Source: Thiomicrorhabdus cannonii
GTDB lineage: Bacteria; Pseudomonadota; Gammaproteobacteria; Thiomicrospirales; Thiomicrospiraceae
Assembly: GCF_013391695.1 (NCBI RefSeq)
Contig: NZ_JACBGH010000007.1
Coordinates: 1 to 64,000 of the forward strand
DNA: 64,000 bases
Direction of reading: 5' to 3'
In this document: in pieces, positions 1 through 64,000 of the stretch
Layout: the number at the start of each line of letters is the position of its first letter
How positions within the stretch are numbered: position 1 is the stretch's first letter
The notes under the pieces: model-generated
The model's input: only the letters and a program-made list of their open reading frames with translations
The model's database searches: none
Told to the model about the DNA's origin: nothing
Translations under genes and position numbers: made by a program

Positions 1-17
1 CCCAGCTTACTCAAGAC

Positions 18-39
18 TTATCCACACACTTATCCACTT
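18..39 (+). promoter_or_regulatory. Two adjacent DnaA-box-like 9-mers
   Basis: The sequence TTATCCACA (18-26) matches the canonical DnaA box exactly. TTATCCACT follows at 31-39 with one mismatch, in the same orientation and 13 bp apart. This could be a DnaA binding or titration site, but nothing else typical of an origin is visible at this window edge, so no origin is called. Confidence 0.3.
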
Positions 40-113
40 ATACCCCGTTTTCCGCCATTTCCCATCCCCGCAACACGCTTTTACTTCCCCAAATTAAATC
101 CAAATAAATTCTC

Positions 114-125
114 AACAGGCCGGGT
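114..125 (-). repeat. Dispersed 12-bp repeat, copy 1 (exact)
   Basis: Exact ACCCGGCCTGTT on the minus strand, extended by GAGAA. It lies beyond the tyrS terminator and reads in the same direction as tyrS. Confidence 0.85.
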
Positions 126-165
126 ACTTATATATCTATCTCTTTCAAGTTCACCAAAACAAAAA

Positions 166-194
166 AGCCCGGCTGCTTTCGCAACCGGGCTTTT
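166..194 (-). terminator. Bidirectional intrinsic terminator after tyrS
   Basis: A 7-bp GC stem (AGCCCGG / CCGGGCT, 166-172 and 185-191) is flanked by an A tract on the left and a T tract on the right. On the minus strand the U run follows the hairpin, so it should terminate tyrS. It could also stop rightward transcripts. Confidence 0.8.
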
Positions 195-220
195 TATGGA
201 CATATATATGTAGAAACGGA

Positions 221-1411
221 TTACTTTAATGTCACGCGGGCAAACTTGCGTTTGCCGACCTGATAAACACTGGTGGTTCCCGCCGGCATCACGCCGCGAC
301 TGTCCGTCACCGTTTCGCCATTGATCTTCACCGCATTCTGTTTAGTCATACGGTGCGCATCCGATGTTGACGCCACCAAGCCGGCTTCTTTTAATAGCGT
401 CGCCAACGGCATCTCACCTTCAAACGTGAACTCCGGCATTTCATCCGGAATGGCGTTCTTGCTGAAACGCGTTTCAAAATCCTGTAGCGCGGCTTGCGCC
501 GCTTCTTCGGAATGGAAACGGGCAATCAACTCCAGCGCCAGCTTCACTTTGACATTACGCGGGTTCTCGCCGTTGGCGACCGCTTGCTTCAACCCTTCGA
601 TGGTTTCAATCGACTCAAACGACAACAACTCATAATAACGCCACATCAATTCGTCGGAAACGGACATGACCTTACCGAACATATCATTCGGCGCATCCTT
701 GATGCCGATATAGTTGCCCAGCGATTTGGACATTTTCTGCACACCGTCCAACCCTTCCAGAATCGGCATGGTCAAGGTACATTGCTGCGGCTTGCCGAAA
801 TGACCCTGCAAGGTACGCCCCATCAACAGGTTGAACTTCTGGTCGGTACCGCCCAGCTCTATGTCCGCATCCAGGGCGACCGAGTCGTAACCTTGAATCA
901 TCGGGTACAAAAACTCGTGAATGGCGATCGGTGTATTGGAATGAAAACGGTCAGAAAAATCGTTACGTTCCAGCATACGCGCCACTGTAACCGTACCAGC
1001 CAGTTTGATCATATCTTCGGCAGTCATTTTCGACAGCCATTCGGAGTTGAACACTACTTTGGTTTTGGCCGGATCCAAAATCTTGAATACCTGCTCCTGA
1101 TAGGTCGCGGCGTTGGCTACTACCTCTTCGCGCGTCAACGGCGGACGTGTCTGGCTTTTGCCGGTCGGGTCGCCGATCATCGCGGTAAAATCACCAATCA
1201 GGAATAGCACTTCATGACCCAAATCCTGAAACTGCTTCAACTTATTAATCAGAACCGTGTGCCCCAAATGCAAATCGGAGGCCGTCGGGTCAAAACCGGC
1301 TTTAACGCGCAACGGGCGACCGCTTTCCAATTTTTCAATCAACTCTTTTTCAACCAGAATCTCTTCTGCGCCACGTTTAATAATCGCTAACTGTTCTTGT
1401 ACTGATTTCAT
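221..1411 (-). CDS. tyrS: Tyrosyl-tRNA synthetase
   Basis: A class I aminoacyl-tRNA synthetase that charges tRNA-Tyr in the cytoplasm. The 396-aa protein has the HIGH-type motif HLGH at residues 48-51 and KMSKS at 226-230. The C-terminal third carries an S4-like RNA-binding domain, with the typical [10 protein letters not shown] segment near residue 360. Length and motif spacing fit the TyrS type common in proteobacteria that lack the E. coli form. The gene is followed by an intrinsic terminator and appears monocistronic, with pyrD ending nearby in its own unit. Confidence 0.97.
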
Positions 1412-1458
1412 CTTGTCTGTCTTATCTTTTAATTTGAATTCTGTTGGCGGATTTTAGT

Positions 1459-2406
1459 TCAACCGCACAGCACGGTATCGGTATTCAATTCCAACAGGCC
1501 GGTCATCTCCGACACCTTCTGGTAACCATGCTTGCGCATATAATCGGCAATGCCTTTATTGACCTTTTTAACCAATAACGGATCTTTGGCAATGGCCGTA
1601 CCGATCGCCACCATCGACGCTCCGGCAAGGAAAAACTCGATCGCATCTTCCGCCGAGGCAATACCACCCAGCCCGATAATCGGGATATTGTGCTGCTTGG
1701 CCACCTGATACACCTGATGCACTTTCAACAATGCCACCGGCTTGACCGCCGGACCGGACAAACCGCCCTGATTATTTCCCAACGTCGGCTTGCGGCTATG
1801 CACATCAATCTGCATCCCCATCAAGGTATTGATGGCCGACAGCGCATCGGCCCCGGCGTCGATCACGCGGCGTGCGCCTTCGGCAATATCGGTCTGGTTG
1901 GGCGACAACTTCACAATCAACGGTTTGGTGGTAGCGGCACGACACGCCTCGACCACGCGCGCCGCCATTTCAGGATCATTACCGAAAGCCGCGCCGCCTT
2001 TTTTGACGTTCGGACAGGAAATATTGATTTCCATCGCCGGCAAAGCGGTCTGATCAAAAAGACGCACCACCTCGACATATTCCTCAATCGACGAGCCGGA
2101 CACGTTAATAATAAAACGCGTCTCGCTCAAATCCAGCTTAGGTAGATAGTCGCTGATGACCGCATGCGCACCCGGATTCTGCAGACCGATAGAGTTCAAC
2201 AAACCGCAGGCCGATTCCATCACGCGCTCCGGCTTGTTGCCCAGTTTCGGCTGCAAGGTGGTGCCCTTCAGAAACACCGCACCGACATCGCGATTGGAAA
2301 AGCCGCTGACAGATTGGTATTCTATGCCATACCCCGCATTGCCCGAAGCCATTGCCACCGGCGAGGTGAACTCAATGCCACACAAATTTACCGATAAATC
2401 CACCAT
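1459..2406 (-). CDS. pyrD: Dihydroorotate dehydrogenase, class 1B catalytic subunit
   Basis: Oxidises dihydroorotate to orotate in pyrimidine synthesis. The 315-aa FMN barrel has the active-site segment NISCPNVKKGG, with Cys131 as catalytic base. Class 1 enzymes use Cys and class 2 uses Ser, and this form of the motif is typical of class 1B. Class 1B enzymes normally pair with the FAD/FeS subunit PyrK and use NAD+. No pyrK lies in the window. Many gammaproteobacteria instead use membrane-bound class 2 PyrD, so the class is notable. The gene is divergent from trmL with only 25 bp between the start codons. Confidence 0.93.
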   Translation of the reverse strand: MVDLSVNLCGIEFTSPVAMASGNAGYGIEYQSVSGFSNRDVGAVFLKGTTLQPKLGNKPERVMESACGLLNSIGLQNPGAHAVISDYLPKLDLSETRFIINVSGSSIEEYVEVVRLFDQTALPAMEINISCPNVKKGGAAFGNDPEMAARVVEACRAATTKPLIVKLSPNQTDIAEGARRVIDAGADALSAINTLMGMQIDVHSRKPTLGNNQGGLSGPAVKPVALLKVHQVYQVAKQHNIPIIGLGGIASAEDAIEFFLAGASMVAIGTAIAKDPLLVKKVNKGIADYMRKHGYQKVSEMTGLLELNTDTVLCG

Positions 2407-2431
2407 AGAAGCCGCCCTGAACTAAATTATT

Positions 2432-2896
2432 ATGCTGCACATTATTTTATATGAACCGGAAATCCCGCAGAACACCGGAGCCTTAATCCGTTTGAGCGCC
2501 AATATGGGCGCCCACCTGCATCTCATCAAACCCTACGCGTTCGATTTAAGCGAAAAAAAGGTGCGCCGCGCCGGATTGGATTACGCCGAACTGGCCAACC
2601 TGCATGAACATGACAGCCTGCAAGCCTGCCTGGAAACCGTTCAACCCAACCGCGTATTTGCGCTCACCACTAAAACCACTCGTTACTACACCGAGCCGCA
2701 GTTCGAGAATGGCGATGCTTTCCTGTTCGGCCCCGAAAGCCGCGGCCTGCCGATGGAAGTGATCCAAAGCCTGCCAGAAGAGCAACGTCTGACCATTCCG
2801 ATGATGCCGGGCGGCCGCAGCCTGAATTTGGCGAATGCGGTATCGGTTATGGCGTACGAGGCGTGGCGTCAGCTGGGCTTTAGCCAGTCGCTATAA
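2432..2896 (+). CDS. trmL: tRNA (cytidine(34)-2'-O)-methyltransferase TrmL
   Basis: A SPOUT-fold methyltransferase that 2'-O-methylates the wobble nucleotide of tRNA-Leu isoacceptors using SAM. At 154 aa it has the family length. It shows the three SPOUT signatures: PEIPQNTG near residue 10, LFGPESRGLP near 98, and the knot segment RSLNLANAVSVMAYEAWRQL near 129. It is transcribed divergently from pyrD and converges on gpsA across a paired-repeat terminator. Confidence 0.95.
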   Translation: MLHIILYEPEIPQNTGALIRLSANMGAHLHLIKPYAFDLSEKKVRRAGLDYAELANLHEHDSLQACLETVQPNRVFALTTKTTRYYTEPQFENGDAFLFGPESRGLPMEVIQSLPEEQRLTIPMMPGGRSLNLANAVSVMAYEAWRQLGFSQSL

Positions 2897-2908
2897 TCCC
2901 ATCACCTT

Positions 2909-2969
2909 ACCCGGCCTGTTGAGTTTTTTGAACCGCGAAAATGCCGCAAAAAAACTCAACAGGCCGGGT
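2909..2969. terminator. Inverted pair of the dispersed repeat forming a bidirectional terminator
   Basis: Two exact copies of the 12-bp repeat (2909-2920 plus, 2958-2969 minus) with their GAGTTTTT extensions face each other. They form a perfect 21-bp stem (2909-2929 with 2949-2969) and a 19-nt loop. The hairpin lies between the convergent trmL and gpsA stop codons. The strong stem and internal U/A tracts suggest it ends both transcripts. Confidence 0.8.
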
Positions 2970-2982
2970 CAATACCTGATGC

Positions 2983-3999
2983 TTACAGCGTAATTTCCGC
3001 CTTGCCGTCGCGTGCCATCAATTCGCGCACCGCATCGGCCGGCGAACATTCGTTATTCACGATGCGATACACCTGCTGCATAATCGGCAAATCCAGATGA
3101 TGGCGTTCGGCAATTTTTTTCACCGCCTGCACCGCTTTGACCCCTTCGACCACCTGACCGATGGCGGCCATCACCGATTCGGCCTGTCCGGGCTGCTGCG
3201 CCAACGCCAAACCGAAACGACGGTTACGTGACAAATCATCGGTACAGGTCAGCACCAGATCACCCAAACCGGCCAAGCCCATCAGGGTTTCCGGATTGGC
3301 ACCCAACGCCTGCCCCAAACGCATCATCTCCGCCATACCGCGCGCCACCAGCGCCGCGCGCGCATTGGCGCCCAGATGCAGGCCGTCGCTCATGCCGGTG
3401 GCGATGGCCATAATATTCTTGTAAGCGCCGCCGATCTCCACGCCGATCATATCGTTCTGGGTGTACATGCGGAAATTGCCGAAGTGAAACAAATCTGCCC
3501 AGAACTGCGCTTCCGCCTGATTTTCCGAGGCGCTGACCATCGCCGTCGGCAGTCCTTTGGCGACCTCGTCGGCAAAGGTCGGGCCGGAGAGCACCGCCAT
3601 CGGCTGCGCCTCACCCAACACGCTTTTGGCCACCTGATGCAGCAGCAACGCATTTTGCGGCTCAAAGCCTTTGGTCGCCCAGGCAAAATGGGCTAAGCCT
3701 TGCGGTTGATACGCCTGAATCTGTTGCAAAGTTTCACGGAACACATGGCTCGGCACCACGACCAACACGGCCTGCGCCGCAGCCAGCACCTCATCCAGCT
3801 GGGCGCTGATCTGCAGGTTATCGGGAAAATGAATACCTTTAAGATAGGCGGTGTTTTCGCGCTGCGTGCGCAGCTTTTTGGCCTGCTCGGCACTGTGCGT
3901 CCATAAACGCACGGCATGGCCGCCGCGCGCCAGATGAATCGCCAGCGCCGTGCCCCAGGCACCCGCACCGATTACCGCGATGGGCATCGTCGCCGTCAC
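2983..3999 (-). CDS. gpsA: Glycerol-3-phosphate dehydrogenase (NAD(P)+)
   Basis: Reduces dihydroxyacetone phosphate to sn-glycerol 3-phosphate for phospholipid synthesis in the cytosol. The 338-aa protein opens with the Rossmann motif GAGAWGTALA at residues 11-20. It carries the conserved GGAYKNIMAIA active-site helix near residue 190 and the GLGDLVLTCT segment near 245. It is the last gene of the rhodanese-grxC-secB-gpsA unit, the same order as E. coli yibN-grxC-secB-gpsA, and starts about 30 bp after secB. Confidence 0.96.
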   Translation of the reverse strand: MTATMPIAVIGAGAWGTALAIHLARGGHAVRLWTHSAEQAKKLRTQRENTAYLKGIHFPDNLQISAQLDEVLAAAQAVLVVVPSHVFRETLQQIQAYQPQGLAHFAWATKGFEPQNALLLHQVAKSVLGEAQPMAVLSGPTFADEVAKGLPTAMVSASENQAEAQFWADLFHFGNFRMYTQNDMIGVEIGGAYKNIMAIATGMSDGLHLGANARAALVARGMAEMMRLGQALGANPETLMGLAGLGDLVLTCTDDLSRNRRFGLALAQQPGQAESVMAAIGQVVEGVKAVQAVKKIAERHHLDLPIMQQVYRIVNNECSPADAVRELMARDGKAEITL

Positions 4000-4029
4000 T
4001 TTCAGACCCTGTCCGACTTGGCCGGCCGC

Positions 4030-4482
4030 TTACTGCGCCGTCGCCTGAGCGGCTTGTGCCTGCAAGTGCTCATGATACATGGCATCGAAATTCACCGGCT
4101 CCAGCAACAGCTGCGGGAAACCGCCACGCGCTACCAGATCGGATACCGTTTCGCGCGCATAGGGGAACAAGGTATTCGGGCACTGCGAACCCAGCAAATA
4201 ACCCAACTCTTCGTCGCTAAAACCTTCCAGCGTGAAGATGCCGGCCTGTTCAACTTCACACAAAAACGCCGTGTGTTCGCCGATTTTAGTGGTCGCGGTC
4301 ACGCGCAGCACCACGTGAAACAGGCCATCTTCCAAGCCTTTGCTTTCGACATTCAGATTCACATCCAACACCGGCTTGAAGTCCGCCGCGAAAATACCCG
4401 GCGTGTTCGGCGATTCAAACGAGATATCCTTGGTGTAGATTTTTTGAATAATGAATTTTTTCGCTGCAGTCGTTTCAGACAT
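4030..4482 (-). CDS. secB: Protein-export chaperone SecB
   Basis: A cytosolic homotetrameric chaperone that holds preproteins unfolded and delivers them to SecA. At 150 aa it matches the family length. It has the N-terminal FIIQKIYTKDISFESPN segment and the NFDAMYHEHLQAQ tail seen in SecB. It sits third in the conserved yibN-grxC-secB-gpsA operon. A strong hairpin lies between grxC and this gene and may adjust its expression relative to the upstream genes. Confidence 0.96.
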   Translation of the reverse strand: MSETTAAKKFIIQKIYTKDISFESPNTPGIFAADFKPVLDVNLNVESKGLEDGLFHVVLRVTATTKIGEHTAFLCEVEQAGIFTLEGFSDEELGYLLGSQCPNTLFPYARETVSDLVARGGFPQLLLEPVNFDAMYHEHLQAQAAQATAQ

Positions 4483-4512
4483 GTGTCGTTCCTTAAAAGC
4501 TTATAAATGTGA

Positions 4513-4544
4513 AAGCGCGCGTCTGCCATGTCAGACGCGCGCTT
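4513..4544 (-). promoter_or_regulatory. Perfect 13-bp hairpin in the grxC-secB gap
   Basis: The arms 4513-4525 and 4532-4544 (AAGCGCGCGTCTG and its complement) pair perfectly around a 6-nt loop. There is no clear U run on the minus strand, so this is more likely a partial terminator, processing site or 3'-end stabiliser inside the operon than a full terminator. Confidence 0.6.
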
Positions 4545-4567
4545 AAAAGATTACACAGAAGGTTGAA

Positions 4568-4822
4568 TCAAGCGTTCAATAGCGGATCGATTTCGCCGCG
4601 CTTGTCGGCGGCCGACAGATCATCAAAACCGCCCACATGGTGATCGCCGATATAAATCTGCGGCACGGTTTCACGCCCGCACTTGGCTCTCAAATCCGCC
4701 CATAATTGCGGGTCGCGACCCACATCAATGGTTTCGTAGGCCACACCCTTGGAATCCAGCAGGCGTTTAGCCATATTGCAGTAAGGGCAGGTCTGGGTCA
4801 GATAAATCACTACGTGCGCCAT
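4568..4822 (-). CDS. grxC: Glutaredoxin 3
   Basis: An 84-aa glutathione-dependent dithiol oxidoreductase. The active-site CPYC occupies residues 12-15. The cis-proline segment TVPQIYIG and the glutathione-binding GGFDDL follow as in GrxC. It lies between the membrane rhodanese and secB in a conserved operon. A GGAG-type ribosome site precedes the ATG. Confidence 0.95.
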   Translation of the reverse strand: MAHVVIYLTQTCPYCNMAKRLLDSKGVAYETIDVGRDPQLWADLRAKCGRETVPQIYIGDHHVGGFDDLSAADKRGEIDPLLNA

Positions 4823-4854
4823 TGCGTTCTCCTTGCTTGATTTTGCCTTGGAGG

Positions 4855-5292
4855 CTAGTTTTTGCGGTTTTTTTTTGACTTGCCGCCAACCGGCAGACCG
4901 GCCGCACGCCAGGCATTGATACCGCCCGCCAAATTAAACACCTGCGTATAACCGTTTTTGACCAGCATACCGGCGGCACGGCTGGAGCGTGCACCACTGG
5001 CGCAATACACCAGAACCGGCTTATCCTTGGGTGCATTCAGGGAAGCGATTTTGCCCGCCAGTTCGGTGACAGAAATATTGACCGCATTACCGATCATGCC
5101 GTCACGCGTTTCACCGGCGGTGCGCACGTCCAGCAAAAAGGCGTCATCATTATAAAGACGCGTGGCTTCATCCGTTCCCACACTTTTATAGCCGGCGATG
5201 CGATCACCTACGTAACTGAAAACCAACATGGCCACAACGACCGCCAGGGCCACAAACAAAAGCATATGCTCTTGCATAAATTCAATAAACAT
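4855..5292 (-). CDS. Membrane-anchored rhodanese-like sulfurtransferase (YibN type)
   Basis: The 145-aa protein has one N-terminal membrane segment (about residues 10-28) followed by a single rhodanese domain. The catalytic loop YCASGARSS contains Cys97, so sulfur transfer is plausible. Position at the head of grxC-secB-gpsA, divergent from gpmI, matches E. coli yibN. The natural substrate is not evident from sequence. The C-terminal tail is strongly basic (KSKKNRKN). Confidence 0.88.
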   Translation of the reverse strand: MFIEFMQEHMLLFVALAVVVAMLVFSYVGDRIAGYKSVGTDEATRLYNDDAFLLDVRTAGETRDGMIGNAVNISVTELAGKIASLNAPKDKPVLVYCASGARSSRAAGMLVKNGYTQVFNLAGGINAWRAAGLPVGGKSKKNRKN

Positions 5293-5427
5293 CAGGCTTC
5301 CTTTTCACTAAAGCGCACTTGAACTGCGTTAAACCTATGAGAGGAGTTCATTCAAAGCTAATGATTTTAACAGCGAAACTCGCTACAATAAATCGAATTT
5401 AACAAATTTTTAGGGTACCTAACCACT

Positions 5428-7008
5428 ATGAGTCAAGAACTTAAGCCCAAAAAGCATCTGCAATACCGCCCGACCGGATTGATCATCCTCGACGGCTGGG
5501 GATACCGCGAAGAAACCCACGCCAACGCCATCGCCTTGGCCAACACCCCCAACTGGGACAAACTCTTCAACAACCACCCGCACACCCTGATCGGCACCTC
5601 CGGCATGGACGTTGGCTTGCCGCAAGGGCAGATGGGTAACTCCGAAGTCGGCCACCTTAACCTCGGTGCCGGCCGCGTGGTGTACCAGGACTTGACTCGC
5701 ATCCAAAAAGACATTGATGACGGCCGTTTCTTCCAGAACAACGCGCTGCTCAACGCCATCGACAAATCGGTCGAGCGCGGACGCGCCGTGCATATCATGG
5801 GCCTGCTGTCGGATGGCGGCGTCCACTCGCACATCAACCACCTGAAAGCGGCGATGACATTGGCGGTACAGCGCGGCGCCAAGGCGCTGCTGCATATCTT
5901 CACCGACGGCCGCGACACCTCGCCGCAAAGCGCCCTGCAATACGTCGAAGAGATGGAAGAGCACCTGAAAAGCATCGGCGGCGGCCGCATCGTTTCGGTC
6001 ACCGGCCGTTTCTTTGCGCTGGACCGCGACAACCGCTGGGAACGCATTCAGCAGGCTTACAACGCCATCTGCTGCGGCGAAGCGCCTTTTGAAGCCAACT
6101 CTGCCAAAGAAGCCGTGGAAATGGCTTATGCACGCGGCGAGACCGACGAGTTCATTCAGCCAACCGCCATCCTCAGCAAAAAAGGCAAAAAGGCCAAGGT
6201 CAAAGACGGCTCTTCGATGATTTTCATGAACTACCGTTCAGACCGCGCGCGCCAGTTGACCAGCGCCTTCATCATCAGCGACTTCGGCGATTTCCACCGC
6301 TGCAAGACGCCGGTGCTGTCGGCCTTTGTGACCTTGACCGAATACAACAAAAATTTCGAGAACTTCGGCGCCACCATCGCCTACCGTCCGAACAAACTGA
6401 AAAACACCTTCGGCGAATACATTTCCAGTCTGGACCTTTGCCAGTTGCGCATTGCCGAAACCGAAAAATACGCCCACGTGACCTTCTTCCTGAACGGCGG
6501 CATCGAAGCGCCCTACAAAGGCGAAGACCGCATTCTGGTGCCTTCACCCAAAGTACGCACCTACGATCTGCAGCCGGAAATGAGCGTCGGCGAGCTGACC
6601 GAGAAACTCATCGAAGCGGTCGAAGCGGATAAATACGACACCTTTATCTGCAATATCGCCAACCCGGACATGGTCGGCCACTCCGGCAATATTCCGGCCT
6701 GTATCAAAGCGGTTGAAGCGGTGGACGAAGCCCTCGGTAAAATCCTGGCGGCCATCGAAAAAGCGGGCGGTCAGGTCATCGTCACCGCCGACCACGGCAA
6801 TATCGAAATGCTGGAAGACCCGGCAACCGGTGAGCCGTTGACATCGCACACCACTTTCCCGGTACCGCTGGTCTATTTCGGCCCGCAACAGGTCGAGCTG
6901 CGCAACGGCGGCACGCTGCCGGATGTGATGCCGACCATGCTCGACATCATGGGCTTGCCGCAACCGGAAGAGATGACCGGTTTGAGCTTGATTGCACGTT
7001 ACAAATAA
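5428..7008 (+). CDS. gpmI: 2,3-bisphosphoglycerate-independent phosphoglycerate mutase
   Basis: Interconverts 3- and 2-phosphoglycerate in glycolysis and gluconeogenesis through a phosphoserine intermediate and two Mn ions. The 526-aa protein belongs to the alkaline phosphatase superfamily. Metal-ligand Asp22 sits in LDGWG and the nucleophile Ser72 in GQMGNSEVGH; the C-terminal metal site TADHGN lies near residue 453. A candidate -10 TACAAT is at 5384-5389. It is transcribed divergently from yibN, as in E. coli, and ends in a paired-repeat terminator. Confidence 0.96.
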   Translation: MSQELKPKKHLQYRPTGLIILDGWGYREETHANAIALANTPNWDKLFNNHPHTLIGTSGMDVGLPQGQMGNSEVGHLNLGAGRVVYQDLTRIQKDIDDGRFFQNNALLNAIDKSVERGRAVHIMGLLSDGGVHSHINHLKAAMTLAVQRGAKALLHIFTDGRDTSPQSALQYVEEMEEHLKSIGGGRIVSVTGRFFALDRDNRWERIQQAYNAICCGEAPFEANSAKEAVEMAYARGETDEFIQPTAILSKKGKKAKVKDGSSMIFMNYRSDRARQLTSAFIISDFGDFHRCKTPVLSAFVTLTEYNKNFENFGATIAYRPNKLKNTFGEYISSLDLCQLRIAETEKYAHVTFFLNGGIEAPYKGEDRILVPSPKVRTYDLQPEMSVGELTEKLIEAVEADKYDTFICNIANPDMVGHSGNIPACIKAVEAVDEALGKILAAIEKAGGQVIVTADHGNIEMLEDPATGEPLTSHTTFPVPLVYFGPQQVELRNGGTLPDVMPTMLDIMGLPQPEEMTGLSLIARYK

Positions 7009-7031
7009 AACGCAAACCAAACTGCTTCTGC

Positions 7032-7083
7032 AAAACTGAACAGGCCGGGTGGGAATCTTTCCTACCCGGCCTGTTCAGTTTTT
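7032..7083. terminator. Inverted pair of the dispersed repeat after gpmI
   Basis: Two exact 12-bp copies (7039-7050 minus, 7064-7075 plus) with CAGTTTT extensions pair over 19 bp (7032-7050 with 7064-7082) around a 13-nt loop, followed by T residues. It is a strong intrinsic terminator for gpmI. Both arms share the unusual C in CTGTTCAG, so the second base after the core varies as a compensated pair. Confidence 0.85.
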
Positions 7084-7192
7084 AGAGCGCCTTTTTTGAC
7101 AATCCAACCCAATAGACCATACAAGCGACTGGAAAAATCAGGGCAAGCCTCTTATGCTATGAAACACACCTGTTCACTAAAAAGCGCCGAAC

Positions 7193-8590
7193 ATGACCGT
7201 TTTCATTGAGCACCCCACATTCTGGTTCTACCTGATCGACATCTCGCTGATCATCGCGACCTTGCTGCATATGCTCTACCAGCGGCGTTCGCCGCAAAAC
7301 CTCATGGCCTGGACACTGACCCTGCTGCTGCTGCCCTTTATCGGCGTGGTGCTCTATATTATTTTCGGCTCGCGCAAACTGCTATATGCCAAACGCCGCA
7401 AAGCCAAAATCTCGCTGCAACCGGTTTCCGACCTTCTGCCAGACCAGCCTTTCGCGCAGCGCATCGAACGCCTGTTGCGCGCCAACCAGATCGCCGGCAG
7501 CAGCAACGACAACCAGGTACATCTCTGCCAGAACGGCGAAGCGGCCTTTCAACACTTTCTCAACCTGATCGAAAGCACCCAACGGCAGATTCACCTGCAG
7601 ACCTATATCCTGGAAAACGATGCCACCGGCCGTGCCATCCTTGAAGCACTTTGCCGCAAGGCTCAAGAAGGTGTCGAAGTGCGCCTGCTGCTCGATGCCA
7701 TCGGCTCGTTCAAACTCTATCTGTGCCGCAAGCCGCTTAAAAAACTGCAACAGGCCGGCGGACAGTTTGCGTTTTTTCAGCCGCCACTGCATTCACTGCT
7801 TAAAAGCCAGATCAACCTGCGCAACCACCGCAAGATTTACCTGTTTGACCAGCAGATTCTGCTGACCGGTGGCATGAACCTTTCCCACGACTACCTCGGC
7901 GCCAATCCGCATGAGCAACGCTGGCAGGATCTGATGATTGAAATCCGCGGCTCAAGCCTGATTCATTACCAGAATATTTTCAACGAAGACTGGTTCTACA
8001 CCACCGGCGAAAGACTGCAAACCCATCCGGCCAGCGGTCCCGCGCCAACCACCGGCGAAATCGTGCAAGTCATCCCTTCCGGCCCGGACATCGATAGCGA
8101 CGCCCTGTTTGAAACCCTGCTGCAGGGTATTCATATGGCGCAGGAGGAGATCGAGATCGTGACGCCTTACTTCATCCCCGACAGCGACATTCTCAACGCG
8201 CTGCTGATCGCGGTGAAGCGCGGCGTCCGCGTCACTCTGGTCAGCCCGCACAAGTCCGACCACCTGCTGTTTGATCTGGGGCGCAGCTCCTATATGCGCG
8301 AGCTCGCCGAACAGGGCGGCGAAATCCTGCTCTATCCGCACACCATGCTGCACGCCAAACTGGTGATGATCGACCGGCAGAATCTGTTTATCGGCTCGGC
8401 CAATCTGGACTACCGCTCGCTATTCATTAACCACGAGGTGGTGAACTGCATCTATTCACCCGCCTTAATAAAGGACATTACCAGCTGGCTGGCCCCGATC
8501 AAACAGGCCTGCATCCCCTACTATCCGACCCAACAAAAAGGCCGGCGCCTGTTTGAAAACCTCACGCGGATTTTCGCACCGATTTTATAG
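7193..8590 (+). CDS. cls: Cardiolipin synthase (phospholipase D family)
   Basis: Condenses phosphatidylglycerol to cardiolipin at the inner membrane. The 465-aa protein has two N-terminal membrane segments (about residues 10-28 and 38-59). Two HKD catalytic motifs follow: H212-R-K-(x4)-D and H387-A-K-(x4)-D, each with a downstream GG or GSAN element. This is the ClsA-type layout. The next gene starts 11 bp downstream and encodes an EEP-family protein, a pairing that recalls E. coli clsB-ybhP. Confidence 0.92.
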   Translation: MTVFIEHPTFWFYLIDISLIIATLLHMLYQRRSPQNLMAWTLTLLLLPFIGVVLYIIFGSRKLLYAKRRKAKISLQPVSDLLPDQPFAQRIERLLRANQIAGSSNDNQVHLCQNGEAAFQHFLNLIESTQRQIHLQTYILENDATGRAILEALCRKAQEGVEVRLLLDAIGSFKLYLCRKPLKKLQQAGGQFAFFQPPLHSLLKSQINLRNHRKIYLFDQQILLTGGMNLSHDYLGANPHEQRWQDLMIEIRGSSLIHYQNIFNEDWFYTTGERLQTHPASGPAPTTGEIVQVIPSGPDIDSDALFETLLQGIHMAQEEIEIVTPYFIPDSDILNALLIAVKRGVRVTLVSPHKSDHLLFDLGRSSYMRELAEQGGEILLYPHTMLHAKLVMIDRQNLFIGSANLDYRSLFINHEVVNCIYSPALIKDITSWLAPIKQACIPYYPTQQKGRRLFENLTRIFAPIL

Positions 8591-8601
8591 AGCAATCCGC
8601 C

Positions 8602-9336
8602 ATGTACCGACCCCGCTACACGCCACTGAGCGAACCCAACCACCAGCAGAACCCACTGCCCAACTGCTTCAAACTGCTCTGCTGGAATTTGCAGAAGACC
8701 GATTTCAGCCACTTTATGCACCGCTCCATCGAGCAACTGCTCGATATCGCGCCGCCGCAACTGCTCGCCCTGCAAGAAGCCTCCACCCATGCGTCACAAA
8801 CGCGCTTTTTTGATATGCCGTTTGCCATGGCGCCCAACATCCAGACCGGCAAACGCCATTTCGGCGTACTCACGGCCTGCGAATACAGCATGACCCCCCA
8901 CCTGCAATGCCTGACCCACAGCCGCGAACTCGGCTGGAGCACCCATAAAACGGCTCTGATCACCCAGCATCAACTGGCAAACGGCGAGGTCCTGATTCAC
9001 GCCAATATTCACGCCATCAACTTCGTGCCCAATCCGGTTTTCCAACGCGAACTGCAGCATCTCTACCAGCACTTGGCGCAGCATACCGGCCCTTTGATCG
9101 TCAGCGGCGACTTCAACACCTGGAACAAAACCCGCCTCCAAACGCTGCACCACCTGAATGACAACCTGCACCTGCAACAGGCGGAAATTAGCAACGCCGG
9201 TGCCATCAAAACCCTGTTCCGCCATCCGCTCGACTACATCTTCTACCGTCAGCTCAGACTTCAGGAAGCCAGAGCGATCCATGTGCGTGAAATCTCCGAC
9301 CACAACCCGCTGCTCGCGCGCTTCTGCACCCTCTGA
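8602..9336 (+). CDS. Endonuclease/exonuclease/phosphatase (EEP) family protein
   Basis: A 244-aa protein with the EEP fold signatures in order: CWNLQK near residue 28, LALQEA near 54, SGDFNTW near 172, LDYIFYR near 210 and SDHNPL near 233. These include the metal-binding Glu, the Asp-Asn pair and the terminal Asp-His. The family hydrolyses phosphodiesters in nucleic acids or lipids. Tight linkage to cls suggests a lipid-related substrate, but that is inference. No signal peptide is apparent. Confidence 0.85.
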   Translation: MYRPRYTPLSEPNHQQNPLPNCFKLLCWNLQKTDFSHFMHRSIEQLLDIAPPQLLALQEASTHASQTRFFDMPFAMAPNIQTGKRHFGVLTACEYSMTPHLQCLTHSRELGWSTHKTALITQHQLANGEVLIHANIHAINFVPNPVFQRELQHLYQHLAQHTGPLIVSGDFNTWNKTRLQTLHHLNDNLHLQQAEISNAGAIKTLFRHPLDYIFYRQLRLQEARAIHVREISDHNPLLARFCTL

Positions 9337-9372
9337 TTTCCCCCCACCAAGCACCTGAAAAACTGCTACAAT

Positions 9373-9402
9373 TTGATTCCAAATGCATAGATAAAGTATA
9401 AT
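9373..9402 (+). promoter_or_regulatory. Sigma70-type promoter for gltBD
   Basis: A -35 TTGATT (9373-9378), an 18-bp spacer and a perfect -10 TATAAT (9397-9402) lie about 125 bp upstream of the gltB start. Confidence 0.6.
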
Positions 9403-9528
9403 CTCGCACCTATTTTATTTTTTAAATGCGCTAAAAAAACATAAAACCCTTATATAACAACCAGTTACAAAGCCATTTGACGCTGTAACCCGGCCAAAAT
9501 ATAAGATTTTGACGGACAGGACACAATT

Positions 9529-12500
9529 ATGAATCCAGTACAAAACGGCCTTAATCTGACAGGCCTTTACTCCCCAGAGTTTGAAAAGGAGAACTGTGGT
9601 TTCGGGATGATCGCCAATATGGACGACAAACCTAGCCACTGGGTAGTGCAAACTGCCATTGAATCACTTTCCAACATGACCCACCGTGGTGGGGTTGCGG
9701 CGGATTGCTGTACGGGAGACGGTTGTGGACTATTGATTAAAAAACCTGCGGCTTTCCTGCAAACTGTCGCCTCAGAAGCCGGTTTTGCACTGAACGCCCT
9801 GTATGCTGTCGGTATGGTCTTCCTGAACCAGGATGCCGCCAAAGCCGATTTGGCCCGTAAAACGCTGCAGGAAAAACTGACCAACAAAGGTCTGAGCGTT
9901 GCCGGCTGGCGTAAAGTACCGGTTAAGTCCGACGTATTGGGTGCGCAGGCCGCCGGCATGGAGCCGGTCATCGAACAGGTGTTCGTTAACGCGCCTGAAG
10001 GCATGACCGAAGGCGAGTTCAACCGCCTATTGTTCACGGCGCGCCGTAAAACTGAAATGGTGATCGAGCCTCAGGACGGCACTTTCTATATCGCGTCACT
10101 GCACACCCAGCTTTTGGCTTACAAAGGCCTGGTCATGCCGCGCGAACTACCCGAATTCTATTTGGATCTGAAAAACCCGGCGTTTGAGTCTTCCGTCATC
10201 TCTTACCACCAGCGTTTTTCGACCAACACCATGCCACAATGGCGTTTGGCACAGCCTTTCCGTTTCTTAGCGCATAACGGTGAGTTGAATACTATCCGCG
10301 GTAACCGTAACTGGGCCTTGGCGCGCCAAAGCAAATTCGCCACGCCATTGCTGCCGGACCTGGCTGATCTGAAGCCATTGGTCGCGCAAACCGGTTCCGA
10401 CTCCAACTCACTGGACAACATGTTGGAAGTGCTGATGATGGGCGACATGCCGGTGTTCCAGGCATTGCGTCTGTTGATTCCACCCGCCTGGCAGAACATG
10501 CCGCACATGGATCCAGATCTGAAAGCGTTCCTGGAATACAACTCCATGCACATGGAGCCTTGGGACGGCCCGGCCGGTATGGTTATCAACACCGGTAAAT
10601 ACGCCATCTGCGGCGTTGACCGTAACGGTCTGCGCCCAACGCGTTATGTCATCACCAAAGACCGTCACATCACCTTTGCATCTGAAATCGGCGTGTACAA
10701 CTACGCGCCGGAAGACGTGGTCGAAAAAGGCCGCTTGAAGCCAGGCCAGTTGATTGCCGTTGATCTGGAAACGGGTACTTTGTTGAAACCACAGGAAATC
10801 GATGACGCCCTGAAAATCGCCAAGCCCTACCGCGAATGGATGGACAAAGGCTACATGCGCATTGAAGAACAGCTTAAGCAAGACGACCAGACAATGGGCT
10901 GGGACTCTTTGCTGGCTGACACCTATCAGAAATACTATCAGGTGACGTTTGAAGAGCGTGATGCCGTTATCCGCGTACTGGCGGAAGAAGGTCAGGAAAC
11001 CACGGTTTCAATGGGTGACGACGCCCCGCTGCCGGTTTTCTCGCACAAGCCACGCTCCATTTTCGACTATTTCCGCCAGATGTTTGCGCAGGTCACCAAC
11101 CCGCCAATCGATCCGCTGCGTGAAAACATCGTCATGTCATTGAACACCTGTTTCGGCCGTGAGCTGAACATGTTCGAGGAAGGCGCGGAACACGCACGCC
11201 GTTTGGAAGTGTCTTCTCCGGTGCTAAGCCCATCGATGATGGCGCAACTGTTGGAACTGAAAGACGCCGACTACCAGCACCAAATCATCTCGTTGCACTA
11301 CAACCACGAAGAAAAAGGCATGAAGCAGGCCGTTGTGGATATCTGCGATCAAGCCGTGGCGGCAGCCCGTGCCGGTAAAACCCTGCTGGTGTTGAGCGAC
11401 CTGGGCATTGAAAACGGCAAGGTCACCGTTCCTGCGGCGATGGCCACCGGTGCCGTGCACCACCGTTTGATCAGCGAAGGGCTGCGTCCTGAAACCAACA
11501 TTATCGTGCAAACCGCAACGGCGCGTGACCCGCACCACTTTGCGGTTCTGTTTGCATATGGTGCCACTGCAGTGTTCCCATACCTGGCATACGAGACCAT
11601 CGAAGATTTGCGTCGCTCCAACGAGCTGGACAAAAACACGCCGATCAGCACCTACATCAAAAACTACCGTAAGGGGATCAACAAAGGGTTGTACAAAATC
11701 CTGTCGAAGATGGGGATTTCCACCATCACCTCTTACCGTGGTTCACAGCTGTTCGAAGCCGTTGGTCTGACCTCAGAAATCGTCGACCTGTGCTTCAAAG
11801 GCACGCCTTCACGTATTGAAGGAACGAACTTCGATCACCTGGAACTGGATCAACGCCGTTTGGCATGGGAAGCGTTCAACCCACGCAAACCACTGCAACA
11901 AGGCGGCCTGTTCAAATATGTGCACGGCGGTGAATACCACGCGTTCAACCCTGACGTGGTGAACAGCATCCGTGAAGCGGTACAGAAAAACGACCAGACC
12001 ATGTACAACAAGTTCCGTGATCTGGTGAACAACCGTCCGGCCATGACGATCCGCGACCTGCTGACCTTCAAAGAGGGCGTAAATGCGATCGACCTGAGTG
12101 AAGTCGAGCCGGTCGAATCCATCTACAAGCGTTTTGACTCAGCAGGCATCTCGCTGGGCGCGCTGTCGCCTGAAGCGCACGAAGCCCTGGCGACGGCCAT
12201 GAACCGTCTGGGCGCACGCTCCAACTCCGGTGAAGGCGCGGAAGATCCGGCACGTTACGGCACAGAGAAGATGTCTAAGATCAAGCAGATCGCATCCGGC
12301 CGTTTCGGTGTCACCGCACACTACCTGCGTAATGCCGAAGTATTGCAGATCAAGGTAGCGCAAGGCGCCAAGCCGGGCGAAGGTGGTCAGCTGCCAGGCC
12401 ACAAGGTAGACATGACCATCGCGAAACTGCGCCACTCCGTACCGGGCGTAACGCTGATTTCGCCTCCGCCGCACCACGACATTTACTCGATCGAAGATTT

Positions 12501-14013
12501 GGCACAGCTGATTTTCGATTTGAAACAGGTTAACCCGAATGCGTTGATCTCCGTCAAGCTGGTAGCTGAACCGGGTGTCGGTACGATCGCAGCCGGTGTC
12601 GCCAAGGCTTACGCTGACCTGATCACCATCTCCGGTTATGACGGCGGTACCGGTGCATCACCGATGACCTCGGTTAAATATGCCGGTAACCCGTTTGAAA
12701 TGGGTCTGGTCGAAGCGCACCAAACGTTGCGTGCCAACGACCTGCGCGGCCAGGTAATTCTGCAGGCGGACGGCGGTTTGAAAACCGGTCTGGACGTTAT
12801 CAAAGCGGCCATCCTGGGTGCGGAATCGTTCGGTTTCGGTACTGTGCCGATGATCGCGCTGGGCTGTAAGTACCTGCGTATCTGCCACCTGAACACCTGT
12901 GCGGTGGGTGTGGCGACGCAGGACGAGCGTCTGCGTAAAGAACACTTTATCGGTCTGCCGGAAATGGTCATGAACTACTTCCGTTTTGTCGCCGAAGAGA
13001 CGCGCGAGTGGTTGGCCAAGTTGGGCGTGCGCTCACTGGGCGAACTGGTCGGCCGTGTTGACCTGTTGAAAGTCATCGACAACCCGTTGACCGAGAAACA
13101 GAAGAACATCGACCTGTCGGCGTTTATCTCCGACGGCGGCGTACCGGCGGACAAACCGCAAACCGTTCAGGTTGCCCGTAACCAGCCTTGGGACCACGGC
13201 ACTTTGGCCGAGGAGATGGTGAAAACGGTGATGCCGGCCATCGAAGCCAAAGAAGGCGGTACTTTCACATTCCATCTGGTCAACACCGGCCGTTCAATCG
13301 GTACGCGTGTGGCGGGTGAAATTGCAGAACGCTACGGCAACGACGGCATGAAAGATGCGCCGATCACTCTGAAACTGACCGGTATCGCCGGTCAGTCGTT
13401 CGGTGCCTTCAACGTCGACGGTCTGAACCTGCATTTGGAAGGCGATGCCAACGACTACGTCGGTAAAGGTATGGCCGGCGGTGAAATCGTGGTGCGTCCG
13501 CCTCAAGGCAGCACCTTTGACCCTAAAAATACGCCGATTGTCGGCAACACCTGCTTGTACGGCGCCACCGGCGGTAAATTGTTTTCCAACGGTACCGGCG
13601 GCGAGCGTTTCGCGGTGCGTAACTCCGGCGCTATCGCCGTCGTGGAAGGCCTGGGCGACCACGGCTGTGAATACATGACCGGCGGTACCGTGGTGAGTCT
13701 GGGCGAAGTGGGCGTGAACTTCGGTGCCGGTATGTCCGGCGGCATGGCGTTCATCCTGGATGAAAACAACGCCCTGCCAGATCGCTTGAACACGGAAATG
13801 GTTGAAGCCATCCGCATCGACACGGAAGCGACCGAGGAGTACCGCGTGTACCTGAAAGCGCTGATCCAGGAGTATGTGGCCAAAACCAACAGCCCGTGGG
13901 GTCAGGAAGTATTGAACAACTTCAGCCGTAAGATCGGCCACTTCTGGTTGGTGAAATCACGCGCTATCAGCATTGATGCGTTGTTTGACCTGTTTGCGAC
14001 AGAAGCCAACTAA
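9529..14013 (+). CDS. gltB: Glutamate synthase (NADPH) large subunit
   Basis: Transfers the amide of glutamine to 2-oxoglutarate, giving two glutamates. The 1494-aa protein starts with a short propeptide ending before Cys23 (ENCGFG), the N-terminal nucleophile of the class II amidotransferase. The FMN synthase domain lies in the middle, with the 3Fe-4S cluster motif CKYLRICHLNTC near residue 1112. The C-terminal GXGXG beta-helix domain occupies about 1220-1480. Together with gltD, 24 bp downstream, it forms the NADPH-GOGAT operon for ammonium assimilation. Confidence 0.97.
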   Translation: MNPVQNGLNLTGLYSPEFEKENCGFGMIANMDDKPSHWVVQTAIESLSNMTHRGGVAADCCTGDGCGLLIKKPAAFLQTVASEAGFALNALYAVGMVFLNQDAAKADLARKTLQEKLTNKGLSVAGWRKVPVKSDVLGAQAAGMEPVIEQVFVNAPEGMTEGEFNRLLFTARRKTEMVIEPQDGTFYIASLHTQLLAYKGLVMPRELPEFYLDLKNPAFESSVISYHQRFSTNTMPQWRLAQPFRFLAHNGELNTIRGNRNWALARQSKFATPLLPDLADLKPLVAQTGSDSNSLDNMLEVLMMGDMPVFQALRLLIPPAWQNMPHMDPDLKAFLEYNSMHMEPWDGPAGMVINTGKYAICGVDRNGLRPTRYVITKDRHITFASEIGVYNYAPEDVVEKGRLKPGQLIAVDLETGTLLKPQEIDDALKIAKPYREWMDKGYMRIEEQLKQDDQTMGWDSLLADTYQKYYQVTFEERDAVIRVLAEEGQETTVSMGDDAPLPVFSHKPRSIFDYFRQMFAQVTNPPIDPLRENIVMSLNTCFGRELNMFEEGAEHARRLEVSSPVLSPSMMAQLLELKDADYQHQIISLHYNHEEKGMKQAVVDICDQAVAAARAGKTLLVLSDLGIENGKVTVPAAMATGAVHHRLISEGLRPETNIIVQTATARDPHHFAVLFAYGATAVFPYLAYETIEDLRRSNELDKNTPISTYIKNYRKGINKGLYKILSKMGISTITSYRGSQLFEAVGLTSEIVDLCFKGTPSRIEGTNFDHLELDQRRLAWEAFNPRKPLQQGGLFKYVHGGEYHAFNPDVVNSIREAVQKNDQTMYNKFRDLVNNRPAMTIRDLLTFKEGVNAIDLSEVEPVESIYKRFDSAGISLGALSPEAHEALATAMNRLGARSNSGEGAEDPARYGTEKMSKIKQIASGRFGVTAHYLRNAEVLQIKVAQGAKPGEGGQLPGHKVDMTIAKLRHSVPGVTLISPPPHHDIYSIEDLAQLIFDLKQVNPNALISVKLVAEPGVGTIAAGVAKAYADLITISGYDGGTGASPMTSVKYAGNPFEMGLVEAHQTLRANDLRGQVILQADGGLKTGLDVIKAAILGAESFGFGTVPMIALGCKYLRICHLNTCAVGVATQDERLRKEHFIGLPEMVMNYFRFVAEETREWLAKLGVRSLGELVGRVDLLKVIDNPLTEKQKNIDLSAFISDGGVPADKPQTVQVARNQPWDHGTLAEEMVKTVMPAIEAKEGGTFTFHLVNTGRSIGTRVAGEIAERYGNDGMKDAPITLKLTGIAGQSFGAFNVDGLNLHLEGDANDYVGKGMAGGEIVVRPPQGSTFDPKNTPIVGNTCLYGATGGKLFSNGTGGERFAVRNSGAIAVVEGLGDHGCEYMTGGTVVSLGEVGVNFGAGMSGGMAFILDENNALPDRLNTEMVEAIRIDTEATEEYRVYLKALIQEYVAKTNSPWGQEVLNNFSRKIGHFWLVKSRAISIDALFDLFATEAN

Positions 14014-14034
14014 GCGAAACTGGAAGGAATTTAA

Positions 14035-15447
<1,413 letters not shown>

Positions 15448-15448
15448 T

Positions 15449-15468
15449 ACCCGGCCTGTTGAGTTTTT
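15449..15468 (+). repeat. Dispersed repeat, copy 6 (exact, extended)
   Basis: Exact core ACCCGGCCTGTT followed by GAGTTTTT, beginning one base after the gltD stop codon and sense to gltD. Confidence 0.9.
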
Positions 15469-15483
15469 AAAGCGCTCAAAACC

Positions 15484-15520
15484 AAAAAGCCCGCAAGGTT
15501 CGCCTTAGCGGGCTTTTTTA
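15484..15520 (+). terminator. Intrinsic terminator after gltD
   Basis: The stem AAAAAGCCCGC (15484-15494) pairs with GCGGGCTTTTT (15508-15518), with extra T residues and an AAGGTTCGCCTTA loop that can itself pair. Confidence 0.85.
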
Positions 15521-15602
15521 TTGTATAAATTTTTAATTTGACCTTTTATATACGTAAATATTACCATTGGTTTATTATTCACCATAAGAAAGGGGAAAGG
15601 TC

Positions 15603-16049
15603 ATGCAGCCAACTTATGCGGGTTTTTGGATCAGAACCGGAGCCACTCTGATTGATTTAGTACTGATTTTGATTGTGTTTACATTGCCGACCATGATGAT
15701 TTACGGGCCGGATGAAATGGAATCAGGCGGCATAATACTGGGATTTTGGGATCTGCTGTTAAACTGGATTCTGCCTTTTGTTCTGGTGATTTGGCTGTGG
15801 CGACGTTTCTACGGTACGCCCGGCAAAATGGCCACGAAACTCAAGATCGTCGACTCCAGTACCGGCAATAAAATCTCGTTAGCTCAAGCAGTGGTTCGAT
15901 ACTTTGCCTATATCGTTTCCGCTTTGCCATTGGGTTTGGGGTTTATTTGGATTGGCTTTGACCCCAGAAAACAGGGATGGCATGACAAACTCGCCGGCAC
16001 GCTAGTGATACGTGATGAAGCGCCTGAACCCGTGGTTTTCAAGCCCTAG
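15603..16049 (+). CDS. RDD family membrane protein
   Basis: A 148-aa protein with about three membrane segments (residues 14-34, 46-66 and 97-117). The RDD signature is seen as RTGATLIDLVLILI at the start and WHDKLAGTLVI at the end. Family members are poorly characterised; some are linked to transport or stress. The gene stands alone, convergent with soxZ, and has an AAAGGGGAAAGG ribosome site. Confidence 0.8.
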   Translation: MQPTYAGFWIRTGATLIDLVLILIVFTLPTMMIYGPDEMESGGIILGFWDLLLNWILPFVLVIWLWRRFYGTPGKMATKLKIVDSSTGNKISLAQAVVRYFAYIVSALPLGLGFIWIGFDPRKQGWHDKLAGTLVIRDEAPEPVVFKP

Positions 16050-16126
16050 CAACCATGCAAAAATCCCCGATCACCTTGAGGTCACCGGGGAGCGTGTGAT
16101 GGACATATTATCTTTAGCTCACGGGA

Positions 16127-16438
16127 TTATTTAATCACCAGGGTTTCCGTCCCTGTTTCACCCGTGTTATCGGTTAAGTTAATGGTGATCTTGTCGCCGG
16201 CGTTGGCCTTGAGCTGCACCGCCATATAGGGATTGGCGGAAACCGCGCCGGACCATTGCGCATCAACCTGCTTGGTGCCGTTAACCAGAACCTCGACCAT
16301 ATTGATGAACTTGGCCGGATAAGGCTTGCCGGTTTTTTTATCCATTCTCACCCCCGATTCCATCGGGTGTTTAATCAGGGCTTTGATTTCGGCAACGCCG
16401 CCTTGGGATTTGCCGCGCATTCTGATATTAATACTCAT
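16127..16438 (-). CDS. soxZ: Sulfur-oxidation protein SoxZ
   Basis: A partner of SoxY in the periplasmic SoxYZ carrier, which holds sulfur intermediates during thiosulfate oxidation. The chosen start gives 103 aa beginning MSINIRMRG. An ATG nine bases upstream is possible, but AAAGGA sits directly against it and is properly spaced only for the start used here. SoxZ has no export signal and is carried out with SoxY by Tat. It ends in GTETLVIK, in the immunoglobulin-like fold of the family. soxY lies immediately upstream. No other sox genes are in the window. Confidence 0.93.
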   Translation of the reverse strand: MSINIRMRGKSQGGVAEIKALIKHPMESGVRMDKKTGKPYPAKFINMVEVLVNGTKQVDAQWSGAVSANPYMAVQLKANAGDKITINLTDNTGETGTETLVIK

Positions 16439-16504
16439 CTTTTCCATCCTTTAAAAGTGTCTGTACTTTTGCTCTGTTATTTCGATTTAACGGTTTAACA
16501 GCGA

Positions 16505-16972
16505 TTAACCGCCGCAACCGCCAATGGTCACTTTGACTTCCTGCTGCGCTTTGAACAGTTTGCCGCCGGCCTTGACCACCGCCATCACATTCATGGTTTC
16601 ACCCATCTTGATGCGCGTTGAAACATAACCCAGCGCACCTGCGCCGAAAGCGTATTCGCACACCAGCGGCATCGGGTTTTTACTCGCCAGAATCGCGATG
16701 GATTCGACCCCGTCTATCGCGGAGGCGTCCACCGTGACCGGTGTGACCGCACCGTTTTCGGCAATCGCCGGGGCTTTGAGTTTAATGTCGCCGGACTCGG
16801 TCGCCGTCGAGGTCCCGTAAGTATCCGTCAAGGCATCCTCAAGCGATTTGGCGGCAAAGGCCTTTTTGTTCCAGTCGGCCAACACGACCGAAGGAACCAA
16901 AAGCCCGGCATTGGCCGCGACCACTGCGGCACTGCCCGCCAAGGTGTTTTTAAGTAGTGTTCTACGTTTCAT
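16505..16972 (-). CDS. soxY: Thiosulfate-oxidation carrier protein SoxY
   Basis: The 155-aa precursor has a Tat-like signal (KRRTLLKN, then a hydrophobic stretch ending near residue 32). It ends with the diagnostic swinging arm GGCGG, whose cysteine carries sulfur intermediates between SoxXA, SoxB and the other Sox proteins. An AGGAG ribosome site is 7 bp from the ATG. soxY-soxZ here form a two-gene unit apart from the other sox genes, as reported for related sulfur oxidisers with dispersed sox loci. Confidence 0.95.
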   Translation of the reverse strand: MKRRTLLKNTLAGSAAVVAANAGLLVPSVVLADWNKKAFAAKSLEDALTDTYGTSTATESGDIKLKAPAIAENGAVTPVTVDASAIDGVESIAILASKNPMPLVCEYAFGAGALGYVSTRIKMGETMNVMAVVKAGGKLFKAQQEVKVTIGGCGG

Positions 16973-17379
16973 AATCTCACTCCTGGTAATGGTTAAAGGG
17001 TGCTGAGGAAAATAGATTGGGCTTCCTCGCCTCCAATATAAGAAAGTGCTAATACCTTCCTGACTTCAGAATAGGGACTGAAACCCTGCAATCAAACCAA
17101 GAAAAATTTATGCCGAATAAGTTTTGTAAAGTATTGAGACTCTGAAAAATGATATTTTTACGCTATATATCAACAAGTTAAATAACAATAAAGATTGGGT
17201 GACACGCAACCCCCATCTAAAGTGTTGTCATGCTTTGTTAAGAAAGAAAACGCGCAATTCCCCGCCAAAAAATCATTTGGGCACGTAAATAATTTGCTTG
17301 CCTCCCCCCTCTTTGCCAAGAAAGTTCTAAAATAGGCAGCCAGTCATTGCAAATAAAAACATCGGACAAAAGGACAGCT
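16973..17379. other. Divergent intergenic region soxY / selD
   Basis: About 400 bp, AT-rich around 17090-17200, with the soxY and selD upstream regions. A weak sigma70-like pair, TTGCCA (17313-17318) and TAAAAT (17338-17343) with 19-bp spacing, precedes selD. No gene, RNA or repeat is seen. Confidence 0.5.
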
Positions 17380-18441
17380 ATGCGTGCAGATAACATCATC
17401 AAATTGACCGAGTACAGCCACGGCGCCGGTTGCGGCTGCAAAATTTCGCCAAAAATTCTCGACAGCATTCTGCAAACGTCGCTGGCCGTCGCGCCGCATC
17501 CGGCGCTGCTGGTCGGCAACAGCACCAAGGACGACGCGGCCGCCTACGATCTGGGCAACGGCACCTCGGTCCTGAGCACCACCGATTTCTTTATGCCGAT
17601 TGTCGACGACCCGTTTACCTTTGGTAGAATCGCCGCCACCAATGCGATCAGCGACATCTATGCGATGGGCGGCAAGCCGCTGATGGCGATCGCCATTTTC
17701 GGCTGGCCGATCGACAAGCTGCCGCCGGAAGTCGGCCAGCAGGTCATCGAAGGCGGCCGCGCCACCTGCGAAGCGGCCGGCATCCCGCTGGCGGGCGGCC
17801 ACTCCATCGACGCGCCCGAACCGATTTTCGGACTGGCGGTCACCGGCCTGGTGGATAACCAGCACCTCAAGAAAAACGCCAGCGCCGAAGCCGGTTGCGA
17901 ACTGTTTCTGAGCAAGCCGGTCGGCATCGGCATTTTGACCACCGCGCAGAAACAGAAGAAAATCCAGCCGGAACACCTAGAAATGGCGATCGAGGCGATG
18001 ACCACACTCAACCAGGCGGGCAGCGAATTCGCCAAATTGGCCGGTGTGACGGCGCTGACGGATGTGACCGGTTTCGGCATTCTGGGGCATCTCATCGAAA
18101 TCTGCGAAGGCAGCGGCATCCGCGCCCAGGTTGAATTCGACAAGGTGCCGCTGCTGCCGCACGTGCTGGACTATCTGGCGCAAGGCTGTACGCCGGGCGG
18201 CACCGGCCGCAACTTCGACAGCTACGGCCACAAGGTCGCGTTTACGGCAGAAACGCCGCACTTTGAAACCCAGAAAATGATTCTGTGCGATCCGCAAACC
18301 TCCGGCGGTTTGCTGGCCGCCGTCAGACCCGATGCCGTCGCTGACTTCAAGGCGATTGCCGCGCAATTCGGTCTGCAACTGGAATCGATCGGCCGCACCC
18401 TGCCCTCGGCCGATGCAACCCCTCTGGTTGAGGTTGTTTGA
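17380..18441 (+). CDS. selD: Selenide, water dikinase (selenophosphate synthetase)
   Basis: Makes selenophosphate from selenide and ATP. The 353-aa protein starts at the ATG preceded by AGGACA, which aligns with other SelD proteins; an upstream TTG is less likely. The glycine-rich loop GAGCGCK carries Cys18, the equivalent of the catalytic Cys (Sec in some species), so this is a Cys form. The stop overlaps the next start as TGATG, coupling it to selU. No selA, selB or tRNA-Sec is present, so use for tRNA selenouridine is the local inference. Confidence 0.95.
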
Positions 18442-19562
18442 TGGCCGTCACCCGCTTCACCGCCGAGCTGCCGCAGACCGCCGATTTCAAATCGATTGTG
18501 CTCAACCATACGCCGCTGATCGACGTGCGCGCCCCGGTGGAGTTCAACCAGGGCGCCTTTGCTTCAGCCGTCAATCTGCCGTTGATGAACGACGAAGAAC
18601 GCCAGAAAGTCGGCATCTGCTACAAGCAGCACGGCAACGAAACCGCGGTGAAACTCGGCCACAAACTCGTCAATGAAGCGGTGCGCGCAGCGCGCATCCA
18701 GGCGTGGATGGACTTTATGGAGGCGCATCCCGACGCGCTGCTCTACTGCTTCCGCGGTGGAATGCGCTCCAAAATAGCGCAGCAATGGCTGCACGACCAC
18801 GGCCGCCAAATTGTCCGTTTGAAAGGCGGTTACAAGGCCTTTAGACGTTACCTGATCGACTTTCTCGATGCGGTGCCGGCCCGTTTTCAACAGGCCGGTA
18901 TACAAACTTATGTATTGGCCGGCCGCACCGGTTCGGGCAAAACCCTATTGCTGGCACAATTGGCGCATAAAATCGACCTGGAAGCACTTGCCCACCACCG
19001 CGGCTCCGCCTTCGGGCGTCACGCCACGCCGCAGCCGACGCAGATCAATTTTGAAAACAATCTGGCGATGGAACTGATCCGCTTTGCGGAAAGCGGCGCC
19101 ACGCAACTGGTCATAGAAGACGAAGGGCGCAATATCGGTTCGGTCAATCTGCCCAAGGAATTGTTCGATTTTTTGAAGAGCGGCGAACGCATTGTGCTGG
19201 AAACGCCGCTGGAAGAGCGCATTGCCATTACGCTCGATGAATATGTGGATCAAGCGCAGCGCGAATATCCGTCGCTTGAAGCCTGGCAGAGTTTTATGCA
19301 CGACGCGCTGACACGCATCCATACCCGTCTGGGCGGTGAACGCTACCAGCGCGTGCTCAAACAGTTCGAGGCGGCCATGCAACATCAGATCATGCACGGC
19401 TCCACTGAAAAGCACCGCGCCTGGATCGAAACCTTGCTGGTGGAATATTACGACCCGATGTACGACTACCAGATGAAAAAACGCCAGCACAAGGTGGCGT
19501 TCAGCGGCTCCATGCAGGAGATCAGCGAATACCTGCAACACCGCACAACGCATGAAATTTGA
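18441..19562 (+). CDS. mnmH: tRNA 2-selenouridine synthase
   Basis: Also called SelU or YbbB; replaces sulfur with selenium in the wobble 2-thiouridine of some tRNAs, through geranylation. The 373-aa protein has an N-terminal rhodanese domain with the catalytic loop YCFRGGMRS (Cys103). A C-terminal domain has the P-loop GRTGSGKT (161-168) and DEGRNIG near 230. Translationally coupled to selD by a one-base overlap, forming a complete selenophosphate-to-SeU pathway. Confidence 0.94.
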   Translation: MAVTRFTAELPQTADFKSIVLNHTPLIDVRAPVEFNQGAFASAVNLPLMNDEERQKVGICYKQHGNETAVKLGHKLVNEAVRAARIQAWMDFMEAHPDALLYCFRGGMRSKIAQQWLHDHGRQIVRLKGGYKAFRRYLIDFLDAVPARFQQAGIQTYVLAGRTGSGKTLLLAQLAHKIDLEALAHHRGSAFGRHATPQPTQINFENNLAMELIRFAESGATQLVIEDEGRNIGSVNLPKELFDFLKSGERIVLETPLEERIAITLDEYVDQAQREYPSLEAWQSFMHDALTRIHTRLGGERYQRVLKQFEAAMQHQIMHGSTEKHRAWIETLLVEYYDPMYDYQMKKRQHKVAFSGSMQEISEYLQHRTTHEI

Positions 19563-19625
19563 CGGAATTCGCCACGCTCAGGCGACGCAAATGCACCAGG
19601 GTCTGAATCGGTCCGGTTGGAATCT

Positions 19626-20672
19626 ATGGAACTCAGCTTTTTTCTTTTAATTCTGGTCATCGTGGTGGTCGCGCTCTACGACTTCACCAACGGCTTCCAC
19701 GATGCCGCCGACATGGTCGCCACCGCCATCGCCTCGGGTGCCATGAAAGCGTCCGTGGCGATTGTCATCGCCGGCTGCTTCACCTTTTTGGGGCCGCTGC
19801 TGATGGGGCTGGCGGTGGCCGATACGGTCGGCACCTTTGTGGATATTGAGGGCGTGCAACTCTACCGCGCGCAAAGTTTGGTCATCGGCGCTTTGCTGGC
19901 CGCCATCACCTACAATCTGATCACCTGGAAACTGGGCTTCCCCTCCTCATCCTCCAACTCGCTGGCCGGCGGACTGGTGGGCGCGGGCTTGGCGCTGCTC
20001 GGCAACCAGCAGATCAACTGGGGTGTAGAGGCCCTGGCTAACGGCCATCTGGAAGGCGTCATGAAAGTGGTCGCCGGCCTGTTTGCCTCGCCGTTTCTGG
20101 GATTGCTGATCGGTTTTCTGTTGATGAAACTGATTCTGACGCTGTTTAAAAACTTCACCTACCGGGTGCGCAACCTGTTTGTGGCCTCGCAGTATTTCAG
20201 TGTGGCCTGGCTGGGCTTTTCGCACGGCGCCAACGACGCCCAGAAAGGCATGGCGATTATCGGCATGATGCTGCTCGCTTCGGGGCAGACGCAAAGTTTC
20301 GAAGTGCCCTTGTGGACCATTCTGCTGTGCACCACGGCGATTACACTTGGCACCTTTTTCGGCGGTTGGAGTATTATTAAAACCCTGGGCTTTGAAATCT
20401 ACCGCATCCGCGTGGTGCACTCCGTTGCCAACCAAGTCAGCGCCTCGCTGGTCAACACCCTGGCGACGCTGCTCGGCGCGCCGACCTCGACCACGCAGGT
20501 GGTGACAGCCGCGCTCATCGGCAACGGCGCGGCCGAAAAACCGCGCCACGTCAACTGGCTCAAAGCCAAGGGGATTGTGACCGGCTGGTTTCTGAATGTC
20601 CCGATTTCGATGGCGCTGGGCGCACTCTACGCCACGCTGATTTTCACGCTGATTGGAGGCCAATATGTTTAA
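19626..20672 (+). CDS. pit: Inorganic phosphate transporter, PiT family
   Basis: A 348-aa inner-membrane symporter for phosphate or metal-phosphate. Two inverted PiT signatures are visible: DFTNGFHDAAD near residue 20 and GFSHGANDAQKG near 199, each followed by hydrophobic helices. Around ten membrane segments are predicted by eye. The start chosen begins MELSFF; an in-frame TTG nine bases upstream is less likely. The downstream DUF47 gene overlaps by 8 bp, the usual pairing for Pit systems. Confidence 0.92.
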   Translation: MELSFFLLILVIVVVALYDFTNGFHDAADMVATAIASGAMKASVAIVIAGCFTFLGPLLMGLAVADTVGTFVDIEGVQLYRAQSLVIGALLAAITYNLITWKLGFPSSSSNSLAGGLVGAGLALLGNQQINWGVEALANGHLEGVMKVVAGLFASPFLGLLIGFLLMKLILTLFKNFTYRVRNLFVASQYFSVAWLGFSHGANDAQKGMAIIGMMLLASGQTQSFEVPLWTILLCTTAITLGTFFGGWSIIKTLGFEIYRIRVVHSVANQVSASLVNTLATLLGAPTSTTQVVTAALIGNGAAEKPRHVNWLKAKGIVTGWFLNVPISMALGALYATLIFTLIGGQYV

Positions 20673-21294
20673 GTCCCTGCTGCAAAAATACGTCCTGCCC
20701 AAAGAGGTCGATTTTCTGGGCGCCTTGAATCTGCATGCCCAGGCGATCAAACGCATCACCCACGATTTGCAGGCCTGCTTTATCGACGGCAACGAAACCA
20801 GTTGCCAGGCGGTGATAGAAGACCAGCATCAGGCGAAAAATATCAAAGACACCAATATGAACGAGCTGCTCAACAGCTTTATCACGCCGATTGACCGCGA
20901 ATCGATCTTCCGCATTATCAGCCAGCTGGACTGGCTCTCGGTCAGCATCCGCCATTTCATCATCGAGGCCAAGGCCTATGAAATCGACAAGTTGCACGAT
21001 GGCTACAGCACCCTGTTTTTTCAGATCTGCCAAAGCGCCGATCACCTCGCCAAAGGGTTTGAAAAACTGATTGAACGGGAGCACAACGCCGTCGCAACGG
21101 AAGCGCAGAACGTCAGGGACAGTTACGACTATCTGGTGGATATTTATGCGGAAAAAATGGCGCTGCTCTCCAAAAGCAACAATCTGCAGGAGATGTTCAT
21201 TCACCGCGAACTGCTGCTGCAGCTCAAGGAGATCGGCAAACGCTTTCAGGTCTGCGCCAATTCGCTGGAAGACATTCTGGTGAAAATGAGCTGA
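20665..21294 (+). CDS. DUF47 / PhoU-like regulator of Pit
   Basis: A 209-aa, mostly helical protein of the DUF47 family (TIGR00153 type), related to PhoU. It starts with MFKSLLQKYVLPKE and has helices rich in Glu and His that could bind metal. A strong GGAGG site lies inside the end of pit. Family members modulate the adjacent Pit transporter; the pairing here supports that role. Confidence 0.88.
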   Translation: MFKSLLQKYVLPKEVDFLGALNLHAQAIKRITHDLQACFIDGNETSCQAVIEDQHQAKNIKDTNMNELLNSFITPIDRESIFRIISQLDWLSVSIRHFIIEAKAYEIDKLHDGYSTLFFQICQSADHLAKGFEKLIEREHNAVATEAQNVRDSYDYLVDIYAEKMALLSKSNNLQEMFIHRELLLQLKEIGKRFQVCANSLEDILVKMS

Positions 21295-21326
21295 TCGCCA
21301 CCCGCAACCGCGCGCCAGTGCCGACT

Positions 21327-21345
21327 ACCCGGCCTGTTGAGTTTT
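21327..21345 (+). repeat. Dispersed repeat, copy 7 (exact, extended)
   Basis: Exact core plus GAGTTTT, 33 bp after the DUF47 stop codon and sense to it, just before an intrinsic terminator. Confidence 0.9.
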
Positions 21346-21366
21346 AAAAATCGCCAAAAACAAAAT

Positions 21367-21397
21367 GCTCGCCAACATTGCCTTGGCGGGCCTTTTT
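21367..21397 (+). terminator. Intrinsic terminator after the pit-DUF47 operon
   Basis: The 9-bp stem GCTCGCCAA / TTGGCGGGC (one G-T pair) is followed by CTTTTTG. It sits between the operon and the SDR gene, which argues against any SDR start upstream of 21431. Confidence 0.75.
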
Positions 21398-21430
21398 GTT
21401 ACCATGATGGCAAAAATGTTGGGAGCAAGC

Positions 21431-22138
21431 ATGAGAAACGTAGTCATTACCGGCGGCAATAAGGGCATCGGCCTGGCGTTGACGCAGAAATTTGTGGAAA
21501 ACGGCGATCACGTCATTATCGTGGCGCGCGACTTCAGCAATCAGGAAACCTTTGATTACCAGAACCATCCGCAGGTGCGCTGTATTGCCTTTGATCTGAG
21601 CCAAACCGACAGGCTCTCCGAACTGGTCGTGCAGCTGGATGCAGTGGATGTGCTGATCAATAACGCCGGCCTGCTGCAAACCCTGACCTATGACGCCTAC
21701 CCCGAAGTGAACCGCGATTACGGCCTGAACCTGAACCTGCTGACGCCTGTGATGCTGACCACCCTATTGGAAGACAAACTCAAAGCCTCGCCCCATAAAG
21801 GTCGCGTAGTCAATAACGCCTCCATCGCCGGGCAAATCGGCCATCCCGACATCTGGTACGGCATTGCCAAAGCCGGGTTGATTAACGCCACCAAAGCCTT
21901 TGCCAAAGCCTTCCAAGGGCAGATTATCGTCAATGCCGTCGCCCCCAGCCCCACCGAAACGGAGCTATTGAACAATATTCCCGAACACCGCCAGCAGGCG
22001 TTTTTACGAAACACCATCAGCGGCCGATTCGCTACTGCGCAGGAAGTGGCCGATGCCATGTTCTGGCTGGCGACCGATTGCCCGGACTATATCAACGGCA
22101 TCTGTCTGGATATCAATAACGGCTCTTTGCCGCGTTAA
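21431..22138 (+). CDS. Short-chain dehydrogenase/reductase
   Basis: A 235-aa classical SDR. The NAD(P) site TGGNKGIG is at residues 7-14, NNAG at 77-80, and the catalytic triad is Ser131, Tyr143 and Lys147 (YGIAK). The start is fixed by GGGAG and by the terminator just upstream. Substrate cannot be told from sequence. The nitroreductase gene starts 14 bp downstream, so both may act in small-molecule redox reactions or detoxification. Confidence 0.85.
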   Translation: MRNVVITGGNKGIGLALTQKFVENGDHVIIVARDFSNQETFDYQNHPQVRCIAFDLSQTDRLSELVVQLDAVDVLINNAGLLQTLTYDAYPEVNRDYGLNLNLLTPVMLTTLLEDKLKASPHKGRVVNNASIAGQIGHPDIWYGIAKAGLINATKAFAKAFQGQIIVNAVAPSPTETELLNNIPEHRQQAFLRNTISGRFATAQEVADAMFWLATDCPDYINGICLDINNGSLPR

Positions 22139-22151
22139 GAGAGTACACATA

Positions 22152-22823
22152 ATGAGCCTAGCCGTTCACCAAGCCGTGTTGCAGCGCCATTCGGTGCGCG
22201 CGTTTCTGGACAAACCCGTAGAAACCCGCGTTATCCACAGGATATTGGAGCGCGCGCGTTTCGCCCCCTCGGGCGTCAATACCCAGCCGTGGCAGGTGTC
22301 GGTGGTGACGGGGCAAAGCAAACAGCGTTTGCAAGCGGCGATGCTCGAACGCTTTAATGCCGGTGAACGCGGCCAGATGGATTACCATTATTATCCCGAC
22401 GAGTGGAAACCGCCTTACAAAATGCGCCGCATCGAAACCGGCAAACGGCTTTACGGCGCCTTGAACATCGCCCGCGAAGACAAGGAGCGCCAACTGGCGC
22501 AATGGGCCGCCAACTACCGCGCCTTCGATGCGCCGGTGATGCTGCTTTTCTGGATGGACAAGGGATTGCAAACCGGCTCTTATCTGGACTATGGCATGTT
22601 CTGGCAGAACATCATGCTGTTGGCGCTGGAAGAAGGCTTGGCGACCTGCCCGCAAGGCGCGCTGGGTGAATATCCCGAGATTGCGCGCGCACAACTCGGC
22701 TACGGCGACGACAAACTTCTGCTCGGCGGCATGGCGCTGGGGCATGAAGACCTGGCGCATCCGGTCAACCAGTACCGCACCGACCGCGAACCGGTGGAGG
22801 CCTTTAGCCGTTTTTTTGATTGA
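22152..22823 (+). CDS. Nitroreductase family protein
   Basis: A 223-aa FMN-dependent oxidoreductase. It shows the N-terminal RHSVRAFLDKPV and FAPSGVNTQPW motifs that bind FMN phosphate and isoalloxazine, and the C-terminal LLLGGMALGHED. The family reduces nitroaromatics, quinones and related compounds with NAD(P)H. It probably forms an operon with the preceding SDR. The upstream region contains AAGAGAG as ribosome site. Confidence 0.88.
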   Translation: MSLAVHQAVLQRHSVRAFLDKPVETRVIHRILERARFAPSGVNTQPWQVSVVTGQSKQRLQAAMLERFNAGERGQMDYHYYPDEWKPPYKMRRIETGKRLYGALNIAREDKERQLAQWAANYRAFDAPVMLLFWMDKGLQTGSYLDYGMFWQNIMLLALEEGLATCPQGALGEYPEIARAQLGYGDDKLLLGGMALGHEDLAHPVNQYRTDREPVEAFSRFFD

Positions 22824-22833
22824 GGCACCATCT

Positions 22834-22851
22834 ACCCGGCCTGTTGAGTTT
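22834..22851 (+). repeat. Dispersed repeat, copy 8 (exact, extended)
   Basis: Exact core plus GAGTTT, 10 bp after the nitroreductase stop codon, sense to that gene. No classical terminator hairpin accompanies it. Confidence 0.9.
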
Positions 22852-22991
22852 ATTAAGAGCCAACTTCAAACCATTTTTTAAATAAGTCTTATTACTCATC
22901 AGATCACGATTAATCTCCATGATTGATTCTTGAGGCTTGTCATACTGCTGGGATACAATTCAACACATTGGTTTTAGTAAGGGAAGGCCAC

Positions 22992-25094
22992 ATGAACATG
23001 TCAAAGCAAGACGACTGCCTATTGCTCGAAAAAGTTATCGAAACCGTCGATAACGTCATTATCGTGATGGACAGAGATGGCCTGATCCGCCGCTTTAATC
23101 CGGCCGCAGAAAGCCTGACCGGCTACAAAGCCGAAGATATCATTGACCATGCCCACTGGTCTTTTCTGGTTCCGGAAGAGCAGCGTCAGGAGGTGGAAAA
23201 GACCTTCAAATCCCTTACCGCCGGCCACTTTCCAAACAGCATGGTCAACGAATGGCTGACCCAGGACGGCCAGCACGTCACCGTCCAGTGGCACAATACG
23301 GCCATCACCGATGCACACAACCAGGTGCAGTATGTGATTGCCACCGGCACCGACATCTCCTCGCAAATTCAGGCGCATGCCGATCTGGCAATCTCCGCCA
23401 AAGCGTTGGAAACCGGCGAAGGCTTGGTCATTACCGATAAAAACGGCGTGATTATCCGCACCAACAAGGTGTTCACCCAGGTCACCGGTTACAGCGAAGA
23501 GGAAGCGATCGGCAAAACCCCAAGCCTGCTGAGTTCCGGCAAGCATGACGCCAAATTTTATGAAGCCATGTGGCAAGGCATCGCCGAACGCGGTTACTGG
23601 TCGGGCGAAATCTGGAACAAACGCAAAAACGGCGAAATTTATCCCGAATACCTCAAGGTCAGTGCGGTCTACAACGACCAGCATGAAGTGACGCATTATG
23701 TAGCGAGTTTTGCCGACATCAGCAACCTCAAAAACGCCGAAAAGAAATTGCAGTTCTTCGCCAATTACGATCTGGTCACCGGCCTGCCCAACCGCAGTTA
23801 TTTTTTAAAACTGCTGCGCACCAGCCTGCAACAAGCCCGAACGCATCACGATCAACTGATTGTGCTGCATGTGCGCCTCAACCGCCTCTCCAAACTCAAT
23901 ACCCAGCTCGGATTTGAGGTCACCGACAAACTGCTGGCGCGGTTTGTCCACAAGATGGATGACGCCATAACCATCCAGGACTACCTGATTGGCCGGACCT
24001 CGGGATCGGATTTCACGCTGGCTATCCGCAGGCACGACACAGAAGGCTTGATCGATTTCTGTAACGATATCGCCACTCTTTTGCTCAATGCCGGCGAACA
24101 CGCACAGATCGAAGACCTGGAGGAGAGCAATGCCATCCTCCATAACCTCGACCCGCGCATCGGCATCTGCGTGTTTGACGGCCAACTGCCCACCGACGAA
24201 AACGTTCAGGCGGAAACCCTGCTGGAACGCGGCCTGCTGAGCAGCTTTGAAGCCATTGACCAAGGCCGTCAGATTCTGTTTTATTCGAGCGAATCGCAGC
24301 AGATCGCCGACAACAGCTATAAACTCGAGCAGGCGCTGACCCATGCCACCCAGAGCATGGCAGAGTTCGAGCTGTTCCACCAGCCGCAATACGACCAGCA
24401 TCACCATATTACCGGCGGCGAGCTGCTGATCCGTTGGAAACACAACGGCAGCTATATTCCGCCGAATGTGTTTATTCCGTTTGCCGAAAAAAGCGGTTTG
24501 ATCCTGAAAATCGGCCGCTGGGTGCTGGAAACGGCGGCACAGCATTATGAGCAGCTCAAAGCCCAGGGATTGCATCGGCATTATGCCCAACTGGGCGTGA
24601 ACCTCAGCGCCAAACAGCTGCTCGCGGAGAACTTTGTCGACGAACTGGAAGCCCTGCTGGCACGCCATCCCGATCTGGTTCACCATCTGACGCTGGAAAT
24701 TACCGAAACCGCCTTTATCGACGACATCGAGGCCGTCAAAACCCGCATCAGCCACCTGCGGGCTTTGGGGTTCCGCATCTCCATCGACGACTTCGGCACC
24801 GGTTACGCCTCGCTCTCCTATCTGACCGAGCTGGAATTCGACGAAATCAAAATCGACAAGACCTTTATCGACATGGTGCATATCGTTGACCATAAATCGC
24901 ATAAAATCGCCAAAGCCATTATCGGGATTGTAAAAGCATTGAACGTCAGCGCCATCGCCGAAGGGGTGGAAACCCAGGAGCAGTTCGACACGCTGGTGGG
25001 GCTGCACTGCAAACATTTTCAGGGGTACTATCTGAGCAGGCCAATACCGTTTGCCGAGTTACTCGCCAAACTCCATCAGACCCAGCAACCTTGA
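22992..25094 (+). CDS. PAS-PAS-GGDEF-EAL c-di-GMP signalling protein (degenerate GGDEF)
   Basis: A 700-aa cytoplasmic protein with no membrane segment. Two PAS domains (about 8-125 and 130-250) precede a GGDEF-like domain (about 255-420) and an EAL domain (about 440-690). The cyclase signature is replaced by SGSDF, so cyclase activity is unlikely. The EAL domain has ELL for EAL but keeps LEITET, DDFGTGYASL, KIDKTF and EGVET, so phosphodiesterase activity is possible. Start chosen at the ATG after AAGGGAAGG. The ChaN-like gene begins 4 bp after its stop. Confidence 0.9.
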   Translation: MNMSKQDDCLLLEKVIETVDNVIIVMDRDGLIRRFNPAAESLTGYKAEDIIDHAHWSFLVPEEQRQEVEKTFKSLTAGHFPNSMVNEWLTQDGQHVTVQWHNTAITDAHNQVQYVIATGTDISSQIQAHADLAISAKALETGEGLVITDKNGVIIRTNKVFTQVTGYSEEEAIGKTPSLLSSGKHDAKFYEAMWQGIAERGYWSGEIWNKRKNGEIYPEYLKVSAVYNDQHEVTHYVASFADISNLKNAEKKLQFFANYDLVTGLPNRSYFLKLLRTSLQQARTHHDQLIVLHVRLNRLSKLNTQLGFEVTDKLLARFVHKMDDAITIQDYLIGRTSGSDFTLAIRRHDTEGLIDFCNDIATLLLNAGEHAQIEDLEESNAILHNLDPRIGICVFDGQLPTDENVQAETLLERGLLSSFEAIDQGRQILFYSSESQQIADNSYKLEQALTHATQSMAEFELFHQPQYDQHHHITGGELLIRWKHNGSYIPPNVFIPFAEKSGLILKIGRWVLETAAQHYEQLKAQGLHRHYAQLGVNLSAKQLLAENFVDELEALLARHPDLVHHLTLEITETAFIDDIEAVKTRISHLRALGFRISIDDFGTGYASLSYLTELEFDEIKIDKTFIDMVHIVDHKSHKIAKAIIGIVKALNVSAIAEGVETQEQFDTLVGLHCKHFQGYYLSRPIPFAELLAKLHQTQQP

Positions 25095-25098
25095 ACTC

Positions 25099-26091
25099 AT
25101 GGCTCTTAAAGCGCGTTACATAGGTATTGCCCAAGTTGTATTGTTCAGCCTTTGGTTGTTAGGCGGCTGCAGCAGTGTGCGTGAAGCGCCCGATATAACC
25201 ACGCTCTACGACTACCAGCTGATGGATTCAGGCAACGGCCGCCCTTTAACCCTGACAGCGCTCGTCCCCAAACTGGCGGACCGCGACGTCATTTTTATCG
25301 GCGAATTCCACGGCAACCACGCCTCTCATCTGCTTGAAGCGCAGCTGCAGGCGCTGCTTTATCAACAGCGTCCGCAGCAGATTCTCTCGATGGAGCAGTT
25401 CGAACGCCATCAGCAACCTCTGCTCAGCCGCTATCTGGACGGTGAAATCGGCGAGGCCTATCTGATCAATGAGGCGCCCGCCTGGGAAAACTACGCCGGG
25501 TCCTATCGTCCGCTGGTGGAGTTTGCCAAACAACATCTGCTACCGGTGGTCGCCGCCAATGCGCCCGGCGACATTATCCGCTGCATCGGCCGCCACGGCG
25601 ATGCCTATATCAACCGTCTGCCGCCCGAAGAACGCCGCTGGATTGCGGAGGCTCCGTTTGCCGACATACCGGAATACGCGGAACGCTTCCGGGACTGGAT
25701 GCAAAACGCCCGGCACCTGTCGGATGAACAGGCGCATAACAGTTATCTGGCACAGCTGACGCGTGACAACACCATGGCTGAAAGCATTGCCAAGGCTTTG
25801 CAGGAACACCCCGGATACCAGCTGATTCATATCAACGGCACCTTTCACAGCCAAAGCGGCTCGGGCACGGTTGCCGCGCTAAAACGCCTGCTGCCGGCGC
25901 TGAAAATCGCCGTGATCACCCCAATTCACGTCGATTCGCCGGCAACCGCCGCCGTGAATCAAGAGGAACTGGCGCAAGGTGATTTCGTCTATCTGCTGCA
26001 GGCACAACCCGCCAAATACGTCAATGCGGACTACCGCAAGCAGATGCTGCAACGCGCCTTTAAACGGGCGGAAACAAAGTCCTGCCACTAA
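25099..26091 (+). CDS. ChaN-like putative haem-binding lipoprotein
   Basis: A 330-aa protein with an N-terminal hydrophobic signal and lipobox LLGGC, giving a predicted lipoprotein. The body matches the ChaN / haem-binding uptake family, with IFIGEFHGNHASH near residue 71 and HINGTFHSQSG near 249. These hold conserved His and Glu residues. The Campylobacter member binds two haems and is tied to iron uptake. It is 4 bp downstream of the EAL gene, so the two are probably cotranscribed. The functional link is unclear. Confidence 0.82.
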   Translation: MALKARYIGIAQVVLFSLWLLGGCSSVREAPDITTLYDYQLMDSGNGRPLTLTALVPKLADRDVIFIGEFHGNHASHLLEAQLQALLYQQRPQQILSMEQFERHQQPLLSRYLDGEIGEAYLINEAPAWENYAGSYRPLVEFAKQHLLPVVAANAPGDIIRCIGRHGDAYINRLPPEERRWIAEAPFADIPEYAERFRDWMQNARHLSDEQAHNSYLAQLTRDNTMAESIAKALQEHPGYQLIHINGTFHSQSGSGTVAALKRLLPALKIAVITPIHVDSPATAAVNQEELAQGDFVYLLQAQPAKYVNADYRKQMLQRAFKRAETKSCH

Positions 26092-26213
26092 ACCCTACCT
26101 CATCCCCCCTCCAATAAACTTGTACGTGCGCTATACATAAAATTCTTTGATTACTTTCTATAGGTTTAAGTGTTTAAATAGAAAAATTTGATGAATCACT
26201 TTCAGGGAACGGT

Positions 26214-27968
26214 ATGTTTTGCCAACGCTATAAGAATCAACTGCAGACACTCGAAAAAACGCTTCAAAACGACCAGGCGATCCTTGCCGCCCTGCATCGT
26301 GTCATGGCGGTGATCGAATTCGACCTTGACGGCCGCATTCTCAAGGCCAACGACAACTTCCTGCAAGCCATGGGCTATAGCTGCGACGAGGTGCTGGGCC
26401 AGCAGCACCGCCTGTTTGTGCGTCCGGACTATGCCAACAGCCGGGAATATAGCGAATTCTGGGCAAAGCTGCGTCATGGCGATTTTTTCAGCGGGCGTAT
26501 CGAACGCATCAAAAAAGACGGACACATCATCTGTCTGGAAGCGAGTTATAACCCGATTCTGGATGAACACGGCAAAGTCAGCAAAATCGTCAAGTTCGCA
26601 ACCGACATCAGCGCCCAGGTGGCGCAGGAAAAAGAGAACCGCTCGCAGATTGCGGCGATTAACCGCGTGATGGCGGTCATTGAATTCGATCTCGACGGCA
26701 CTATCCGCCGTGCCAACGACAACTTCCTGAAAACCATGGGCTATTCGGCTGAAGAGCTGGTGGGCAAACACCATAGTCTGTTCGTCACTCCCGCCTACCG
26801 CAACTCGGACGACTACAAGCAACTCTGGCAGAACCTCAAAGCAGGGAAATTCTTTTCAGGCACCATCAAACGAATCGATAAATCGGGCAGAGAAGTCTGG
26901 CTGGAAGCCAGCTACAACCCGATTTTCGATAACGACGGCAATGTCTACAAGGTCGTCAAGTACGGCACCGACGTGGGCAACAACGCCAATATGAAACTGC
27001 TGCAAAACGTGGTCGAAGATGCCGCCAGAGTGTTGCACAGCTTCGCCCAGGGCGACCTGTCCCAGCGCATGAAACAGCACCTGCAACCCAATGAGGAGTC
27101 GCTGTTCAGAAACGCCGTCGAAGCGCTCTCCGAGGCGACGGTGGAGATGGCGACCCGTCTGAGCGAAGTCATTCACAACACCTCGCAGGCGGCCAACCGG
27201 GTCAATCAGGTCACCAATGAAGTGTCCGAGAGCACGCAGATTCTCAGCGAGCGTATCCAGCAACTGGCCTCCGAACTGCAGCACACCAACCATACCATGC
27301 AGGAGATGAGCGCCACGGTGCAGAACAACACCGCAGGCGCGCAAAAAGCGTCGCAAGTGGCCAGCGAGGTGCAGCGCAAATCGGAACAGGGCACGCGCGT
27401 CATGGAGGAGACCATCCACGCCATGAACGCCATCCAAACCTCCAGTCAGGAGATTTCCGAAATTGTGGCGCTGATCGACGGCATCGCCTTCCAGACCAAT
27501 CTGCTCGCACTGAATGCCGCGGTGGAAGCGGCCCGTGCAGGCGAACACGGCCGCGGTTTTGCGGTGGTTGCCGGAGAGGTGCGCGCACTGGCGCAGAAAT
27601 CGGCGGAAGCCGCCAAGGACATCAAGAACCTGATTCAAGTCACCGTGCAGCGGGTCGATCAAGGCAACGCCTTGGCACACGATTCAGGAGAGGTGCTGCA
27701 GCAAATCAATGCCGCTGTTGCCAGCGTCAGCGAGATGATCAACCAGATTGCACACGCCTCCGCGGAGCAGTCGTCCGGCATCCAACGCGTACATCACTCG
27801 ATGGCGCAGATTGACCAGGTCACGCAGCAAAACGCCAACCTGGTCGAGGAAACGGCGCGCGCTTCGGAACAGATGGCCAAACAGGCGCAAATATTGAATC
27901 AGGAGATGGCTTACTTTAAAACCGGCCAACCTGCATTGAACGCCCCACGCGCTTTAGCCAAGCGCTAA
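26214..27968 (+). CDS. Soluble chemoreceptor with tandem duplicated PAS domains
   Basis: A 584-aa methyl-accepting chemotaxis protein without membrane segments. Two PAS domains (about 25-135 and 147-257) are near copies: both contain [17 protein letters not shown] or TMGYS, and LEASYNPI, indicating recent internal duplication. The signalling domain follows (about 300-560) with the conserved tip [20 protein letters not shown] and [17 protein letters not shown] repeats of this form often bind flavin or haem and sense redox or oxygen. No cheA or other che gene lies in the window. Confidence 0.93.
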
Positions 27969-28001
27969 GGGGCGCTATGTATGAGGCTCTGCAAAAGACG
28001 C

Positions 28002-29015
28002 TCAGGGCTGATAAAGATAGTAAACTCCGGGAGTCAGCTGCAACGCGCTTTCCAATAAAGGCACGTGCAGCAAGGCGTTCGGTGAGCTGTCAATCTCTTG
28101 GGCGGAAGGCGAGTAGATTGAGGCATTGGGATTTTTAGTAAAACGGTAAGCGATGACTTCACAACGCTTTTCGCCCGCCAACTCGCAGGCCTGCTGCGTC
28201 GCATCCGACAAATATCCCAACGAATCCACCAAGCCGGCGTCTTTGGCCGCCGCGCCGCTGTAGATACGCGCGCTTTTAATCTCCCGCATCTGCGCCTCGT
28301 TCAAACTGCGGCGCTCTGCCACCACACCGTAAAAGCGCTCGGCCATTTTGGCAATCAGCTCCTGGAAAAGCGCCTGATCGGTTGGATTGGCGGCTCTGAA
28401 AGGCGACCCCATATCCTTACTGGCACCGCTTTTATAGACATTGACCCCGACACCCAGCTTATCCATCGCTTGCGAAAGATCGGGCGACACCGAAATCACA
28501 CCGACCGAACCGGTCACCGTGGTGGGATGCGCCTGGATATGATCCCCCGCCAATGCAATGTAATACCCACCGGAGGCAGCCACGTCCATCATCTGCACAA
28601 AAATCTTAACACCGCTATCGGCCTTGTAGGCCATCAACTCGTGGTAGAGAATATCACTGGCGGTCACCCCACCGCCCGGCGAATCGATCTTCAATACCAG
28701 CGCCTTGATTGTCTTGTCTTCACGCGCTTTTTTAAGCTGCATTAAAACACTATCCAGCAGACTCGGTCCTTTGGAAAGCAGACCGCCTTTCGGTTCGTCG
28801 TTGATTTTGCCGCGCACCTCCAGCAACAGCACCTTACCGGCGGCAGCGGGCGCTTCCTCGATGACCTGCTCCTTGAAAGGCGCATCATACGCGGGTCCCA
28901 GACGAATGGTGGTGCAGCCACCCAACAGACTTGCCATGAGCACCGTCGCCAACAACGACCGTCCTACCCGGCCTGCTGAGTTTTTAAAACCGTCCGATTT
29001 TGCTTGTGTATTCAT
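28002..29015 (-). CDS. SppA-like S49 family signal peptide peptidase, lipoprotein-type
   Basis: A 337-aa serine protease of family S49. Catalytic Ser lies in DVAASGGYYIA and the general-base Lys in YKSGASKDMGSP, as in the short single-domain SppA group. The N-terminus has a hydrophobic stretch ending in lipobox LLGGC34. The start is the ATG after CAGGGA. Residues 11-17 (KNSAGRV) are encoded by a copy of the dispersed repeat, placed just before the membrane segment. A diguanylate cyclase gene ends 26 bp upstream on the same strand. Confidence 0.88.
   Translation of the reverse strand: MNTQAKSDGFKNSAGRVGRSLLATVLMASLLGGCTTIRLGPAYDAPFKEQVIEEAPAAAGKVLLLEVRGKINDEPKGGLLSKGPSLLDSVLMQLKKAREDKTIKALVLKIDSPGGGVTASDILYHELMAYKADSGVKIFVQMMDVAASGGYYIALAGDHIQAHPTTVTGSVGVISVSPDLSQAMDKLGVGVNVYKSGASKDMGSPFRAANPTDQALFQELIAKMAERFYGVVAERRSLNEAQMREIKSARIYSGAAAKDAGLVDSLGYLSDATQQACELAGEKRCEVIAYRFTKNPNASIYSPSAQEIDSSPNALLHVPLLESALQLTPGVYYLYQP
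28966..28985 (+). repeat. Dispersed repeat, copy 9 (one mismatch), inside sppA-like CDS
   Basis: ACCCGGCCTGCT followed by GAGTTTTT, lying antisense within the sppA-like gene. Translated on the minus strand it encodes KNSAGRV in frame. The long extension shows it is a true family member. Confidence 0.85.
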
Positions 29016-29041
29016 ACCGACTTTTCCCTGGGTGAATTCCG

Positions 29042-30196
29042 CTAACACGCCTCTAGCTGCTCTTCGGGGTTAAAAGTAACCGCCTGATTGCGCCCTATCT
29101 GTTTCGCCTGATAAAGCGCGCAATCCGCCGAACGATAGAGCGTTTCAAACGTTTTGACACCGTCCATGCGCGCAGAAAAAATCCCCACCGAAACCGTCAC
29201 CACGGGATGCAAGGCGCCGGGGGCATGCGCTATCTGCAACGCCTCGACCTGTTCGGTCAACTGCGCTACCCAACGGCTGGTTTCATGCGGATGGTCGCTG
29301 ACCAGCAGTCCGCCGAACTCCTCGCCGCCCAATCTGAAAACCAGATCGTCACGACGGCGAATATAGTGCTTCACCGTCTGCGCGACACGGCGCAAAACCT
29401 TGTCGCCTTCCGGATGGCCGAAATAGTCGTTATAGAGCTTGAACTGGTCAATATCCAGAATAAAGAAGGTGATATACAGCGGGCTACCCTGCAATTCCTT
29501 CACCTTGGCATCAACCACCTTATTCAAATAGTGGCGGTTATACAGCGTCGTCAGACTGTCGGTATTGGAGAAGTGCTGCAGCTGGTTGACATAACGGCGC
29601 TCTTTGACATTTTGCATCTCCAGCGCGTGATGCAGCCGGCTATGCGTTTCATCAACCACCACGGCGAGCAAGACCCCCATCAGCGAGCTGACCACAAAAC
29701 GCACAAAACTCAGTTCGCTCCACAAGCCGTCCTGCCAGTTGCCGATTCCCATATACGCCTGGGTAAAGACCACCGCATAAAACACGCTCAGATAGAACAG
29801 ACCGATACGCCAGCCGTTGAGTGCGACCAGAATAAACGGTACAAAGAACACCCATATCAAGCCGAAATCCTGATTCTGGTTGAAATGGATAAACACCGGG
29901 AAAAACAGCAGGCCGATCAGCGTATTCAAATGACCAACCAACGCCGCCTTACGGGTTTGTGTGAGCAGCCAAAACAGGGCGCTGACCGCCAGAAAGGCCA
30001 CAGAATCCGCGATGACGATGCCGGGGGACTTGCCTAGAATTAAATGCAGAATCGCAAAACCGCCGAACAGCAGCATTTGCATTTGCAGCAGTACCCTGGC
30101 CAAAAAGACCCTGGGGTGATTGGCCTCTGCACAAATCTGCGCCCGCAATCCGTCAAGGGGACGCTCTTTAGAAAATGGAGTGTGCTGATTTAACAC
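29042..30196 (-). CDS. Membrane-bound diguanylate cyclase with I-site
   Basis: A 384-aa protein with about six membrane segments (residues 28-185) and a C-terminal GGDEF domain (about 205-380). The active motif is GGEEF at 290-294. An inhibitory I-site, R281-x-x-D284, sits five residues upstream, so product inhibition is expected. The start is GTG, supported by AAGG 8 bp upstream. The sppA-like gene follows on the same strand. The sensory role of the membrane part is unknown. Confidence 0.9.
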   Translation of the reverse strand: MLNQHTPFSKERPLDGLRAQICAEANHPRVFLARVLLQMQMLLFGGFAILHLILGKSPGIVIADSVAFLAVSALFWLLTQTRKAALVGHLNTLIGLLFFPVFIHFNQNQDFGLIWVFFVPFILVALNGWRIGLFYLSVFYAVVFTQAYMGIGNWQDGLWSELSFVRFVVSSLMGVLLAVVVDETHSRLHHALEMQNVKERRYVNQLQHFSNTDSLTTLYNRHYLNKVVDAKVKELQGSPLYITFFILDIDQFKLYNDYFGHPEGDKVLRRVAQTVKHYIRRRDDLVFRLGGEEFGGLLVSDHPHETSRWVAQLTEQVEALQIAHAPGALHPVVTVSVGIFSARMDGVKTFETLYRSADCALYQAKQIGRNQAVTFNPEEQLEAC

Positions 30197-30238
30197 CGGA
30201 AAAACCTTACAAAAACCGGCCGGAAAAGCCGAATCTAT

Positions 30239-30266
30239 GGCTCAAAAAAACGCTCTTTTTTGAGCC
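30239..30266 (-). terminator. Hairpin after the TRAP binding-protein gene
   Basis: GGCTCAAAAAA (30239-30249) pairs with TTTTTTGAGCC (30256-30266). The A/U-rich upper stem and position 32 bp past the stop codon suggest a terminator for the minus-strand gene at 30298. Confidence 0.6.
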
Positions 30267-30297
30267 AAACTAAGCACGACCTGGCAGAAGTCGTCTG

Positions 30298-31401
30298 TTA
30301 CAGGCTGCGGGCGCGAATATAGGCCTGCTCGGACACCTCGGTCCATTTGACGACCTGATCGCGGAACGTCTTCTGCGATGCCCACACTCTGGCTGACAGC
30401 GCGTCTTTCTGCGCCTCTTCTTCCACCACCTGTTCGGCCAGTGTCTTCAGCGCCTGCAGCACATCGTCGGGGAACTGGCGCAGCTCGACATTATGTTTGT
30501 GAATCAAGGTCTGCAACGCCTGCTGGTTGCGGGCGGTGTATTCCGCCAACATCTCCAGATTGGCCACTTTCATGGCATTGCGCACGATGCTTTGCAGATC
30601 GACCGGTAATTCGTTGAACGCCTTTTCGTTGATCATGCATTCCATCGTCGTTCCCGGCTCGTGCCAGCCCGGCGTGTAGTAGTACTTGGCCGCCTTGTAG
30701 AAACCGAACGCCAGATCATTATAAGGCCCGACCCATTCGGTCGCATCCAACGCGCCCGACTGCATCGACGGGAACAACTCGCCGCCCGGCAAGGTCACCG
30801 GCACGCCGCCGGCACGCTTCAGCACTTCGCCGCCCAGCCCCGGAATGCGCATTTTCAGCCCTTCCAGATCCTTGACGCTGTTGATCTCTTTGTTAAACCA
30901 GCCGCCCATCTGCGTACCGGAATTGCCGGCCGGATTCGGGATCAGGCCGAACGGTTTGTACGCCTCTTCCCACAACTCCATGCCGCCGCCGTAATACAGC
31001 CAGGCGTTCATTTCGTTGGCGGTCAGGCCAAACGGCACCGACGAGAAAAACGCCGCCGAAGGAATCTTACCTTTCCAGTAATAGGCACCCGCATGGCCCA
31101 GCTGTGCGTTGCCGGCGGAAACCGCATCGAACACCTCAAAGGCACCGACCAGTTCGCCCGCGCCATATACCTTGACCTTGATGCGGCCGCCCGACATCTC
31201 GTTAATCAAACGCGCCACATTATTGGCACCGGTGCCCAACCCGGGGAAATTCTTGGGCCAGGTGGTGACCATTTTCCATTCATAGGTCTTTTGCGGTTGA
31301 GATGCCGCCGCTGTCGCTTGAGACTCGTCTTTACCGCAGGCTGACAGGGCGGTCGCCGCCGTGGCGCCGGCAATCGCGCCAATAAATTCTCTACGTTTCA
31401 T
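30298..31401 (-). CDS. TRAP transporter substrate-binding protein (DctP family), orphan
   Basis: A 367-aa periplasmic binding protein of the TRAP DctP family. The N-terminus reads MKRREFIGAIAG and ends in a lipobox ALSAC, so it appears to be a Tat-exported lipoprotein. The body has the family signatures WPKNFPGLGTGANN, MRIPGLGGEVLKRAGG and ATEWVGPYNDLAFGF. This subgroup often binds 2-oxo acids or similar organic acids. No DctQ or DctM membrane gene is adjacent, so the permease is elsewhere or the protein acts as a sensor component. Confidence 0.88.
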   Translation of the reverse strand: MKRREFIGAIAGATAATALSACGKDESQATAAASQPQKTYEWKMVTTWPKNFPGLGTGANNVARLINEMSGGRIKVKVYGAGELVGAFEVFDAVSAGNAQLGHAGAYYWKGKIPSAAFFSSVPFGLTANEMNAWLYYGGGMELWEEAYKPFGLIPNPAGNSGTQMGGWFNKEINSVKDLEGLKMRIPGLGGEVLKRAGGVPVTLPGGELFPSMQSGALDATEWVGPYNDLAFGFYKAAKYYYTPGWHEPGTTMECMINEKAFNELPVDLQSIVRNAMKVANLEMLAEYTARNQQALQTLIHKHNVELRQFPDDVLQALKTLAEQVVEEEAQKDALSARVWASQKTFRDQVVKWTEVSEQAYIRARSL

Positions 31402-31577
31402 CGATTAGCCATCCTTAACATGATTTTAATCTGACCATTTTATGCAAAAAACGCCGTGAACAGGACTTTTTTGAACGCAAATTGCCATCACAAACCACTG
31501 CCACCACAACAGAAATTGCTAGAATGGTGCCTGGAGAGCCGTAAACATAAACACCCCAGCTAACGGAGCCGGAAAAC

Positions 31578-32120
31578 ATGAAAGGAATTGTTTTTTCTGA
31601 ATTTATCGAATTGGTCGAAGATAAGTTCGGTTACGAGATGGCCGACGAAATTATCGAGAAATCCAACCTGCCTTCCGGCGGGGCCTATACGTCGGTCGGC
31701 ACCTACGATCACCGCGAACTGCTCGAACTGGTCACCCACCTGAGCCAAGCCAGCGGCATTGCGGTTGAAGACCTGGTCAAGACATTCGGAGAGTATCTGC
31801 TGGAACGCTTTGTTGTAGGCTATCCGATGTTTTTCGAGAATGTCGCTTCCTGCTTCGAGTTTTTAGACACCATCGAAAACAAGGTGCATGTTGAAGTCAA
31901 AAAACTCTATCCCGAGGCGGAACTGCCCACTTTCCGTTCGAAGATCGAATCGGACAACCGCATGCTGCTGACCTACCAGTCCAAACGCCCGTTTTCGGCA
32001 CTGGCTTTCGGCCTGATCAAGGGCTCGGCGACCTACTTTAAGGAAAATATCAGCATCGACATGCAGGATCAGTCAACCGATGGACTGACGCAGGTGTTGT
32101 TTATCCTCACCAAATCCTAA
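31578..32120 (+). CDS. H-NOX haem-based nitric oxide sensor
   Basis: A 180-aa stand-alone haem NO/O2-binding domain. The proximal haem ligand is His104 in VHVEVKKLYPEAELP, and the propionate-binding YxSxR motif is Y133-Q-S-K-R137. It starts MKGIVFSEFIELVEDKFG, as typical for the family. The hybrid kinase gene starts 35 bp downstream, the classic H-NOX / kinase pairing in which NO-bound H-NOX inhibits the kinase. An extended -10 TGCTAGAAT is at 31517-31525. Confidence 0.95.
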   Translation: MKGIVFSEFIELVEDKFGYEMADEIIEKSNLPSGGAYTSVGTYDHRELLELVTHLSQASGIAVEDLVKTFGEYLLERFVVGYPMFFENVASCFEFLDTIENKVHVEVKKLYPEAELPTFRSKIESDNRMLLTYQSKRPFSALAFGLIKGSATYFKENISIDMQDQSTDGLTQVLFILTKS

Positions 32121-32155
32121 TTTACCCCATTGCATGAAGACCAGATAAGCAGAAG

Positions 32156-33478
32156 ATGGACAGCAACCTATTTGAAAGACGGCTTCAACGAGAACGCCAG
32201 GCCAGAAAGCAAGCGGAGCAGTTACTCGAAACCAAATCCCTTGAACTGTATGCAAGCAATCTCGCCCTGCAGAAGATGGCGTCCGACCTGGAGAAGAAGG
32301 TCATCGAACGCACTGCCGAAGTGGAGCAGGAAAAAAACCGTGCGCTCGCCCTCAGCAAGGCCAAGTCCGAATTCGTGGCCACCATGAGCCATGAAATCCG
32401 CACCCCCATCAACGGCATTATCGGCGCGCTCAATCTGCTCGAAAGCGAAGTGGCTTCCGACGAGTGCTTCCGCCTGCTGGGCATTGCCCAGCAGTCTGCC
32501 GGCATTCTGTTGCATGTCATCAACGACATTCTCGATTTTTCCAAAATCGAAGCCGGGCAGATGCGCTTGGAAAAGGTCGCCTTTAATCTGCAGCAGCAAT
32601 GTCAGACGATTCTGACCACCTTCAAAGAAAACTGCACACGCAAGCAGATTGCATTGGAACTGCAATGGGATGACGCCGTTCCGCCATGGATTCAGGGCGA
32701 TCCCTATCGACTCACGCAGGTGCTCAACAACTATTTGAGCAACGCTATCAAATTCACCGAAGAGGGCCATATCATCCTCAAAGTCAAACAGCGCGAGAAC
32801 ATCGTGCGCTTCGAGGTGGAAGACAGCGGACTGGGCATTTCCAGCGAAAACCAGAAAAAGCTGTTTATCGACTTTTCGCAGGTCGATGCCTCCACCACCC
32901 GCCAGTTCGGCGGCACCGGCCTGGGGCTGGTCATCAGTAAAAAACTCATTGAAATGATGCAAGGCCGGGTCGGTGTGGAGAGCACCTTAGGGCAAGGTTC
33001 GCTTTTCTGGGCCGAAATCCCCTGCATTCCGGCGGAAGACAGCGTATCTCAGCCCAAGGTCAAACGCCCTATCGAACATTTAAAAGCCCAAAGCAGCCGA
33101 ATTCTGGTGGTGGAAGACAACCTCATCAACCGCCGCATTGCCGAAAAAACGCTCGAGAAACTCGGGCATAGCGTCACACTATTGGAAAACGGCCGTGAAG
33201 CCGTGGAACTCTTCTCGCAAAACCCGCAGGCCAGCGAGGCGTTCGACCTGATTTTCATGGACTGCTTTATGCCGGAAATGGACGGCTTTGAAGCGGCGCA
33301 ACAGCTCAGACAACTGGGGGTAACCCTGCCGATTATCGCGCTTACCGCCACCACGGCGGAAGAGGATCGCGAAAAAGCCAAGCACTGCGGTATGGATGGT
33401 TTTCTGCATAAACCCTTCCAGGTCGAGGAGATTCAAACCGCCATTCTGAATGCCAGCCAGCAAACTACCTTTTCTTAA
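32156..33478 (+). CDS. H-NOX-associated hybrid histidine kinase
   Basis: A 440-aa soluble kinase. An N-terminal coiled coil (about 5-65) leads to a HisKA domain with phospho-His79 (SHEIRTP). The ATPase domain has the N box NNYLSNAIKF and G boxes DSGLGI and GTGLGLVISKK. A C-terminal receiver has phospho-Asp369 (FMDCFMPEMDGFEA). There is no sensor domain of its own, so its signal is expected from H-NOX. In related bacteria such kinases feed c-di-GMP enzymes and biofilm control; no HPt or output partner is adjacent. Confidence 0.94.
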   Translation: MDSNLFERRLQRERQARKQAEQLLETKSLELYASNLALQKMASDLEKKVIERTAEVEQEKNRALALSKAKSEFVATMSHEIRTPINGIIGALNLLESEVASDECFRLLGIAQQSAGILLHVINDILDFSKIEAGQMRLEKVAFNLQQQCQTILTTFKENCTRKQIALELQWDDAVPPWIQGDPYRLTQVLNNYLSNAIKFTEEGHIILKVKQRENIVRFEVEDSGLGISSENQKKLFIDFSQVDASTTRQFGGTGLGLVISKKLIEMMQGRVGVESTLGQGSLFWAEIPCIPAEDSVSQPKVKRPIEHLKAQSSRILVVEDNLINRRIAEKTLEKLGHSVTLLENGREAVELFSQNPQASEAFDLIFMDCFMPEMDGFEAAQQLRQLGVTLPIIALTATTAEEDREKAKHCGMDGFLHKPFQVEEIQTAILNASQQTTFS

Positions 33479-33502
33479 CAGGCCGGCCAGCGCGCATAAA
33501 AA

Positions 33503-33521
33503 AGCCCGGAGGTTCCGGGCT
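33503..33521 (-). terminator. Intrinsic terminator after cbpA
   Basis: AGCCCGGA and TCCGGGCT form an 8-bp stem with a 3-nt loop. On the minus strand it is followed by a run of seven U residues. It lies between the convergent kinase and cbpA genes. Confidence 0.8.
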
Positions 33522-33570
33522 GGAGTATGACAGTCAAACCGCCTTAAACAGACCTTAACAGGCTTAAAAA

Positions 33571-34488
33571 CTAGGCCAGATGCGCTCTGGGATCAAACGG
33601 CATGCTTTGCGCCATTTGCTCGTACAGCGCTTTCTGCTCGTCGGTCTGCGGCAGCGGCACATGAATCTGCACCACCACATACTGATTGCCCGGCTCACGC
33701 CCCTGTGCACCGCCCAAACCGCGGCCCTTGATACGCAATTTAGCGCCGGACTGCGTACCCGGTGCGATTGACATCTTCACCGGGCCTTTCAGGGTCGGAA
33801 TTTCCACCTTGGCACCCAAGGCCGCTTCCCACGGGGTAATCGGCAAATCCACATAGACATCCTCGCCGTCGATACGGAAACGCGCGTCTTTTTGCAGATT
33901 GATCTCAATAATCACATCGCCATCCGGCCCGCCGTTAAAGCCGCTGAACCCTTTCCCCTTGACGCGGATTTTCTGTCCCTGCAGCACGCCGGCCGGAATG
34001 CGCACCTTGATCGGTTTGGTTTCGTAAGCGTAGCTGTGGGTGCGCGGATTGCCGGTTTGCACATTGATGATCTTCTCGGCGCCGTCAATCGCTTCCTGCA
34101 AGGTGACCATGACCGCCACGGTCTGATCTTCACCCTTTTGCGGACGCGGCTGGCGCTGACCGAAGCCCTGCTCGCCAAACCCGCCAAAGCCCTGGCCGCC
34201 GCCGAACATCGAGCCGAAGATATCGGCAAAATCGGCTCCCTGGCCTTCAAACCCGCCAAATCCGGAGGAGCGGTGATGCGCGTAATCAGCCCCGAAGCGG
34301 TCATACATCGAGCGCTTCTCCGGATCGCTCAGGGTTTCATAAGCTTCGCTGATCTCCTTGAACCTGGCCTCGTCGCCGGTCGGCTTGTCCGGGTGGTATT
34401 TGGCCGCCAGTTTGCGGTAGGCTTTTTTTATTTCCGCTTCATCGGCGTTTCTGTTTACGCCCAATAATGCATAGTAATCTTTGCTCAT
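33571..34488 (-). CDS. cbpA: DnaJ-class co-chaperone CbpA
   Basis: A 305-aa type II Hsp40. The J domain (residues 1-70) contains the HPD motif in KYHPDKP. A Gly/Phe-rich linker (about 75-115) follows, then two C-terminal substrate-binding domains. There is no zinc-finger cysteine region, which separates it from DnaJ. The start is the ATG after AGGAT; an in-frame start 18 bases upstream is less likely. It stimulates DnaK in folding. No cbpM is adjacent. Confidence 0.92.
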   Translation of the reverse strand: MSKDYYALLGVNRNADEAEIKKAYRKLAAKYHPDKPTGDEARFKEISEAYETLSDPEKRSMYDRFGADYAHHRSSGFGGFEGQGADFADIFGSMFGGGQGFGGFGEQGFGQRQPRPQKGEDQTVAVMVTLQEAIDGAEKIINVQTGNPRTHSYAYETKPIKVRIPAGVLQGQKIRVKGKGFSGFNGGPDGDVIIEINLQKDARFRIDGEDVYVDLPITPWEAALGAKVEIPTLKGPVKMSIAPGTQSGAKLRIKGRGLGGAQGREPGNQYVVVQIHVPLPQTDEQKALYEQMAQSMPFDPRAHLA

Positions 34489-34561
34489 GGCTATCCTGTT
34501 CGTCACTAGATACGATAATGCAGGGTAACATAAGGGTGCAGGGCGGTTTTTTCAAGCAAAA

Positions 34562-35554
34562 TCAGGCAATATGGGTGCAATTGCGTCCGCCCGACTTGGC
34601 GCGATACAACGCTTCATCGGCACTTTTAAACCAGTCGGATGCACTCTGCCCGGGTTGCAGCAACGCCACGCCGATGGAAATCGTCAAAGGATGTTCTTCC
34701 GCCTGCGTTGCCCGCTCCACCGCCTGGCGCAAAACTTCCGCCAAATGATGCGCACCTTCAAGGGTTTTGGCCGTGAGGATGCAAAACTCCTCGCCGCCGA
34801 AACGGTAGATTTCGGTTTGCGGATCGCAATGCTCGTGCAGATAACCCACCAGCTTTTGCAAGGCGCCGTCACCGACCTCGTGGCCGTGAGTGTCGTTGAT
34901 GCGTTTGAAATGATCGATATCCACCATCAACATCGCACAGGAGGGCTGGCATTTAACGTCGCGATTCGCAATCAACTCGGCCACACGCACATCCAACGCC
35001 CGCCGGTTGCCGACACCGGTCAGCGGATCCAAATGGGCGAAACGCTGCAACAATAGGTTATCCGCCCGCAAACGGCTCGAAAACTGCCAGGCAAATATCG
35101 CCACCAGACTATAGGTCAAGGCAAAAATGGTCAGCGTCATGGCATCGACCTTAACACCAACCAACAACACGCCGAACAGCAGCAGGGTATTGGCAAACAA
35201 GGCCTCTTTGTCCGGCAGAATGAAGTGCATCGCCACCCCCGCCGGAAAGGCCCATAAGAGCGTAGAGGTGCCGAAGGCGTACACCACATACCAGGCACCG
35301 GCCATATAGATACACGACGCCAGCCAGGCAATTGCGCGAATCGCCAACCCTCGGGTCGCCAGCCAACTGAGCAGCAGCAAAAACAGCACAATCAGCACAT
35401 CGACAATGCCATGCACGGTCTGCTCCAGACTGAAGCGCCAGACGGCCATCGGAGTAATGGCCAGGGCGGCCAGACTGGCCTGATACTTCAGGAAAAGGGC
35501 GGTGCGCCGCGCGTAATAATCGGCGGGAGGAAGTTGTGAAAATAACGGGAGCAT
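34562..35554 (-). CDS. Membrane-bound diguanylate cyclase
   Basis: A 330-aa protein with about six closely packed membrane segments (residues 15-165) and a GGDEF domain (about 175-325). The motif is FGGEEF, so the cyclase should be active. The I-site position reads DPQT and so is absent, suggesting no product inhibition by that route. The start MLPLFS is chosen because AGGTGG lies just upstream; a much longer N-terminal extension is unlikely. Confidence 0.87.
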   Translation of the reverse strand: MLPLFSQLPPADYYARRTALFLKYQASLAALAITPMAVWRFSLEQTVHGIVDVLIVLFLLLLSWLATRGLAIRAIAWLASCIYMAGAWYVVYAFGTSTLLWAFPAGVAMHFILPDKEALFANTLLLFGVLLVGVKVDAMTLTIFALTYSLVAIFAWQFSSRLRADNLLLQRFAHLDPLTGVGNRRALDVRVAELIANRDVKCQPSCAMLMVDIDHFKRINDTHGHEVGDGALQKLVGYLHEHCDPQTEIYRFGGEEFCILTAKTLEGAHHLAEVLRQAVERATQAEEHPLTISIGVALLQPGQSASDWFKSADEALYRAKSGGRNCTHIA

Positions 35555-35684
35555 ACACCACCTGCAAGGCCATGATAGAGCTCCGATTTTAGCAAAAATA
35601 ACGTAGTTTACACATAGAAACCCCTTATTACCTGATAGGCCATACAACCGGGTCATATAACGTATTGGCTACGTGATAATAAAA

Positions 35685-35718
35685 AAAGCGCCTGCCATCC
35701 CGGGATGACAGACGCTTT
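35685..35718 (-). terminator. Intrinsic terminator after the TonB receptor gene
   Basis: The arms 35685-35700 and 35703-35718 pair with one or two mismatches (AAGCGCCTGCCATCC type). On the minus strand the stem is followed by seven U residues. Confidence 0.8.
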
Positions 35719-35751
35719 AGAGAGGTGAAGGCGCTTACAAAAACGCCTCAA

Positions 35752-35770
35752 AAAAGTGAACAGGCCGGGT
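35752..35770 (-). repeat. Dispersed repeat, copy 10 (exact), sharing a base with a stop codon
   Basis: Exact core on the minus strand. The TAA stop of the TonB receptor (35770-35772) runs directly into it, its last A being the first base of ACCCGGCCTGTT. Confidence 0.9.
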
Positions 35771-37962
35771 TAGAAATCCAGACGCGCCGTCAACTTGAAG
35801 TTACGCCCCGGATTCAACGTATACCCTTTGTAGGTGTTGAGGAAGTCAACGTAGGCGGTATCAAACAGGTTCTCCACCGCCGCACCCAGCTTCAGGGTGT
35901 TGCTGTCGAGTTTCACATCCACTGCATAACTCAGGTTCCACACCGCATAGGCATCGGTCGAACCGGTACCGATAGGCAGGTTGTCAAATTGCGAGAACGG
36001 CTCGTACAGACCGGCAATTTTCTTCTTGTCCACCAGACGTACACCCAGACTGACCTTCTGGTTTTTTAGGCCAGCGGCGTCATCAAAACGGTAGTGCCCG
36101 TTCAGCGCCAGATTGTTGGCCGGAATCAACGGCAGCGCCTGATGGTTTTTGACATCACGCCCGTCGATGATTTCCAGTGCGGCATCCGCCGACCAGTTGG
36201 CATCGAACTGCTGCGCCACGCTCAACTCCAAGCCGCGGATTTCGGCATCGGTCTGCTCGGCCTGCATTTCGGGAATGGCGCCAGGTGCTGTCGAAGCCAC
36301 TTGCTGACCTTCATTCGGCGCGCCCTCTTTGGCACGGTAGAATCCGGTATTCGCCAGATAGATATAGTTATTGATCCAGTTCTGGTAGACCGTGACCGTC
36401 ATCTGCGTGGCCTGGTCCTGCCAGCGCAATGACAGATCGGTATTCAACGAGGTTTCCGCTTTCAGATCCGGGTTACCCAGCTGGAACGCCTGCACACCGC
36501 CGTGTTCGCCCGCCGCATACAGCTCGAAAATGCTCGGCGCACGGAAACCGGTGGCCATATTCGCCGCCAGACTCAGCTTGTCGCTGAAGCGGTAGGTCGC
36601 GCCCGCAGAACCGGTAAAGACATCAAACTCACGCTCATTGTTGCTGGCGTCAAACACCTCCATTTCATCCCAGAAGTGTTCGTTTTCCGCATTCAATGGT
36701 GCTTTGACAGTATGCGTATCGTAACGCGCGCCCAACTGCACCAGCCATTTATCCATATCGGCTTCTTCAAACAGATAAACCGCACGCTTGCTCTCGTCGG
36801 CCGATGGTGTCAGATGTCCGGAACGCAACGTCTGCTGCACCTCGCCCAACTCCACGCCAATTTCGCCTTCAAACGGCCCGATAGCCGGATGCTGCAACGC
36901 CAGCTTGATATCGTCGCGCTGCACCAGCAAATCAAGGTATTCCTCGGTGCCTTCGTCTTCGGCCATGGTTTCAAACGGCAGATCATGCGACGCTTCACGC
37001 GCATTGCGGGTATGCGTCCAACTTGGTTTTAACGTCCAGTCGTCGTTCAGATAGAATTCGCCGCTCAATTGCGTCTCGTCGTTCTGCAACTTCTGCCCGG
37101 CAGCCAGCGCCTCGTATTCTGACGTGCTGTTGGCGGCCTCAATTCCCAGATAGTTCTGATGCGAAATCCACTGGGTATGACGCAACTCGACCTTGCCCCA
37201 GTCATCGCGGTAACCCACACCGATGGTGCCGGAACGGTTCTCAAAATTGGTATAAGGCACTTCGCCCACAAACAGCGGCTTGTCGCTCACCGCGCTGGAG
37301 GGCGTCGCCCCTTGGCTGGAAGCGGCATTGGGTACGGTGAAGTTATCCGCTTCGCGCACAGAGTAACCGGCGGTTACGCCGAACTTCTCGGCGCCGGCAC
37401 CGACTTTTACGCCAAATTGCGTTTCACGGTTATTGGTGTTGTATTCCGTCGCCAATTCGCCGTGGGTGTCCTGTCCGTAAGGGATGGGGGCCTGCAAAAC
37501 ATTGACCACACCGCCCATCGCCTCGGAACCGTACAACACGCTTTGCGGCCCGCGAATCACTTCAACGCGATCCGCCAGATACGGGTCGGTATTGGGCAGG
37601 TGGCGCGTACCGTAAGCCTGATAATCGGTGTTCTGGCCGTTGGAAAGCACTTTGACGCGGTTGCCTGTCAGCCCGCGAATCACCGGCTTGCCCGATTGCG
37701 TGCCGGCACTCATATTGTTGACACCCGGCATGGATTCAAGCATTTCGCCCAAAGAGCCGCTATCGCGTTGCATTTTATCCTGGCCGCTCAAGACATCGAC
37801 CTGCGAAGGCACATCGAAAGCTTCATGTTCATGTATCGGAGAGGCCGACACAGTGACGGCATCCAGTGAAGTTGAGGTCGTTGAATCGGAAGTAGTTTGG
37901 GCGTGCGCAGACAGCACACCACCAGCCGCCCACAAAGCGGCTGCAAGTTTGGTTAATCGCAT
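35770..37962 (-). CDS. TonB-dependent outer-membrane receptor (ZnuD-like)
   Basis: A 730-aa precursor with a signal peptide cut near AHA-Q22. The plug domain (about 30-160) has VIRGLTGNRVKVL and ADRVEVIRGPQSVLYGSEAMGGVVNV. A 22-strand barrel follows, ending in the C-terminal aromatic signature KLTARLDF. The plug resembles ZnuD-type zinc receptors, and HEHE occurs near residue 44. A small His-rich secreted protein is encoded just upstream. Zinc or another divalent metal is a plausible substrate but is inferred only. Confidence 0.85.
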   Translation of the reverse strand: MRLTKLAAALWAAGGVLSAHAQTTSDSTTSTSLDAVTVSASPIHEHEAFDVPSQVDVLSGQDKMQRDSGSLGEMLESMPGVNNMSAGTQSGKPVIRGLTGNRVKVLSNGQNTDYQAYGTRHLPNTDPYLADRVEVIRGPQSVLYGSEAMGGVVNVLQAPIPYGQDTHGELATEYNTNNRETQFGVKVGAGAEKFGVTAGYSVREADNFTVPNAASSQGATPSSAVSDKPLFVGEVPYTNFENRSGTIGVGYRDDWGKVELRHTQWISHQNYLGIEAANSTSEYEALAAGQKLQNDETQLSGEFYLNDDWTLKPSWTHTRNAREASHDLPFETMAEDEGTEEYLDLLVQRDDIKLALQHPAIGPFEGEIGVELGEVQQTLRSGHLTPSADESKRAVYLFEEADMDKWLVQLGARYDTHTVKAPLNAENEHFWDEMEVFDASNNEREFDVFTGSAGATYRFSDKLSLAANMATGFRAPSIFELYAAGEHGGVQAFQLGNPDLKAETSLNTDLSLRWQDQATQMTVTVYQNWINNYIYLANTGFYRAKEGAPNEGQQVASTAPGAIPEMQAEQTDAEIRGLELSVAQQFDANWSADAALEIIDGRDVKNHQALPLIPANNLALNGHYRFDDAAGLKNQKVSLGVRLVDKKKIAGLYEPFSQFDNLPIGTGSTDAYAVWNLSYAVDVKLDSNTLKLGAAVENLFDTAYVDFLNTYKGYTLNPGRNFKLTARLDF

Positions 37963-38007
37963 GGTATTTTCCTGTTAAAACAAATTTAAATAAATCAAAA
38001 AGCTGTT

Positions 38008-38316
38008 TTAAACAGAAAATGGAGGGGCACGGCCGTAATAAGGAACGACAACGGCCAACGCAGGCGCGGCAACCGCTACAGTGACAGCAATATGCGCACG
38101 CCATTGCGTGACCAGCGGGGCGACCGCATCACTCGCCGCCTGCACCGGCTGGGCTATCTGCTCCAGCAGATCGCATTCGGCGGTATGGTGATGAAAAGGA
38201 TGAATTTCGGCATGCAACAACGACGCCGTTTGCGCGGAGACAAACAGCGCCAGCAGAAAAACCGCTAAAAAAATCCGGTTTTTCAAGAACCTAACACGCA
38301 TCATAAAACTCATCAT
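38008..38316 (-). CDS. Small secreted His-rich protein upstream of the TonB receptor
   Basis: A 102-aa protein with an N-terminal hydrophobic signal (about residues 12-35), then HAEIHPFHHHTAECDLLEQ, rich in His with one Cys. A second hydrophobic stretch lies near residues 75-90. Similar short proteins (DUF2946-like) often precede metal-responsive TonB receptor genes. Which of four near ATG codons starts translation is unclear. A TATAAT -10 lies at 38325-38330 on the minus strand, giving a very short leader. Metal binding is inferred. Confidence 0.65.
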   Translation of the reverse strand: MMSFMMRVRFLKNRIFLAVFLLALFVSAQTASLLHAEIHPFHHHTAECDLLEQIAQPVQAASDAVAPLVTQWRAHIAVTVAVAAPALAVVVPYYGRAPPFSV

Positions 38317-38398
38317 AGCCGAGCATTATAACAACCGGCCATACAAATGGCATCCACAACAGACAGGATAAAACCGCTATTTTTACCCCTTGCCAGCA

Positions 38399-38415
38399 CC
38401 CGGCCTGTTGAGTTT
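38399..38415 (+). repeat. Dispersed repeat, copy 11 (one base deleted)
   Basis: ACCGGCCTGTT followed by GAGTTT; one C of the core is missing. It lies in the divergent region between the His-rich protein gene and pgm. Confidence 0.7.
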
Positions 38416-38525
38416 ATTTTTTAGCCACGACAGCAAGATTCCCCGATATAATCAACGGATATTTAGACGCAGTTAATCGACGAATTTGCCTCTTTTGGGG
38501 CAGCAATCTAAAGGTGTGTGTGACT

Positions 38526-40172
38526 ATGGCGATCTCTCCCTATGCCGGAAAAAAAGCCCCTGCAAAACTGTTAGAAAACATCCCCAAACTCATGGCGGAT
38601 TACTACCACCTCAAACCCGACGCCAACCTGCCGGAACAGGCGGTCAGTTTCGGCACCTCCGGCCATCGCGGCTGCTCCAGCAAAACCACCTTTAACGAAA
38701 ACCATATCGCCGCCATCTGCCAGGCGATCGTCGAATACCGCCGTTTGCAGAACATCGTCGGCCCGCTGTTTATCGGCATGGACACCCACGCGCTTTCGGA
38801 AGCGGCGCACGCCACCGCCATAGAGGTGTTTGCCGCCAACGGCATTCATGTGATGATCCAGTCCAACGGCCGCTACACGCCCACACCGGTCATTTCCAAC
38901 GCCATTTTGAGTTACAACGCCGGCCGTCAGGGCGGCTTTGCCGACGGCGTGATTATCACCCCGTCGCACAATCCGCCGCAGGATGGCGGCTTTAAATACA
39001 ACCCGCCCAACGGCGGCCCAGCCGACACCGACGCGACCCAATGGATTCAAAACCGCGCCAACGCGATTCTGCTGAACGACCTCAAAGAGGTCAAACGCCT
39101 ACCCTTGGCGCAGGCGATGGCGTCCGACTGCGTCATCCCGACCGACCTGATCACCCCTTATGTCGAGAACCTGCATAAGGTGGTCAACATGCAGGCCATC
39201 AAAGAGGCCGGTTTGAAACTTGCGGTCGACCCGATGGGCGGTGCCGCCATCGACTTCTGGCAGCCGATTGCCGAACACTACGGCTTGAATCTGGAGGTGG
39301 TCAATCAGCAAGTCGACCCGACCTTCGGTTTTATGCATGTCGACAAGGACGGCAAAATCCGCATGGACTGCTCCTCGCCCTATGCGATGGCCGGCCTGAT
39401 CGACCTCAAGGACAACTACGATCTGGCCTTCGGCAACGACCCCGACGTGGATCGCCACGGCATTGTGACGAAATCGGTCGGTTTGATGAATCCCAACCAC
39501 TATCTGGCCGTGGCCATCGACTACCTCTTTACCCACCGCCCCAACTGGCCGAAGAACGCGGCGGTCGGCAAAACCCTGGTGTCCAGCTCGATGATCGACC
39601 GCGTGGCGGCGGCGCACCACCTCAATCTGTGCGAGGTGCCGGTCGGCTTCAAGTGGTTTGTGGACGGCTTGCAAACCGGCAGCTTCGGCTTTGGCGGCGA
39701 AGAATCGGCCGGCGCGTCTTTCCTGTGCATGGACGGCAGTGCCTGGAGCACCGACAAGGACGGCATTATCCTCAACCTGCTGGCGGCGGAAATCACCGCC
39801 GTCACCGGCAAAGACCCCGGCGAACGTTACCAGGAGCTGACCGCACAGTTCGGCAACCCGCTTTACACGCGCATTGACGCCCCCGCCAACCGCGAAGAGA
39901 AAACGATTTTGAGCAACCTCTCGCCGGAGATGGTCAAAGCCGACATCCTCGCGGGCGAGAAAATCACCGCCAAGCTCACGCATGCTCCCGGCAACGGCGC
40001 GGCGATTGGCGGCTTGAAAATCACCACTGAAAACGGCTGGTTTGCGGCACGCCCGTCCGGCACCGAGGATATTTACAAAATCTACGCCGAAAGTTTTAAA
40101 GGCGAGGCGCACCTGCAACAGATTGTGCAGGAAGCGCAAACCATTGTCAGCCAGGCGCTGGCGAACGCCTAA
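38526..40172 (+). CDS. pgm: Alpha-D-glucose phosphoglucomutase
   Basis: Interconverts glucose 1- and 6-phosphate for glycogen and cell-surface sugar synthesis. The 548-aa protein contains the phosphoserine loop [12 protein letters not shown], the Mg loop [10 protein letters not shown] and the sugar-specificity loop FGGEESAG, with the phosphate-binding RPSGTED near the C-terminus. All fit the E. coli Pgm subfamily. The ATG used gives the usual N-terminus; in-frame GTG codons 6-12 bases upstream, nearer AAAGG, are alternatives. Confidence 0.95.
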
Positions 40173-40189
40173 GATAACGCGCTTCGACC

Positions 40190-41086
40190 ATGACCACGGA
40201 CAACCGTAAAAGTGTCTCCCTGATTCTCGGCAGCGGCGGCGGCCGCGGGCTGGCGCATATCGGTGTGATCCGCTGGCTGGAAGAAAACGGTTACCGCATC
40301 GACTCCATTTCCGGCTGCTCCATGGGCGCTCTGGTGGGCGGCGTGTACGCCGCCGGCAAACTCGACGCCTTCGAGAACTGGTTCAAACAACTCACCCAAA
40401 CCGACATCCTCGCCCTGCTGGATCTCGCCTGGGATCGCACCGGCCTGATCAAAGGCGACAAACTTTTCTCGGTGCTGAAGGAGATGATCGGCAACCCTGA
40501 TATCGAAAGCCTGCCTATCAAATTCACCGCGGTGGCCACCGATATCGAACACGAAAAAGAGGTGTGGCTGCAAAGCGGCTCGCTGCTGGAAGCCATCCGC
40601 GCCTCGATCGCCCTGCCGATGATTTTCACGCCGCACCAGCACCACGGCATGACGCTGATTGACGGCGGCGTGCTCAATCCGGTGCCCATCGCCCCCACCT
40701 TCGGCGACCGCACCGACCTGACCATTGCCGTCAACCTCGGCGGCAAAGCCGATAAGACCCTGCAACTGAGCGAACCGGCAGAGACCCGGCCCGCCTGGCT
40801 GGAAAGCCTGGGCGAGTTGCTGAGCGACATTAAATCGCATTTTGGTACGCAGGAAACCAGCGAAACGCCGTTTGTGTGGGACGTGTATGAAATCAGCAAC
40901 CAGGCTTTCGACAGTATGCAGAACAGCATTGCCCGCTCGAAACTGGCGGCTTACCCGCCCGATGTGGTCATCGACATTCCGCGCAATGCCTGCGGCATGC
41001 TCGAATTCACCCTGGTATCACCGATGATTCAGCTGGGTTACGACCTGGCCGGACGTTATTTGAATGCGCCACTAAAAAACGGCTAA
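40190..41086 (+). CDS. Patatin-like phospholipase (RssA type)
   Basis: A 298-aa predicted cytosolic or membrane-associated lipid acyl hydrolase. It has the oxyanion-hole GSGGGRG (14-20), the nucleophile Ser44 in GCSMG and the dyad Asp158 in DGG. N- and C-terminal portions match the RssA/YchK group found in proteobacteria. It starts 17 bp after pgm and may be cotranscribed, with no obvious metabolic link. Substrate is not known from sequence. Confidence 0.88.
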   Translation: MTTDNRKSVSLILGSGGGRGLAHIGVIRWLEENGYRIDSISGCSMGALVGGVYAAGKLDAFENWFKQLTQTDILALLDLAWDRTGLIKGDKLFSVLKEMIGNPDIESLPIKFTAVATDIEHEKEVWLQSGSLLEAIRASIALPMIFTPHQHHGMTLIDGGVLNPVPIAPTFGDRTDLTIAVNLGGKADKTLQLSEPAETRPAWLESLGELLSDIKSHFGTQETSETPFVWDVYEISNQAFDSMQNSIARSKLAAYPPDVVIDIPRNACGMLEFTLVSPMIQLGYDLAGRYLNAPLKNG

Positions 41087-41105
41087 AGGAAGCGACTAAA
41101 AAAGG

Positions 41106-41138
41106 CTCTGTTCGCCGCATCAACGGCTGGCAGAGCCA
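41106..41138 (-). terminator. Hairpin after the patatin gene, U-run on the minus strand
   Basis: GGCTCTG (41106-41112) pairs with CAGAGCC (41132-41138). The six-residue A tract before it makes a U run only on the minus strand, although no minus-strand gene ends here. On the plus strand only a short TTT follows. It may act weakly in both directions. Confidence 0.45.
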
Positions 41139-41196
41139 AGTTTGGGGTGGCCTATTAAAGGCGTGCAGAGGCTCAGCGCACTTTGCAGGACAAGGT

Positions 41197-41467
41197 TATA
41201 GGGCACCTCTAATAACTCACGTTGGATTCTGGCAACGCCAAATTTGTCAGGTCAAGGCGTGAAGTTGCAGTAATGTCTAGACCTTGCAAAACTTCACAAC
41301 GCAGAAATGACAAATTTGGCTAAGCCCCTTCGGGCGGTGCTTAAAAGCCACTTCTTCGGTATTGTGCGCCTTGACCTTAGAATGACTAAGGTCGGCAACG
41401 CACGCTTGGAATAAGTGGCTTTTAAGTCCCGCAGAATCTCATCGGGGGTTATTAGAGGTGCCCTATA
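41197..41467. mobile_element. 271-bp MITE-like element with perfect 20-bp terminal inverted repeats
   Basis: The ends 41197-41216 and 41448-41467 are perfect inverted repeats, starting TATAGGGCACCTC. They include a TATA/TA flank consistent with TA target duplication. Inside, two further inverted pairs occur: 41236-41248 with 41308-41320 (GCCAAATTTGTCA) and 41341-41353 with 41412-41424 (TTAAAAGCCACTT). No transposase is encoded. GGGCACCTCTAATAA-type ends recall IS5-family elements, so it is probably a non-autonomous derivative; the family assignment is inference. Confidence 0.75.
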
Positions 41468-41484
41468 GAGCGTTAAAGAAATAT

Positions 41485-41580
41485 CCCTCAAGCACCTTGA
41501 GCGTGCAACAATCAGGCCGGTGAATCGGCTGATTGCCTGTTACTGGCAACACGGCAAAGTTGAAAACACCTTTGCCGCGC
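41485..41580. other. Three consecutive strong hairpins of unknown role
   Basis: CTCAAG/CTTGAG, CAATCAG/CTGATTG with an inner CCG/CGG, and CGGCAAAG/CTTTGCCG form three stems within about 96 bp. There is no clear promoter or U run. It could be a structured RNA or mobile-element debris. Confidence 0.35.
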
Positions 41581-41736
41581 AAATTATCTTAGCGCCGTCC
41601 TGTTCAACCTAGCCAATTGATATTTCAAATCTTGTTGATAGCTTCTTCGCCGTCCGGCAATACAACCATGCTCCACCAGCAAAGCGCGCTAAAACCCTAC
41701 TTTTAAAATGCATAATATTTTTTTATACCCCTAAAA

Positions 41737-41748
41737 GCCCGGCCTGCT
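41737..41748 (+). repeat. Dispersed repeat, copy 12 (two mismatches)
   Basis: GCCCGGCCTGCT followed by CAAAAC; a diverged copy about 650 bp past the patatin gene. Confidence 0.5.
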
Positions 41749-41961
41749 CAAAACCGCCCGTAATCCCTGATTTTTTTCAAAAATCGCTCTCAAAACACGC
41801 TTTTGATAAGAGCTTGTGCGTATTTTTATTGCCATAAAAATAGATTATGAATGGCAAAAAATTATATTTATTAGAATTTACTTATAGACTCGTGAAAATA
41901 GGCCCACAAAATTATGCGGGCCGGGTGGCCTGCCAAAACCCTATCCACATCAATGCACTAC

Positions 41962-41985
41962 ACGCGCCGTCCAGCAACGGCGCGT
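41962..41985 (+). promoter_or_regulatory. Perfect 9-bp hairpin in the FCSD leader
   Basis: ACGCGCCGT (41962-41970) pairs perfectly with ACGGCGCGT (41977-41985) around CCAGCA. It ends about 17 bp before the cytochrome start, just 5' of the GAAGGGAA ribosome site. A role in mRNA stability or translational control of the FCSD operon is plausible. Confidence 0.5.
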
Positions 41986-42002
41986 AGCCAGAAGGGAACC
42001 CT

Positions 42003-42320
42003 ATGAAAACCGTCATGATGCCATTGAGCGCCCTGTTTGTCGGCGCTTTGAGCCTGATGCCGCTGGCCGCGCACGCCGACGTCATCAGCAACGCCGAACT
42101 ATCGGCCACCACCTGTTTTATGTGCCACGGCCCCGAAGGCAAATACAGCGGCGGCGCCATTCCGCCGCTGGCTGGCTATCCCGCCAACATCATGGTACAG
42201 CAACTCAAAGACATGAAAAGCGGCAAGCGCCCCTCAACCGTCATGCAGCGCCACCTGAAGGCGTATTCCGACGAAGAGATTGAAGCCCTGGCAAGCTACT
42301 TTGCCACGCTCAAGCCTTAA
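42003..42320 (+). CDS. fccA: Flavocytochrome c sulfide dehydrogenase, monohaem cytochrome subunit
   Basis: A 105-aa precursor with a Sec signal peptide cut near AHA-D26. The mature protein is about 80 aa with one haem site, C38-F-M-C-H42. It lies 35 bp upstream of the flavoprotein gene, so it should accept electrons from FccB during periplasmic sulfide oxidation. Monohaem forms of about 10 kDa are known in several sulfur bacteria; dihaem forms occur in others. A GAAGGGAA site precedes the ATG. Confidence 0.9.
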   Translation: MKTVMMPLSALFVGALSLMPLAAHADVISNAELSATTCFMCHGPEGKYSGGAIPPLAGYPANIMVQQLKDMKSGKRPSTVMQRHLKAYSDEEIEALASYFATLKP

Positions 42321-42355
42321 CGCCCTTGCCGCCCTTTCAACAGGAACAGACCGAC

Positions 42356-43648
42356 ATGATTCAATCCAATCGTAGAACTCTCATCAAAGCCCTGGCCGCT
42401 GCCGGTCTGGGCGCACCGCTGGCCGCCACGCTAAACGGCTGCAGCACCCCGTTCAGAAACGCCCGTCCGCACGTTGTCGTCATCGGCGGTGGCTTTGGCG
42501 GCGCCACGGCCGCCAAATACCTGCGCCGTTTCAGCCGCAACCAGATCGACGTGACCTTGATCGAGCCCAAACAAACCTACATGACCTGCCCCGGCAGCAA
42601 CTGGTATCTGGCCGGCCTGACCGATGTGCCGAGCCTCACGCACGACTATGAAGCGCTTAAAACCCAACACGGCGTGAAGGTGATTCACGACACCGTCAGC
42701 CGCGTGGATGGCGACGCGCAAAGCGTGTCCCTGCAAAACGGCGAGACGCTGCATTACGACCGTCTGGTGATGTCGCCCGGCATTGACTTTGTTTACGACG
42801 CTGTCCCCGGTTACTCCGAAGCCGCCAGCGAAGTGCTGCCGCACGCCTATCAGGCCGGCCCGCAGACCGAGCTGCTGTACCAACAGATTCGTGAAATGCG
42901 CCAGGGCGGCACCTTCCTGATGATCGCCCCGCCCAATCCGTTCCGCTGCCCGCCAGGGCCTTACGAGCGCGTCAGCATGATTGCCGCCTACTTCAAGGAA
43001 CACAATCCCACGGCGAAAATCATCGTGCTCGACCCCAAATCCAAATTCTCCAAACAGGCGCTGTTTATGGAGGGCTGGCAGGAACTTTACGGCAGCATGA
43101 TCGAGTGGTACGGCAAAAACGACGGCGCCATCGTTGAAGAGCTGGACGTAGCAAACAAAACCGTGAGCTGCGAACTGGATACCTTCAAAGCCGACGTGAT
43201 CAACGTGATTCCGCCGCAAAAAGCCGCCAAAATCGCGTTTGATACCGGCCTGACCGACGCCACCGGCTGGTGTCCGGTCAATCAGGAAACCTTTGAATCC
43301 ACACAGAAACGCGGCATTTTCGTGATTGGCGACGCCTCGATTGCCGGACAGATGCCGAAATCGGGACACTCCGCCTCCAGCCACGGCAAAATGTGCGCGG
43401 CGGCGATTGTCTCCCAGCTTAACAACTGGGCCATGCCGCGGCCTAAAAACGCCAACACCTGCTACAGTCTGGTAGGCGCCCACTACGGCATCAGCATCGC
43501 CGGGGTGTACGAAATGCAGGACGGCATCATCAAAGAGATCGCCGGCGGCGTCAGCCAGATGGGCGCTTCGCAACAAGTGCGCAAAATGGAAGCCGAATAC
43601 GCGCGCGGCTGGTACAAGAGCATTACCGCCGACGTTTGGAAAAGCTGA
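42356..43648 (+). CDS. fccB: Flavocytochrome c sulfide dehydrogenase, flavoprotein subunit
   Basis: A 430-aa FAD protein that oxidises sulfide to sulfur. The Rossmann motif VVVIGGGFGGATAAKYL lies at 40-56. Cys78 (MTCPGSN) matches the covalent FAD-linking position, while Cys198 (FRCPPGP) and Cys306 (GWCPVN) match the redox pair of the family. The N-terminus has a Tat-like motif (NRRTLIK) followed by a hydrophobic stretch that ends in a lipobox-like LNGC29, so a lipid anchor is possible. The start is supported by CAGGAA 9 bp upstream. Confidence 0.93.
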   Translation: MIQSNRRTLIKALAAAGLGAPLAATLNGCSTPFRNARPHVVVIGGGFGGATAAKYLRRFSRNQIDVTLIEPKQTYMTCPGSNWYLAGLTDVPSLTHDYEALKTQHGVKVIHDTVSRVDGDAQSVSLQNGETLHYDRLVMSPGIDFVYDAVPGYSEAASEVLPHAYQAGPQTELLYQQIREMRQGGTFLMIAPPNPFRCPPGPYERVSMIAAYFKEHNPTAKIIVLDPKSKFSKQALFMEGWQELYGSMIEWYGKNDGAIVEELDVANKTVSCELDTFKADVINVIPPQKAAKIAFDTGLTDATGWCPVNQETFESTQKRGIFVIGDASIAGQMPKSGHSASSHGKMCAAAIVSQLNNWAMPRPKNANTCYSLVGAHYGISIAGVYEMQDGIIKEIAGGVSQMGASQQVRKMEAEYARGWYKSITADVWKS

Positions 43649-43802
43649 CAAAACTCAGGTGATTTAACACCACCGGAACGCCCAGGCACGAATCGCACAG
43701 ACCTCACCGTCCAAACGCTTCGCGCCTTGGTGTTTTGGCCTCCTGGTGGTTCAAACCTTGTTCCGGCATCGTGCCAAAACTCTTCCCCAAATTCTCCCCA
43801 AA

Positions 43803-43820
43803 ATTTTCAACAGGCCGGGT
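43803..43820 (-). repeat. Dispersed repeat, copy 13 (exact), sharing a base with a stop codon
   Basis: Exact core on the minus strand with GAAAATT extension. The TAA of the TlpA-fusion gene (43820-43822) merges into it in the same way as copy 10. Confidence 0.9.
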
Positions 43821-45073
43821 TACGGCTGCTGCAACGCCTCTTCTATCAGCGTCAGATGTTCTGCTGCATCCCATTGCGTGCCGCCAAACAGCGCGTAACG
43901 GATTTGTCCCTGCTTGTCGATCAGATAGGTACTCGGATAGGCAAACACCTGCCACTCCTTCACCGCCGAACCGCTCGGGTCGAGCAACACCGGGAAATTC
44001 ACCGGATGAGTCTGCAGAAACGCGCTTATCGCCGCCGCCGATTCCGCCAGATTGACCGCCAGAATCTCAAACGGCGCCTCTTTTAAGCGGGTTTTCAAGC
44101 GCGCCATCGACGGCATTTCGTGCACGCACGGCGGACACCAGCTCGCCCAGAAATTCAGCAACACCACCTTGCCGCGATAATCGCTTAAAGCGACCGTGTT
44201 ACCCTGCTGATCTTGCAACTGCAAAACGCGATCCTGCGGGCCCTGATACGGCTGCAATTCGGTGGAGCGATGGCTGGCGGCCTTCTGCGGCGCTGCGGAA
44301 GCGACCGGCGCCATACGCCGATCCGCAGACATATAGGGCAGTTGCAACCCTATTAGGGTTTGCAGGCGCGGGGCCAACTGTTCAGCCGCGGTTTTTTCTA
44401 CCGCCAGTGCGTCCGCACGGAAATAGAAGCGGTCGCGCACCTTGGGCTGCAAAACGGTAAACACATCGCTGCCGGCCTGTTCAAATTGTTTTGACAGCTC
44501 CGCCAAACGCCAACGCCAGGGCGACAACTCCGCCTGCCAAATCGTCACCGGCAAATTGACGCTGGCGACCTCGTTCCAGTACTGCGCCGATTCCCCCGCT
44601 TGCGGCGTATTCACATACAAATTGGGATTGATCAAAACCAATCCCAAGTGGTTCAAGGATTCCTGCTGGAAAGCGCTCACGCCGCGCACCGCAAGCTGTG
44701 CCGCCTTGTTGGCCGCCACAATCCACAGCGGCTTGCCATCCTTGCGCGCCTCTTTAATCAGCGCCTGCACCCAGGCCGTCGGCACCTGATCGACCGCGCT
44801 CGGCGCCGGCGCCAAGAACAGCGGTTCATACAGATCGCTAAACCAGCTTTCAATGCCGTTTTTTGCCAGCCTTTCCGCGACCTTGCGTTCCTGCGACAAC
44901 ACGCCATATTCGGACGGCAGCCATAGCAGCCGCGCCTGAGCCGGCGCCTCTGCAGAAACGACCTCAATGTTCAATTCGGCATCCGCAAGCGGCAAGGGGC
45001 GCGTCTCGGCCTGAACCGGAAGCAGGCTCCAGCTCCATACGACAAACAGCAATTGAATAATGGTACGCGCCAC
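43820..45073 (-). CDS. Two-domain periplasmic protein: hydrolase-like domain fused to TlpA/ResA thioredoxin
   Basis: A 417-aa protein with a signal peptide (about 1-23). The N-terminal part (about 38-240) looks like an alpha/beta-hydrolase fold but has ANKAAQLA near residue 121 where a GxSxG nucleophile elbow would be expected, so it is probably non-catalytic. The C-terminal part (about 278-415) is a TlpA/ResA domain with WCPPC (Cys313, Cys316) and the cis-Pro loop AYPSTYLID. The GTG start is chosen because GAGGAG sits 8 bp upstream. It converges with the FCSD operon. Confidence 0.85.
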   Translation of the reverse strand: MARTIIQLLFVVWSWSLLPVQAETRPLPLADAELNIEVVSAEAPAQARLLWLPSEYGVLSQERKVAERLAKNGIESWFSDLYEPLFLAPAPSAVDQVPTAWVQALIKEARKDGKPLWIVAANKAAQLAVRGVSAFQQESLNHLGLVLINPNLYVNTPQAGESAQYWNEVASVNLPVTIWQAELSPWRWRLAELSKQFEQAGSDVFTVLQPKVRDRFYFRADALAVEKTAAEQLAPRLQTLIGLQLPYMSADRRMAPVASAAPQKAASHRSTELQPYQGPQDRVLQLQDQQGNTVALSDYRGKVVLLNFWASWCPPCVHEMPSMARLKTRLKEAPFEILAVNLAESAAAISAFLQTHPVNFPVLLDPSGSAVKEWQVFAYPSTYLIDKQGQIRYALFGGTQWDAAEHLTLIEEALQQP

Positions 45074-45225
45074 GGCCTTCTCCTCAAATGACACCCAATG
45101 CGGGTTACGCCATTGTAGAAGAGATGGCCTGTAAAAAAAACATCACGTCGCTGTCATCTCGGCGTCAAACAGCCGCCTGATAATCCAGTCTGAATCCATC
45201 CCGAAAAACACAGGTAATCACAAGA

Positions 45226-46962
45226 ATGCTGAATCTGGAAAAAGCGCTGAGCGACAAATTCCCCGAACTGAGCCGCAAGCCCGGCAGTAAATGGCTGGTC
45301 AAACTCATCAAGGCATTGAGTCACGAAGAGGAGATCAACCAGTTCATCCTCAGCCACCAGCACCTGCGCGGCTTTGCCTTTCTGGATGCGGTGCTCAACC
45401 ACTTCAACTTCAGCTACAAGGTCAGCTCCCGCGCCCTGCAGCGCATTCCCGCCGAAGGGCGCGTCATTATCGTCGCCAACCACCCCATCGGCTCGCTCGA
45501 CGGCCTGTCGCTGCTGAAAATGGTACGCAGCGTGCGGCCCGACGTGCGCATCGTCGCCAGCGACCTGCTCAATCATATCGAACCCCTGCAATCGCTGTTT
45601 CTGGGCGTGGACAATATCAGCGGCAAAAACAGCCACAAAACCCAGTTCAAGGCGATGCTGGGCGCGCTGCAAAACGACGAAGCCGTGATTATTTTCCCTT
45701 CCGGCGAAGTCTCGCGCATCCGCCCCAACGGCGTGCGCGACGGCAAATGGAAAGGCGGCTTCCTCAAACTGGCCGAAAAGACCAAAGCGCCGATCGTGCC
45801 GATTTATGTCGATGCCCGCAATTCCGCGCTGTTTTACAGTCTGTCCGCGCTTTACAAGCCGTTAGGAACCTTGATGCTGGTGCAGGAGATGTTCAATAAA
45901 GATCATCAGGAAATCCAGTTCCATATCGGCAAGGCGATTGCCTGGAAAACCGTCGCCAAACTGGATTTGCCGGCCAGTACCCTCGCCAACCGTTTCCGCA
46001 AACACCTCTACCAACTCGACAAGGAGGCCAAAGCCGCCAAAAAAGGCAAGCCGGCGCTGTTTGAAACGCTGGAGACCGTGGCCCATCCGGTTGACCGCAA
46101 GGCCTTGAAAAAAGCCCTCAAGGCCAGCCAGCTGCTCGGGCAGACGCAGGACGGCAAAAAAATCTATCTGTACGACTTTGCGCCGGACTCGCCGGTGATG
46201 CACGAAATCGGCCGGTTACGCGAACTGACCTTCCGTTCGGTCGAAGAAGGCACGGGGCACTCGCTGGATCTGGATGCCTATGACAGTTACTACCGTCACT
46301 TGGTGTTGTGGGACGAAGAGGATCTGGAAATTGTCGGCGCCTACCGTATCGGCGAATGCAGCGCCATTATGGATACGCACGGCAAACAAGGGCTTTATTC
46401 CAGCACGCTGTTTGACCTTAAAGCGGAAATCGAACCCTATCTGCCGCACGCCATCGAGCTGGGGCGCAGCTTTGTGCAGCCGCGCTACTGGGGGATGCGC
46501 AGCCTGGACTATCTATGGTACGGCATCGGTGCCTATGTGGCGCAGCATCCTGACATCAAATACCTGTTCGGCCCGGTTTCCTTGAGCGACGCCTACCCGC
46601 AAAACGCCAAGGAATTGATTATCGGTTTTTATGAACAGCAGTTCGGTTCGCATCAGGACCTGGCCTGTGCAAAACGCCCGGTCAGCGTCAGCGAAGCCAA
46701 TCGGCAGATTGCACAGACCCTCTTCAATGAGGACTACAAAACCAGCTTCAAGAAACTCAATGCCCTGCTCGATTTGGAAGGCGTTAAGGTTCCCACCCTG
46801 TTCAAACAATACGCCGAACTGTGCGAGGACAAAGGCTGCCGTTTTATCGATTTCAGCATCGACCCCGATTTCGGCGGCTGCATCGACAGTCTGATTCTGG
46901 TGGAACTGGATAAAATCCAGGCCAAAAAGAGACAGCGTTACCTGACCCCTATCGGGGTTTAG
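45226..46962 (+). CDS. OlsF-like bifunctional acyltransferase (PlsC plus GNAT)
   Basis: A 578-aa protein. The N-terminal half (about 60-250) is a PlsC-type acyltransferase with ANHPIGSLDG (His86, Asp92) and FPSGEVSR. The C-terminal half (about 310-480) matches OlsB-like N-acyltransferases, with RELTFRSVEEG, DLDAYDSYYRHLVLWD and GRSFVQPRYWG. This layout matches OlsF, which makes ornithine lipids in Serratia and relatives. The TAG stop comes from the end of an inserted MITE-like sequence, so the original C-terminus may have been longer. Confidence 0.8.
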   Translation: MLNLEKALSDKFPELSRKPGSKWLVKLIKALSHEEEINQFILSHQHLRGFAFLDAVLNHFNFSYKVSSRALQRIPAEGRVIIVANHPIGSLDGLSLLKMVRSVRPDVRIVASDLLNHIEPLQSLFLGVDNISGKNSHKTQFKAMLGALQNDEAVIIFPSGEVSRIRPNGVRDGKWKGGFLKLAEKTKAPIVPIYVDARNSALFYSLSALYKPLGTLMLVQEMFNKDHQEIQFHIGKAIAWKTVAKLDLPASTLANRFRKHLYQLDKEAKAAKKGKPALFETLETVAHPVDRKALKKALKASQLLGQTQDGKKIYLYDFAPDSPVMHEIGRLRELTFRSVEEGTGHSLDLDAYDSYYRHLVLWDEEDLEIVGAYRIGECSAIMDTHGKQGLYSSTLFDLKAEIEPYLPHAIELGRSFVQPRYWGMRSLDYLWYGIGAYVAQHPDIKYLFGPVSLSDAYPQNAKELIIGFYEQQFGSHQDLACAKRPVSVSEANRQIAQTLFNEDYKTSFKKLNALLDLEGVKVPTLFKQYAELCEDKGCRFIDFSIDPDFGGCIDSLILVELDKIQAKKRQRYLTPIGV

Positions 46963-46996
46963 GGCGCCTCGAATAACCCCCAATGAGATTCTGCGG
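46960..46996. mobile_element. Partial second copy of the MITE end
   Basis: This 37-bp stretch closely matches the inverted right end of the element at 41197-41467. Both read TAGGGC, CCTC, AATAACCCCC and ATGAGATTCTGCGG, with about four differences. The match stops abruptly, so it is a remnant or a solo end. Its first bases form the stop codon of the OlsF-like gene. Confidence 0.75.
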
Positions 46997-47108
46997 ACGA
47001 CCCGCCGTTTGAGCGCCTCTATTTTCGGGCATTAAACTGGTTTAGCCAGCGCTTTGCCAGTAAACTAACAGGCTACCCATCTGCATAAAATCAAGGCGCG
47101 TCACCGTC

Positions 47109-47738
47109 ATGCTGGACTATACCGAATACACCAAGTTTCTGATCGGCCTCATCGCCATTGTGAATCCGATTGGCGTGATTCCGGTGTTTCTTGCGCTCAC
47201 CGCCGACCTCTACCCGCAGGAGCGCCGCCGCATTATCAATATGAGCGTAGTGGCGGTGGCCAGCATTCTGCTGATCTCGTTACTGTTCGGCGAGATATTG
47301 CTGGAGTTTTTCGGCATCTCCATCAACTCCTTCCGTGTCGGCGGCGGCATTCTGATCCTGCTGATGGCAATAGGCATGATGCACGCCAAAAGCGAACCCA
47401 AAGCCGCCAAAGAGAGCTATCAGGCCGATGACCGCGACTCCATCGCGGTGGTGCCCTTGGCGATTCCGCTGCTGGCCGGCCCCGGCGCCATCAGTACGGT
47501 GATTATCGAAGCGCATCGCGGCAGCAGCGTCATGCACTACTCCATTCTGGCGGGCGACATCCTCGTCATCGCCGCATTGCTGTGGGCGGTATTCCAGCTC
47601 ACACCGTGGATTTCACGCCATCTCAGCGTCATGGGCATGACCATTGTGACCCGTATTATGGGGCTGCTGCTGGCGGCGATTGCCATTGAGTTCATCGCCA
47701 ACGGCCTCAAGGGGCTGTTCCCGAGTCTGGCGGCCTAA
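47109..47738 (+). CDS. MarC family integral membrane protein
   Basis: A 209-aa protein with six predicted membrane segments of the MarC/YchE/YhgN (UPF0056) family. It has IAIVNPIGVIPVFLALT at the start and PLAIPLLAGPGAIST near 114, both conserved in the family. Function is unknown; early links to antibiotic resistance for MarC were not confirmed. The DedA gene follows 4 bp downstream. Confidence 0.88.
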   Translation: MLDYTEYTKFLIGLIAIVNPIGVIPVFLALTADLYPQERRRIINMSVVAVASILLISLLFGEILLEFFGISINSFRVGGGILILLMAIGMMHAKSEPKAAKESYQADDRDSIAVVPLAIPLLAGPGAISTVIIEAHRGSSVMHYSILAGDILVIAALLWAVFQLTPWISRHLSVMGMTIVTRIMGLLLAAIAIEFIANGLKGLFPSLAA

Positions 47739-47742
47739 CCCC

Positions 47743-48312
47743 ATGCTGTTTGATTTGGATGTGGAACAGATTATCAGCCAGTACGGCTACTGGGCGATTT
47801 TGATCGGCACCTTCTTTGAGGGCGAGATTATTCTGCTGATCGGCGGTTTTCTCGCCCATCAGGACTATCTGGAACTGCACTGGGTGATTCTCACCGCCTT
47901 TGTCGGCAGCCTCGCCGGCGACCAGCTGTTTTTCTATTTGGGACGCCGCAAGGGACGTCAGTTCATCGATAACAATCCCAAATGGCAAGCGCATGCAGAC
48001 AAGGTGTTTGCAGAACTCCAGCGTCATCGGAACTGGCTGGTCATCAGCTCGCGTTTTCTTTACGGCTTGCGCACCGTTACGCCGTTTGTTATCGGCGCCA
48101 GCGGCTACCCTCCGGGGCGCTTTTTGGCGCTCAACATGATCGGCGCGGCAATCTGGGCCATCAGTTTCGGCTGGCTCGGTTATCTGATCGGGCAAACCCT
48201 GGCGGCGTTGATTAACGAAGTCAAACAGATTGAACTCTACGTATTGGCGGGATTGATCGGTCTGGCCGTCGGCTTGCTGGTGGTGCGTTTAATCCGCAAA
48301 CGGCGCCGATAA
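47743..48312 (+). CDS. DedA family (VTT domain) membrane protein
   Basis: A 189-aa inner-membrane protein with the VTT/SNARE-associated fold. Family signatures include FFEGEIILLIGGFLA near residue 24, GDQLFFYLGRRKG near 59 and SRFLYGLRTVTPFVIGASG near 103. The Glu and Arg residues match those needed in E. coli YqjA/YghB. Some DedA proteins flip undecaprenyl phosphate or phospholipids. It is coupled to the marC-like gene by a 4-bp gap. Confidence 0.87.
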   Translation: MLFDLDVEQIISQYGYWAILIGTFFEGEIILLIGGFLAHQDYLELHWVILTAFVGSLAGDQLFFYLGRRKGRQFIDNNPKWQAHADKVFAELQRHRNWLVISSRFLYGLRTVTPFVIGASGYPPGRFLALNMIGAAIWAISFGWLGYLIGQTLAALINEVKQIELYVLAGLIGLAVGLLVVRLIRKRRR

Positions 48313-48509
48313 ACAGCGGCAAACGCCGCTTGAGGCATTTGCCCGACAGCTTGATTGTCCTCAAGTTTTGTCCTGTTTTTTGTCAAAAATCATTTTATAG
48401 ACGCCGACACCCATGTAGATTATATTGGCATTTATCGAACGATTTGAAATACAATACAAAAGTTATACAACCGTACAACTTTAGGCCACATTAATCCACG
48501 AAAGTTATT

Positions 48510-51419
48510 ATGTCATCAAACAACCATCTACGCTTTATCACCAACGTCAATAGCGAAGCTCGCATCACCTATATCAACGAAGACTATCGGCTCTGGCTGG
48601 GTTATCGCCTGGATGAAATCCAAAACCAGCCCACCGCCATGCTGCGTGCCGATGATGTTCCGCAAATGATTCAGGATGTCATCCGCATCGAGTGCCGCAA
48701 TAACCGCACACTCAACTTCGTGATCCACGAAAAAAAGAAAAACGGCGAGAGCTTCTGGGTCGACATGACGATTCAGCCGGTCTTTAAGGAGGGTGAATAC
48801 CAGGGTTATACCTCGGTTAAACGTGTGATTGAAGACCCTAAGCGGATTGAGAAGGCGCGGGCGCTCTACGCCAAAATCAATCAGGGGAAAATGGTCTATT
48901 ACAACGGTGAATGGGTCAACAAGACCCAGCACCGCCTCTATTCGCTGATTGGTCTGCACAAAGCCAGTTTGGGACAGAAAATCTTCGGCGCCCTGATCCT
49001 GATTTCAGCGGTGATTTTGGGCGCGGCGTATCTGCACGAACAAAACGAAAAGCACACTATTCAACTGAATGCCGCCCTTAACCATACCAAGTTCCTCGGC
49101 AGCAATCTGGACAAACTCATCGCCAAAAAAGCGGAAATCGGTCTGACCAACGCGCTGGGCTTAACCTTCCCTGCAACCATCCGTCACTTCGCAGCAGCGG
49201 AAGATCAGGCGGCTTTAAGCGAAAACCTCAGCGGCATCGGTGACCACTACCGTACCCTGTCCGATCTGCAAAACATCAAACTGCATTTCATTAACGAAAA
49301 GGGCGAATCCTACTTCAAATCGTGGGTGCCGCTCGAGAAACAGGTGATCGACGATCTGTCGAGCCGCGCCTATATCAAGAAATTGATGCAGGAACAAAAA
49401 CCGATGATCGTCAACGCCATCAGCTCGGTGGGGTTCAATATCAAATCGGTTGTGCCGATTTTCGAAAACGGACGCTTTGAAGGGGTTGCTGAATTCATTC
49501 AGGGCGTGGGGTCGGTCAAACGCGATTTTGCCTCGCACAAGCAGCTCTATCTCATGGCCATCTCGGTCGATTATGCGCTGGCCGGGGATAAATACCGCGC
49601 CCAAAACGCCAATAACATCCCTGTGTCCAATGACAAAAAATGGGTGGTCGGCAACGACAAGCATTTCTCCATGGAAAACTCCGGTACGCAAATCGAAGCC
49701 TTGCGCAAACTGGATTTGAATACGCTCTTCAAACAGGGCTATTTGATTACCCCGGACTATTTCCATTACGCGCAAGCGGTGTACGACGCGGCTGAAAAAC
49801 TGATGGGATACCACATTATCAGCGAACCGGTCGGACAGTTTAACGACATCGTCGCCAAACAGCTCAAGGTCGCCGAAAACGCCTTTATGGGGATTCTGAT
49901 CAGCATTTTGTCGATGCTGGCACTGTTTGCGATTCTGCTGTGGATGCAGGTTATCAGACCCATCCGCCGTACGCAGCACACCATGGAAGCGGCCGTGGAG
50001 CAAAGTGATCTGTTTGCCCGGATTCATACCTACGGCAACGACGAAATCCACCAGATGGCCCAGGCCTATAACCGTCAGGCCATGATGTCGCAAGTGGTGA
50101 TTTCGGAAGTGAATACCGCCATGACCGAAATCGTCGCCGGACGCCTCGATCACCATATCGACTTCCCGTTTGAAAGCGATTTCGGACTGCTGCAGAACCG
50201 CATCAATACCGCCACCGAGAGTCTGAAGAGCACATTCCAGACCATCGGCGACGTCATGAGCGACTTGCGTAACGGCCGTTTCGATCAACAGCGCGAAAAC
50301 ACCCTGAAAGGCGAGTTCGCGCGCGTCATTGACGACTGCAACAGCGCCACCCGCACACTGAATAGCGTGTTCAACGAAATCAACGGGATTATGGCGTTTG
50401 CCGCGCGCGGCAAACTGGACGAACGCATCGCCAACTTCTCCGAAGGCGACATCCGTCGTCTGCAGACCAATATCAACGAGTCACTGGAAGTGCTGCAATC
50501 CGGCTTCAACGATGTTGTCAGCGCTGCGCGCCGCATGGCGGAAGGCGACTTTACCCAGCCGATTGCACGCCCTTACGAGTACACCCTGGATGAAGCGAAA
50601 CAAGCCATCAACGAAAGCATCAGCCGCCTGTCGGCGACACTCATGCAAGTAACCGATGTGGCCTATCAGATGCGCGACGGCGTGCACACCGTGGTCGAAG
50701 GCACGCAGAACCTGAACCAGCGTACACAGGAACAGGCCGCCGCGCTGGAACAGACCTCTGCGGCGATGGAGCAAACCACCGCGCAGATCCGCAGCAATCT
50801 GGAAAACACCCAGAATGCCCAGCGTATTGCCCAGGTACAGAGCAATATGCTGGAAGACGCCAATCACGTGATGCGCGAAACCAAGGTCTCGATGAGTGAC
50901 ATTCAGCAGGCGTCGGACAAAATCAAGGAGATCACCGGTCTGATCGACTCGATCGCCTTCCAGACCAACCTGCTGGCGCTGAATGCGGCGGTGGAGGCGG
51001 CGCGTGCCGGTGAACACGGTCGCGGTTTTGCGGTGGTCGCGGGCGAGGTTCGCAATCTGGCGGCCAAGTCGGCGGACGCCGCCAAAGAGATCAACAGCCT
51101 GATCGAACAGACCTCCAGCGCCATTCAGGTTGGGGTGAACCAGGTCGATAAGGTGGGCGACGCGCTGGTACATGTCACCGAAGAGACCCGCAAGGTACTG
51201 GAAATCGTCGGTGATGTGTCACGCGCCTCACAAGAGCAAGCCCAAGGGGTGGACGAGGTCAACAAGGCCATCACCCAGATCGACAGCACCACTCAGCAGA
51301 ATGCGGCGCTGGTAGAGGAAACCACCGCCACCACGGAAACTTTGTTGGAATCTGCGGAAGCGCTGGAGCATTCGATGCGCCAATTCCGCCTTAACGCCTT
51401 GCCAAATCTCAAAAAATAG
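48510..51419 (+). CDS. Large transmembrane chemoreceptor with N-terminal cytoplasmic PAS domain
   Basis: A 969-aa methyl-accepting chemotaxis protein. An N-terminal PAS domain of Aer-like type (about 8-115) lies before the first membrane segment (about 157-177). A periplasmic Cache-like region (about 180-460) and a second membrane segment (about 470-492) follow. Then come several HAMP-like units (about 495-720) and the signalling domain, with [20 protein letters not shown] and [14 protein letters not shown] near 815. It could integrate a cytoplasmic redox signal with a periplasmic ligand. Confidence 0.92.
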   Translation: MSSNNHLRFITNVNSEARITYINEDYRLWLGYRLDEIQNQPTAMLRADDVPQMIQDVIRIECRNNRTLNFVIHEKKKNGESFWVDMTIQPVFKEGEYQGYTSVKRVIEDPKRIEKARALYAKINQGKMVYYNGEWVNKTQHRLYSLIGLHKASLGQKIFGALILISAVILGAAYLHEQNEKHTIQLNAALNHTKFLGSNLDKLIAKKAEIGLTNALGLTFPATIRHFAAAEDQAALSENLSGIGDHYRTLSDLQNIKLHFINEKGESYFKSWVPLEKQVIDDLSSRAYIKKLMQEQKPMIVNAISSVGFNIKSVVPIFENGRFEGVAEFIQGVGSVKRDFASHKQLYLMAISVDYALAGDKYRAQNANNIPVSNDKKWVVGNDKHFSMENSGTQIEALRKLDLNTLFKQGYLITPDYFHYAQAVYDAAEKLMGYHIISEPVGQFNDIVAKQLKVAENAFMGILISILSMLALFAILLWMQVIRPIRRTQHTMEAAVEQSDLFARIHTYGNDEIHQMAQAYNRQAMMSQVVISEVNTAMTEIVAGRLDHHIDFPFESDFGLLQNRINTATESLKSTFQTIGDVMSDLRNGRFDQQRENTLKGEFARVIDDCNSATRTLNSVFNEINGIMAFAARGKLDERIANFSEGDIRRLQTNINESLEVLQSGFNDVVSAARRMAEGDFTQPIARPYEYTLDEAKQAINESISRLSATLMQVTDVAYQMRDGVHTVVEGTQNLNQRTQEQAAALEQTSAAMEQTTAQIRSNLENTQNAQRIAQVQSNMLEDANHVMRETKVSMSDIQQASDKIKEITGLIDSIAFQTNLLALNAAVEAARAGEHGRGFAVVAGEVRNLAAKSADAAKEINSLIEQTSSAIQVGVNQVDKVGDALVHVTEETRKVLEIVGDVSRASQEQAQGVDEVNKAITQIDSTTQQNAALVEETTATTETLLESAEALEHSMRQFRLNALPNLKK

Positions 51420-51476
51420 GCAAAAATCCGTTTTGCATACTGAAAAATAACAGTCTGCAAAACGGCCATTCAGATA

Positions 51477-51490
51477 ACCCGGCCTGTTGA
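51477..51490 (+). repeat. Dispersed repeat, copy 14 (exact)
   Basis: Exact core followed by GAAATT, 58 bp after the chemoreceptor stop codon, sense to it. Confidence 0.9.
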
Positions 51491-51548
51491 AATTATTCTT
51501 TTTTAACCCTCTTTAGAACCCAGCACCGGCTGGATCGGAAATCTCTGG

Positions 51549-52862
51549 ATGCCTCAATCACGCCCAGAATCCTACCATCACAGCATCGTATGGATGATGT
51601 TTGCGGTTACCCTGTTGTTAGTGGCCACCTTGCTTTTCATTATCGACAAGCAGACCGTTCAGGCACTCAATCAGACCACCCAAGCGATACAGATCCAGCA
51701 TCAGAAGCTGCACCATCTGATGAACCTGCATATGGCGGGCCAGAAACGCAGCGTCGATCTGCAGCAGGTGTTGCTGCATAACGATATTTTCGAACAGGAC
51801 AAGGCGCTGATGACCTTCTATCGCGACGGCATGGAATACGGGCGCCACCGCGATCAGCTGGTCAGACTGCTGACCCAGAGCCCGTTTGAACAGAACTGGC
51901 TGACCGAACTGGATCGCGGCGCACACCAAATCGCCCCCTTGCAGGACGAAATCGCGCAAATGGCGATGGCAGGACAAATCGAAGAGGCCCGCAATCTCTT
52001 TTTAACCCGGGCGACAGACGGACTGGATACTTTCATTGACCAGGTCAACCAATTCTCCAACTATCAAATCAACGAGATTCAAAGCGTCATTAGCAAAGCA
52101 CGCCATCAAATCGACCATCTGATGCAAACCGTCATGCTGCTGGCGGCGGCACTGGTGGCACTCAGTATCGTTTTTTCGCTGTTCCTGACCCGCCGTTTCA
52201 ATAAAATCAACGAAAACCTACAAAAGGCCAACGACAATCTGGAAGCCGAAGTACACAAGCGCACCCAGGAACTGATTGAAGCGCAACGCGATCTGCTCAA
52301 GCAGAACAGCTTGCTGCAGCATCTGTCGTCAACCGACCCGCTGACGCAGTTGAACAATCGTTTGGAAATCGAAAACATTCTGGAGAAACAGCACGAAAAC
52401 CATCTGCAAAAACGCCTGCCGTATTGCGTGCTGCTGATCGATCTGGATCACTTCAAACAGATCAATGACACCCAAGGGCACATGACCGGAGACCGCACCC
52501 TGCAGTTTTTTGCCGATTTGCTGCGCCGGCATTTCAGCCCCGCACACCACCTCGGCCGCTGGGGCGGCGAGGAGTTCATTGTCATTCTGGAAGACTGTGA
52601 TATCGTCCACGCGCAGGAGCGTGCGGAAACCTTTAGAGAGTGGGTGGCGCAACAACCCTTTGAAACGATTGGCCACCTCACGCTGAGCGGCGGCTTAGCC
52701 TGCCCTGCAGCGAACGAATCGGTTGCCGACCTTCTACATCGCGCCGACATGGCGCTTTATGCCTCCAAACATGCGGGACGCAACCGCATAACCGTTAGCC
52801 GTCCCGAATCTACAGGCGGGCAATCGGAATTGAGCTTCGAAGACGTGCAAAAAACCATTTAA
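51549..52862 (+). CDS. Transmembrane diguanylate cyclase with four-helix periplasmic sensor
   Basis: A 437-aa protein. Two membrane segments (about 12-32 and 195-218) enclose a helical periplasmic region resembling four-helix-bundle MCP sensors. A coiled coil (about 220-260) leads to a GGDEF domain with RWGGEEF, so it is probably active. The I-site position reads SPAH and is absent. It is downstream of and co-oriented with the large chemoreceptor, possibly linking motility and c-di-GMP control. Confidence 0.9.
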   Translation: MPQSRPESYHHSIVWMMFAVTLLLVATLLFIIDKQTVQALNQTTQAIQIQHQKLHHLMNLHMAGQKRSVDLQQVLLHNDIFEQDKALMTFYRDGMEYGRHRDQLVRLLTQSPFEQNWLTELDRGAHQIAPLQDEIAQMAMAGQIEEARNLFLTRATDGLDTFIDQVNQFSNYQINEIQSVISKARHQIDHLMQTVMLLAAALVALSIVFSLFLTRRFNKINENLQKANDNLEAEVHKRTQELIEAQRDLLKQNSLLQHLSSTDPLTQLNNRLEIENILEKQHENHLQKRLPYCVLLIDLDHFKQINDTQGHMTGDRTLQFFADLLRRHFSPAHHLGRWGGEEFIVILEDCDIVHAQERAETFREWVAQQPFETIGHLTLSGGLACPAANESVADLLHRADMALYASKHAGRNRITVSRPESTGGQSELSFEDVQKTI

Positions 52863-52914
52863 GGCCAATACTCACGTCCGCTTGCAGCCTCCACCGGAAA
52901 CCCGCCGAAGACCA

Positions 52915-53355
52915 TCAACCTTGCTGAAATCCGGGGTTCCAGGGGTGGTCGCAGCGCATCAGGCCGTTTTCGATCGGTGGCACGGAAATAGCGCCCCCAG
53001 CTTCCTTCCAGGCGGTGAAACCGCCGGCAAGATTCACCACGTGGGTGTAACCCATTTTCTGCAAGGTGTCTGCCGCCAGAGCGCCGCGCCCGCCCGCCAG
53101 GCAAAAGACCACCCAACCCTGATCCAGGTCGGACATCTCACCCTTATGGCACGCATACTGGGTATCGCACACCGGCTCCAGCATACCGCGCGGAATATGC
53201 ACCGCCATCGGAATGGTGCCGTCCAAATACTCCGCGGCTTCACGCACATCCAACGCTTTGTAGCCACACTTCAGCAGCTCTTGCGCCTCTTTACAGCTGA
53301 CCTCTTTGATATTCGCCTTGGCGGCCTGAACCAACTCTTTCAAACGTAACGGCAT
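52915..53355 (-). CDS. Rhodanese-like sulfurtransferase
   Basis: A 146-aa single-domain rhodanese. The catalytic loop is FCLAGGRGALAA and the domain runs from about residue 20 to 115, followed by a Trp/Cys-containing tail (RCDHPWNPGF). The start is set by a strong AAAGGAG site. There is no signal peptide, so it is cytoplasmic. A role in sulfur trafficking fits the lifestyle, but no partner gene is adjacent. Confidence 0.85.
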   Translation of the reverse strand: MPLRLKELVQAAKANIKEVSCKEAQELLKCGYKALDVREAAEYLDGTIPMAVHIPRGMLEPVCDTQYACHKGEMSDLDQGWVVFCLAGGRGALAADTLQKMGYTHVVNLAGGFTAWKEAGGAISVPPIENGLMRCDHPWNPGFQQG

Positions 53356-53451
53356 AATGCGCTCCTTTGTGGGAAACAATAGCAACGAATTGAATTTACA
53401 CCAGTTTTGCAAACCAAAACATGATGTAAAACAATTCCGCTCCACAAAACC

Positions 53452-53471
53452 ACCCGGCCTGTTGAGTTTTT
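53452..53471 (+). repeat. Dispersed repeat, copy 15 (exact, extended)
   Basis: Exact core plus GAGTTTTT in the gap between the rhodanese start and the fetB stop. This copy reads antisense to fetB, an exception to the usual orientation. Confidence 0.9.
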
Positions 53472-53481
53472 CCGGCCGATT

Positions 53482-54276
53482 TCAAGCGCTTTTCTGCAAC
53501 TGCGCCAGCTGCAGGCGTTCGCGCTCGTCAAACAGCCGTTTTGAAGCCAGATACACCGCAATCAAAGTCCCCAGACCGGTGGAGGTGGCAATCAGAAACA
53601 TCACCATAATCTGGTATTTGACCGCCTCGGCGGGATCGGCGCCGGCCAGAATCTGCCCGGTCATCATCCCCGGCAGCGAGATAATGCCGGCCGCCGCGAG
53701 CATATTGATGACCGGAATCATTGCCGTGTGCAGACTCTGCTCGCGGATAAACGCCATCGACTCCTTGGCGGTTTTGCCCAGCGCCAGTTGCGCCTCCAAC
53801 TGGGCGCGCAACTGCACCGCATTACGCGTCAGCGTATCCAGCCCCAAGCCGATCGCCGTCATACTGTTACCCAGCAACATGCCCAGCAACGGAATTGCAT
53901 ACTGCGCCTGATACCAGGGTGTCGGCTCGATCACAATGGTGAGCACGCCCACCAGCAACAGCAGCGAGGTCAGGGAGATGGAAAACAGGCCGATCCACAC
54001 ACTGCCGCCTTTCACAAAACGGTAGTGCTGGCGCTTGGCAATCTCGTAAGCAGCCGCCGCCAGCATCACCGCGCCGACCAGCGCCACCCAAATCCAGTTT
54101 TCGGCATAGAACACCCAGCTCAACCACACACCCATCAGCAGCAGTTGCGCGGTCATGCGGACATTCGCCCACGCAAACTGTTTAACATGAGTGAAGCCGT
54201 TCAACCACAGCAGCACACCCAACAGCACCACCAGTACCGATAGCGTCGCCAGATCCCAATAACTCAGATGAATCAT
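53482..54276 (-). CDS. fetB: FetB-type ABC permease (UPF0014)
   Basis: A 264-aa membrane protein with about seven segments. The UPF0014 signature is clear: NGFTHVKQFAWANVRMTAQLL cut short here, IPLLGMLLGNSMTAIGL near residue 137, and ISLPGMMTGQILAGADP near 207. E. coli FetAB is an iron exporter that raises resistance to peroxide stress. Its start overlaps the fetA stop by 4 bp (ATGA). Confidence 0.88.
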   Translation of the reverse strand: MIHLSYWDLATLSVLVVLLGVLLWLNGFTHVKQFAWANVRMTAQLLLMGVWLSWVFYAENWIWVALVGAVMLAAAAYEIAKRQHYRFVKGGSVWIGLFSISLTSLLLLVGVLTIVIEPTPWYQAQYAIPLLGMLLGNSMTAIGLGLDTLTRNAVQLRAQLEAQLALGKTAKESMAFIREQSLHTAMIPVINMLAAAGIISLPGMMTGQILAGADPAEAVKYQIMVMFLIATSTGLGTLIAVYLASKRLFDERERLQLAQLQKSA

Positions 54277-54874
54277 GCTAAGTTCTCCTCATACAACGCA
54301 TCCAGCGACCAGCAATGCGCCGCATCGACCAGGCGCTGATGCTGTGCCAAGTCATGGCTCACCCACAGCACGGCGGCCTGGCGGGTTTGGCAATAATCCA
54401 ACACATAGCGCTCCACCTGCAACGTGGTGTGATGATCCAGATTGGCGCTGATTTCGTCGAGCAACAGTACACTCGGCGCATATTGCAGCCCGCGCAGCAG
54501 CGCAAGACGCTGCTTTTCGCCGCTGGAGAGCGTGGCCACACTGCGCTGCAAATCAGCCCCTTTCAGACCGATGGCTGCCAGCGCGGCCTCCTCCGGCACT
54601 GTCTCAAAATGCTCGTCCACGGTGTCGCGCCACCAGGCCGTTTCCGCAGCAAAATACATCACCTGGCGCCGCCAGAGCGGCGCCGGCACGGCGGTTTGCA
54701 AATCGCCGTTCAGACGCACTTCGCCGTCATGCGGCAACAGATCGGCCAGCGCCTTCATCAACAGCGATTTGCCGCTGCCGGAGCGCCCCGACAGCATGAC
54801 CAACTCGCCGCGCTGCAACGCAAAACTCACGCTTCCCCGCATGCCCGGCGTATGTACTTGCGAAACCTGTAACA

Positions 54875-54875
<1 letters not shown>
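54273..54875 (-). CDS. fetA: FetA-type ABC transporter ATPase
   Basis: A 200-aa ATPase with Walker A GRSGSGKS near residue 31, the signature LSSGEKQR near 114 and Walker B VLLLDEISANLD near 134. It pairs with FetB. The chosen start overlaps the uvrD stop as TGATG, so translation of uvrD-fetA-fetB looks coupled. The predicted substrate is iron, by homology to E. coli FetAB. Confidence 0.88.
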
Positions 54876-57106
<2,231 letters not shown>

Positions 57107-57455
57107 ACATGCTTTACTTTAAACGCCCTGTACCCAAAGCGGTCGTGATACGTTTCTAAAAGAATTTAATTACCTTTTCCCATTTTAACGAATTTTTCAT
57201 TTTTTCGCCGAATTCAGGCTTGAACTGCCAACTCTTTTAATGTAATAATTACTGAAATCCAGAATTTCAAAAAACCATAATTGGATGTTTCATCTCTCTT
57301 TTTAAAGCTCGCATTTAAAAAACAAGCATCCATCACCGATTCAAACTTTTCCATACGAATCCATTGAGACCTCCCAAACCTAAACTGCCAACGTCAGGCG
57401 GACCGGGATGGAACAGCCGCGTATAGAAAAAATATAAAAACTTAGGAGAAAAAAC
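57107..57455. other. AT-rich divergent region uvrD / trxA
   Basis: About 350 bp, strongly AT-rich, with the trxA promoter candidate and the uvrD upstream region. No gene or repeat copy is seen. Confidence 0.6.
57220..57248 (+). promoter_or_regulatory. Candidate promoter for trxA
   Basis: TTGAAC (57220-57225), a 17-bp spacer and TAATAA (57243-57248) give a plausible sigma70 site, implying a leader of about 200 nt before trxA. Confidence 0.4.
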
Positions 57456-57770
57456 ATGATCTCAACCAGCGATGCAAATTTCGAAGCCGAAGTTCTACAA
57501 TCTGATATTCCTGTACTGGTAGACTTCTGGGCGGAATGGTGCGGTCCTTGCAAAATGATCGCCCCGATTCTGGACGAAGTTTCTGCAGAGTACCAAGGTA
57601 AGGTCAAGATTGCTAAACTGAACATCGACGAAAACCCGTCTACGCCACCAAAATACGGCGTACGCGGCATCCCGACATTGATGCTGTTCAAAAACGGCGA
57701 AGTCGATGCGACTCAAGTGGGTGCGTTGTCAAAATCACAACTTTGCGCTTTCTTGGACGGCAATCTGTAA
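57456..57770 (+). CDS. trxA: Thioredoxin 1
   Basis: A 104-aa cytosolic dithiol reductase with WCGPC (Cys29, Cys32), buried Asp23 in [11 protein letters not shown] and cis-Pro in GIPTLMLF. It has a strong TAGGAG ribosome site. It lies directly upstream of rho, the same linkage as in E. coli. Confidence 0.96.
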
Positions 57771-57776
57771 GATCCT

Positions 57777-57805
57777 CTGCGCGCGCCCGACCGGGTGCCG
57801 CGCAG
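57777..57805 (+). promoter_or_regulatory. GC-rich hairpin between trxA and rho
   Basis: CTGCGCG (57777-57783) pairs with CGCGCAG (57799-57805), with an inner CCCG/CGGG. There is no U run. It may end trxA mRNA or act in the rho leader, where E. coli rho is autoregulated. Confidence 0.45.
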
Positions 57806-57891
57806 CCGACACATCTCCTCTCCGCGAACATCAACCCGATTCAAATCCCCCAAACCCTCTTTTGCAACACTAGCCACAACGCGAATACACT

Positions 57892-59148
57892 ATGAATTTA
57901 AGTGACCTCAAAAAACAATCCGTTTCCTCTTTAATTGAACTGGCCAACAACATGGGTCTGGACAATGTCGCCCGCGCCAAAAAGCAGGACATTATCTTTG
58001 CCATCTTGAAAGCGCACGCCAAAAACGGCGAAGACATCTACGGCGAAGGCGTACTCGAAGTCCTGCCTGACGGCTTCGGCTTCCTGCGTACCGCCGACGG
58101 CTCCTACATGGCCGGCCCTGACGACCTATACGTTTCGCCAAGCCAGATCCGCCGTTTCGGCCTGCACAAAGGCGACACCATCCAGGGCAAAATCCGCCCT
58201 CCCAAGGACAACGAGCGTTATTTCGCGTTGCTGAAAGTCGAGAAAATCAACTTTGAAGAGCCGGAAGTGGCGCGCAAGAAAATCGCCTTTGAAAACCTGA
58301 CGCCGTTGCACGCGCAACAGCGTTTGAAGATGGAGATCGGCAACGGCAGTACCGAAGACATTACCCCGCGTATTATCGACATTGCCGCGCCTTTCGGTAA
58401 GGGGCAGCGCGGACTGATCGTAGCGCCGCCAAAATCCGGTAAAACCGTGATTCTGCAACAGATGGCGCAATCGATTGCCGAGAACTATCCTGACGCTTAC
58501 CTGATCGTACTGCTGATCGACGAACGTCCTGAAGAGGTGACCGAGATGGCGCGTACCGTCAAGGGCGAAGTCATCTCCTCCACCTTTGACGAACCGGCCA
58601 CACGCCACGTGCAGGTGGCCGAAATGGTGATCGAGAAAGCCAAGCGCCTGGTGGAACACAAAACCGATGTTATTATCCTATTGGATTCGATTACCCGTCT
58701 GGCGCGTGCCTACAACACCGTGACCCCGGCATCGGGCAAAATCCTGTCGGGGGGTGTCGACGCCAACGCCCTGCACCGTCCGAAGCGTTTCTTCGGTGCG
58801 GCGCGTAATATCGAAGAGGGCGGTTCCTTGACGATTATCGCCACTGCATTGGTGGATACCGGTTCGAAAATGGACGAGGTTATCTTTGAAGAGTTCAAAG
58901 GTACCGGTAACATGGAACTGCACCTGTCGCGCAGCCTCGCGGAAAAACGCATTTTCCCGGCCATCAATCTGGAGAAATCCGGTACACGTAAGGAAGAGTT
59001 GCTGACCAAACAGGACGAACTGCAGAACATCTGGATTCTGCGTCGTTTCCTGCAATCCATGAACGAAGCCGAAGCGATGGAAACCCTGATCGATCAGATG
59101 AAAGTCAGCAAAACCAACGCCGAACTGTTCGCCGCCATGAAACGCTAA
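57892..59148 (+). CDS. rho: Transcription termination factor Rho
   Basis: A 418-aa hexameric RNA-dependent ATPase. The N-terminal helical region and OB fold (about 50-125) contain the GFGFLR and [13 protein letters not shown] contacts. Walker A is APPKSGKT near residue 178, and the Q loop and R loop segments follow ([21 protein letters not shown]). Length equals E. coli Rho (419 aa). It has its own intrinsic terminator, and a repeat copy follows the stop codon. Confidence 0.97.
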
Positions 59149-59155
59149 ACGGCGC

Positions 59156-59167
59156 ACCCGGCCTGCT
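59156..59167 (+). repeat. Dispersed repeat, copy 16 (one mismatch)
   Basis: ACCCGGCCTGCT followed by GAAAAAC, 7 bp after the rho stop codon and sense to rho. It is fused to the rho terminator stem. Confidence 0.8.
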
Positions 59168-59168
59168 G

Positions 59169-59203
59169 AAAAACGGCGCAATCAATTCAAGCGCCGTTTT
59201 TTT
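59169..59203 (+). terminator. Intrinsic terminator after rho
   Basis: AAAACGGCGC pairs with GCGCCGTTTT, followed by further T residues. Confidence 0.85.
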
Positions 59204-59268
59204 ATGCAGCCTTGTGGCATTTTGGTAATAAATTCAATCAGAAAAGCCGATTTTCACCAAAAAGAAAT

Positions 59269-59296
59269 TTGCAATTCTATTTTTTATCACTATAAT
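59269..59296 (+). promoter_or_regulatory. Sigma70 promoter for rpmE2
   Basis: TTGCAA (59269-59274), a 16-bp spacer and a perfect TATAAT (59291-59296) lie 37 bp before the L31 start codon. Confidence 0.65.
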
Positions 59297-59332
59297 TCAC
59301 CTTTCTTTGAAATTTAACAATGGACCGTCATC

Positions 59333-59581
59333 ATGCAAGCAGACATTCATCCAGCATATAACGAAGTCGTTTTCCAGGACATCTCTACTGGTGAAACATT
59401 CGTGACTCGTTCTACGATTGAAAAAACTTCTGGTGAGACGATCACTCTAGACGGTAAAGATTACCCGCTAGTTCGTGTTGAAGTTTCTAGCGCCTCTCAC
59501 CCTTTCTACACTGGTAAGCAAACACTGGTGGATACTGAAGGTCGTGTTGAGAAGTTCAAACAGAAATACGGTCGTCGATAA
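59333..59581 (+). CDS. rpmE2: 50S ribosomal protein L31 type B (zinc-free)
   Basis: An 82-aa L31 paralogue. It has no cysteine at all, so it lacks the zinc ribbon of the C+ form, and has the type B insertion ([20 protein letters not shown]). Type B L31 replaces the zinc form when zinc is scarce in many bacteria, often under Zur; here it could be the only copy. The gene uses many T-ending codons, as expected for a highly expressed gene, unlike its GC-rich neighbours. Confidence 0.93.
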
Positions 59582-59604
59582 GCAAAATTTTTTGCTTCTC
59601 CAGC

Positions 59605-59648
59605 AAAGCGCTGTTTTCCCGGCAACCGCCTGGAACCAGCGCTTTTTT
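59605..59648 (+). terminator. Intrinsic terminator after rpmE2
   Basis: AAAGCGCTG (59605-59613) pairs with CAGCGCTTT (59637-59645), followed by T residues. Confidence 0.8.
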
Positions 59649-59678
59649 TATGCCTGCAAATTGCCATTCGGCCAAACT

Positions 59679-59707
59679 TTGTATTTAGGCCCTGGAATTG
59701 CTAGGAT
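59679..59707 (+). promoter_or_regulatory. Promoter with extended -10 for the nuclease gene
   Basis: TTGTAT (59679-59684), a 17-bp spacer and TGCTAGGAT (59699-59707). The same ATTGCTAG-ATGGTG context occurs before the H-NOX gene at 31515. Confidence 0.5.
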
Positions 59708-59762
59708 GGTGTAAACCTCATGCAATCCTTTGCTTAACCGATAAAAACAGTACAATTTTGCC

Positions 59763-60581
59763 ATGACCATCCATACTTTTTGCCGCCTGGCCGCTTTCAG
59801 CCTCCTGTTTGCCGCGTCCAACCTGTGGGCCGACGACTGCGCGCCGACCAAGGAACTCACCTGGGTCAAGGCGACCTATGCCACCAGCGGCGACAGCCTG
59901 GTGATTCAGGGCCAGCGCGCGCGTCTCATCGGCATCAAGGCGCCGCAAATCCCGCGTACCTACAAATTCAACACACCAGGCCAACCGCTGGCTAAAGAGG
60001 CGCAAACCTTCCTCAACAAACTGCTGGCCAACAACCAGCTGGAGGTCGGGGTCGAATATGACCAGGAAAGCGTCGATAACCGCGGCCGCCAGATGGTGCA
60101 TCTGTTTCTGCGCGACGGCACCAATATCAATGCCGAAATCCTCAAAAGCGGTTTCGCTTTAGCGCAGCCGGAAGCCGTTAACAGCCTGCATCAACAGTGC
60201 TATTTTGCCGCCGAAAAGGTGGCGCGCGACAACCGCTACCAGCTTTGGGACCTCGCCCAGAAAAACCCCGAACTGCATTTCCCGATTGCCAACAGTTCCG
60301 AGCTGCGCAAGGATGATGACGGCTGGCGCATTATTCGCGGCAAGGTCGAAAAAGTCGAAGCCTCCTCCACCTATTACATCGTGAATCTGGACACCACCGG
60401 CATCCGCATTCCCAAAGAGCGCTGGAGTGCGTTCGACTTCAACGCGCTTCAAAAGCTAACAGGCCGGGTCATCGAAACGCGCGGCCTGGCGTACTTCTAC
60501 AAAGGCAATATGTTTATGGTCATCGACACCCCCAACGCGATCGACCTGCTCAATCCCTTGCACACCCCTGCAACCCCCTAA
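59763..60581 (+). CDS. Secreted thermonuclease-like (SNase) protein
   Basis: A 272-aa precursor with a signal peptide cut near LWA-D24. The SNase-like domain (about 30-165) contains GDSLVIQGQRARLIGIKAP, DNRGRQMVHLFL and ILKSGFALAQPE, matching the Ca-binding and Arg/Glu active-site layout in part. A C-terminal domain (about 180-262) resembles an OB fold. Catalytic integrity is uncertain, because APQ replaces the usual APE after the first motif. A repeat copy at 60458-60469 encodes LTGRV within the OB-like part. Confidence 0.82.
   Translation: MTIHTFCRLAAFSLLFAASNLWADDCAPTKELTWVKATYATSGDSLVIQGQRARLIGIKAPQIPRTYKFNTPGQPLAKEAQTFLNKLLANNQLEVGVEYDQESVDNRGRQMVHLFLRDGTNINAEILKSGFALAQPEAVNSLHQQCYFAAEKVARDNRYQLWDLAQKNPELHFPIANSSELRKDDDGWRIIRGKVEKVEASSTYYIVNLDTTGIRIPKERWSAFDFNALQKLTGRVIETRGLAYFYKGNMFMVIDTPNAIDLLNPLHTPATP
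60458..60469 (-). repeat. Dispersed repeat, copy 17 (exact core), inside the nuclease CDS
   Basis: Exact core, minus orientation, without the GAGTTTTT extension. It encodes part of LTGRV in frame. Confidence 0.6.
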
Positions 60582-60733
60582 GCGCATCCAATCGTAGCGG
60601 CGCGGCTTTTTTAGTTTCCGCAGGCGCGCATTTCCGTTAGAATAGTGCGATTATTTTTGCAATTATTTTGGTTATATCAAAGGCTTGGCGTCCCATGACG
60701 CGCCGGCACTCATAATAGATAAAGGGATTCTCA

Positions 60734-61798
60734 ATGGCAGCACTGCAAAACGACCGTTTTTTACGCGCTCTTCTGAAAGAGGAAGTGGACCGCACCCCGG
60801 TATGGATGATGCGTCAAGCAGGGCGTTATCTGCCAGAATACCGCGCTACCCGTGCCAAAGCGGGCAATTTTATGGACCTGTGCCGCAATGCCGAATTGGC
60901 TTGCGAAGTGACTTTGCAGCCGTTGGAGCGTTTCCCGCTGGATGCAGCTATCCTGTTTTCCGACATTCTGACCATTCCCGATGCGATGGGCTTGGGCTTG
61001 CGTTTTGAAACCGGCGAAGGCCCGGTGTTCGACAAGCCGGTGCGCACCCTGGCCGACGCCAAAAAATTGTATGTACCGGATATGGGTTCCGACCTAGGTT
61101 ACGTCATGAATGCCGTCAGCACCATCCGTAAAGCGTTGAACGGCCGCGTGCCGCTCATCGGCTTCTCCGGCAGCCCCTGGACCTTGGCGACCTATATGGT
61201 TGAGGGCGGCTCCAGCAAAACCTACTCGAAAATCAAGGCGATGATGTACGACGAGCCGATGACATTGCACCATATTCTGGATGTACTGGCCGATTCTGTC
61301 ATCGCTTATCTGAATGCGCAGATCGAAGCCGGCGCGCAGGCCGTGCAGGTATTTGATACCTGGGGCGGCGTGTTGACGCCACGCGACTATCAAGAGTTCT
61401 CTTTGCGTTATATGCAAAAAATCGTGGACGGCTTGAAGCGCGAAAACGAGGGCCGTAAAGTGCCGGTCATTCTGTTCACCAAAGGCGGCGGCCAGTGGTT
61501 GGAAGCCATGGCGGATACTGGCTGTGATGCACTGGGATTGGACTGGACCACCGACATCGACAACGCCCGTGCGCGCGTCGGCGACAAAGTTGCGCTGCAG
61601 GGCAATATGGATCCGAGCATCCTTTACGCCAAGCCGGAGCGTATCCGCGACGAAGTGGCGCACATTTTGGCGCAGTACGGCAAAGGCACTGGCCACGTCT
61701 TCAACCTGGGGCACGGCATTCATCCGGAAGTCAATCCGGAGCACGCTGCGGCCTTTATCAACGCCGTGGTGGAATTGAGCCCGCAATATCACGTGTAA
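60734..61798 (+). CDS. hemE: Uroporphyrinogen decarboxylase
   Basis: Decarboxylates uroporphyrinogen III to coproporphyrinogen III in haem synthesis. The 354-aa protein carries [16 protein letters not shown] near residue 20, including the conserved Arg. It also has the catalytic-site [15 protein letters not shown] near 74 and [17 protein letters not shown] near 142. Length matches E. coli HemE. It ends in a bidirectional terminator. Confidence 0.97.
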
Positions 61799-61814
61799 TC
61801 GCGCCTTGCAGCCC

Positions 61815-61845
61815 TAAAAAAGCCCCGAACTCCGGGGCTTTTTTA
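61815..61845. terminator. Bidirectional terminator between hemE and the EAL-HDOD gene
   Basis: AAAAAAGCCCCG and CGGGGCTTTTTT form a stem with A and T tracts on both sides, shared by the two convergent genes. Confidence 0.9.
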
Positions 61846-61860
61846 GCTTGAAACCAGATG

Positions 61861-63066
61861 TTAGAACAGCTTGGCCTCTTCAGCAAAGCGCATCGCCTGC
61901 AAATAGAGGGTCGACAACTCCTTGCCGCTCACCCCGTTTGGAAGCGCGAAATCGGTCGCCCCTTTCTCAAGGCCGCAGACCGCGTCGAGAACCACACCGA
62001 GCTTACCGCGCCGCTCAAGCAACGCCAGCTTAACCTCCTGACACAAATTCATCTTGTCGAGCAGCGATTTCATCTCGACATCCATCACCGCATCCAGACT
62101 CGAAAACAAACCGACGGTAAAATAGGTATCCACCGACGTTTCACGCAATCTCGCCCCCACCAGCTCGCAGAACTTGGCGCGGATCAACGCCGTTTTAAAC
62201 AGTTCAAGCGGCTTGTCATCCACTCCCGAAATCACCAGCATACTGGTCCAGCTCTTCAGGCGCTGCAAACCGAACTGCAGCACGGCATCGTGAATCGAGC
62301 TGATTTCGCGCTGCATGCGCAGGTTGGAAGAGACAAAACGCAGCAATTTCTGACTCATGGTCAGATCCCGGCTAATCAGTTCGGAGAGTCTGCGCAGGTC
62401 GATATCGGGGTCATAGACCCGTGACAGCAGTTCCAGAATCGCCAGCTTGTTGGCCGGCAGACGTTTGCCTTGCACAATGTTAGGTTTGGCGAAAAAGTAG
62501 CCTTGAAAATAATCGAATCCGAGTTTCTTGCAGTATTCAAACTGCTCTTTGGTTTCCACCTTCTCGGCCAACAATTTGATGCCCTTGGCGCGCAGTTTGG
62601 CAGTATGCTCAATCAACGGCTTGGGGCCGACCTCAAGAATGTCGACCTTGATGATATCGGCGTAATCCTCCAGCACCTCGAGCGCCGGATTAAACACGTA
62701 ATCATCCAGTGCAATCACAAAGCCTTTCTGCTTCAAATGCTGCAGCGAGGCAATCAGATGCGGCGTGACTTCAACGCTCTCCAGCACCTCGATGACGATA
62801 TGCCTGCGCGGAAAAAACGCTTCATACTCAGGATTCAACAAGCCTTCGGTAAAGTTGATAAACGCACGACGGTCGCCCACCACCTCCGGCAAGCCGATAT
62901 CGCCAAACGCACTGAGCATGACCTGCGCCGAGGCGCTGTCACCGCCGACAACCAGCGCCCGGTTATCCTCGCTGTTGCCGCGGAACAGCAGCTCATAGGC
63001 GAACAGGTTCATCTCCCTGTCCAGTATGGGCTGGCGACCGACAAAAACATCAACCAACTTATTCAT
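61861..63066 (-). CDS. EAL-HDOD signalling protein (YuxH family)
   Basis: A 401-aa cytoplasmic protein with an N-terminal EAL-like domain (about 1-200) and a C-terminal HDOD domain (about 200-390). The EAL signature reads AYELLFRG, but several catalytic residues differ: IALDDYVF for DDFGTG and AEKVET for AEGVET. It is probably not a phosphodiesterase, as for CdgJ and relatives, which act in motility control by other means. The start is the first ATG; an upstream TTG is less likely. Confidence 0.85.
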   Translation of the reverse strand: MNKLVDVFVGRQPILDREMNLFAYELLFRGNSEDNRALVVGGDSASAQVMLSAFGDIGLPEVVGDRRAFINFTEGLLNPEYEAFFPRRHIVIEVLESVEVTPHLIASLQHLKQKGFVIALDDYVFNPALEVLEDYADIIKVDILEVGPKPLIEHTAKLRAKGIKLLAEKVETKEQFEYCKKLGFDYFQGYFFAKPNIVQGKRLPANKLAILELLSRVYDPDIDLRRLSELISRDLTMSQKLLRFVSSNLRMQREISSIHDAVLQFGLQRLKSWTSMLVISGVDDKPLELFKTALIRAKFCELVGARLRETSVDTYFTVGLFSSLDAVMDVEMKSLLDKMNLCQEVKLALLERRGKLGVVLDAVCGLEKGATDFALPNGVSGKELSTLYLQAMRFAEEAKLF

Positions 63067-63108
63067 GTCCCGGCTTTTTATCTGACGCAACTGAAAGACT
63101 TAACGCAC

Positions 63109-63378
63109 TTAAATGGCCTTAAACTCTTCCGGCATATCAATATCTTCGTCGTTGAAGAGGAACTTCTGCATCTCTTCCTGCAAAAAGGTACGCGCCTTGG
63201 GATCCAGACTCGACAGACGATACTCGTTAATCAGGATGGTCTGCTGCGCCAGCCACTGTTTCCAGGCTTCCTTGGAGACGCTTTCAAACACCTTTTTGCC
63301 CAGCTCCCCCGGAAACGGCGGAAAATCCAAGCCTTCCAACTCTTCGCCCATCTTTACGCACTTAACCATTCTGGCCAT
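63109..63378 (-). CDS. yggX: Probable Fe(2+)-trafficking protein YggX
   Basis: An 89-aa protein starting [16 protein letters not shown] and ending in the [12 protein letters not shown] region, the complete YggX family layout with its single conserved Cys near residue 7. YggX protects iron-sulfur clusters from oxidation. GGAG lies 7 bp before the start. It overlaps the mutY 3' end by 17 bp, matching the E. coli mutY-yggX order. Confidence 0.94.
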
Positions 63379-64000
63379 CTTCTTTCTCCAATTGTTCCAC
63401 GAGTTTTTTGACCGGCGCCGGCAGCCCCAGTTGTGCTGCCTTGTCCAAATCATGCCACTGCCCTTGCCATTCTGCCGGCGCTTCCTGCACCCTATCCAGC
63501 CGGTGCGGCTCGATTTGCAGATGATAATGGCTGAAGGTGTGACGAAATTCCTCCCATTTTACCAAACTCGCCGGACTATCCTCGGTTGTTTGCATTGAAG
63601 GATTTAAGGCAGCGATTAAATCTTCTCGGGATTCGAACTGCGGCAAACTCCACAGGCCGCCCCAGATGCCCGGCGAAGGCCGACGCGTCAGCCAGAGCTG
63701 ACGCTGCTGATTCAGCATCATCAAAAAACTGGCTCGACGTACCGGCAAGGTTTTCTTGGGCTTGGAAAACGGGAACTCGGCCACGCGCCCCTGTGCCAGC
63801 GCCGCACAACCGTGCGCCACCGGACAAGCATCGCACCTGGGCTTACTGCGCGTACACAGCGTCGCCCCCAAATCCATAATCGCCTGCGTATAATCGTCAA
63901 AGCGCGCCAACGGTGTCAGCATTTGCGCCTGCGACCATAACTGCGCCTCCACCGTTTTCTCGCCCGGCCAGCCTTCCACCGCAAAATAGCGGCTTAAAAC
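63362..64000 (-). CDS. mutY: A/G-specific adenine glycosylase MutY (5' end outside the window)
   Basis: Removes adenine mispaired with 8-oxoguanine. Only the C-terminal 212 codons lie in the window; the reading frame continues past 64000 as [14 protein letters not shown], typical of the middle of MutY. The 4Fe-4S ligands have C-x6-C-x2-C-x5-C spacing ([17 protein letters not shown]). The NUDIX-like C-terminal domain follows, with [13 protein letters not shown]. The gene overlaps yggX by 17 bp. Confidence 0.94.

Follow-up and report, generated by a model that had tools for sequence, protein, structure and literature searches.

A TlpA-like thioredoxin paired with a non-catalytic alpha/beta-hydrolase-fold domain in Thiomicrorhabdus cannonii belongs to an unnamed family that co-occurs with soxB

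In a 64,000-nucleotide stretch of the Thiomicrorhabdus cannonii genome (contig NZ_JACBGH010000007.1, positions 1 to 64,000; hereafter, the window), we found a minus-strand gene that combines a probable signal peptide, an alpha/beta-hydrolase-fold domain and a thioredoxin domain of the ResA/TlpA type (Table 1); the plus frame over the same 43820-45073 interval is interrupted by stops. The reading frame offers GTG codons at 45073 and 45094, of which the former is the likely start, giving 417 residues, since GAGGAG lies just 5′ of it and the GTG at 45094 is upstream of that site. Judging by its N-terminal residues and the helix modelled there, the product is probably secreted. The gene stands alone, being convergent with fccB (end at 43648, 172 bp off) and divergent from olsF on the opposite side. 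The latter (window 45226-46962, plus strand) encodes OlsF, a bifunctional ornithine lipid synthase (827.7 bits, cut-off 620). A scan of 43600-45300 gave no match to a sigma-70 promoter.

Table 1. Features of the pseudo-hydrolase/TlpA gene and its convergent neighbours, in window coordinates
Feature	Position	Strand	Details and basis
Pseudo-hydrolase/TlpA gene	43820..45073	-	417 aa, GTG start; ORF list, Pfam, reading of the upstream site
Probable signal peptide, residues 1-22 (VARTIIQLLFVVWSWSLLPVQA)	45008..45073	-	By eye, with N-terminal helix in the model
Alpha/beta-hydrolase-fold domain, residues 27-251	44321..44995	-	AlphaFold2 models, structure match
Former nucleophile elbow AANKAA, residues 120-125, Asn122 at the nucleophile position	44699..44716	-	hhalign to dienelactone hydrolases, residue counts
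Conserved loop after strand 6, NPNLYVNTPQAG, residues 149-160	44594..44629	-	Family conservation
Former acid loop QAELSPWRW, residues 180-188, Ser184 at the acid position	44510..44536	-	hhalign, residue counts
Former histidine loop PKVRDRFYFRADA, residues 210-222, Asp214 at the His position	44408..44446	-	hhalign, residue counts
ResA/TlpA thioredoxin domain, residues 278-417	43823..44242	-	Pfam, matches to solved structures
Redox motif C313-P-P-C316, then Glu319	44126..44137	-	Translation, family alignment
fccA and fccB (flavocytochrome c sulfide dehydrogenase, FCSD)	42003..43648	+	Convergent neighbour; partnership not conserved

The C-terminal redoxin part is the only region of the protein with a Pfam match over its cut-off (AhpC-TSA, 104.6 bits against 26, residues 285-393), and this match, together with the CxxC motif, identifies it as a thioredoxin of the ResA/TlpA type. 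ResA, TlpA and CcmG are among the nearest solved chains, the CxxC is kept in 172 of the 172 TlpA domains counted (identical copies included), and the Glu after it (E326 in a 424-residue numbering), which we take to correspond to ResA Glu80, is invariant in 65 sequences. The original prediction of an intact WCPPC TlpA domain fused to a hydrolase-like domain is therefore confirmed. ResA, TlpA and CcmG (DsbE) are known as single-domain proteins. Our protein shares with them the thioredoxin fold, the WCxPC motif, the Glu after CxxC and probable secretion, but differs in the pseudo-hydrolase domain that is nearly always joined to it and in scoring under all of their NCBIfam cut-offs (bits against those needed: ResA 110.4/170, TlpA 84.8/230, StoA 72.4/210, DsbE 63.6/123.15).

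The N-terminal region had been described as having the appearance of an alpha/beta hydrolase, and the structure prediction proposed as a check bears this out. AlphaFold2, run on a 65-sequence family alignment, produced confident models of the full chain (mean pLDDT 94.4, pTM 0.89) and of the hydrolase-fold domain by itself (mean pLDDT 94.9, pTM 0.92), the latter with the fold of the alpha/beta hydrolase superfamily. Its best structure match is the dienelactone hydrolase 2o2g (Z 20.3, 195 residues, rmsd 2.4; VIA-align), and alpha/beta hydrolases stand on top among the 50 matches listed, with a thioesterase, lipases, feruloyl esterases and other dienelactone hydrolases following 2o2g. By sequence, the first ~250 residues match no Pfam or NCBIfam model over its cut-off; the isolated domain yields a single weak Pfam row under its cut-off and no match to the dienelactone hydrolase family PF01738. 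Among 13 relatives compared with Pfam, two touch Hydrolase_4 (best E 2.1e-5) and single members touch four other families. A sequence search of solved structures returned only two matches, at the chance level of E 0.9, and neither the PHROGs search nor a plasmid search at E <= 1e-30 returned any. Kinship to a second hydrolase group was unsupported (hhalign probability 0.2%). DUF3530 (PF12048) proteins also have a hydrolase fold, and here too the profile comparison, made with a three-sequence profile, lent no support to kinship (probability 0.5%).

What sets the domain apart is the fate of its catalytic residues. The triad was mapped by hhalign of the family profile against nine dienelactone hydrolases, together with predicted secondary structure, at modest probabilities (E 5e-5 and 66.7% for the family profile, 45.6% for a second profile). 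The catalytic Cys aligns with Asn122, the catalytic Asp with Ser184 and the catalytic His with Asp214, such that Asn, Ser and Asp stand in the window protein where alpha/beta hydrolases carry the nucleophile-acid-His triad. Across 156 distinct sequences, the nucleophile position holds G (74), N (39), D (27), A (8), E (7) or S (1), and is thus neither Ser nor Cys in 155; the acid position holds S (111), G (34), T (9) or A (2), and never Asp or Glu; and at the His position 145 sequences have Asp and not one has His. Hence, relative to dienelactone hydrolases (PF01738) and other alpha/beta hydrolases, the domain preserves the fold and the order of the elbow, acid and His loops, but all three catalytic positions are replaced. 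This agrees with the earlier reading of a hydrolase fold devoid of catalysis and amends its statement that there is no nucleophile elbow: the elbow itself is kept and it is the nucleophile that has been exchanged. By eye, two of three DUF3530 relatives aligned are likewise without Ser at the elbow; these DUF3530-type proteins (L262, L263) show Gly where the nucleophile Ser is expected, a hint that catalytic loss may recur in such hydrolase folds.

Conservation in the domain is highest in the loops at the C-terminal edge of the sheet, with a mean entropy of 1.9 bits versus 2.11 for strands, 2.55 for helices and 2.53 for other loops (Mann-Whitney p 5e-5). Arg, Trp and acidic residues abound in the consensus of the loops around the old active site (WLPSEYG, AxNKAA/ASGRGA, PNLYxxTPxPG, SPWRW and RDRFYFRPDA). 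That the triad is lost while conservation peaks in just these loops indicates that the site has been kept for something, which is hardly ordinary ester hydrolysis. The pseudo-hydrolase domain thus clearly illustrates the reuse of an enzyme fold that has lost its catalytic residues.

A single-sequence search (E <= 0.01) located the domain in 45 of 62 genomes of the window's own taxonomic family, and a profile search in 44 of 62. In an even sample of the class, with the best seven or fewer candidates scored per genome so that misses are possible, it occurs in 80 of 369 genomes and 60 of 271 genera (E <= 0.001, three weak matches included), and so the architecture is not a chance product. A phylum sample contained it in 2 of 329 genomes, both from the same class as the window, the share of class members in that sample not being stated. 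A scan of a genome collection with one conserved motif (RDRFYFRPD-like), of which the best 80 of 101 confirmed relatives were taken, named Thioalkalivibrio, Halothiobacillus, Thiomicrospira, Thiomicrorhabdus, Sulfurivirga and Sulfuriflexus, in addition to many bins labelled just Chromatiales, Ectothiorhodospiraceae, Acidiferrobacteraceae or Gammaproteobacteria.

Throughout this range the pairing with TlpA is nearly constant. The family loci and motif-scan loci overlap by ten proteins that appear twice, so that 154 domain-carrying ORFs represent 144 distinct ones and 146 loci represent 136; TlpA lies in the same chain in 150 of the 154 (140 of 144 without identical copies), the four exceptions being L219 and L223, which are split genes, L078, a fragment at a contig end, and a fragment of 106 aa. 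All eight stand-alone domain genes examined, a set that left out other short-frame domain matches (e.g., G094, G103, G109, G255, G297), have a TlpA gene immediately downstream on the same strand, and in each case the beginning of that TlpA gene looks like a leader. A midpoint-rooted tree of 156 domains resolves into groups of 121 (with the window protein) and 35 members, with support of 0.954 and 0.659. Several Thioalkalivibrio loci (L220, L224, L229, L233, L240) display two fusion paralogues in opposite orientation a few kb apart, one per tree branch; as each tree group holds one copy in 7/7 two-copy loci of this genus, the duplication is probably old. Although thioredoxins of the TlpA kind are familiar, the libraries searched (Pfam, NCBIfam) hold no model that covers the hydrolase-fold domain of the window protein at its cut-off, in line with the original prediction, which did not recognize the pairing as a named family. 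Searches of open-access papers, judged by title and the opening of the abstract, yielded no description of the architecture. The proteins thus constitute a widespread family without a name.

The neighbourhood of the gene is far less constant. The original prediction had placed the gene beside FCSD and drawn from this an argument for its role; the two are indeed adjacent in the window, but the arrangement is convergent (fccB on the plus strand ends at 43648 and the gene on the minus strand at 43820), and so they do not form one operon. Moreover, fccB lies near the gene in only 1 of 146 loci (1 of 136 distinct), which is the window itself, 27 of the 146 having less than 2 kb on one side. Three close relatives have a patatin gene (107, 316 and 376 bp away) in the place of fccAB, which therefore looks like a local insertion. 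Elsewhere in the class sample, one genome (G328) has both genes within about 4 kb, with positions read by eye. As far as the sample shows, the FCSD neighbourhood of the window gene is accidental, and the argument from position fails. Across 42003-43648 of the window and contigs 8 and 13, the genome shows three matches to the flavin-binding family of FCSD together with a pair of full-length SoxB genes (637 and 634 aa). In part of the genus (L053, L054, L064, L066, L071, L078) the gene follows directly on fetB at 0-2 bp, and in the first five of these loci the spacing is 1-2 bp on the same strand, which suggests a fetAB-thioredoxin operon there; in the window, fetB (53482-54276) is about 8.4 kb from the gene. 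Among wider relatives, hemF is near the gene in 20 loci and a rubredoxin-reductase-like gene in 18. We judge the fetB, hemF and rubredoxin-reductase-like neighbours to be housekeeping genes.

A much stronger signal emerges at the level of whole genomes. The same 369 class genomes were searched for the hydrolase domain, FCSD, SoxB and SoxC, with three weak domain matches left out (G166, G288, G369; 80 reduced to 77) and the SoxB set fixed at 152 genomes after leaving out ten matches with E >1e-50 (148 are over the curated cut-off). soxB occurs in 72 of the 77 genomes that carry the domain versus 80 of the 292 that lack it (odds ratio 38; p 2e-27, a p-value that ignores ancestry), or in 74 of 80 if all domain matches are kept against the same SoxB set. 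The five domain genomes without soxB comprise two that are <80% complete (G297, G395), one at 87% (G267) and two at 98-100% (G318, G108). The matches lie in lineages of one class and hence shared ancestry may inflate the link, a concern lessened by the family-level count, where soxB is found in 39 of 40 families holding the domain (178 families were taken in; labels run to f182). Conversely, about half of the soxB genomes (80 of 152) do without the domain; therefore, Sox does not require it, and it would be an accessory rather than a core part. FCSD is found in 44 of 77 genomes with the domain versus 71 of 292 without, and in about equal shares within soxB genomes (42/72 versus 43/80). SoxC likewise shows no difference within soxB genomes (14/72 with the domain versus 17/80 without), so that no link to truncated Sox, i.e., to the absence of SoxC, is seen. 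The proposed association with sulfur-oxidation genes is accordingly absent from gene neighbourhoods and present as genome co-occurrence with soxB; the periplasmic sulfur-redox role suggested earlier loses its FCSD argument and gains separate support from this co-occurrence.

The co-occurrence is not accompanied by physical linkage to sox genes. We read soxB loci from 40 of the 72 domain-positive genomes and from 20 domain-negative ones with a search aimed at TlpA-like and thioredoxin proteins; soxB has a TlpA-like gene nearby in 1 of 40 and 0 of 20, respectively, and the single case was not scored as a domain carrier. These counts offer no contrast in favour of the protein substituting for a sox-cluster thioredoxin. 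A query of the DsbA/Thioredoxin_2 type had no match in the same loci, and seven candidates from a motif scan resemble, on visual inspection, chance ORFs. With a TlpA-like gene near soxB in just 1 of 60 loci, there is room for a dispersed helper such as the hydrolase-TlpA protein.

According to published work on the alphaproteobacterial models, wrong disulfides can inactivate SoxYZ, and a thiol-disulfide reductase in the periplasm keeps it active (PMC10451225): in Paracoccus and relatives, periplasmic SoxS maintains SoxYZ by reducing false mixed disulfides, and in Rhodovulum SoxV reduces SoxW (PMC10451225), with soxS, soxV and soxW located with the sox genes in those organisms (PMC5748708). We tentatively propose, at somewhat less than an even chance, that the window protein acts in the periplasm as a Sox-linked thiol-disulfide reductase of the ResA/TlpA type, in concert with a dead alpha/beta-hydrolase domain, and has a job like that of SoxS/SoxW in a different architecture. 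The near-constant pairing, probable secretion, intact CxxC and soxB link are all in accord with a Sox-linked reductase that carries a recognition domain. The proposed role resembles that of SoxS/SoxW of Paracoccus and Rhodovulum, a periplasmic thiol-disulfide reductase serving Sox, but those genes sit with sox genes, whereas the window-type gene does not.

The main rival is that the protein is a dedicated reductase for the maturation of cytochrome c or CuA/Sco, in the role of CcmG/ResA/TlpA, with the extra domain binding apocytochrome; the soxB link would then arise via SoxXA and other c-type cytochromes of sulfur lithotrophs. We regard this as somewhat unlikely, though it is in keeping with the nearest solved chains of the C-terminal domain and the invariant Glu after CxxC, and is favoured by the split domain/TlpA pairs, four of which (L251, L252, L253, L255) have a divergently transcribed cytochrome c gene alongside. 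At L251, a phosphonate-type binding protein gene also follows. However, CxxCH genes show no enrichment beside the fused forms (3/462 within 1.2 kb versus 12/978 beyond 3.5 kb), the domain follows soxB much more closely than it follows FCSD, which is itself a flavocytochrome, and the thioredoxin scores under the ResA, TlpA and DsbE cut-offs.

Less probable still is a function in sulfane or polysulfide handling, wherein the rebuilt pocket would bind a thiosulfonate, polythionate or polysulfide and the CxxC domain would accept or release sulfur, feeding Sox or sulfur import. The conserved Arg and Trp of the old active-site loops would suit an anionic sulfur ligand, and SoxS is discussed in two papers as a possible donor of SoxYZ-bound sulfur to SoxT (PMC10451225, PMC11582611); yet the domain is not commoner in soxB genomes without SoxC, where SoxYZ-bound sulfane must exit otherwise. 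We consider it quite improbable that the protein is a periplasmic disulfide reductase of general use against oxidative or metal stress, with no tie to sulfur oxidation: the position directly after fetB in part of the genus and, among broad relatives, beside hemF and the rubredoxin-reductase-like gene speaks for such a role, but the role does not predict the near-confinement to soxB genomes. A partnership with FCSD in sulfide oxidation, as first suggested, has the adjacency in the window, the G328 case and the overall FCSD association on its side, but is largely refuted, and hence most improbable, given the single locus of 146, the convergent genes and the lack of an FCSD excess within soxB genomes.

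Returning to the Sox-linked reductase, we envisage that the hydrolase-fold domain would recognize a client or ligand through its rebuilt pocket, with its conserved loops rich in Arg, Trp and acidic side chains, and that the WCPPC domain would then reduce a disulfide, mixed disulfide or sulfane bond on that client. With less certainty than these two steps, the client might be a member of the Sox thiosulfate-oxidizing system, most likely the Cys-carrying SoxYZ, in which case the protein would do in its hosts the job of SoxS/SoxW in Paracoccus and Rhodovulum. A bolder and rather unlikely version is that the rebuilt active site, with its near-invariant Asp for His and its RDRFYFRPDA, SPWRW and PNLYxxTP loops, binds or converts a Sox sulfur intermediate, such as the thiosulfonate arm of SoxYZ, that is passed to its own CxxC partner; if true, the protein would count as an unrecognized part of thiosulfate oxidation in Gammaproteobacteria. 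A family whose presence nearly implies that of soxB, and in which a thioredoxin is joined to a rebuilt domain, is a concrete and testable candidate for the upkeep of SoxYZ in this class.
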